DNA from: a virus
Length of the DNA stretch: 27,240 nucleotides
Reading direction: 5' to 3' (one strand)
Virus record (IMG/VR): IMGVR_UViG_3300030108_002354
Span: 1-27,240 of that record
Shown here: one piece after another, positions 1 to 27,240 of the stretch
Layout of the letters: each line of letters begins with the position of its first letter
Position numbering within the stretch: the stretch's first letter is position 1
The notes under the pieces: model-generated
What the model was told of the DNA's origin: nothing
The model's database searches: none
Seen by the model: only the letters and a program-made list of their open reading frames with translations
Position numbers and translations under genes: made by a program

Positions 1-14
1 CAGTCTGTAGACTG
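1..14. repeat. Short perfect inverted repeat at window edge
   Basis: CAGTCT, two bases, then AGACTG forms a perfect 6-base-pair palindrome. It lies inside the first codons of a reading frame that runs off the left edge, so it may be chance or a local mRNA hairpin. No T-run follows on either strand, which argues against a terminator. Confidence 0.25.
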
Positions 15-32
15 TTCTCTACATGACACCAT
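1..32 (-). CDS. Start of a further gene of the small-gene operon, cut by window edge
   Basis: An ATG at 32 on the minus strand directly abuts the TGA of the upstream gene (33-35) and stays open for ten codons to the window edge. A GGTG-containing stretch precedes it, like the Shine-Dalgarno sites of the other genes in this operon. Only M-V-S-C-R-E-Q-S-T-D can be read, so no function can be given. The tight spacing matches the pattern of the operon, which is the main reason to believe it. Confidence 0.35.
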   Translation of the reverse strand, partial: MVSCREQSTD

Positions 33-302
33 TCACACCACATGGTTATGTTCCTCAGCATATTTAATCATTGTATCCTTAGCTGATAGATACCTGAGTG
101 AATCATGTATAATACTCCATGCTTTATCACTATCTTTTTTTGTCTTTATATCATTAGTTAAGAATATTATACTTCTTCTTATTAATTCTATTCTTGTCGC
201 GATAGCTCCGTTTAGCATTTCTTTAGGGACTACTACACGTGGCTCCGTGTCGGGATGACGTTTTATGTTTTCTCCCGTTTCGTCATGTTCTGATATGCTC
301 AT
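33..302 (-). CDS. Hypothetical 89-residue protein, small-gene operon
   Basis: I do not recognise this protein. It starts with a hydrophilic, acidic stretch of about 20 residues, followed by a charged helical region (ATRIELIRRSI and onward) with no cysteine pairs and no membrane segment. The start is the ATG at 302, which shares a base with the TAA of the preceding gene (TAATG), and GAGGT lies a few bases upstream as a ribosome binding site. It is therefore translationally coupled to the zinc-ribbon gene before it. In this position a DNA-binding or host-takeover role is common for viral proteins, but nothing in the sequence proves one. Confidence 0.6.
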   Translation of the reverse strand: MSISEHDETGENIKRHPDTEPRVVVPKEMLNGAIATRIELIRRSIIFLTNDIKTKKDSDKAWSIIHDSLRYLSAKDTMIKYAEEHNHVV

Positions 303-532
303 TATTCTACCTCATAACAGCACACGCACAATCCCTTATAGGAATTTATCGCTTGATATTGTGTCATTTCGTAATTGCATTTTTTACAATTATATGTTGT
401 TTGTTGTTTTGACATATACTTACAACTATAACCTAGTATATAAGAACTACTATCATTATTTATGCTTAATAACTCTTTTTCGGGATTTTTGTAGAGCTTT
501 TTTAATTCCCGTTTAGCACTTTCCCAACTCAT
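302..532 (-). CDS. Small zinc-ribbon-like protein
   Basis: This 76-residue protein ends in a CKKC (C-x2-C) pair followed about 20 residues later by CVCC, a spacing typical of a four-cysteine zinc ribbon. The N-terminal half is charged and probably helical (WESAKRELKKLYKNPEKEL). I chose the ATG at 532 because GGTGG lies at ribosome-binding distance before it; a longer reading from the ATG at 556 would add eight residues and overlap the preceding microgene by 11 bases. Zinc ribbons of this size usually bind nucleic acid or a polymerase subunit, but the partner is unknown. The stop overlaps the next start as TAATG. Confidence 0.6.
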   Translation of the reverse strand: MSWESAKRELKKLYKNPEKELLSINNDSSSYILGYSCKYMSKQQTTYNCKKCNYEMTQYQAINSYKGLCVCCYEVE

Positions 533-545
533 TAAACCACCCATT

Positions 546-650
546 TTAAGCCTCATAATAATGTGGAAATTCTGACATATTACAAATAGGACAATAACCT
601 ATTTCACTTTCATAAACTGTATAGCATATTTCACATTCGGTAGTTTTCAT
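546..650 (-). CDS. 34-residue zinc-ribbon microprotein
   Basis: A 35-codon frame encodes a protein with CEIC near the N-terminus and CPIC about 14 residues later, a minimal two-knuckle zinc ribbon. The ATG at 650 overlaps the TAA of the gene before it (TAATG), and GAGGATG upstream gives a Shine-Dalgarno site. Frame, spacing and coupling are the same as for its neighbours, so it is very likely translated although it is too short for common gene-calling cut-offs. It occupies what would otherwise be an empty gap. The function is unknown; a small regulator that contacts RNA polymerase or mRNA is one possibility. Confidence 0.6.
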   Translation of the reverse strand: MKTTECEICYTVYESEIGYCPICNMSEFPHYYEA

Positions 651-769
651 TATTCAGCATCCTCTAAAATATATTCTTCTAATGCCTGTAAGCGGAGATA
701 AGAATTGTTTATTTGTTTTGTTATCTTTTCAAACTGCATTCTTATATATTTTTTATGATAGTCTCTCAT
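650..769 (-). CDS. 39-residue helical microprotein
   Basis: This 40-codon frame starts at an ATG that overlaps the TGA of the preceding gene (ATGA, 766-769) and stops in a TAATG overlap with the zinc-ribbon microgene. AAAGGTGG precedes the start. The product is charged and predicted by eye to be one long helix (MRDYHKKYIRMQFEKITKQ, then LRLQALEEYILEDAE), with leucines and aromatics spaced as in a short coiled coil. I recognise no family. Being bracketed by two coupled genes makes it likely to be real. Confidence 0.55.
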   Translation of the reverse strand: MRDYHKKYIRMQFEKITKQINNSYLRLQALEEYILEDAE

Positions 770-981
770 TTATTCCACCTTTCTAAATTCATATGATGTA
801 AATGTCCTTCTATCTTTTTTAGAATATTTGTACTGTCATCTATTGCGTGTTCTATTTGGCTTGTAGCATCTACTAATGAATAAAGCGCATATGCAATTAA
901 ATATGTATCTAGTTTACATTCTTCACTTTCTAGTGCATGGTCTGCCAATTCGTGTAGCTTATCAAATTTAGAATAATTCAT
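766..981 (-). CDS. Hypothetical 71-residue acidic helical protein
   Basis: An all-helical, mildly acidic protein with no cysteine pairs beyond a single Cys and no membrane segment. Hydrophobic residues recur at helical spacing (DKLHELADHALE, YLIAYALYSLVDA), which suggests a small helical bundle. The ATG at 981 sits immediately after the TAA of the upstream gene, with AAAGGTGA as ribosome binding site. I do not recognise the family. It belongs to the same coupled unit as the NGWTNRETW-family gene. Confidence 0.6.
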   Translation of the reverse strand: MNYSKFDKLHELADHALESEECKLDTYLIAYALYSLVDATSQIEHAIDDSTNILKKIEGHLHHMNLERWNK

Positions 982-1230
982 TTATTCACCTTTTATGGCT
1001 TTTAACATATTCTCAAATTCTACTTCAATTTCTTCCTCAGTTTGAAAGTGTTGTTTTAACTGAGTCCAGTCTATACTATGAAAGCTAATCATATCACCCC
1101 AAAATCCATCTATATCATAATACTCAGATTCTAACATATCTTTAATATAATCAACATCTTCTATAGATTCAGGGTTGTACCACAAATTAACTAACCATGT
1201 TTCTCTATTTGTCCATCCATTATAAGACAT
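982..1230 (-). CDS. NGWTNRETW-family small viral protein
   Basis: The N-terminus MSYNGWTNRETWLVNLWYN carries a signature I recognise from small proteins of many tailed phages and viruses, where it is a domain of unknown function. The remaining 60 residues are acidic and aromatic-rich (FWGDMISFHSIDWTQLKQHF). The start at 1230 overlaps the previous stop as TAATG, with GAGGAAG as Shine-Dalgarno site. In other viruses such genes sit among early or accessory genes, as here. No biochemical role is established as far as I know. Confidence 0.75.
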   Translation of the reverse strand: MSYNGWTNRETWLVNLWYNPESIEDVDYIKDMLESEYYDIDGFWGDMISFHSIDWTQLKQHFQTEEEIEVEFENMLKAIKGE

Positions 1231-1496
1231 TATTCTTCCTCACTTGAATCTTGTTTAAAGTATTCTGGCAATGCTTCTCTAATATGCATATCTAAATCTA
1301 TATAATCAATATCATATCCGTCCTTACATATAGTAACTGTTAGTTCGTCGCCATAACTATCAGTTTCTAGTATTGGTTCGTCGCAATACATATGTATATC
1401 CTCATATAGTATATATTCTCTTAATTGCTCTATGAATGCGTTTAACATTTCATAGGCTTGTTGCTTGCTTATATCTGTCTTTTGACTTTCTGACAT
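1230..1496 (-). CDS. First gene of the leftward early operon; acidic hypothetical
   Basis: This 88-residue protein is strongly acidic, rich in Asp, Glu and Tyr (YILYEDIHMYCDEP, DGYDIDYIDLDMHI) and ends in SSEEE. Such composition resembles DNA-mimic and anti-host proteins, but that is only a resemblance. It heads the operon: the TATA box at 1519-1527 is centred 27 bases before the ATG at 1496, so the transcript probably starts at or next to the ATG and is leaderless. All later genes of the unit carry Shine-Dalgarno sites and overlap their neighbours. Confidence 0.65.
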   Translation of the reverse strand: MSESQKTDISKQQAYEMLNAFIEQLREYILYEDIHMYCDEPILETDSYGDELTVTICKDGYDIDYIDLDMHIREALPEYFKQDSSEEE

Positions 1497-1518
1497 ATAC
1501 CTACATTGTAGAGCTTGC

Positions 1519-1527
1519 TATATATAA
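1519..1527 (-). promoter_or_regulatory. Archaeal TATA box for the leftward small-gene operon
   Basis: On the minus strand the box reads TTATATATA, preceded by an A-rich stretch (AGAAAA) as expected of a BRE. Its centre lies 27 bases upstream of the ATG at 1496, which places the expected start of transcription at the start codon. A bacterial -10 box would instead sit within about 10 bases of the transcript start. Confidence 0.6.
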
Positions 1528-1557
1528 TTTTCTATAGATGTTTTTATGTACTTTCTT

Positions 1558-1646
1558 GTGAGTAAACAGTCAAAAACGCGTAGCTACTCACTTTTGGGTA
1601 CTACAGGCCATGTATTTAACCCATAGGAAAAGTGCCAAAAATGGCC
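1558..1646. promoter_or_regulatory. Inverted repeats between divergent promoters, candidate operators
   Basis: Between the two outward-facing TATA boxes lie GTGAGTA (1558-1564) and its exact complement TACTCAC (1585-1591), an overlapping palindrome GTAGCTAC (1580-1587), and a wider pair GGCCAT (1607-1612) and ATGGCC (1641-1646). No credible gene fits in 1497-1685. Repeats in this position are typical operators where one regulator controls both directions, but no binding protein can be assigned. Confidence 0.4.
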
Positions 1647-1656
1647 CTCCCATAGC

Positions 1657-1666
1657 CTTATATATG
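1657..1666 (+). promoter_or_regulatory. Archaeal TATA box for the rightward small-gene operon
   Basis: CTTATATATG contains TTATATAT (1658-1665), centred 24-25 bases before the ATG at 1686. This matches a leaderless archaeal transcript. It faces away from the TATA box at 1519-1527. Confidence 0.6.
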
Positions 1667-1685
1667 ATATTGTATGTCTTAAAGT

Positions 1686-1928
1686 ATGTCAAACAACAAG
1701 AAGACACAAAAGAAGCAAGCTAAACCTAACAAGTTTACTATACTCTCAATCGAAGAGCGAAACAACATGAGTCTTGATGAACTAGAAGAACATTATACTC
1801 ATTACCTAAAGAAACAATCTAACTACTACGAAAAGTATAAAGTTATACAAACATATAACAAGTATACTACACAGATACTAGAAGTTAAAAGACAGATTGA
1901 AATAGAAAAAGAGTGGAGAAAAAAATGA
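1686..1928 (+). CDS. Basic coiled-coil-like hypothetical protein
   Basis: An 80-residue protein with a Lys/Gln-rich N-terminus (NNKKTQKKQAKPNK) and a long charged helix rich in Tyr, Lys and Glu (ERNNMSLDELEEHYTHYL onward) that looks like a coiled coil. It is the first gene of the rightward operon and its ATG lies 24-25 bases after a TATA box, so it is probably read from a leaderless message. The TGA overlaps the next ATG (ATGA). I recognise no family. The basic tail could contact nucleic acid. Confidence 0.6.
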   Translation: MSNNKKTQKKQAKPNKFTILSIEERNNMSLDELEEHYTHYLKKQSNYYEKYKVIQTYNKYTTQILEVKRQIEIEKEWRKK

Positions 1929-2152
1929 TTAAAACCGTTACAATCAAGCTTGGCGCCACTACTCCTACCGCAAAGAACTTCGAGTCTGCTAGAGCCGATA
2001 TAGAAACTACATACAGCATTCCTGATGATGTTGCAATGGACCTAGAGAAATCTATGGATATGCATGATAAAGAAATGAGACGTGCAAAGATATTCCTTAC
2101 GCAAGCGTTAAGGGCTGTTAAAGATGAACTGGATGGTAAAGATGGCCACTAG
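1925..2152 (+). CDS. Hypothetical 75-residue protein, rightward operon
   Basis: I place the start at the ATG at 1925, which overlaps the upstream TGA (ATGA) and has GGAG six bases before it; a GTG at 1913 would add four residues (MEKK) but lacks this arrangement. The protein begins with a beta-like stretch (MIKTVTIKLGATTPTAKNF) and continues with helices (PDDVAMDLEKSMDMHDKEM, RRAKIFLTQALRAVKDEL). No cysteine pairs, no membrane segment and no family that I recognise. Confidence 0.55.
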   Translation: MIKTVTIKLGATTPTAKNFESARADIETTYSIPDDVAMDLEKSMDMHDKEMRRAKIFLTQALRAVKDELDGKDGH

Positions 2153-2372
2153 GATGGTACAGGTTAATTCGCTTGCTGTTGCAAATAGATGGCTAAGTCA
2201 AATGAAAGAGGACTATCACCCTAATCATCACAAGAGATTGGGCATATGGGAAAGACCTAGACAAGGATATGGCAGGAAAGGCTACACTCATACTGATAGT
2301 ATGATATATATTGTAGGCCATTCCAAAGCCGTAGAAATCAAAGTAAGTCACCTAGGTAAACGTATAGCTTAA
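2142..2372 (+). CDS. Hypothetical basic protein, rightward operon
   Basis: About 76 residues, basic and rich in His, Arg and Tyr (KEDYHPNHHKRLGIWERP, GYGRKGYTHTDSM), ending with a beta-like segment (MIYIVGHSKAVEIKVSHLG). The start is uncertain: ATG at 2124, 2142 or 2154 are all in frame. I favour 2142, which follows GGATGG and overlaps the upstream gene by 11 bases, while 2154 lies directly after the upstream stop. No known family is recognised. The composition would suit an RNA- or DNA-binding protein. Confidence 0.5.
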   Translation: MATRMVQVNSLAVANRWLSQMKEDYHPNHHKRLGIWERPRQGYGRKGYTHTDSMIYIVGHSKAVEIKVSHLGKRIA

Positions 2373-2373
2373 C

Positions 2374-2383
2374 CTTTTAAGGA
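2374..2383 (+). promoter_or_regulatory. Weak TATA-like palindrome before the 31-residue microgene
   Basis: CCTTTTAAGG is a perfect 10-base palindrome centred 24 bases before the ATG at 2402, the same spacing as the clear TATA boxes in this window. TTTTAA is a poor TATA match, so this may be an internal promoter, an operator or chance. Confidence 0.25.
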
Positions 2384-2401
2384 CGGGACTTATTACCACT
2401 T

Positions 2402-2497
2402 ATGGAGAATAGAGTCGTAGGAGAGCTACGGACGAGCTTAGGTTTCTCGTGGACTTTCAACAAAAATTTTGAGAAACTAACGGTTGGGCTACATTGA
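2402..2497 (+). CDS. 31-residue microprotein coupled to a TTG-start gene
   Basis: A short frame (MENRVVGELRTSLGFSWTF and onward) fills the gap between two larger genes and ends in CATTGA, where its TGA overlaps the TTG start of the next gene. The frame is mixed in composition with no recognisable motif. The same DNA holds two hairpins: GTCGTAG with CTACGGAC around 2416-2436, and GTTTCTC with GAGAAAC around 2441-2476. A structured RNA or leader element is therefore an alternative reading. The coupling overlap is the best evidence for translation. Confidence 0.4.
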   Translation: MENRVVGELRTSLGFSWTFNKNFEKLTVGLH

Positions 2498-2694
2498 ACA
2501 CTCCAGCTAAGTACATTGTTATTCAATGCCCTAAATGCTATGCATATAGAGCAGGAGAAGACAAACATAAATCATGGAAATGCTACCGATGTAATTATAG
2601 TATGAATAGAAAGAACACTAGAATACAAGGAAGACCAGACAACCCTGCTGAAGTTATGGAAATTATTAGATTACTAAAAGAAGATAAGATATAA
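2494..2694 (+). CDS. Zinc-ribbon protein with TTG start
   Basis: The 66-residue protein has CPKC at residues 12-15 and CYRC at about 29-32, separated by a basic stretch that includes YRAGEDKHKSWK. This is a classic four-cysteine zinc ribbon as found in many small archaeal proteins. The C-terminal half (GRPDNPAEVMEIIRLLKEDK) looks like a short helix. The start is TTG at 2494, supported by overlap with the preceding TGA; the next in-frame ATG falls between the two cysteine pairs and would break the ribbon. Likely nucleic-acid-binding; its partner is unknown. It ends the rightward unit and faces the hub gene tail to tail. Confidence 0.65.
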   Translation: MNTPAKYIVIQCPKCYAYRAGEDKHKSWKCYRCNYSMNRKNTRIQGRPDNPAEVMEIIRLLKEDKI

Positions 2695-2696
2695 GT

Positions 2697-2832
2697 CACA
2701 CACACCTTTGTTTCCACTGGAACTTTCTACTAATGTATAAAACAACCACAGACGATTCGACGGCTTATTAGTATATCTAATAATATTGTTAGATATATAT
2801 TATATTCTCCAGTGGAAATGAAGGTGTCTGTG
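2697..2832. repeat. 24-base imperfect inverted repeat between convergent genes
   Basis: Arm one (2697-2720) ends in TTTCCACTGG and arm two (2809-2832) begins with CCAGTGGAAA; the outer parts, built on CACACCTTTG and GAAGGTGTCTGTG, also pair with few mismatches. The arms enclose 88 bases that contain a second hairpin. The element spans nearly all of the space between the ends of the rightward operon (2694) and the late operon (2834). Read as RNA from either strand it could form a long stem, which suits a bidirectional terminator or a processing site. Confidence 0.6.
2772..2797. terminator. Candidate bidirectional terminator hairpin
   Basis: TATATCTAA, an eight-base loop and TTAGATATA form a perfect nine-pair stem nested inside the larger inverted repeat. 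It lies between convergent genes, where a terminator is expected for both strands. The stem is AT-only and no long T-run follows, so it is not a classical bacterial terminator. Archaeal termination depends mainly on T-rich tracts, so the call is tentative. Confidence 0.35.
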
Positions 2833-2833
2833 T

Positions 2834-3940
2834 CTATCTATCAGTAGGTTCTTTTAATATATCGATAAACTCTTGGAAAGTTACTTTTGATTGTCCTACT
2901 TGATATGTTGTTTTGATAGTTTCTTCAAAACTAATTTCGTAATTGACAATTGTTTTAATGTCATCTTTAGGTAAAGAAGGTAAATCAAATTTTATTAAAT
3001 CTCCTAAATCTAAATTGTCATGGTTAGCTAAAGACACCACATAACTTACTGTTGGTTCTTTGAAATTATTCAACACTGAATACGCTACATTCTCTAATTC
3101 ATTTTTATCACTAGAGGGATATGATAAGAAATTGCCAATCACTCCATATTTTGTCTGACTTCCAAAGTCCTCTAACTGTGCAAAAATTGTTTCATCATCT
3201 TTACTTACTACTGTAATTGCATTTATGATTCTTGTCGTGTCAATCTGAGACACAACACTTTCATCAACGATATTTTTATTTTGCTCAGACAAAGTAACTG
3301 CAGGGTATGCTAAATTGTAATCAGGGTCAGGTAAAAAGAAATCCATAACTGTACCATCACGAATCGCATATTGCCACTGTTTGATTGTATTAACTGGGTG
3401 TCGGTCATCATTTACTAAAACTTTCATTTCATTAAAACAAGCATCAATAAATTCTTTTCTAGTTTTCCATCCAAACAAATCCATGTTCTTTGTAATAAAT
3501 ATACCTGAGCCACGAGTTAATCTGGAAACGTCTATACCTTTGTAATCACACGCCCTGGCTGCTGCAAAGTACAAATCTTCACCTATGTAATCTTGTGCAT
3601 CGAATTTTACATATTGAGATTCTGCAAGAAATGTAGTGTAATCTAAAGCAGTAAATGTAGAAACTGTGTTTCCTGGATTTATATTTTTAATAATACCTAT
3701 AAATGTTTTGTCATCATTAAATATATTTTTGTCAGGTATACCGCGCCCAAAATTTACTTCAACTTTAGCTCCAAGCCTACAATGCTCCAAAGCTTCTTTA
3801 CCAGCAAATGAACAAGTAAACGAGCGTGCGCCATTAACACCATGTTGTATTTTTGCGCCCGTCGTTGTCAATAAAAATATGTCATCAATCTTTACAACTA
3901 AATAAAGAGACTCTGGAAATACTTGATTAAAAATACCCAT
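2834..3940 (-). CDS. Tail hub / baseplate protein (gp27/XkdQ-like)
   Basis: A 368-residue soluble protein made of beta-rich domains, with a first part (VKIDDIFLLTTTGAKIQHG, FTCSFAGKEALEHC) and a later SVVSQIDTTRIINAITVVSKDD stretch that resemble phage tail hub proteins of the XkdQ/gp27/late-control-D type. These form the trimeric ring below the tail tube. It is the last gene of the virion operon and follows the tape measure and a large Ig/PKD-type tail protein, the place where hub genes are usually found. Its ATG at 3940 overlaps the upstream stop as TAATG. No lysozyme or peptidase domain is fused, unlike many bacterial hubs, which fits a host without peptidoglycan. Confidence 0.6.
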   Translation of the reverse strand: MGIFNQVFPESLYLVVKIDDIFLLTTTGAKIQHGVNGARSFTCSFAGKEALEHCRLGAKVEVNFGRGIPDKNIFNDDKTFIGIIKNINPGNTVSTFTALDYTTFLAESQYVKFDAQDYIGEDLYFAAARACDYKGIDVSRLTRGSGIFITKNMDLFGWKTRKEFIDACFNEMKVLVNDDRHPVNTIKQWQYAIRDGTVMDFFLPDPDYNLAYPAVTLSEQNKNIVDESVVSQIDTTRIINAITVVSKDDETIFAQLEDFGSQTKYGVIGNFLSYPSSDKNELENVAYSVLNNFKEPTVSYVVSLANHDNLDLGDLIKFDLPSLPKDDIKTIVNYEISFEETIKTTYQVGQSKVTFQEFIDILKEPTDR

Positions 3941-6666
3941 TAACCAATCAACTCGCCTATGATTACAAAATTCAACGATGCAGTGTATTCAGAGGCCATT
4001 GAAGGGTCTTTATTGATTGTGCCATCCACTAAACGCATTCTTAATTGTTTATATGCATCACTCGGTACATCTATACTTTTTGCGTCAATTGTGGCCCATT
4101 GATACCTGCCCCCTTCAACTAGATTCCATATCTTTCTGTACCCTCTTTGAGAAAGCATTCTAACGTTGATTGTAAGCCCTGGAGTTCCCATCTTAGTCCT
4201 TGTGCTACCCACAGGATATAAGTCGCCTCCTAACGCCATTAAACTAGCAATTCCACCTGACCTTCTGATAGTTGAACCTAATAGAGCTATATGATTACCA
4301 TCAGTCTCTGTGTCAAAATCTAACGTGTTATATTCTTCACTAACAAATTTAACAGTTTGTGTAACAAAGGAAGAGGTTTGATAAGTATGTGAAGATGCCT
4401 GTGGCGTTACTCCAGCTTGTCTTACCGCTAATGTTACGACTGGGGCGTTGTCTGCAAACGATGCAATAGGAAGTGTCGGACCATTTACTTTGTAAATCTC
4501 AACACCAGCGTCATTTGATTCGTCTACTAAATCTTCATTGACTGTGATTGTATCTGCCGTAACTGCAGACACTGTAAAGAATCCGTTGTTGGCTGCATCT
4601 GCTACGGCTCCATTTACCCAAATGGTGTCCCCAGGGACAAATCCACTAGTCAAAAACGAACCTGCCGTATCTCTGTGAATAGTTTTGGCACTAGCGCTAA
4701 AGTCTACTTGAATACCTGTTACCTCAACGTAACCTCCCCAAGCATCAGTATTTTTAGCAGCTCTAATTTTGTTGTTGATTATATTCCCGCTTGAGTCTGT
4801 TAGTGTATAAACAGCTCCTGCCGTAGCATCGGTAGAATCTAAAGAAGTAACTACAACAAAATCGACTGATTTAAATAAAGCTGAAGTAGGGTCAGAAAAT
4901 GACTCGGCGTTTGTGTCAGGGTTTGGTGACAATTCAACAAATACTTGTTCATATCTGTCAAAAGTGTTTGAAGTATCCGCCACATCTGAGCCATCAGCAG
5001 CTACAGATTTCTTACCATACACTCTAATAACAGTGTTTTCGCAACCTGCAGTGTTACATTTTAACTGAATTGCCTTTGATGAATCATTAAACATACTGTT
5101 GTCATTGTCCGTAGGAAACGTTGTAACTGGTGTGCTGCTATCATGCTTGAACTTGTAAGCCCAAAGCTGTTTATCACTACCAATAGGATAACTGTGAGAA
5201 GCTGATAAAGTAACGACTGAAAATTCATCGGCATATTTTGCCCTTACTGCAACATCTCTACTTGCTCTCAACACAGCCACAGGGTCAGAGTTGACAATGC
5301 CTCTTGATGCTGCTTGAACAAAATCACTTCTAAATCCTTTGTCATCTATAACACATACATTTACATTGTATGTACCTGCTTTGTCATATGTGTGTTTGAC
5401 AGTAACCGATGAAGCTGGAGCGTCAAGTGTTACAATAGTAAAATCGTTAATGTCCTCACTAGCTGCGCTTCCAGCACCGTCCCAATTTACACCAAATTTC
5501 ACAAAGTTTTTAGCTGTGCTATCGCTGTCTCCCACAATACCATTTATGGTGAGTGTTAATTCTTGGCCAATTGCAGTGCCTGCAGACAAACTTGCAGTGC
5601 ATTCCATACGTGCATGAGACACAGCATTACTCATTGTTCTATTTTTTACAGTGTTAACTCCATGTTCGCCTGTCGCAGAATTATCCATTGCATAAACTAC
5701 TAAAAAATCAGTTTCGCCAGTATCATTCAAAAAAGTTCCACTTATATCGTTGTCTGCTTGTTTAAACACTCCAGTTGAAAATGCATTGCCTGTAGTAATA
5801 ATAGTTCGATTACTAGAGGTATAATTTACGCCTTCTTTATTATCAACAGTATCAAAGCCATCATGCTTCCAAATAGTTGCAAAACTAGTAACATCAAGCT
5901 CGCTCGGCTTTGTGGTCATCGTAACTACTGCACTTCTAAAGTCAGTATCAGCTTCAAGTTTAATAACAGGAGCAGACGGCGCTGGGTCTTCAAAGTGTAA
6001 TATCATATCAATAAAATTATTTGTAGTTCTATTAGTGTAACCACCTGTAGATGTATCAACTTCAATAAATTCATTTTGGTCTTCTGCCGCAGAATCTTTC
6101 CTAATAACAAGATTGAATTTATCACCAAATTTTAAATTTCGAGATTTAAAATAATTTTGTAAATCTAATGTAAAAGTACCAATAGTATGAGGTCTAAAAT
6201 ATGCATAATGTTCATCTTCAATCACTCCTGTATCAACAATATCTGTCGCACTCGAATCATCAGTGCCGTTATACCATTTTTTTACTACAGTAGTTCCACT
6301 AGTATCAAAATCAACTCCTGTGTATCCTGGCGTGCCTTCTTGTTCAGTGGGGAAATTTCTAGTCTCGCCTTCTTTGATAGATTGAACTACATAATATTCA
6401 TTGTCTGTGTCAGCCCTAGTCAAGGTAAATTGTAATGAAATATTAGTTAAAGTAAGATTTGCATCAGTAACTCCTGCACCATAAATATCTTCTTTAGTTG
6501 GAAGTTGACCATATAATATAGTAACATAATCGTGAGGATTTGTTTCATTTCCTGCTTTGAAACCTACAAGGCTATTAAGCGGAGTATCACTACTCAGTAC
6601 TCTCGATGTGAAAGAGCCTGTAGAATGTGCGCCACTTGGGTCAAATGTAACTGTATGAACTGGCAT
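3940..6666 (-). CDS. Large tail-tip protein with Ig/PKD-like domains
   Basis: At 908 residues this is a string of beta-sandwich-like domains. A PKD-type motif is visible around residues 400-450 (HTYDKAGTYNVNVCVIDDKG), followed by a second related domain to about residue 560. The N-terminal 110 residues (MPVHTVTFDPSGAHSTGSF) and the C-terminal 150 residues look different from the middle; the C-terminus ends in a strand-rich fold that could attach to the tail. Position between tape measure and hub is that of a distal tail protein, so I infer a distal-tail protein enlarged by adhesion domains. It has no signal peptide or membrane segment. Start and stop overlap neighbours as TAATG, implying stoichiometric translation with the tail genes. 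Confidence 0.6.
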   Translation of the reverse strand: MPVHTVTFDPSGAHSTGSFTSRVLSSDTPLNSLVGFKAGNETNPHDYVTILYGQLPTKEDIYGAGVTDANLTLTNISLQFTLTRADTDNEYYVVQSIKEGETRNFPTEQEGTPGYTGVDFDTSGTTVVKKWYNGTDDSSATDIVDTGVIEDEHYAYFRPHTIGTFTLDLQNYFKSRNLKFGDKFNLVIRKDSAAEDQNEFIEVDTSTGGYTNRTTNNFIDMILHFEDPAPSAPVIKLEADTDFRSAVVTMTTKPSELDVTSFATIWKHDGFDTVDNKEGVNYTSSNRTIITTGNAFSTGVFKQADNDISGTFLNDTGETDFLVVYAMDNSATGEHGVNTVKNRTMSNAVSHARMECTASLSAGTAIGQELTLTINGIVGDSDSTAKNFVKFGVNWDGAGSAASEDINDFTIVTLDAPASSVTVKHTYDKAGTYNVNVCVIDDKGFRSDFVQAASRGIVNSDPVAVLRASRDVAVRAKYADEFSVVTLSASHSYPIGSDKQLWAYKFKHDSSTPVTTFPTDNDNSMFNDSSKAIQLKCNTAGCENTVIRVYGKKSVAADGSDVADTSNTFDRYEQVFVELSPNPDTNAESFSDPTSALFKSVDFVVVTSLDSTDATAGAVYTLTDSSGNIINNKIRAAKNTDAWGGYVEVTGIQVDFSASAKTIHRDTAGSFLTSGFVPGDTIWVNGAVADAANNGFFTVSAVTADTITVNEDLVDESNDAGVEIYKVNGPTLPIASFADNAPVVTLAVRQAGVTPQASSHTYQTSSFVTQTVKFVSEEYNTLDFDTETDGNHIALLGSTIRRSGGIASLMALGGDLYPVGSTRTKMGTPGLTINVRMLSQRGYRKIWNLVEGGRYQWATIDAKSIDVPSDAYKQLRMRLVDGTINKDPSMASEYTASLNFVIIGELIG

Positions 6667-7493
6667 TAGAAGATAGAACCTCCTGCTTTAGACAAGAACT
6701 TTGTAGCTGGATTGTCTCTAACCACATCACCTAATGCTCCAATACCTGATGTTAAGCCAGATGTTAAACCAACAATATCAGATAACAAATCTCTAAGCTT
6801 ACCTAATTGCCTGTCGATAGCATCAATCGCCTCTGTGTTACCTCTAAGAGTGTCAAACAAAATCTTAAAACCATAAGCAATTGCAGCTAAGAATATTACT
6901 AACGGTGCAAATTGAATAAGTATAATACCAACAGCTTTTCCTAAACCAAGCATTGCAGCCGCCAATCCTCCAGTACCAATCGCACTCGCTACCATACTTG
7001 AATTTAAAATATAATTAGCAGTTACTACTAATAAAAATAATGTTAATATAAATTCTAAAACACCCACTAGTATTTCTAATGCAGCTATAACGTTACGGCT
7101 TTTTTCTGCAGTTTCTTCACTCACTAAATTTAATTGCTCCATTGCACCAACTACTTTTAACAAAGCCCCCGTCATTTGATTGAGGGCCGATACAGATAGT
7201 TGTAAAGCTATCTGCAATTCAAACTGTTCATCTTTTAAATCACCCGTTTCATCTTTGTTTTTTTTCTTAGAGTCTGTGTTTTCATCAATTTCTTTTGTAT
7301 TTTCGTCTATGGCATTAGAACTTTTTTCAACCGCTCCTGTTAAATTATCAACTTCTCTATCTAATTTTTGTACGCCTTCAACAGCTTCAGCAGTAGTAAT
7401 AGCAATTGCACCTTCAATAGTAAATTGACCTGCACCTGCTTGACCCTTAGGTATTCTTGCTCCACCGCGCCTACCACTGCCAGGGCCGCCCAT
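6666..7493 (-). CDS. Short tail tape measure protein
   Basis: The 275-residue protein has a Gly/Arg-rich start, a coiled-coil-like region at about 35-110 (AVEGVQKLDREVDNLTGAV, ENTKEIDENTDSKKKNKDE), then two or three long hydrophobic stretches at about 138-165 and 170-215, and an amphipathic end. That order is typical of tape measure proteins, which set tail length and help DNA enter the cell. Its size is unusual: at about 1.5 angstrom per residue it would specify a tail of only about 40 nm. It follows the tail-chaperone-like gene with a TAATG overlap. A holin-like or other membrane role is the alternative, but gene order favours tape measure. Confidence 0.6.
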   Translation of the reverse strand: MGGPGSGRRGGARIPKGQAGAGQFTIEGAIAITTAEAVEGVQKLDREVDNLTGAVEKSSNAIDENTKEIDENTDSKKKNKDETGDLKDEQFELQIALQLSVSALNQMTGALLKVVGAMEQLNLVSEETAEKSRNVIAALEILVGVLEFILTLFLLVVTANYILNSSMVASAIGTGGLAAAMLGLGKAVGIILIQFAPLVIFLAAIAYGFKILFDTLRGNTEAIDAIDRQLGKLRDLLSDIVGLTSGLTSGIGALGDVVRDNPATKFLSKAGGSIF

Positions 7494-8059
7494 TATAGCG
7501 AGACTCCTAGTTCATTTCTCATTCTACTTAATTCAGCACTTCTTTCTTGAGTAACAGCAGCAGTTATACTTGCCTTCTCTGAAGTCATTGCATTAACCAT
7601 AGCCATCAAAGTCTTTGCGTCAAAGTCGTCTAACATTTGATACATGATAACAACTTCTTCATATGTCATTTCTGGCTCATGTATCATATGTTTTAAAATG
7701 GACAACATCATAGGTTTAGCTTTTTCATCCATAGCGACCAAATATTCAACTTCTTTTTTAGTTATTTTATCTTTACCGCTTTTCATTTTGTCTGAGATTT
7801 TTCTTATTGCAGGAACGTCTTTCATTATATCTTTTCTAAGAAGATAATGTTGACTTTGTATTTTTTCCCAGTCAGTCGTATCTAAACGTTTTAAAATTAG
7901 TTTTGGAGCCTTTTCTTTACGAAAATACTTTTTCCATCCTTTTGGCTTATTTAGTCTTGCAAGACTTGGTAGCAATACTTCCTGTCGTTCCCAATAATCT
8001 TGTTGCATACTAGATACATCTAAGACTGGGGCGTCTAACTGACCTTTTACACTAACCAT
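7493..8059 (-). CDS. Putative tail assembly chaperone
   Basis: A 188-residue, charged, helix-rich protein between the tube and tape measure genes, exactly where tail assembly chaperones lie in tailed viruses. The sequence has a basic middle (KGWKKYFRKEKAPKLILKR) and a helical C-terminal half (EVEYLVAMDEKAKPMMLSIL, EMTYEEVVIMYQMLDDF). In many phages this locus makes two proteins by ribosomal frameshifting; here I see a single frame that ends in TAATG with the tape measure start and no obvious slippery run. The assignment rests on position and general character rather than on a conserved motif. Confidence 0.5.
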   Translation of the reverse strand: MVSVKGQLDAPVLDVSSMQQDYWERQEVLLPSLARLNKPKGWKKYFRKEKAPKLILKRLDTTDWEKIQSQHYLLRKDIMKDVPAIRKISDKMKSGKDKITKKEVEYLVAMDEKAKPMMLSILKHMIHEPEMTYEEVVIMYQMLDDFDAKTLMAMVNAMTSEKASITAAVTQERSAELSRMRNELGVSL

Positions 8060-8070
8060 GAACTACCTAC

Positions 8071-9387
8071 CTATGATGGCGTAAGCGTAATATCTGAGCT
8101 TATCGCGTACGCACTATAGTTGTTGTAATTTCCAGCACCTCTGAATTTTATACTCATTGTATCAACAATTTCTCCACCAGGCGTTAGTGGCCTAGAGAAT
8201 GCAGTTATTGTCCCATTTGTCAATGCTATACTTCCTTCAGTGCCGAAATCTAATCTCATCAGTGGTATGTTAAGACCACGTACATATAAGTCGTAAAAGT
8301 TTTCGTTCTCAGCAGTCATTGTAATATCCAAAGTTATATCTGCTTTACCGCGACTTATTTTGTTGTTAAGTAAAAACTCTGTAGTGTTATCATCTCCAGT
8401 AGCTTTACCAGAAATCGGCGTATTATTATTTGCAATTTTAAGAGTTGCTGTTTTAAGTGAAGTTATCACGTCAGGTCCACCGTCACTCATGTTGACTCCT
8501 GCAAATATGCTTGCTGCTGAACCATCTGTTTCATCATCATCTGCATCAGTTCCTGTGTAATAAATTCCCTTTTGTAAGTTTTTAGAAACTTCTCCTCCTC
8601 CACCTCCAAGAACTGCTGAACCCCAATTAGAATATCCTTCAATTGCAGATGAAAGAGTGGCTATGTTTACGTTTAATTCTTTAGGCGCACCACTGTTAAA
8701 ATCACTATTAAGCGTACCATTTGCATTGTATGCTGCAATGTATTTTTCTCCTACTTCAACATAAGAACCAGCAGGACCGTCAATACTCAAACCTTTGGCC
8801 AAACCGCCAAGGGCTGCAACTACTGAAACATCTGTTGGCAATAGTGGGTCTGCACTAGGAGCTGCTGGAAAATTAACACCAGAATAATCATCCCCAAGAA
8901 AACCATCAAAATTCGCATCTGATTCGTCTAATGAAAAATATCCAGTACATGTTGCTTCACAAGTTACGAAACCTCCTGTTGTATAATCTACAGCTATAGT
9001 TACCTCATTAGGGACAACTCCAGTTACTAATGTAAAATCACCACCTGTCTCTCTTGCTAATATGGCTAATGAGTCTACAGTGTTTGTCAGTTTGTTACCA
9101 TGCTTGTAACTAGCTAATGTTGACTCTCCTATAGCTCTACCCAATAACTGTTTCCAACCTGTACCTTGACAAGCTACCTTGATTGGTAGTGTCACTCCAA
9201 GTGGACCTTTAGCATGATGAGTGTCTGTTGACTGCCCTAATGAAGGAACAGGAGTTACACTTCTCTCTACTTGTCTTGGGTCAAATGTGTCCAATAGACC
9301 TAAATGATACAAATTAGAACCAGGCGGACTGCCGTAAGTAGATTCTATTTCGTAAGCGGCTTGTATGTTTTGTGTTAATTTTACCAT
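8071..9387 (-). CDS. Major tail tube protein
   Basis: At 438 residues this beta-rich protein begins like phage tail tube proteins (MVKLTQNIQAAYEIESTYGS, with the common pattern of an early glutamate and a 'TYGSPPG' turn) and ends with strands typical of the family (ITLDITMTAENENFYDLYV, GEIVDTMSIKFRGAGNYNN). It is larger than usual, with an inserted Gly/Ser/Asp-rich region at about 170-300 that may form a surface domain. The neighbours are a tail-completion-like protein before and a chaperone and tape measure after, as expected. No second tail gene resembles a contractile sheath, so a non-contractile tail is more likely. SD-like GGTGG precedes the ATG. Confidence 0.65.
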   Translation of the reverse strand: MVKLTQNIQAAYEIESTYGSPPGSNLYHLGLLDTFDPRQVERSVTPVPSLGQSTDTHHAKGPLGVTLPIKVACQGTGWKQLLGRAIGESTLASYKHGNKLTNTVDSLAILARETGGDFTLVTGVVPNEVTIAVDYTTGGFVTCEATCTGYFSLDESDANFDGFLGDDYSGVNFPAAPSADPLLPTDVSVVAALGGLAKGLSIDGPAGSYVEVGEKYIAAYNANGTLNSDFNSGAPKELNVNIATLSSAIEGYSNWGSAVLGGGGGEVSKNLQKGIYYTGTDADDDETDGSAASIFAGVNMSDGGPDVITSLKTATLKIANNNTPISGKATGDDNTTEFLLNNKISRGKADITLDITMTAENENFYDLYVRGLNIPLMRLDFGTEGSIALTNGTITAFSRPLTPGGEIVDTMSIKFRGAGNYNNYSAYAISSDITLTPS

Positions 9388-9388
9388 T

Positions 9389-9868
9389 TTAATTTACCAC
9401 CTCATAACTTGTGATGTCACAGTTAAGAACATAACGAAACCATCGGCGATTTCTATCCGACAGGTCTGTGCGACTAGTCAAGACAATGCTTGCATAATCG
9501 CTATTAAGTGCAGTTCCAGCGCTTTTAGCACGTCCTGCGTGAATGAGGTGTACTACCCCAGTGTAAAGGCGTCTAAGCCTATCTCTGCTTACTGCAGTGG
9601 ACATATCTATTGCAATAGACGCAGTGTGTCTATCTAACCCATTACCAATACCTAACATATCATGTCCACCAGAAACTTCATAACATCTTATAATGTCGTT
9701 ATTTTTTAAATTATATTTACCCATATCCCAAGATTCGTCTATCTTTAATGTGCCACCTGCTGATGTAAGATTGTTACCTACACCACTTGCAACTTCTGAC
9801 CAGTTGTTACTTAACAAATCAACTACTGCTGATACAGGGTCTGCCAGTGTCGCATAGGTTGCTGCCAT
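9389..9868 (-). CDS. Putative tail completion / terminator protein
   Basis: A 159-residue mixed alpha-beta protein located between connector and tail tube genes. It contains DNNWS-type and DRLRRLYTGVVHLIHAGRA stretches and ends with a beta strand (RWFRYVLNCDITSYEVVN). Tail completion proteins that cap the tail tube typically have this size, this place and a strand pattern around 'R-x-R...V'. The best start is the ATG at 9868, which overlaps the TGA of the connector gene (TGATG); a TTG one codon earlier is less likely. Confidence 0.5.
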   Translation of the reverse strand: MAATYATLADPVSAVVDLLSNNWSEVASGVGNNLTSAGGTLKIDESWDMGKYNLKNNDIIRCYEVSGGHDMLGIGNGLDRHTASIAIDMSTAVSRDRLRRLYTGVVHLIHAGRAKSAGTALNSDYASIVLTSRTDLSDRNRRWFRYVLNCDITSYEVVN

Positions 9869-10599
9869 CAATATACGTTATCTAAGGCGGTCCTCCCTAC
9901 GCCAAATCCGCCAATAGCTCTTGCCATTGCCATACCTCTATCTAATCTGCCACCGTCTTTCAACACCTTCATTGCCATCTCTTCAAATCGCTGTGAACGT
10001 GCCGCATTGTCCATAGAATCATCACCCTCTTGCATAAGATTTAAATCGTCATTCATTGCAATCATTGCTGCTGTAAAATAAATAGTTGCTAGTTTTATGT
10101 CATCAGGAGTAGAAGCAGTCCTGTATCTGTACGTAACATAAGCATCTACGCCTTGTGGGCTGCTGTTCATCATGTTCAAGGTTGCATAATTATTGATATA
10201 GACAATACCACGTTCTGTGTCTACCCACCAATCTTTGTTTACAGAATCTGTAACTGTATTAGTTCCAGTTTTGTTTGCAACATATTCTACATACGCAGAA
10301 CCATCCCAAACATTCAAAGCATCTGTACCGCTTGCCAATCCTATAATCGGATAATGTTCTAGTTGTATTCTACCCCTAGAGTTTATTACATTAGACCTTA
10401 CTAATTGTATTCTTGCTCTTTCGTTTGTCACTGTACCTGCTCTTGCTGTAGCCCATGCATGATTTGTAAGCTCGTCTACACGAGTCTCTGACATCTCAAT
10501 AAAGGAATCTACAACCGTATTAGTTGGCGTAGTAGAACCACTAAATGCATCTACTTGAAGAAATTGTGCTACTTGGGTTGCAGTACAGTAAGCTACCAT
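9868..10599 (-). CDS. Head-tail connector (gp6-like adaptor)
   Basis: The N-terminus (MVAYCTATQVAQFLQV, then VVDSFIEMSETRVDELTNHA) matches the pattern of gp6/YqbG-type head-tail adaptors: a 'Y-x-T-x-x-Q-V-A' start followed by helices that include I-x-x-x-E-x-x-(V/I)-D-x-x-T. These form the dodecameric ring under the portal. The protein is longer than usual (243 residues): a beta-rich insertion at about 80-165 (GTDALNVWDGSAYVEYVA) is followed by a helical C-terminal part with conserved-looking TPDDIKLATIYFTAAMIA. It overlaps the upstream Gln/Pro-rich gene as TAATG and the tail completion gene as TGATG. Confidence 0.65.
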   Translation of the reverse strand: MVAYCTATQVAQFLQVDAFSGSTTPTNTVVDSFIEMSETRVDELTNHAWATARAGTVTNERARIQLVRSNVINSRGRIQLEHYPIIGLASGTDALNVWDGSAYVEYVANKTGTNTVTDSVNKDWWVDTERGIVYINNYATLNMMNSSPQGVDAYVTYRYRTASTPDDIKLATIYFTAAMIAMNDDLNLMQEGDDSMDNAARSQRFEEMAMKVLKDGGRLDRGMAMARAIGGFGVGRTALDNVY

Positions 10600-11357
10600 T
10601 ACAGAATCCTACTCAATGCTGTATTCATCAACTTTTCGCCTGTAGTTGCTACAACCATACCATTCATGTCGATAGGTTGTCCTGCCATATTCCAGCCGAT
10701 TGCTCCAACTGGTAACGTAACATATCCTTGCTGTTGTGCAAGCGGTGGAGGTCCTCCGCCGTTTGCTGTGTAAAATTGTTCTCCATTAGCCAACTGGTCT
10801 ATAGCTGGTGGTGGCATCTGCCATGCTTGTGGTTGGGCGGCTGCTGTGCCTACACCGAACCATGTCCACGGTTTAAACATACTAGCACCGCCCTGCATTG
10901 GCATCTGCTGCTGCATATATGGGTTTGGCATCATTGGTTGTTGAGTCACGGCAGGAGCTTGCTGGAGTTGACCATCGCTTCCATAAGGATTCTGCCAATT
11001 CAATACGCTATGGTGTGCATTGTCCTCTGTAGCCCACTCCTCATGCAAGGTGAGACGAGCATTAAGCTCCTCCGCAGCCTCGTCACCATACATAGTTCTA
11101 GGATGCCAGTCTATCTGTGTGTTATAGACTTTCTTTAAAAATTCCATGTTGTCTGCTAAATCTGTAGGAACTTGTACATCTGTTTCCTTGCATAGCGCTT
11201 CTAACATTTCTACAGAGTTCTTAATGACGGGGTACAAATATTGTACCATTCTCATTGTCGTATTCTCTGCTGCCTTTGCATCATAATCTGGATGCTGTAT
11301 CTTATCTACTGCCACAGGGTTTAGATAACCTGATGGACTTCCTGCATATCCGCTCAT
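10599..11357 (-). CDS. Gln/Met/Pro-rich putative virion protein
   Basis: The start is best at the ATG at 11357 (MSGYAGSPSGYLNP), which overlaps the TGA of the preceding microgene and has GGAG upstream; a GTG at 11369 would add four residues. The 252-residue protein has a helical N-terminal 110 residues (VQYLYPVIKNSVEMLEAL), a low-complexity middle with repeated QQ, QQQ, MP and PMQ units, an aromatic segment (MFKPWTWFGVG) and a C-terminal domain (YVTLPVGAIGWNMAGQPIDM). I do not recognise a family. It lies between the membrane module and the connector and shares low-complexity tracts with two nearby proteins, which suggests interaction. Confidence 0.6.
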   Translation of the reverse strand: MSGYAGSPSGYLNPVAVDKIQHPDYDAKAAENTTMRMVQYLYPVIKNSVEMLEALCKETDVQVPTDLADNMEFLKKVYNTQIDWHPRTMYGDEAAEELNARLTLHEEWATEDNAHHSVLNWQNPYGSDGQLQQAPAVTQQPMMPNPYMQQQMPMQGGASMFKPWTWFGVGTAAAQPQAWQMPPPAIDQLANGEQFYTANGGGPPPLAQQQGYVTLPVGAIGWNMAGQPIDMNGMVVATTGEKLMNTALSRIL

Positions 11358-11458
11358 AGTCTTCTCCACTTTATTTTTCTTTTTACACCATCACAGTGTA
11401 ATGTAAACTTCTCTTTTGTAAGCACAGGATGTGGGCGAGGTGGCATTCTCCACTTCAT
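11354..11458 (-). CDS. 34-residue basic microprotein
   Basis: A 35-codon frame starting MKWRMPPRPHPVLTKEKF and ending in a basic KRKIKWRRL tail. The ATG at 11458 overlaps the upstream TGA (ATGA), with AGGAGGT seven bases before it, the strongest Shine-Dalgarno site in this part of the operon. The stop overlaps the next ATG (ATGA). Coupling at both ends makes it very likely to be real. Positive charge suggests nucleic acid or membrane-surface binding; there is one cysteine and no family I recognise. Confidence 0.65.
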   Translation of the reverse strand: MKWRMPPRPHPVLTKEKFTLHCDGVKRKIKWRRL

Positions 11459-11817
11459 AATCCAAACCTCCTATTCTGACGGGTTGACAAAGCCGAGAGA
11501 TACTCATCGTAATCGCGTTGGTGTAACTTACAGAATCCGCCTCCTGTGTGCATGCCACAATAGGGACACTCGTCTTTGCCATGTTTCCGCCTTAACCCCC
11601 ACCACTTTCGTGATAGCCTTTTGTGTCTCATTGAGAGACGTTTGACATACAAGTCCAGTTCTTCATCAGACATTGCCTCCGCTGTGGGCATCATCTGTTG
11701 TTGTACTGGTTGTCTTGTAAGTACATTAGGGGCTGGAGCCACGTCACGAGCTTGTTCCTCAGGTTGTGTGTGTTGAGGTTTGCGTACTAGGGTCGTCATT
11801 TGCGGTGGCCCAGCCAT
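11455..11817 (-). CDS. Zinc-knuckle protein with Gln/Met/Pro tract
   Basis: A 120-residue protein in three parts: a flexible Gln/Pro-rich N-terminus with QPVQQQMMPT near residue 37-46, a basic helix (YVKRLSMRHKRLSRKWWGLR), and a CPYC pair followed by C-x3-H in GGGFCKLHQ, which together could bind zinc. ATG at 11817 follows AAAGGAG and overlaps the upstream stop (TGATG). The frame from 11391 to 11582 on the same strand is a shadow. I do not recognise a family; the shared Gln/Met/Pro tract ties it to the neighbours at 10599-11357 and 13088-13576. Confidence 0.6.
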   Translation of the reverse strand: MAGPPQMTTLVRKPQHTQPEEQARDVAPAPNVLTRQPVQQQMMPTAEAMSDEELDLYVKRLSMRHKRLSRKWWGLRRKHGKDECPYCGMHTGGGFCKLHQRDYDEYLSALSTRQNRRFGL

Positions 11818-11891
11818 CAGTCTAAATCTCCTTTATTTTCATTGCAATCTTCCCAAATATATTCATATCCACTAAAACAATACTTACACAT
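11817..11891 (-). CDS. 24-residue cysteine-containing microprotein
   Basis: A 25-codon frame encodes MCKYCFSGYEYIWEDCNENK and a short acidic end. The CKYC pair plus a later DC suggest metal binding. The ATG at 11891 overlaps the upstream TAA (TAATG) and the TGA overlaps the next ATG (TGATG), so the ribosome passes through three coupled genes. The frame fills a gap of about 70 bases between the membrane protein and the zinc-knuckle protein. Translation is plausible, but with so short a frame it could also be a re-initiation spacer. Confidence 0.45.
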   Translation of the reverse strand: MCKYCFSGYEYIWEDCNENKGDLD

Positions 11892-12274
11892 TATAGTCCA
11901 CCTTTTCTCATCATCTGAGCTGTTCTGGTTGCTGCTTGTCCTACCTGAACCTCAGGGCTGACAAACGCTTTTACTACTAATGCTTTAATCATTGATAACA
12001 ATATACTTACAGCCATAACAAACATAAGGAATCCATTGTATAACCATGCAATTCCCCATATTGCCATACCATATTCTGTAACTACTGTATCATAATAATA
12101 ACCTATATACAGGCCAAATCCACCTAATGCAAAGCCTAATCCTATAAGCCATACACATCTTTTAAACCAAACCCATTCTATGTATCTACAAAACTCTACG
12201 TCTTGTTGGCCTCCTGCACCCATTGTGCTAGGATACCTGCCAGTCCCAAACAACATATTTCTTATGAATCTCAT
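11891..12274 (-). CDS. Small membrane protein, two or three helices
   Basis: This 127-residue protein has hydrophobic helices at about 40-60 (VWLIGLGFALGGFGLYIGYY) and 68-100 (a long stretch that includes WLYNGFLMFVMAVSILLSMI), then a soluble tail of about 25 residues rich in Ala and Gln. The N-terminal 35 residues carry Arg/Lys and aromatic residues and would face the cytoplasm if positive-inside holds. It follows the MscS-like gene with an ATGA overlap and GGTGAG as ribosome binding site. I recognise no family. It could be a channel partner, a holin-like egress protein, or part of a membrane-bound assembly complex. Confidence 0.65.
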   Translation of the reverse strand: MRFIRNMLFGTGRYPSTMGAGGQQDVEFCRYIEWVWFKRCVWLIGLGFALGGFGLYIGYYYDTVVTEYGMAIWGIAWLYNGFLMFVMAVSILLSMIKALVVKAFVSPEVQVGQAATRTAQMMRKGGL

Positions 12275-13095
12275 GGTCTCACCACATCTACGTATGCATT
12301 CTTTTGCGAATCCATCTTCTCATACATGTCACGCTTAAACTCCCTAGAGAGTTGATAAGCGACCTCGTATCCGATTGGTTCCGCTCCATCAGGCATAGGT
12401 ATCCATTTTGGATGATACGTATATATACTTATCCGTCTAAAGTTAGGTTTAAAATCAAGTTTGTCATCGTGAAACTCAATGTAGGCTTTCTGTGCAAAAC
12501 CTTCCTCATCTACTAATGATTCTAAACTGTGTTGAGAAAGTACGGCATTGACCGTATTTTCTATGTTTTTAACAGGAACCATTTTAGAAATAGAAACAGG
12601 TGTCTCCCATCTGAATATATCGGAGGGTGTCAGATTTTCCACGACTGAGTGAAGCAATTCATCACAGGAGACAATCGCCTCAGACATATCGAACGTCTTA
12701 AGCCTTACGCCTTTTAAACTAAAATCTTTAACTTTTCCTTTAATTTGTCCTGCTTCATTAGATATTTTTATCCAATCATCTATAGCAAACTCTGTTTTGT
12801 ATGCTACTGTAAGAAAACTTAATGCTCCGTTAACAGGACTATATTGGGAAAATGCAGCGTAAGTAAGTGCTGAAACGCCTACTATATACTCGGTCCGTGC
12901 TAATAACCCACTATACATTAAGAGACCAACCCCGAAAACGATGGCCCCTAAAACTCCAAATACTTGCGCTGCTGCTTTTCCTTGTAAACTTCTTATCTTA
13001 TAATCTGTAAATGCTGACTTTTTTGCTCTAGCTACCGCTCCAGAAACTCCTAACGCTACTGCGATAAACCATGCAAAAACTAAGCCCTCATCCAC
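12271..13095 (-). CDS. MscS-like mechanosensitive channel homolog
   Basis: A 274-residue protein with hydrophobic segments at about 3-22, 42-64 and 69-98, then a soluble part that follows the MscS layout. The stretch 100-156 (YKTEFAIDDWIKISNEAGQI, then VKDFSLKGVRLKTFD, then a 'V-x-N-L-T' end) parallels the MscS beta domain 'RPFRAGEYVDLGGVAGTV...STTMRTADG...NIINFS'. Residues 165-190 (TPVSISKMVPVKNIENTVNA) and 220-262 (RRISIYTYHPKW, then REFKRDMYEK) parallel the C-terminal alpha/beta domain. Length is close to E. coli MscS (286). The pore helix is less Gly/Ala-rich than in MscS, so gating or ion conduction may differ. The start is a GTG overlapping the upstream gene by eight bases. Such channels open under membrane tension; why a virus would carry one among structural genes is not known. 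Confidence 0.7.
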   Translation of the reverse strand: MDEGLVFAWFIAVALGVSGAVARAKKSAFTDYKIRSLQGKAAAQVFGVLGAIVFGVGLLMYSGLLARTEYIVGVSALTYAAFSQYSPVNGALSFLTVAYKTEFAIDDWIKISNEAGQIKGKVKDFSLKGVRLKTFDMSEAIVSCDELLHSVVENLTPSDIFRWETPVSISKMVPVKNIENTVNAVLSQHSLESLVDEEGFAQKAYIEFHDDKLDFKPNFRRISIYTYHPKWIPMPDGAEPIGYEVAYQLSREFKRDMYEKMDSQKNAYVDVVRP

Positions 13096-13576
13096 TATTT
13101 TTACCCTTCTTTGCTATCTTGTCAATATGCGGACCTTGTTCCGCTTCTAACAACTCACCAGTGTTTGGATTGATATATCCACCAGCCTGTGCTGGCATAG
13201 GCATTGGTTGTTGCTGTTGTTGATATTGTTGGTATGGAATCATGTTAGGTGGTACGGGTTGTCCCACATGACCATCGCGGTTCATGTCCCAACCTGTTCT
13301 GTTTTCCATATAGTTCATAGCATTACTGAACATTCCTTGATTTTGATAACCCGAAGGTTTTTTCTTTCTCTCTGCAAATTCATCTAAATCTTGCGAATCT
13401 GCAATCGTGGAGAGTATGGTATATGTGAAAGCACCACTTACCGAACCAAACCAAAGGGCGTCATTGTATGCCATGTTGCCCACATACATTAAAGTGAATG
13501 CGTTAGCTATGAAAACTAACAAGGCACTCAACCTGTTGTATGATTGTTTTATTTTGTGCTTAATCGTTTCGTCCAT
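13088..13576 (-). CDS. Two-helix membrane protein with Gln/Met/Pro tail and EF-hand-like loop
   Basis: The 162-residue protein has two hydrophobic helices at about 16-34 and 40-58, then a soluble tail. In the tail, DMNRDGHVG near residue 96-104 has the D-x-N-x-D-G-x-V spacing of a calcium-binding loop but lacks the final acidic residue. It is followed by YQQYQQQQQPMPMPAQAGG and a charged end (HIDKIAKKGKNSG). Gln/Met/Pro tracts of the same kind occur in the products of 10599-11357 and 11455-11817. GAGG lies before the ATG at 13576. The gene immediately precedes and overlaps the MscS-like gene, so I infer that the two proteins work together in the membrane. Confidence 0.6.
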   Translation of the reverse strand: MDETIKHKIKQSYNRLSALLVFIANAFTLMYVGNMAYNDALWFGSVSGAFTYTILSTIADSQDLDEFAERKKKPSGYQNQGMFSNAMNYMENRTGWDMNRDGHVGQPVPPNMIPYQQYQQQQQPMPMPAQAGGYINPNTGELLEAEQGPHIDKIAKKGKNSG

Positions 13577-13901
13577 TCTCGATTTCCTCTTTTGCTCTTA
13601 GCGTCACAAACCGCGCAGTGTAATAATTCCACGGCCTGTTTGCTTTTGTCTTTATACCTGCATCGTTTAAATACTTTGCTATACCGCCATATGTATAGCC
13701 ATCTTCTCTTAATTGTACCATTTTTTTACAAACCAACCACTCTACTTTTGTAGCTCCAAACCGTATAGAGCGATAAGGTCGCTTTCTAGCCGTTTTAACG
13801 GCACTGAAATTACTATCTGATGAAGAACCCATGCCGTACCATATCGTGCCTTTAAACGCCCTTTGCGGGCCTTTCATACCTATTTCTTCCTTAGGTCTCA
13901 T
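13560..13901 (-). CDS. Recombinase-type helix-turn-helix protein, no catalytic domain
   Basis: In this 113-residue protein the C-terminal half (YTYGGIAKYLNDAGIKTKAN, then RPWNYYTARFV) matches the helix-turn-helix that follows the catalytic domain in large serine recombinases ('G-x-S-x-x-x-I-A-x-x-L-N-x-x-G-I-x-T-x-x-G-x-x-W'). The N-terminal half is basic and shows no serine recombinase active site, so it is probably a DNA-binding regulator or structural accessory rather than an enzyme. It sits inside the late operon with an ATGA overlap to the giant adhesin gene and a 17-base overlap with the membrane gene. It is a candidate for a late transcription factor, but nothing links it directly to a site. 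Confidence 0.5.
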   Translation of the reverse strand: MRPKEEIGMKGPQRAFKGTIWYGMGSSSDSNFSAVKTARKRPYRSIRFGATKVEWLVCKKMVQLREDGYTYGGIAKYLNDAGIKTKANRPWNYYTARFVTLRAKEEIENGRND

Positions 13902-16900
13902 CTAGTCATTAACTCTAGTGCGTTGTCTAGTGCTGGCTTTGTAAGTCGCAAATCATCATCCCCTGCCTCATCTGCATCCAATAACTGCTGAGTGTCTAAG
14001 GTGTGAAAGAATTGTCTTATGTTAGCTCCTGTTGCCGAAACATCACAATCAATAACTGCTCCAATAACTGTAAGGTCTGCTTCTGCGTCTAACACCAAGT
14101 GTTTTACAGTACCAACTACTTCAATAGCTGCATTATCGCTTGTAGCACAGAGTGTTTTACTAGCTGATGAGTGTCCGTTAATAGTTGTATTTCCAGATAG
14201 CATTATTGAATCTGAGTTCATATTTAATTGGTCTGATGAAGAAGATACGCTAAAGTTTAGTGTTGAGTTTCTCAAATCTAAAGTTCCAGAATTGATGTCA
14301 ACAATTCTTGAGGCAATAGTATTACCATTAGCATTGTAAGTTGTACCACTGTTTACTTCTAACTCTTCTGTAATTGTATGATTGCCTGTTGCTACTGTAG
14401 TTGAAGAACCACTACATTGTATTCTTGGTATTGTTACTTCAGGAATATTTACACTTCTTGGTGAAGTCATAGAATTTAGAATTTTATTTAAATTAGCAAC
14501 ATTAGTTGCTGGGTCTGCAAATGTGACTGTTCCGCCATCCATACCGTTTAGAAATCTTAACGGTTCAGTAGTGTTAGAGCTTAATGTTGCCCCTGAACCG
14601 CAAGTAAATGTATCTCCATTCAATCTAAAAGAACTGCCTCCTCCATCTAAATCTTTTAAGGTAATAGTTCCAGTAATGTTTAAATTATAAATATCTTCAA
14701 CTCCACCATTGTAATTAATAAACTTGTTAGAACCAGACATTGTAAGCGTAGAAGTGCCTTGTGTAAATGTTCCTGAACCTGCCCAAAATGCACTTGACAA
14801 TGTTCCTGTGTTTGTATTTGAGCTACTATCTTCTAATGATGTTCCTGTGCCTTCATCACATTTATATCTAGCTACTAGACCTGTTGAACTTGCTAAAGTT
14901 CCCCCTTGAAACATATCCGTTCTTATTTGCAATTCAGTTTTAGCTACATTAAACAATCTTATTTCATCAAGCGAACCTGTAAAATAAGTAGCACTACCTT
15001 CAGAACCTAAAATTAATTGAGTTGATGAAGTGCTAATTGTGCCTGTTTCTGCCAACGTATTTTCTAATTTACCATCCACATAAATTTTCATATTTGTTTG
15101 GTCGTACGTTGCTGCAATATGATGCCATTTACCATCATTAACTGTAGAGGTTCCTGTAACTCTTTTGTTAGAACCTGTATATATTAAGAAACTAGCTTTA
15201 CCACTTACAGTTTCTATCCTGTAATAACCGCCTTGTTTAACGACAAATGTACCTTCTGCATCTGTAGTTTTGACCCAGCATTCCATAGTCATAGCAGTTG
15301 TAAAATCTAAACTGTTATCATCCGCAATTACCACTTGGTCATCTGTTCCGTCAAATGTCAAAGCACTTGTACCAATAAGACCACCACTGGTAGTAAAATC
15401 TCCTGCTACTGTAAGTGTATCATCTTGTGCATCTAATGTTCCGCCTGTAGGGATTGTTAGATTAGTGCATCCCATCACATTTGCCGTAGTTAATTTACTG
15501 CCACATATCAAAGTAGTTGCACAATTACTCCAATCTGATGTGCTGTTAGTAGTTTCATAATCATTACTGGCATTATTTATGAATACAGTTTTGTAAGTTC
15601 CTCGCATATTCATAGATATATCATCAGCACCTCCTGTAAAGATTAAATCAGCAGTTGTCTCATTATCTATATTGCCTGACCCTCCTGCTGATAAATCTGG
15701 CAATACGACAAGAGAACCATCAAAATCTACATCTCCTGTTGCAGTAAGAAGTCCACTAAACTCAGCCCTCTGTCCATTCAAATCTAAAGTATCTCCACTA
15801 CTTACTGTTACGGCATCAAACTCACAATCTCCTGTAAGTGTTACAGTTATACCACCACCACCAGTTGTAAAGTCTGGGTCATAATCAATATTTGCAATTT
15901 CGACTTTACCGCCAGATACTCCTCCTTTTCCTGAACCATCCCAATTCAAGTCTGTGCCGCCAACTGCTATCGGATAAAGCGAGCTTGCACCTTTTAATGA
16001 TGATGCGTTTGTTCCGTTGTGTGTAAATGAAAATATTGAATTATTTGTTAACGTTCCTGCGGAAGTAGTTGTTCCCATTGTTAGTGTCACTGCTCTGTCA
16101 GAAGACCTTAGTTTTGTTGATGGACTGGTGTTAAGAAAAGTCCCCTCTACTGTAATACTGGACATAATTTCACAGTGGCCGCCACCAAGATTTACTGTCA
16201 TATTATTGAATACAGGGTCAACGGTTGTTGAATTATTTTGAACATCTACACTAGTTGTGTGATTAAATTCAATAGTACCTGAGTTATGAATGTACACTCC
16301 TTGATTCAGAAACGTTCCTCCTTGTTGTAAATTACCTCTTGGTGCTGACAAAGTTCCGTTAGCTGCTATCGTAAGTGTTCCGTCAAGGTCAAGAGTGCCG
16401 TTGTTGTCCCCTAATGCTGCATTACCTCCAAATTGTGAACTAGCTATTGCAGTAGTCCCTCCGCCTGTAAATGAATTGCCTGAGCCTTCATCCATTTTCC
16501 ACTCGTGTTTTGCAGTCTGTGGATATGTATTAGAATAAAGTGAAGCTGCTTGTTCAGCACTTAACGCATAATCAAACACTTTAAGGTCTCGTAATCTACC
16601 ATCAAATTCATCTATTGTGCCTCTAATACCAATTACATCAAATGTAGGGTCAGCAACTATTGCGTTAGACGTTAAAGTTTGAGCTACACCATCTACATAA
16701 ATTGCACCGTTAGAGTCACCACTCATTGTCACTACTATGTGATGCCAGTTAGTATCTGTAATAACATTACCACAAGCTAAATCAGTAGGATAATCTCTTA
16801 ATATAATATTGCCTGCCGTTCCAATTTTTAACCAGTGTTGATTAGCGTCAGATGCTTGGCCAATTATAGTATCTTCATTACCTGTAGCATTGTCCTTCTT

Positions 16901-17881
16901 TACCCACACTGCTACTGAAGAATTATCGTGAGACAAAGTAAAAGAACTAGCTAAATCTACATGGTCACCGTTGCCATCTAAGGTTAAACATGACAAAGCC
17001 AAACCCTCTACCTTTCCTTGTGTTACTGTAAACGTTCCCGTTGTCCTAGTGTCACTACCATCATATACATCTACACTGTATTCATCAAAGTGCCAAATGT
17101 CTGTAGAATATGCAGAGTTATTTCTTTTGTAAACTCCATTATAATCTGTTCCTACATTATGATGGTCAACTATAGTAGAACCTGAGCCATCATTAGATTT
17201 CCACCAACCAGCCATATTAGCATTAGAATCATTATTAGGGTCATCTACGTTTATTTTTGCTGCAAGCTTTTTAACAAATGATTGGTCTTTAACAGCGGTG
17301 TAAATTCTTGCGTCTGCAATATATCCTTTATAATATGCACCACCATTAGATGCTTCTGAACCATTACCTCCCATTCTTAAAATGTTACTGTTAGTTAAAT
17401 CACCTACTCCTGTTGCAGTTCCAGTATCTACTGATACGCCATTTACATAAAGAACCATTGCTTTAGTACTTGAATTATAAGTTCCTGCAACGTGAATCCA
17501 AGTATCTACAAGAGCAGACGCATTATACTCAAGTCTATCTCCGTTACTTCCGTCACCTATGCTAAAATAAATATAATTATTACTGTGTCTCCAATACAAA
17601 CCATAACCTAAAGCGTTTGGATTATAGTTTATTTGTTTACCTATTATAGTAGCCCCGTGAACTGTGTCTGTCGGAGTTTCAGGTTTTATCCAAGCTGATA
17701 TTGTCATACCTCCAGTAGTTATTAAATCTACATCACCCATTGTTACAACGTTTTTCTCACTATCTGGAGAACCATCACCGCCTGAAAAAAACAAAGCACT
17801 GTCAAGATTTACATTAACGTTTGCTGCTCCAAGATTTCCTTCTATTATTCCGCCCGTGCCTTGAAACTCAAAAGTGCTCAT
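13898..17881 (-). CDS. Giant beta-helix and LamG-domain adhesin
   Basis: At 1327 residues this is the largest gene here. Three concanavalin A-like/LamG domains are visible: about 28-205 (SAWIKP ... WIHVAGTYNSSTKAMVLYVN), 295-450 (VAVWVKK ... WHHIVVTMSGDSNGAIYVDG) and 838-1000 (MECWVKT ... WHHIAATYDQTNMKIYVDGK). Each contains the typical W-x-H-(V/I)-A-x-(T/V)-Y/M ... Y-V-(N/D)-G motif, and DEGSG/DEGTG motifs flank them. Between and after them lie Asn/Thr/Gly-rich strands like a beta-helix (residues about 480-830 and 1040-1290). Such proteins bind carbohydrate, so recognition of host surface glycans is the likely role. No signal peptide is present, in line with a virion protein. It overlaps the upstream beta-helix gene as ATGA. 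Confidence 0.7.
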   Translation of the reverse strand: MSTFEFQGTGGIIEGNLGAANVNVNLDSALFFSGGDGSPDSEKNVVTMGDVDLITTGGMTISAWIKPETPTDTVHGATIIGKQINYNPNALGYGLYWRHSNNYIYFSIGDGSNGDRLEYNASALVDTWIHVAGTYNSSTKAMVLYVNGVSVDTGTATGVGDLTNSNILRMGGNGSEASNGGAYYKGYIADARIYTAVKDQSFVKKLAAKINVDDPNNDSNANMAGWWKSNDGSGSTIVDHHNVGTDYNGVYKRNNSAYSTDIWHFDEYSVDVYDGSDTRTTGTFTVTQGKVEGLALSCLTLDGNGDHVDLASSFTLSHDNSSVAVWVKKDNATGNEDTIIGQASDANQHWLKIGTAGNIILRDYPTDLACGNVITDTNWHHIVVTMSGDSNGAIYVDGVAQTLTSNAIVADPTFDVIGIRGTIDEFDGRLRDLKVFDYALSAEQAASLYSNTYPQTAKHEWKMDEGSGNSFTGGGTTAIASSQFGGNAALGDNNGTLDLDGTLTIAANGTLSAPRGNLQQGGTFLNQGVYIHNSGTIEFNHTTSVDVQNNSTTVDPVFNNMTVNLGGGHCEIMSSITVEGTFLNTSPSTKLRSSDRAVTLTMGTTTSAGTLTNNSIFSFTHNGTNASSLKGASSLYPIAVGGTDLNWDGSGKGGVSGGKVEIANIDYDPDFTTGGGGITVTLTGDCEFDAVTVSSGDTLDLNGQRAEFSGLLTATGDVDFDGSLVVLPDLSAGGSGNIDNETTADLIFTGGADDISMNMRGTYKTVFINNASNDYETTNSTSDWSNCATTLICGSKLTTANVMGCTNLTIPTGGTLDAQDDTLTVAGDFTTSGGLIGTSALTFDGTDDQVVIADDNSLDFTTAMTMECWVKTTDAEGTFVVKQGGYYRIETVSGKASFLIYTGSNKRVTGTSTVNDGKWHHIAATYDQTNMKIYVDGKLENTLAETGTISTSSTQLILGSEGSATYFTGSLDEIRLFNVAKTELQIRTDMFQGGTLASSTGLVARYKCDEGTGTSLEDSSSNTNTGTLSSAFWAGSGTFTQGTSTLTMSGSNKFINYNGGVEDIYNLNITGTITLKDLDGGGSSFRLNGDTFTCGSGATLSSNTTEPLRFLNGMDGGTVTFADPATNVANLNKILNSMTSPRSVNIPEVTIPRIQCSGSSTTVATGNHTITEELEVNSGTTYNANGNTIASRIVDINSGTLDLRNSTLNFSVSSSSDQLNMNSDSIMLSGNTTINGHSSASKTLCATSDNAAIEVVGTVKHLVLDAEADLTVIGAVIDCDVSATGANIRQFFHTLDTQQLLDADEAGDDDLRLTKPALDNALELMTR

Positions 17882-19191
17882 GATATTGTTCCTCCTACAT
17901 TTCGTAATGCTCCCTTCATTATAGTAGTTCCGCTTGGTGCAAGATATTCTCCACCACTGTTAATTGTAAGACTTCCAAAAGTACTATTAGAAGTTGTATC
18001 TACGTTAGGATGTCCAAGTATTCCTGTTACACTTACATGTCCTGTAACTGTTAAATCGTGAAAATTATTATATCTAAATTTACCTGCGGTTACAGTCAAA
18101 TTATTATCTATTGTAGTATCGCCTATGTACTCAACTGATGCACTTGAATCATTTACAATAACATTATACAATGAGTTACCTACTAAAGATATTTTTGTTG
18201 TGTCAGCAAAAGTAAATGTAACTGTACCATTATTATGTGTAAATGTGCCATCATTGTCTATTGCAAATCCACCTGATGTTTCACTTGTAATTGTAGTAGT
18301 TCCGCTTGTTGCTTGATATGTTCCTCCACTGTTGATTGTAAGACTTCCAAAAGTGTTAGAACCACTTGCTGCCTCTGTGCCCAATTTACCTACAGATGCA
18401 ATGTCTACATCTCCTGTAACTGTTAAATCTTGTGTAGATGTATTGCGGTAAAATCTTCCTCTTGTAATCGTAAGATTACCTCCTATTGTAAGTTCAGTGC
18501 CAGTATATGCTCTCCATGCTACATTACCATTCGGTGCGTCAATGTGTTGATTGATAATTAGATTATGACAATTATTTGACTTAAAATGAGTTGATGAACC
18601 AACAGTAGATGTGCTTCCATCTCCAATTTGAATTGTTGAAGTTCCAGCATTAAATGTCCCCATCTGGTCAAATGCAAATCCTGCAATTTCTCCAGTTATT
18701 ATAATGGTTGAAGCGTTTGCTGTAAGTGTTCCTGTATTTTTAATTCCACCTGCTACTGTAAGTGCATGATTACTACTTGCATTTGTGTTAAAAATTCCTT
18801 CTGTAATTGTAAGATTTCCTGCAAGACTTAAAGCAGTATCTAAGTAATGAACCTCAGATGAAGAGCCTAAATCAACTTCTAAATTGTTGATACTGCCCGT
18901 TGCTGAATCACGAATATAACCACCGTTGCCAGTTACTTTAATGTTTAACGTTCCACTTATTGTACTTCCATTTCTAGCCCTAAACGAATAAGCACTACCA
19001 TCTTTGTCATCAATAGTAACAGTATTACCGCCACCAGTAAAAGTCTTACTTGGATTTATTGTTAACGAATTTACATTAGGTGCATCGCCATCAAGCGTGA
19101 CATCATGGTCTATTATGACATCATCGTTTACTGAAAGCCCGCCTGCTATAACTGATGAAAAGTTACCATCACCAGAGGATGTAACTGCCAT
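17878..19191 (-). CDS. Beta-helix repeat protein, partner of the LamG adhesin
   Basis: This 437-residue protein consists almost entirely of short repeated strands with Thr, Ser, Asn and Gly turns. Units such as NLTITEGIFNTN, NLTITRGRFYRN and NLTVTAGKFRYN recur, each followed by LTVxGxV and FGSLTINSGG-type units. This is the signature of a right-handed beta-helix or similar solenoid. It ends in an ATGA overlap with the LamG giant and has the same composition, so the two may form one fibre or have come from one gene. It lies downstream of capsid genes rather than at the tail end, so it could be a head fibre. Confidence 0.65.
   Translation of the reverse strand: MAVTSSGDGNFSSVIAGGLSVNDDVIIDHDVTLDGDAPNVNSLTINPSKTFTGGGNTVTIDDKDGSAYSFRARNGSTISGTLNIKVTGNGGYIRDSATGSINNLEVDLGSSSEVHYLDTALSLAGNLTITEGIFNTNASSNHALTVAGGIKNTGTLTANASTIIITGEIAGFAFDQMGTFNAGTSTIQIGDGSTSTVGSSTHFKSNNCHNLIINQHIDAPNGNVAWRAYTGTELTIGGNLTITRGRFYRNTSTQDLTVTGDVDIASVGKLGTEAASGSNTFGSLTINSGGTYQATSGTTTITSETSGGFAIDNDGTFTHNNGTVTFTFADTTKISLVGNSLYNVIVNDSSASVEYIGDTTIDNNLTVTAGKFRYNNFHDLTVTGHVSVTGILGHPNVDTTSNSTFGSLTINSGGEYLAPSGTTIMKGALRNVGGTIS
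17922..17982. repeat. Coding direct repeat, copy 1 of 2
   Basis: Sixty-one bases that match 18294-18354 with about eight differences by eye. It encodes the FGSLTINSGG-x-Y-x-A-x-SGTT unit of the beta-helix protein near its C-terminus. The high DNA identity suggests a recent internal duplication and makes the gene prone to repeat-number change. Confidence 0.7.
18294..18354. repeat. Coding direct repeat, copy 2 of 2
   Basis: The partner of the repeat at 17922-17982, in the same orientation and frame, separated by about 310 bases. It corresponds to about residues 279-299 of the beta-helix protein. Confidence 0.7.
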
Positions 19192-19194
19192 TCA

Positions 19195-19578
19195 CTAAAC
19201 TTGCTCCGCATAGACAATAACAGTCAAATCTGCACCATTGCCTGTAGCCCTTACACATAGATGTCTTATTGGTGTTGTTGATATTGCCTTCAATGCATTA
19301 CTGCTAGTTCCAACAGATATGTCATCTCCAACTTGTGTCCAATCAGAACCACCTTCAGAACCTGGAGAGTCTTTTAGACTTCCAAATACTTTAGCAGTTG
19401 CTGCTACAGAACCATCACTATTGAATATTTGTATTGCATATCTATTATACAATGCACAATCAAACTTGTCTAAGACTGTAGTTTCAGAGCCTCCCACAGC
19501 AGTCTCCGTATTTGAAAACGTTGCTGCTGTACGAGTTCTGTCTTGTCGCTTGTTTACTCTGACTACTGTTGAAGCCAT
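19195..19578 (-). CDS. Small beta-rich virion protein, possible capsid decoration
   Basis: A 127-residue protein that begins with a charged tail (VVRVNKRQDRTRTAATF) and continues with strands ending in RHLCVRATGNGADLTVIVYA. The pattern 'ALYNRYAIQIFNSDGSVAAT' followed by 'STTPIRHLCVRATG' fits a single beta-sandwich. Its place, two genes after the capsid protein and before the adhesins, suits a decoration protein or a base that anchors the fibres. The start ATG at 19578 overlaps the previous stop (TAATG). No motif identifies it more precisely. Confidence 0.5.
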   Translation of the reverse strand: MASTVVRVNKRQDRTRTAATFSNTETAVGGSETTVLDKFDCALYNRYAIQIFNSDGSVAATAKVFGSLKDSPGSEGGSDWTQVGDDISVGTSSNALKAISTTPIRHLCVRATGNGADLTVIVYAEQV

Positions 19579-19874
19579 TAGTCAGCCTTCCCTTTCTTGG
19601 ACTTAAGTCCTTTCTTAGGTTTAGCTACTTCTTTTTTGGCTGCTTTAGGAGGTCTGCCCCTAGGCTTAGTAGGCTTGACGTGTGTCTTAACCCCTGCTCC
19701 AACCTTGTTCTCAACAGCAGATTCGGTAACTTCAAAGCATTCTTGTTTAGATACTTCTGCAAGGACCCTTTCGCTTGTGATTTCTTTACTTTGACGAGGA
19801 GCCCATTTGAGTATCGTCCCAGAAGGATGCCTCCTAGTAAGAACCCCGTCTGTTTTGTTAGTAACTTTGACCAT
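19578..19874 (-). CDS. Lys-rich protein with AT-hook-like motif, downstream of capsid gene
   Basis: The 98-residue protein has a small beta-rich N-terminal part (MVKVTNKTDGVLTRRHPSGT, about 1-50) resembling short proteins found after the major capsid gene in many tailed phages. The C-terminal 35 residues are basic and contain PTKPRGRPPKAAKKE, a canonical AT-hook core (RGRP), followed by KKG/KPKKG repeats. AT-hooks bind the minor groove of AT-rich DNA, so it may contact the packaged genome or host chromatin. AGGAGGG lies before the ATG at 19874. A second frame on this strand (19625-19897) is a shadow. Confidence 0.6.
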   Translation of the reverse strand: MVKVTNKTDGVLTRRHPSGTILKWAPRQSKEITSERVLAEVSKQECFEVTESAVENKVGAGVKTHVKPTKPRGRPPKAAKKEVAKPKKGLKSKKGKAD

Positions 19875-19896
19875 ATATTAAGCCCTCCTACTAACA

Positions 19897-21024
19897 TTAA
19901 GCGTTCAAGTTTCTGACACTACCTTGCGTATTAAACTTATATACAATTAATTCACCAGCAGTGATGAATGCGTACTCTCTACTTAGTTTTTGTCTGATAG
20001 CCAAGTTGGTATTATCAACATAAGTAGTTGGTGCTGCAATTCTCATTGCTAAGTTTTCCATATCCAACAAGTGTATTCTGGAAGTTGTATCTTTTTCTAC
20101 GTGTTGTGAAATGAAAATTGGTATTCCATCATAAGAACCAACACGTGAATCGAAATTCAAACCTTTTTCTCCAGCTACACCGTTTAGGTTTCCACCGCCA
20201 CCTTGTGCTAAATCATATCTGAAATTTGCACCAGACAATGTTTGCATTAATTGTTTTAGGTTCTGATATGTATCGTGACCTGTTAACATAATTAAGTTTG
20301 CATAGTCAACTCCGTTTTCTAATGCTTCTTGAATTAGGTCATCTAAGTCAGATAATGCCAAAGCTCCGTGACCTGGACTTCCGGGAGTTGCTAAAACACA
20401 GTTTCCTTCTGCCCATGCGTTTGCGCTTGTACCGTCTCTTGTAATGTCATACATATCTAAGTCAGTTGCTAAGTTTGCAATGTGAGGTCTTGCTGCTACA
20501 TCAGTAGTTACTCTGTCCAAAGATTCAAAGTTGTTACCTGCAACAGTGTCAACAGTAGCTAATAGCATATCATCAATAGCGAAAGCGTGTGCTTCACCTT
20601 GTTCTCTTCTCATGAAAGCTGCTAGATTGCCTAGACCGTCATCAGATTCTGCTAAAATTTCTGCTTTAGAAGTCATTCTCCATGGAGTTACTACTTCTTT
20701 TAGAGTTGCAGTTACTTCAGTAATCTCTGGGTGGTCACTTAGTGGGAAATCTCCACCTTCGCCTACACCAGCGGTTGTCTCGTGTCGTGCGGTTAGTACC
20801 CTCCAACCAGATTGGGTCCATGCTTCTTTCTTCAAAAGTTTAAAAACTTCTGACTTAGTATTTAGCTGATTGAAAACTTTAGCTCCAAACATAGTGTTGA
20901 AAGCTCCGTCCATTTCAGACACCTTGATGTCATCAGCCGACTTACTAATTCCGTACCTCTTGGATATTCCAAGTGTTCCGCCATAATAGGCGTTTACATA
21001 TTCTTCAAAACTTATTCCTGCCAT
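19897..21024 (-). CDS. Major capsid protein, HK97-fold type
   Basis: At 375 residues with mixed alpha-beta character, this protein follows protease and scaffold genes, the standard position of an HK97-type capsid protein. Features fitting the fold are an N-terminal helical arm (1-60), a stretch with EVTATLKEVVTPWRMTSKAE that resembles the P-domain spine entry, and a C-terminal 'GIPIFISQHVEKD ... LLDMENLAMRIAAPTTYVD' region like the A-domain end, where many families read 'G-x-P-v-x-x-s'. AGGAGGT, formed by the last codons of the scaffold gene, is a strong ribosome binding site nine bases before the ATG, as expected for the most abundant virion protein. I see no sign of a fused protease or scaffold. 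Confidence 0.75.
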   Translation of the reverse strand: MAGISFEEYVNAYYGGTLGISKRYGISKSADDIKVSEMDGAFNTMFGAKVFNQLNTKSEVFKLLKKEAWTQSGWRVLTARHETTAGVGEGGDFPLSDHPEITEVTATLKEVVTPWRMTSKAEILAESDDGLGNLAAFMRREQGEAHAFAIDDMLLATVDTVAGNNFESLDRVTTDVAARPHIANLATDLDMYDITRDGTSANAWAEGNCVLATPGSPGHGALALSDLDDLIQEALENGVDYANLIMLTGHDTYQNLKQLMQTLSGANFRYDLAQGGGGNLNGVAGEKGLNFDSRVGSYDGIPIFISQHVEKDTTSRIHLLDMENLAMRIAAPTTYVDNTNLAIRQKLSREYAFITAGELIVYKFNTQGSVRNLNA

Positions 21025-21026
21025 AT

Positions 21027-21566
21027 TTAGTTACCTCCTGTTAATTCATCAAGTTCTTCCCAAGACTTAGATACGTTCATCCAGTCAATAGTTTTCTCTT
21101 CTGTAGGAGCTTCAGTGGCTGGTGCTGGGGTAGCTTTTCTACCTGTGTATACACCAATACCGTGTTTCTTTAATGTTGTGACGGCTTTGTAGAGTTCATC
21201 GATGTCGTCCTTTTTCTTAGGCTTCTTGTCGTCCATCATTTTTTCTTCTTCTTCTTCCTCTTCTTCCTCGTCTTCTTTATCTTCGTGTTCGGCTTTCTCT
21301 TCTTCGCCTTTTTCATGGTCCATTTTTTCATCTTTGTGGTCCATTTTCTTATCCTCATGGTCCATTTTTTCTTCTTCTTTTTCACTTAAGTAATTAATTA
21401 CTTCTTTAAGTTTCATAAGAGTAGCTTCCATATCTTTTAGGACTGCTTCTTCCTTATCGACTTCTACTGGCTCATCTAATCCAGCGACAATTTCTACATC
21501 CTCTGATTCAACGATTTCTTCGTCGACAGACTTTGCGTGGTCACCGCTACAAGTGCAATCTTTCAT
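21027..21566 (-). CDS. Acidic scaffold-like protein
   Basis: This 179-residue protein is extremely rich in Glu, Asp and Lys. Its middle carries repeated (K/E)-K-M-D-H-(E/K) units (about 68-90) and a run of Glu, flanked by a helical region (EAVLKDMEATLMKLKEVINY). The C-terminal 60 residues (DDIDELYKAVTTLKKHGIGV; WEELDELTGG) are better ordered and could bind the capsid protein. Charged, helical, low-complexity proteins between protease and capsid genes are usually scaffolds removed by the protease. Two cysteines near the start (CTC) are odd. The gene has its own TATA box and the ATG is leaderless, so with the capsid gene it forms a separately boosted unit. Confidence 0.6.
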   Translation of the reverse strand: MKDCTCSGDHAKSVDEEIVESEDVEIVAGLDEPVEVDKEEAVLKDMEATLMKLKEVINYLSEKEEEKMDHEDKKMDHKDEKMDHEKGEEEKAEHEDKEDEEEEEEEEEKMMDDKKPKKKDDIDELYKAVTTLKKHGIGVYTGRKATPAPATEAPTEEKTIDWMNVSKSWEELDELTGGN

Positions 21567-21587
21567 ATTTGTTTATGTACAAAAGGG

Positions 21588-21595
21588 TATATAAG
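21588..21595 (-). promoter_or_regulatory. TATA box of the scaffold/capsid unit
   Basis: On the minus strand the box reads CTTATATA, in the wider TTACTTATATAC context. Its centre is 25-26 bases before the ATG at 21566, the leaderless spacing. It is the same element as at 23700-23707 and lies 7 bases after the TTTCCGGAAA palindrome. Confidence 0.7.
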
Positions 21596-21605
21596 TAACT
21601 GAATA

Positions 21606-21615
21606 TTTCCGGAAA
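21606..21615. promoter_or_regulatory. TTTCCGGAAA palindrome, candidate activator site (copy 1)
   Basis: A perfect 10-base palindrome, 7 bases upstream of the extended TATA element (21587-21598) of the scaffold/capsid promoter. It abuts the stop codon of the protease gene on the non-coding side. The identical palindrome and spacing recur before the protease gene. Confidence 0.6.
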
Positions 21616-23679
21616 CTACTTCTTTCCTTTACCGCTCATTAGCCTTGCAATGTTTTTAGGAGTCAACATTCTACCCCTTGCTCTACGCCAATAAGTTGGA
21701 TTTGAAAACATGGCCCTTCTAAACTTTAATCCACTCCTATTTTGAATTTTGCCTGGGTCTTTACCTCCCATTCCTGGTGCGTGTTTGTAAGGTGGGTCTG
21801 GTTCTTTGTCTCCTCCACTATCTTGGTGACCAAACTTACCATAGTCATACCAAAGACCTCCGCAAAACCTCTCAGGGTTTTCTGCCATTGGCACTCCGTA
21901 ATATGTTTTTAAATTTCTTGCATTTTGTACACAATTTTTCCATTGTAAAGAGCTAGGATTCTTACCAAATCTAGTAGCACTTCTTCTTTTTCTACCTTTA
22001 GGTTTTTTTTTAGGTGCTTTTATTATATCTATTATCTCATCTAAATGTTCATTGCTTTTCGCAAGTATATCTGACACATTTTTTGCACTCCACATTTTAC
22101 AAGACCAGTATCTTGCTTTATGTTTTGGGCCTGGATTGTCACAGTTGTGTCTGGCTCTAAAGTTTCTACGCCTTTCTGGGTCATCGCGCTTTATATCTAG
22201 CTTAGGGTCGCCAAACTTAACCTGCACAATGTTGCCCTTATCATTCTTTACATATACACCAAACTTCTTGTTTTCACCAGAAAGCCTACGTGGTTTGTTT
22301 AATTCTACTTTCTTACCCTGATACTCTGCTTTTACAATCCTCTCATCCTTGTGACTTTCTAATACTGAAAACTCAAAGAACTCTACAGCCCCATCATGCG
22401 GTTCGTAATCGCCCTCCATCAATACTGGACCATCTGTAGTCTGCATCCAGTGATAACCTTTAGGTGGTTTTACTTTAATTCTTTTGTCTTCTGCTTTTTT
22501 TGTAGACTTGGGATGACCTGCGGGCAATAAGTCGTAATCCGTGGTGTACTTCGGATTTGCGGGCCTACCTGAGCTTAGTAGTTTTAAAAATGCTTTAACA
22601 CGACCTAATGCCCACTGGTCTCGGCTACGAACACTAGGACGATGGCTGGTCGAAAATGCGCCTGCGCCCCTGCGGAACACTGCTTTCAATGCTCCAAGAT
22701 TAGCCTTTTTCCCTTTAGCGTTACCAACTTTCTTGTTGTGCTTATCTCGATAACCTTCTAATGTTTTAATATTTGCTTCACTTAATTTTATTCCACCACG
22801 CTCTCCACTAGCTGTGCCCTTTGGATTTCTAGTACTACCTGTTCTTCTCTCACTTGGTTTCGCAGGTGTCTGTGGATGTCGGCTTTTCTTTTGAGGAACA
22901 CAGTTAGGTGTTTTCTTACCACCCTCATACTTGAATCCTACCATTTCATAGCCGTCCCAACATGGTTTCTTTTTCAATACAGCCAATATCTCATCTAAAT
23001 CTTGATTCATTTTACTAAATCTTCTAGCTTGTATTGCGCGTTCTTGATTTACTGCACCTGCTCTTGTCTTGTGACATCCTAGTAACTTTCTATCCTTTTT
23101 AGCATATAGACAATACTCGCCATTCTTGCGTTCTATTATCTTTTCTACCATGCCTTCTATCTCATCTAGTGTTACTTGCTTTGTCACCTTTACAGGTTCT
23201 TCTGCTTTTGCTGCTGCTACTGCGGTTACAGTAGCCTCTGGGTTAGCAGGCTTGTTACCAACCCATGACACGGACCAAAGAGACAACTCGGAGATGTTGT
23301 TGTGGCAGACGTCTCCTTCGCAAACCTTCTCTTGCTTCTCAGCTTCACCCCTAATAGATGAACCGCCCTTGTCACCGTATATCTGCATCTCTTCCCATAC
23401 TCTATCATGCATAGGAAGCCTGTTGTGTATGCCTACACGTATTTTGACCTTACCGTCTTTTACCTTATATGCAAGAGGTAAGCCCACTGGCATCTCCTCA
23501 TGCTTGTATGAATAAACGCCATATTTCATATAGAAATCCATGGCTTCTTTAATTGTCTCTGTTTTAATTTTATCGTTCTGTTTGTCGACGATAGGCGAGC
23601 TAATATACGTTTCTAAAACTCTGTCATTGTACCAGTCTGGTCGATAGACTTTCCACTTAGTATTATCAGCGTCTGCCAC
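21616..23679 (-). CDS. Prohead protease fused to several small phage domains
   Basis: The 687-residue protein starts at GTG 23679, 24-25 bases after a TATA box. Residues about 10-150 are an XkdF/prohead-type serine protease: LETYISSPIVDKQNDKI start, candidate His60 in YSYKHEEMPVG, Ser107/108 in GGSSIRGEAE, and the usual end ELSLWSVSWVGNKPANPEA. Further small modules follow, each of a kind I recognise from other phages: CLYAKKD...GCHKTRAGAVNQERAI (188-216), PCWDGYEMVGFKYEGGK (239-262), RRGAGAFSTSHRP...WALGRVKAFL (336-365), a YHWMQTTDGPVLMEG box (409-423) and RNFRARHNCD...YWSCKMW (506-530). A basic C-terminus with CV and FCGGLWYDYG ends the protein. Helical LDEI segments (171, 228, 546) separate modules. 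Self-cleavage into internal head peptides is plausible. Confidence 0.7.
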   Translation of the reverse strand: MADADNTKWKVYRPDWYNDRVLETYISSPIVDKQNDKIKTETIKEAMDFYMKYGVYSYKHEEMPVGLPLAYKVKDGKVKIRVGIHNRLPMHDRVWEEMQIYGDKGGSSIRGEAEKQEKVCEGDVCHNNISELSLWSVSWVGNKPANPEATVTAVAAAKAEEPVKVTKQVTLDEIEGMVEKIIERKNGEYCLYAKKDRKLLGCHKTRAGAVNQERAIQARRFSKMNQDLDEILAVLKKKPCWDGYEMVGFKYEGGKKTPNCVPQKKSRHPQTPAKPSERRTGSTRNPKGTASGERGGIKLSEANIKTLEGYRDKHNKKVGNAKGKKANLGALKAVFRRGAGAFSTSHRPSVRSRDQWALGRVKAFLKLLSSGRPANPKYTTDYDLLPAGHPKSTKKAEDKRIKVKPPKGYHWMQTTDGPVLMEGDYEPHDGAVEFFEFSVLESHKDERIVKAEYQGKKVELNKPRRLSGENKKFGVYVKNDKGNIVQVKFGDPKLDIKRDDPERRRNFRARHNCDNPGPKHKARYWSCKMWSAKNVSDILAKSNEHLDEIIDIIKAPKKKPKGRKRRSATRFGKNPSSLQWKNCVQNARNLKTYYGVPMAENPERFCGGLWYDYGKFGHQDSGGDKEPDPPYKHAPGMGGKDPGKIQNRSGLKFRRAMFSNPTYWRRARGRMLTPKNIARLMSGKGKK

Positions 23680-23699
23680 GGCCTAACATCCGATATGTG

Positions 23700-23707
23700 T
23701 ATATAAG
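23700..23707 (-). promoter_or_regulatory. TATA box of the protease unit
   Basis: The box reads CTTATATA on the minus strand, in TTACTTATATAC, and is centred 24-25 bases before the GTG at 23679, so a leaderless message is expected. The extended element is identical to that of the scaffold/capsid promoter. Confidence 0.7.
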
Positions 23708-23713
23708 TAAGTA

Positions 23714-24157
23714 TTAATTTCCGGAAACAACTTTTTTAGCTTCCTTAACAACTTCTTTTTCAAGACGCGGTAAATTATTCAACAACGCAGGTCTTATGTA
23801 AGGTTGAGGCGTTGCAAATGGTTGATTCTCAAATACTTTCTTTGCCACTGGAAATGGCAATACACCACCAACTTCCTCCCATGGAGGAAAAGGACTAGGG
23901 CCACCAAATTCTATTATCGCTGCCGCAGGATGCGAAGACGTAAGTAAAAAATTAACATTATTACCTGATGTAGAAACACTGCCTACAATACTATTTTTTA
24001 ACTGACCAGTATCTTCAGGTGCTAACCTTTTTGCATCGTTTTCAGCATCATCCACTATGTTATTACCTGCAGTTTCAAGAATGTCAACCCAAGTATCATT
24101 TTTTTTGTAAAGGTTGATTATTTTAACAAATTGACTAGTGTCCCAAACAATACTCAT
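23714..24157 (-). CDS. HK97 gp10-like head-tail protein
   Basis: The 147-residue protein has the motifs of the HK97 gp10 family: RLAPEDTGQLKNSIVGSVS (the 'AP-x-D-T-G-x-L' motif), then a strand with AAAIIEFGG ('vEfG') and QPYIRPALLNN near the end ('QPf-x-x-PA'). In other phages this family acts in tail completion or head-tail joining. Here it lies between portal and protease, away from the connector genes, which is unusual. ATG at 24157 overlaps the upstream TGA (ATGA). The stop at 23714 lies within the promoter region of the protease, with the TTTCCGGAAA palindrome inside its last codons. Confidence 0.7.
   Translation of the reverse strand: MSIVWDTSQFVKIINLYKKNDTWVDILETAGNNIVDDAENDAKRLAPEDTGQLKNSIVGSVSTSGNNVNFLLTSSHPAAAIIEFGGPSPFPPWEEVGGVLPFPVAKKVFENQPFATPQPYIRPALLNNLPRLEKEVVKEAKKVVSGN
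23718..23727. promoter_or_regulatory. TTTCCGGAAA palindrome, candidate activator site (copy 2)
   Basis: Identical palindrome to that at 21606-21615, again 7 bases upstream of the extended TATA element (23699-23710). Here it is inside the last codons (S-G-N) of the gp10-like gene, while the other copy lies outside coding sequence; conservation is therefore not caused by protein sequence. Confidence 0.6.
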
Positions 24158-24390
24158 TTGTACTCACGTACATTCTCAGCAGAATCGTCGCCGTACTTTT
24201 CTTTCCACTTTTTAGCAACATACTTTTCTGCTTTCTTCAAATATGCCATACGCGCTCTTGCTTGCTTTTGCTGCTGCGCAATATATGGACCTCGTTTCCA
24301 TTCTAACTCTGATTGACAAGCCTGACATAATCCACTACTTAAAATATGAACCGACATCGGACCTGCTCTACACTTCTTACACGCACTCAT
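24154..24390 (-). CDS. Small zinc-ribbon protein between portal and gp10-like gene
   Basis: The 78-residue protein has CKKC at residues 4-7 and CQAC at about 22-25, a four-cysteine zinc ribbon, followed by a long basic helix (QQQKQARARMAYLKKAEKYV). The order 'zinc ribbon, basic helix' suggests binding to DNA or RNA, perhaps in packaging or portal assembly given its place. ATG at 24390 overlaps the portal stop (ATGA), and its TGA overlaps the next ATG in the same way. No named family is recognised. Confidence 0.6.
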   Translation of the reverse strand: MSACKKCRAGPMSVHILSSGLCQACQSELEWKRGPYIAQQQKQARARMAYLKKAEKYVAKKWKEKYGDDSAENVREYK

Positions 24391-25784
24391 GGTTTTACTG
24401 CTCCTACTTCTGGTTTACCCTCTGGTGCTACTACTGTAGGATTGTCTGGTAACTTAAGGTTACCGTCCTTGTCAAGCGTTGCCTCTATTCCTATCTTGTT
24501 TAACACTGTAATAATATTAGCCTTTTGTAGCATATTTGCTAAATGCTGTTGCTCGTTCTTTACATTTATATCTGCAAATCTTATCTTCCAAGTTTCTATG
24601 CCCATTATCTTTAACAATGGCTTAAAGAAACCCATCTCAATACATTTCTGCGTTTCTAATATCGTTCTGTCAAATATACTAACCTGTTCTCCTTCTGCAT
24701 TTAATCCACCTACGCCTGCGGTACTTCCTGTTATAATTGGCATAACGCCATACGCTGCATTTATGTCGTTGTTAATGCGCTCCATATATGGCAGTGCCAT
24801 CAACTCATCCATGTTAGGCATAACAGGCACAAACTTAGCTTGTCCTGTTCCTGTACCTTCCCCCCTACTACTTATGATTGGTACAAAGTTAGGATTACGC
24901 CTTGTTTCCTCCGCAATGTATTCTCCCAATCGATTCAATGATTCTTCGTCATGGCCTGGAATATCAAGAAAACCTTTAGGTGGTCTCTCTAGTTTATAGA
25001 TTTTATTTTGGAAGTTCTCAATGGCGAGCGCAGTTTCTATTTTTTTAGAAAGACCCATAATCGGCGACTGACCATATAGTCTTGCTGTCGCACTATATTT
25101 GTTAAAATGTATAACCTCATCTCTTGCAAACGGAATTTTAGCACTGTCTCCGCCTTGGTCATAAAAATATGCCATCTTTGCTGGAGGAAAACCGCCTTCT
25201 GTTTTATCATCCTTGTCTACAAACTCTCTAGTTATTACATCAAAGTAAACATCATCCTTAAACCTGCCAAACTCATCTACATAAAATCTCATGTGCTTTG
25301 CATCTTCTACCCAAAGCTGCTTGACTACTTTCATCTCACCGCCTTGTACCCTGTCATAAACAATACTAACCCACACATCATCAAATATTTCCAACTGTCT
25401 TATCATTGCCTTAAACAATTCCATACCTGATATGTCTGCATCTCCTCTTGTCGGGTCTCTAAGTAAACTCTCTAAGATTTTTCTCTCTTCTTTGTCACCA
25501 GTGTCGCCTACTGCATGATACTCCCAGCCTTTTGCTACTGACTGCGAAGCAATACGCGAAATAACCGTCCTTAAATGCGAGTAACGGTCTGCTAGCTGTT
25601 CTAAGTACCTCTGGTCTATCGGAGGCAATATCGACTCTTGATATTGCGCATTTGTCCCCATAGCAGAATACACTGGAGTTCTTGCCTCTTTCATAATCTG
25701 ATTAGTGTCGTTTACTATCATCTCTTCTAACGCAGATATTTTTCTAACAGGTTTGCGTCCAATTATCCTATCGTACCATGCCAT
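24387..25784 (-). CDS. Portal protein
   Basis: The 465-residue protein carries the usual portal pattern: an N-terminal arm with SHLRTVISRIASQSVAKGWE, a DVWVSIVYDRVQGGEMKVVK region with the conserved 'polar-aromatic, L-W-V-E-D' follow-up, and a middle segment with IPFARDEVIHFNKYSATARL followed by YGQSPIMGLSKKIETALAIE ('d-v-I-H-x-x-x-x-s-x-x-G-x-S-p-l'). Portals form the dodecameric ring where DNA enters and leaves the head. GGAGG precedes the ATG at 25784. The 130-residue gene overlaps it by 17 bases, and the terminase lies two genes upstream, the common order of head genes. Confidence 0.8.
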   Translation of the reverse strand: MAWYDRIIGRKPVRKISALEEMIVNDTNQIMKEARTPVYSAMGTNAQYQESILPPIDQRYLEQLADRYSHLRTVISRIASQSVAKGWEYHAVGDTGDKEERKILESLLRDPTRGDADISGMELFKAMIRQLEIFDDVWVSIVYDRVQGGEMKVVKQLWVEDAKHMRFYVDEFGRFKDDVYFDVITREFVDKDDKTEGGFPPAKMAYFYDQGGDSAKIPFARDEVIHFNKYSATARLYGQSPIMGLSKKIETALAIENFQNKIYKLERPPKGFLDIPGHDEESLNRLGEYIAEETRRNPNFVPIISSRGEGTGTGQAKFVPVMPNMDELMALPYMERINNDINAAYGVMPIITGSTAGVGGLNAEGEQVSIFDRTILETQKCIEMGFFKPLLKIMGIETWKIRFADINVKNEQQHLANMLQKANIITVLNKIGIEATLDKDGNLKLPDNPTVVAPEGKPEVGAVKP

Positions 25785-26160
25785 GTATATCCTCCAATGT
25801 CTTCATTATGTTATTAAGCCTTTCTGTTTTCTGCAGCAAGTCAAGTCGTTTCTTTAATGACTTACTCCACCTGTGACCTGCATCACCGCCCATTTGCTTC
25901 CACATAACATAACCCTTACTCGGATTACGTCTGTCCCCAAAACCTTTGGCTGGTGGGTCTACCTTTTCATGCCTTCTATAATAGGTATCTATCTTTACTG
26001 CTGTATCATATCCTATATCTTTCTGCATACGTAATTTACGGTTTACCATTTTTGTCACCTTACCGCCGCCATACCCATGCATCTGACGTAAATCACGACC
26101 ATCCATCGCTTCTTTCTTTACACCTTTAGGAATCTTGTACCTAGTTCTCTTATCTGCCAT
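25768..26160 (-). CDS. Basic head-linked protein with YYRRHE motif
   Basis: A basic 130-residue protein directly upstream of the portal. The middle has IGYDTAVKIDTYYRRHEKVD and then RNPSKGYVMWKQMGGDAGHR. The arrangement 'A-x-K-I-x-x-Y-x-x-R-H-E-x-V-D ... W-x-x-x-G-G-D-A-G-x-x-W' resembles a small domain I know from marine phage head proteins, where it is often fused to proteases or portals. The C-terminal helix (LLQKTERLNNIMKTLEDIH) resembles the LDEI helices of the protease. Its function is unknown; packaging accessory or head core component would fit. It starts at ATG 26160, overlapping the preceding gene by 11 bases. Confidence 0.55.
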   Translation of the reverse strand: MADKRTRYKIPKGVKKEAMDGRDLRQMHGYGGGKVTKMVNRKLRMQKDIGYDTAVKIDTYYRRHEKVDPPAKGFGDRRNPSKGYVMWKQMGGDAGHRWSKSLKKRLDLLQKTERLNNIMKTLEDIHGMVR

Positions 26161-26299
26161 TATACTCCTTGACGTATTTTCTAAGCACAGGTTCTACCAA
26201 AACTCCAGTCGGAACATTCTCGGCCTTAGCAATCTCTTTCAAACTTTCTTTAGTGTCGTTGCTTATTCCGTAAATTTCCAACCGCGTTCGCTTTTTCAT
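26150..26299 (-). CDS. Ribbon-helix-helix-like small regulator
   Basis: From the ATG at 26299 the protein has 49 residues: a basic strand (KKRTRLEIYGI) followed by two helices (NDTKESLKEIAKAENVP and TGVLVEPVLRKYVKEYNG). That is the ribbon-helix-helix layout of CopG/Arc-type DNA-binding dimers. A longer frame to 26359 overlaps the terminase and is unlikely, because the TATA box at 26331-26338 would lie inside it; with this box the transcript should start near 26309, leaving a leader of about ten bases. It is the first gene after the terminase, so it may control its own unit, including the portal. Confidence 0.6.
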   Translation of the reverse strand: MKKRTRLEIYGISNDTKESLKEIAKAENVPTGVLVEPVLRKYVKEYNGR

Positions 26300-26330
26300 A
26301 AATGGTTGGATGTCATGCATATGCTTTATG

Positions 26331-26338
26331 TATATAAA
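26331..26338 (-). promoter_or_regulatory. TATA box for the regulator/portal unit
   Basis: TTTATATA on the minus strand, the best consensus match in the window, just downstream of the terminase stop. It is centred about 35 bases before the ATG at 26299, so this message would have a short leader rather than none. It lacks the TTTCCGGAAA palindrome. Confidence 0.6.
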
Positions 26339-26343
26339 CTTTT

Positions 26344-27240
26344 CTATATGTAATCCCAACCAACAAATGCAAGACCCTTTTTGTTCATGCCTTTAATAGC
26401 TAACTCACACATCCACAACGCCATAACTGCATCAGGTGTGTGACCCTCTAACCTTCCGTTCTTACCATAAACCAACCTACTCAAACCATCCGTCAACTTT
26501 CTAGGGCCTGGTCTACTTGCTTCCCTTATTTCTTTTTGCCACGGAATCTGGTATCTCTCCTTCTCAAACTCCAAGGCCAACCCAGGTATGCCCACGTCAT
26601 GACTGTGCTTTTCTCTGCCCGTGTTGTGTCCTTCGACTGGTAATCCCGCCAAATCCGACGCACTGTGGACAACCAACCTCTGATACCCATTTGATTCTAT
26701 CATAATCGTTTCTGGATTAAAACGTTTCGCAAGTTCTCTTATCTTCAACACCTGTGTCTCTAACCAACCACTGCCCTGTGCCATTACCTTACCTGTCCAA
26801 CTATACAAGAGTCTACGATGCTCCGTACGTTTATTATAAGCCACAATAACGTAGCTTGTCTCATCGTTTTGACTGTTCATACCCACAGCCAAGTCAACGC
26901 CCATAACGACGACTGTATCGTCATCGTACTCTGGAAGGCCCATATCTAACTTCTCATCCAAACAACGCTGTAATACCTCATAAGGAATCACAGCAGACTC
27001 TGGGTCTAACGGATTTAACATATACTCAGACTCAAATGCCCGACTTCCCATTGTCTCTTTTTCTTTGTCAAGTCTTTCTTGATTCCAATATTCAGGCCAT
27101 CTAGGACTTCCGTCCTCTAAAAGCGCAGGATGCCTTACAACATTCCACTCTTTACTCTCAGATACCCAGTCTGTTATGTCGCCTACTCGTTTTTGAGTAC
27201 CTACTAACAACATCTTAGACTCTGGAAGTCGCATTGGCAT
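26344..27240 (-). CDS. Terminase large subunit, C-terminal part (gene continues off the right edge)
   Basis: The visible 298 residues begin in the end of the ATPase domain (KMLLVGTQKRVGD, the 'coupling' strand) and contain the whole RNase H-like nuclease domain: VVVMGVDLAVG with Asp116, ETIMIESNGYQ with Glu182 and GHTPDAVMALWM with Asp270, the acidic residues expected to bind two metal ions and cut the packaged DNA. Walker A and B motifs are missing only because the gene is cut by the window; the ATG at the edge is probably internal. The enzyme drives DNA into the prohead through the portal. It ends the upstream unit and is followed by a new promoter. Confidence 0.85.
   Translation of the reverse strand: MPMRLPESKMLLVGTQKRVGDITDWVSESKEWNVVRHPALLEDGSPRWPEYWNQERLDKEKETMGSRAFESEYMLNPLDPESAVIPYEVLQRCLDEKLDMGLPEYDDDTVVVMGVDLAVGMNSQNDETSYVIVAYNKRTEHRRLLYSWTGKVMAQGSGWLETQVLKIRELAKRFNPETIMIESNGYQRLVVHSASDLAGLPVEGHNTGREKHSHDVGIPGLALEFEKERYQIPWQKEIREASRPGPRKLTDGLSRLVYGKNGRLEGHTPDAVMALWMCELAIKGMNKKGLAFVGWDYI

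Follow-up and report, generated by a model that had tools for sequence, protein, structure and literature searches.

What does a large inverted repeat do between two convergent genes of a virus, and does its symmetry belong to an RNA or to the DNA itself? The repeat lies in a 27,240-base virus record, the whole of which was analysed and is here called the window. An earlier, sequence-only reading had described 24-base arms at 2697-2720 and 2809-2832 enclosing 88 bases, and these are present as claimed. An inverted-repeat search extends the arms to 28 nt (2694-2721 and 2808-2835, 86% complementary) and ranks the repeat first, and longest, of the five in the window (minimum length 16, distance of at most 300). 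The inverted repeat is real and lies far beyond chance. Judged from its sequence, it is very probably a virus-borne replication origin of the archaeal oriC1 type, with two inverted origin recognition boxes (ORBs) flanking an AT-rich unwinding stretch and a conserved motif inside.

Setting and relatives of the repeat

The repeat fills the convergent intergenic region, as had been stated, and the flanking ORFs have their stop-codon ends at 2694 and 2834. At the left edge of the putative origin ends the early-side ORF (2494-2694, + strand), encoding a zinc-ribbon-like protein of 66 aa with sub-threshold Pfam matches (DUF5817/DUF1922), whose family also adjoins the element in relatives. At the right edge ends the late-side ORF (2834-3940, - strand), which forms the downstream end of the structural module; its 368 aa product matched no Pfam or PHROG family and has relatives 45-47% identical in four viral contigs (L004-L007). 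Elsewhere in the window, positions 13898-17881 encode a 1327-aa virion protein with three Laminin_G_3 stretches, perhaps a receptor-binding structure. Accessory genes of the relatives include DNA methylases and amidoligase-like and glutamine-amidotransferase-like proteins (L115:5291-6262, L123:2469-3386, L121:1218-2126, L120:14169-15098), and Recombinase (PF07508) and TackOD1 (Thaumarchaeal output domain 1) are each matched by a single ORF of contig G008 (L116/L117).

Three of the four contigs with a relative of the 368 aa protein (those scanned) show, immediately behind that gene, an inverted repeat whose arms are almost identical. A 16-mer scan returned 66 stretches, 26 of them with both arms at the usual spacing, and a two-arm pattern applied to viral records gave 42, namely those 26 and 16 new ones, all of the same element. 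With the window these form an alignment of 43 rows, 37 of them distinct. Among the 40 stretches of the 16-mer scan without the usual arms, two with wider spacing (L019 and L022) were restored, which brings the set to 45 elements, and 38, including a partial match (L011), were dropped as chance matches or other contexts. The layout of the element is thus found in 44 viral loci besides the window; L010 and L012 are different contigs with identical sequence, so that these counts refer to loci and not to independent viruses.

When 20 viral contigs were searched with a one-ORB pattern allowing at most one mismatch, 14 held one convergent pair, 6 held one arm and none held more. Across the 43 rows, 26 elements follow one gene family in the head module and share a single orientation, and 14 lie at the convergent junction of tail and early genes, where the orientation relative to the tail gene is split seven versus seven; the remaining three are placed elsewhere (L077, L079, L080). 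The element of L022 has a third setting, near terminase-like genes. Single copy number together with free placement and free orientation suits an origin.

Arms, interior and central motif

ORBs are the binding sites of Orc1/Cdc6. As given in the available part of the Ori-Finder 2 report (PMC4164010), the common ORB motif is TCCA[CG]T[TG]GAAA[TC][GA]AAGGGGT, and both arms of the window fit it at 19 of 20 positions, with one mismatch each. The left ORB, TCCAGTGGAAACAAAGGTGT (2702-2721, - strand), is near-invariant in the 43 aligned viral loci and continues outwards into a conserved GTGTG, down to about 2697. The right ORB, TCCAGTGGAAATGAAGGTGT (2808-2827, + strand), is inverted relative to the left one, is extended by CTGTG up to about 2832 and has a tail that fits the pattern of amoA-carrying genomes described below. 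Against the reading as ORBs counts that the arms of the window end in GGTGT, where the common motif has GGGGT. Beyond the two arms, the 27-kb window holds no further ORB-like site within four mismatches.

The same two-arm pattern, scanned against the genome_contigs collection (84,980 species by its description), returned six matches, all of them archaeal. In Metallosphaera the match sits just upstream of a cdc6/orc1 gene, and for this reason we read the arms as origin recognition boxes. Four of the six loci also contain a cdc6 match, in one case a partial one at the edge of the locus, and L093 and L095 contain none; the Thermococcus match (L092), also near cdc6, is less telling because it lies inside a long ORF. 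Among 398 Thermoproteota genomes, 14 have close variants of the arm, and in 7 of these the flank that was retrieved also contains cdc6. Rfam gave no match in the window and none at the element in the six archaeal loci. Named phages gave no BLASTN match to the locus at 1e-5. With the cut-off relaxed to E 10, the locus against phages and a relative's element against plasmids gave nothing but short matches, none of which covered more than 25% of the query. The earlier suspicion that the repeat exceeds what a terminator needs and marks a special site is borne out.

The TCCA ends of the two boxes point towards each other across a gap of 85-161 bases (median 98; 45 elements). In the window the gap is occupied by an AT-rich stretch (2722-2807), presumably the duplex unwinding element, with 74-75% A+T versus 61% for the window; about 2% of 80-base windows are equally AT-rich, and across the 43 rows the A+T content between the ORBs ranges over 67-79%. 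Within it lies a virus-specific central motif, CGACGGCTTATTA (2758-2770, + strand), the only match in the window to the consensus CGRCGGSTTATTA and centred within half a base of the midpoint between the ORBs. The consensus is present between the ORBs in all 45 viral elements. In the 37 distinct interiors it stands 37-42 bp from the right ORB, at exactly 37 bp in 25 of them, and its spacing on the left side varies from 34 to 109. On the sequences compared, CGRCGGSTTATTA is a new, virus-specific central motif that is absent from the host origins examined. As a separate observation, the outer ORB variants of L077, L079, L080 and L089 look as if left and right had been swapped around the central motif, which hints at past inversion or exchange within the origin.

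With these features in place, host Orc1/Cdc6 would bind both ORBs with opposite polarity and, once bound, would load MCM helicases in face-to-face orientation onto the AT-rich stretch, after which the host replisome would copy the viral genome. Origin activity, Orc1 binding, unwinding, helicase loading and the identity of the host are what we infer here, and this marine archaeal virus probably uses the element to recruit the replication machinery of its host. An Orc1/Cdc6 gene (TIGR02928, E 0.01) was found in none of 21 viral records, which are contigs and possibly incomplete. Such a gene near the element, the usual arrangement at a chromosomal oriC, was accordingly not found in these 21 records, and it would be unneeded if the host initiator is used. 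Pfam was applied to 38 of the 47 listed ORFs of G008, a 34-kb record, and identified no replication protein among them. GC skew shows no switch at the element beyond what the gene strand explains, and this counts against an origin.

Competing explanations for the symmetry

The symmetry could instead serve a structured RNA, a terminator or an RNA-processing site made from the + strand, an explanation to which we give very little credence. RNA folding of both strands, proposed as a check in the sequence-only reading, gave a stable structure of -50.9 kcal/mol for the + strand versus -24.7 +/- 3.5 for shuffles (z -7.5; none of 200 as good) and -46.2 for the - strand (z -5.6). A fold stronger than that of shuffles is expected on both strands of any long inverted repeat. 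The small AT-rich hairpin predicted inside the inter-ORB stretch (2772-2797) also folds, with 9 pairs on the - strand and 12, including G-U, on the + strand. CACAGAC occurs at 2747-2753 as reported; the alternative pairing of the right arm proposed from it does not hold up, as only the window and L074 carry CACAGAC in the 43-row alignment (L017 has CACAGAT, by eye) and the pairing is therefore not conserved. The arms themselves vary without compensating changes, the very outcome that the sequence-only reading had named as refuting its proposal. In the 11 distinct arm pairs of the 43 loci, all differences fall within positions 12-15 or at position 21 of the 24, and left and right arm match each other at positions 12, 13, 14 and 21 in just 6, 2, 5 and 6 pairs, respectively; of the 20 remaining positions, 19 are constant and one shows a single change. 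The published ORB motif is itself degenerate, [TC][GA], at positions 12 and 13, and the arms are near-invariant between viruses with tail proteins about 46% identical. Each arm separately matches the ORB motif, and the symmetry therefore comes from two protein-binding sites placed in inverted orientation on DNA; the independent change of the arms is, as far as the alignment goes, the behaviour of two separately read protein sites and unlike that of a stem. One observation leans towards RNA: counting G-U, 10, 8 and 9 of the 11 arm pairs are pairable at positions 12-14 on the + strand, compared with 7, 5 and 7 on the - strand, a surplus explained by transitions at those sites. The position of the element at the ends of gene runs would also fit an RNA, whereas its evenly split orientation at the convergent junction, the lack of an Rfam match and the match of the arms to chromosomal origins would not. 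Overall, the inverted repeat is best read as DNA and is probably not an RNA hairpin.

Two further explanations accept a role of the DNA. Host Orc1/Cdc6 could bind the ORBs without starting replication, the element being a decoy that titrates the initiator, or a partition or regulatory site; the sequence reveals boxes and not firing, and a multicopy viral genome could, by inference, titrate Orc1. We consider this unlikely, as the full layout of inverted ORBs, AT-rich stretch and fixed central motif is kept in every one of the 45 elements, whereas a decoy needs neither the spacing nor the central motif and would benefit from more copies. A site for site-specific recombination or attachment, or a small mobile repeat with inverted ends, seems highly improbable. 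It would agree with the differing position and orientation of the element among related viruses and with outer arm variants that look exchanged against the core in the four loci L077, L079, L080 and L089. Arguing against it, all 20 contigs have at most one pair, the arms are conserved far above the interior, unlike those of a recently moved repeat, and they match ORBs; the Recombinase domain match in one ORF of G008 has no tie to the element. The processing site, small structured RNA and attachment site that the sequence-only reading had offered are not favoured by the evidence.

Host and known replication systems

If the element is an origin served by a host initiator, its boxes could carry a clue to the host. 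We sampled 398 Thermoproteota genomes, 72 of them with amoA. The tail pattern GAAANRNAGGTGTSTGDGT, which fits the right arm of the window, was found in 40 of the 72 amoA-carrying genomes versus none of the 326 others (Fisher p ~2e-35, a descriptive value since the pattern was written after 28 loci of ammonia-oxidising archaea (AOA) had been seen), and a reversed-pattern control gave one match (G415). Of the 72 amoA-carrying genomes 28 were tested, and all 28 have orc1/cdc6. Like the viral element, most AOA origins contain an inverted inner ORB pair, here beside cdc6, with the same GGTGTGTG tail as the virus; next to the left ORB they also have a T-tract, a feature of most viral elements. Unlike the virus, they have further ORBs, mostly wider spacing and a different conserved centre, and in place of the viral TCC their inner ORBs mostly have TAG or TTG, which means that the virus has not simply copied any host box seen. 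The AOA centre TTACAAACTAAA, 12 bases that share TACAAAC with the Sulfolobus ucm oligo, has no match within four mismatches in the window at 2691-2840. A centre resembling AAAAATAATTAATTACAAACTAAACTA recurs between the inner ORBs in many chromosomal origins of AOA (e.g., L148 at about 1344-1373, L131 and L137); it holds TACAAAC, which also occurs in the ucm oligo as given in the available part of PMC12141716, and may be a ucm-like motif outside Sulfolobales.

The extended ORB tail suggests an AOA host, within a sample of one phylum, Thermoproteota. Marine group II (MGII, Thermoplasmatota) may be an alternative host. The window encodes a portal protein (PF04860), and its major capsid protein has only archaeal relatives among named phage records (nine records), at 29-33% identity in Haloarcula HVTV/HCTV-type viruses and 24% in one Methanofastidiosa-assigned virus. 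In a capsid tree of archaeal tailed viruses, viruses of marine Thaumarchaeota and MGII stand next to HVTV-1, according to the portion of that report available (PMC8651126). A capsid protein search for an AOA provirus hit 1 of the 398 Thermoproteota genomes, G233, which does not carry amoA, so the search does not help the host call. The hit itself (L157, G233:C3:13923-14996) is a capsid relative 35% identical, possibly in a provirus.

Within a 130-bp region of Sulfolobus islandicus, the origin is active only if both inverted ORBs and a central ucm of 11 bp are present, and ORB-bound Orc1 recruits MCM to the stretch between the two inverted ORBs (PMC12141716, in the part available). As far as this partial description goes, the viral element resembles the oriC1 minimal origin (ORB3-DUE-ORB2 with a central ucm) in its two inverted ORBs over about 130 bp, the AT-rich stretch between them and a motif midway. 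It differs in its central motif, CGRCGGSTTATTA in place of the ucm oligo, in being viral, in not lying beside an orc1 gene and in its GGTGT rather than GGGGT tail. A ucm-like role of the central motif is a guess by analogy. We tentatively raise the possibility, somewhat doubtful in our own view, that CGRCGGSTTATTA binds a virus-specific or virus-selected factor in the role of the Sulfolobus ucm-binding protein; the viral origin would then fire outside the cell-cycle control of the host, a takeover through one DNA site with no viral initiator of the Orc1 kind.

Other archaeal viruses offer partial parallels. In the haloarchaeal pleolipovirus HHPV4, ORBs were predicted by Ori-Finder 2 near the presumed origin (PMC5867852, partial text), so ORBs in an archaeal virus have a precedent; paired layout, conservation and central motif are described here for the viral element, and HHPV4 is compared by its partial description. 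Thermococcales viruses, in the available part of PMC12934983, are likewise without an Orc1/Cdc6 gene but also without classical ORBs, and have their own MCM with a DNA-binding extension, which would be a different strategy. An Orc1/Cdc6 of their own is encoded by some integrated elements of Thaumarchaeota (PMC6563490, as excerpted). The open-licence literature searched, as far as its texts were available, contained no description of a thaumarchaeal tailed virus with an ORB-pair origin. The kind of origin is already known; what is new is that a virus carries it, with a central motif of its own and with no gene for an initiator found.

If the origin reading is true, archaeal tailed viruses of a group that turns up across many public viromes replicate from a 140-bp element that copies the origin plan of the host, and the ORB tail would provide a sequence-based clue to the hosts of uncultivated viral contigs. 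The element would also be a minimal natural origin of the AOA type, where genetics is scarce. In the available part of their report, the authors of the Sulfolobus ucm study ask whether other archaeal lineages have analogous origin factors (PMC12141716). The viral elements would amount to a natural experiment on the central motif, in which 37 distinct viral sequences reveal the bases that are kept.

Follow-up and report, generated by a model that had tools for sequence, protein, structure and literature searches.

Gene-specific activation of transcription is poorly known in archaeal viruses, and a review from 2017 found almost only repressors among the regulators described for them. The virus-encoded ribbon-helix-helix (RHH) proteins SvtR, AvtR, and F55 repress virus promoters; for SvtR the target is a virion gene, and the promoters bound by SvtR and F55 include their own (PMC5569661). 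CdrS of Haloferax volcanii is a small cellular RHH protein with a symmetric motif and many targets that is thought to activate ftsZ1, and several of its sites lie between about -41 and -50 relative to the start (PMC8406309). The cellular regulators TFB-RF1, EarA, and Ptr2, none of them known to be an RHH protein, have sites directly upstream of a weak BRE, and recruitment of TFB or TBP has been proposed for them (PMC5512572). At the virus locus described here, a box upstream of the BRE marks two head-gene promoters and varies together with a small RHH-like virus protein.

Two box-TATA modules at head-gene promoters

The window, which is the whole 27,240-nt stretch of DNA analysed, contains two copies of TTTCCGGAAA and no others (Table 1); dinucleotide shuffles of the window held a mean of 0.03 copies, and none reached two. 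On the minus strand both sites read TTTCCGGAAA-N7-TTACTTATATAC, and at both promoters (P1 and P2) the start codon lies 28-29 nt 3′ of the TATA. An earlier note on this DNA had described a palindrome, spacing, and TATA element that occur twice without a third copy, and the window scan and shuffles confirm this. Judged by the spacing expected in archaea, both transcripts would be leaderless. The leaderless ATG described in the note is that of P2, and the start codon at P1 is GTG. The note's label of a scaffold/capsid promoter likewise suits P2; the gene behind P1 is neither scaffold nor capsid and resembles a prohead protease by its N-terminal motif.

Table 1. Promoter elements and genes of the window (positions 1 to 27,240).
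Feature	Positions	Strand	Details
RHH gene promoter, TTTATATA	26331..26338	-	purine-rich BRE (GAAAAG), box absent
RHH-like protein, 49 aa, proposed box-reading regulator	26150..26299	-	weak profile/structure matches
P1 box TTTCCGGAAA, class A	23718..23727	-	centre 43 nt 5′ of GTG start
P1 TATA region	23700..23710	-	TTACTTATATA on minus strand
Prohead-protease-like fusion (HK97-type), 687 aa, P1-driven, GTG start at 23679	21616..23679	-	assigned from motif (KHEE, SELSLWSVSWV), not from a family match
P2 box TTTCCGGAAA, class A	21606..21615	-	centre 44 nt 5′ of scaffold ATG
P2 TATA region	21588..21598	-	TTACTTATATA on minus strand
Scaffold-like gene, first in P2 operon, ATG at 21566, leaderless by spacing	21027..21566	-	position, gene order
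Major capsid protein (MCP)	19897..21024	-	phrog_24667, E 1.4e-37

The genes are arranged in the order terminase, RHH-like protein, a 130-aa protein, portal, a 78-aa protein, neck protein, P1 with the prohead-protease-like fusion, and P2 with scaffold, MCP, an AT-hook-like protein, and tail genes, where the protease and scaffold are named from motif, position, and gene order. Along this 25-kb minus-strand array, from the terminase to position 2834, TATA promoters at plausible positions are found only at the RHH gene (-39), P1, and P2, so some 18.7 kb of virion genes are probably transcribed from P2. A pair of divergent, box-free TATA promoters at 1496 (-) and 1686 (+), with gene starts about 190 nt apart, probably serves another (early) gene set.

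The box pair is kept in dozens of IMG/VR relatives. Their loci were retrieved through MCP or portal similarity, with no use of the motif for selection, and they carry the same two sites at the same two places. Two near-complete relatives of 35.7 and 37.3 kb, in which both contig ends lie in the same gene or in adjacent ones, have exactly two boxes each, at P1 and P2. In class A, to which the window belongs, the palindrome is 11 nt from TTATA in all reduced P1 (n = 42) and P2 (n = 32) promoters; five P1 rows also hold a nearer chance TTATA, with the same TATA still at 11. The distance from TTATA to the start codon is 27 nt at P1 and 28-29 nt at P2.

By similarity comparison, the haloarchaeal Druskaviridae have relatives of both the MCP and the portal, and published trees place this group among marine archaeal viruses (PMC8651126). 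An archaeal host is thus probable for this virus and for the large family of ocean viruses to which it belongs. Use of the class A box by hosts themselves was considered and set aside: in a scan of 84,980 species no archaeal genome carries the class A form box-N10-YTTATATA, and the 46 genome matches are all bacterial and probably due to chance.

Box versions and the RHH-like protein

Six versions of the box occur in the family, and within one virus both promoters always have the same version (Table 2). A CGRN-N12-TATA register is common to classes A, C, C2, D, E, and F. The box has two-fold symmetry in A and F, while C, C2, and D are non-palindromic and only their central C|G is symmetric. In the 21 nt before the TATA, P1 and P2 share 11-17 matches within a class and 2-11 between classes, and the true pairing of P1 with P2 classes ranks first among 120 permutations of five classes. 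A reading of class D as being without P2 and having MAYKNRPYQYLLTF as its regulator was dropped once a better RHH candidate (MARLELKGI) and a paired D box were found.

Table 2. Box and RHH motifs by class; labels are short motifs picked after sequence inspection.
Class	Box	RHH motif
A, F	WTTCCGGAAA; TTTCCGGACA at P2 of some A	KKRTRLEIYG, KKRERLELYG
C	TATACGGAG	[AE]RFELYG
C2	ACCCGAG	GTRMELWG
D	AAGCCGA[C/T]	ARLELKG
E	TCCGAA	GRTRLELFG
B	around G[GC]CAAAACAGTT	PPHYIFAIS

Since the P1 and P2 boxes stand before non-homologous genes and switch version together, a class-specific trans-acting factor is needed. This bears on the idea that the box is an extension of the core promoter, read by the basal machinery through a TFB or TBP variant with no dedicated factor. 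The invariant distance to the TATA would suit such an arrangement, but six versions that change jointly at two promoters would still call for a class-specific factor, and the remaining TATA promoters in the genome are box-free, which leaves this explanation scarcely credible.

A candidate for the factor is encoded between terminase and portal. This RHH-like protein, 49-59 aa long across the family, falls into seven classes. All 97 distinct RHH+P1 pairs agree in RHH class and box class; they are not independent and represent about six independent switches. The AlphaFold monomer (pLDDT 84) has helices at residues 14-26 and 31-42 preceded by extended residues; the strand itself would form only in a dimer. 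Foldseek matches are mostly RHH proteins (CopG, Arc, StnY, AvtR), these at E 0.4 or worse and all with E > 0.3. The Pfam RHH_1 match (E 0.018, 15.5 bits) is under the gathering cut-off of 20.5, a PHROG Arc-like repressor matches with E 0.0012, the Arc-like phrog_582 is matched by 10 of 14 members, and sequence searches of the PDB gave no clear RHH homologue. Each single score is weak, and the protein is best described as RHH-like. In classes A, C, C2, D, E, and F, strand residues R6 and E8 are invariant and the third outward position is Y, F, W, or K. The DNA-facing R and E are common to these six classes and so do not by themselves pin down the class differences.

The earlier note had named three proteins that might bind the site, of which this one fits. 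The AT-hook-like protein does not, as its gene lies 3′ of the MCP within a block in which A-box and C-box genomes are 98% identical. The 113-aa "HTH" protein (13560-13901) is a fragment of a Recombinase domain; it was found in class A only, and a class D genome with the neighbouring genes lacks it. Another RHH-like protein of these viruses, of 124 aa in class A and encoded upstream of the terminase, was also weighed as the reader. It is present with class-specific sequences in A, C, and C2; however, it has two very different forms within class A (RYLISVG and RYMIQVG, about 40% identical) behind the same box (L161, L164), and classes D, E, F, and B yielded no copy, so that its role as reader is very improbable.

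Gene exchange between classes

In terminase+portal trees every class is a clade, and part of the match between RHH protein and box could thus reflect shared descent. The head genes follow another course. In the protease tree C and C2 are intermixed, with class C as a single clade rejected (p-AU 0.0004), and proteases up to 98.6% identical are found behind different P1 boxes. The MCP tree requires 18 class changes, and MCPs that are 100% identical occur in A and C genomes as well as in C and C2 genomes. A 2.5-kb block that is 98.2% identical between L332 (C) and L012 (C2) begins at the scaffold ATG, and the P2 boxes just upstream differ. On this sequence evidence, the box stays with the RHH gene rather than with the gene it drives. 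Regulatory specificity is thereby maintained while structural genes move between viruses.

Exchanged blocks that include the MCP were seen in two pairs of otherwise divergent viruses, L250/L319 (4.0 kb) and L332/L012 (2.5 kb), both 98% identical. Class F, whose RHH protein is nearest to that of A and whose box is the same, was tried as a case of transfer against the backbone and set aside, as an A+F clade was not rejected (p-AU 0.42).

The head-gene region has further peculiarities. Most classes have a conserved N-terminal Cys-x-Cys in the scaffold protein (21027-21566 and relatives; MTDCTCGG, MSKCTCGD, MSDFCTCG). In class D (L025:8988-9500, L163:13023-13550) P2 is internal to an open frame in which protease and scaffold are fused, and a separate scaffold could be made from this internal promoter, by analogy with the nested lambda C/Nu3 genes. 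In class B (L170:5583-9286, G006) the long protease fusion has as its homologous region a run of many small genes, several of which begin with the near-identical leader MNYN(K/E)AELCK(D/A)CK(M/K)PV.

The clades formed by the classes in terminase and portal would also be expected if a host factor read the box, each class living in a different host with a differing specificity, and if the RHH match reflected shared descent. Exchange of genes between classes suggests shared hosts instead, and the class A form is missing from the archaeal genomes scanned; a host reader is accordingly quite improbable. Action of a virus-encoded, sequence-specific factor on the head-gene promoters, as the earlier note had supposed, is strongly supported by the covariation of box and RHH protein and by the recombinants. 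The RHH protein is the best candidate for the box reader; its binding to the box, its direction of action, and the late timing are inferred.

Direction of regulation and comparison with known systems

The centre of the box, near -44, lies 5′ of the BRE at a fixed distance, with the N12 register in six classes. The BRE of boxed promoters never has the usual AA, and positions 2-3 nt before the TATA are never purine (n = 106), as judged against the general archaeal consensus rather than one from the host. In the same genomes the RHH promoter has a purine-rich BRE, and no box lies within 75 nt upstream of the RHH gene. Its TATA is 39 nt from the ATG, a distance that exceeds those of P1 and P2 by about 10 nt, and CATCCAACCA is strongly conserved before the ATG across class A (26300-26330); from this spacing and conservation the RHH mRNA probably has a short leader. 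The P1 TATA is non-canonical in D, E, and F.

Site geometry and poor BRE together favour activation through recruitment of TFB/TBP. The likely, if not secure, explanation is that TTTCCGGAAA is the operator of the RHH protein, which would activate P1 and P2 through TFB/TBP assembly in a relay from early/middle to late genes. The RHH gene can be expressed first, as its own TATA promoter is box-free with a purine-rich BRE. The ribbon of the RHH dimer, with R6 and E8 facing outward, would then enter the major groove at the box's central C|G. Bound one to two turns upstream of the TATA, the dimer would aid TFB/TBP assembly at the two promoters, switching on the head-protease gene at P1 and the scaffold-capsid-tail operon at P2 as leaderless mRNAs.

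The same protein could instead read the box and repress, keeping head genes off until late, as is thought for SvtR and the tail-fibre gene. Repression is what the known RHH regulators of archaeal viruses do, and RHH dimers are able to spread along DNA toward a TATA. No repressor-type site, in the RHH gene's own promoter or over a TATA or start, was found, however: the two boxes of each genome both lie 5′ of the BRE with exactly the same spacing, and promoters with such poor BREs should need help rather than silencing. Repression is thus considered unlikely.

Activation by the RHH protein leads to a wider proposal, to which we give an even chance: largely orthogonal activator/operator pairs, each an RHH protein with two matched boxes, would gate head genes at BRE-poor promoters. 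Matching boxes would be kept or restored when capsid and protease genes swap between lineages, so that each pair would serve recombination as a compatibility code and the set would amount to a natural table of how RHH proteins recognise DNA. Sequence alone reveals the factor, its two sites, and six natural versions of the operator, which opens the way to in vitro tests without virus culture.

The Druskaviridae (HVTV-1, HCTV-1) and marine archaeal tailed viruses have a homologous MCP (about 30% identity) and portal (PMC8651126), but Druskaviridae genomes are about 103 kb and those of the viruses here about 37 kb. No report of such a promoter system was found for these groups or elsewhere in the literature searched, where TTTCCGGAAA appears only in two unrelated papers. 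The likeness to TFB-RF1, EarA, and Ptr2 concerns only the way of working, with the site directly upstream of a weak BRE, and the candidate here is viral and RHH-like. SvtR, AvtR, and F55 are likewise virus RHH proteins on virus promoters, but the own promoter here is box-free and the geometry is activator-like. CdrS is similar as a small archaeal protein of RHH type, in a symmetric motif such as that of the A and F boxes, and in the position of several sites, whereas the system here is viral, with exactly two targets, a geometry fixed at 12 nt, and a set of operator versions that have co-evolved.
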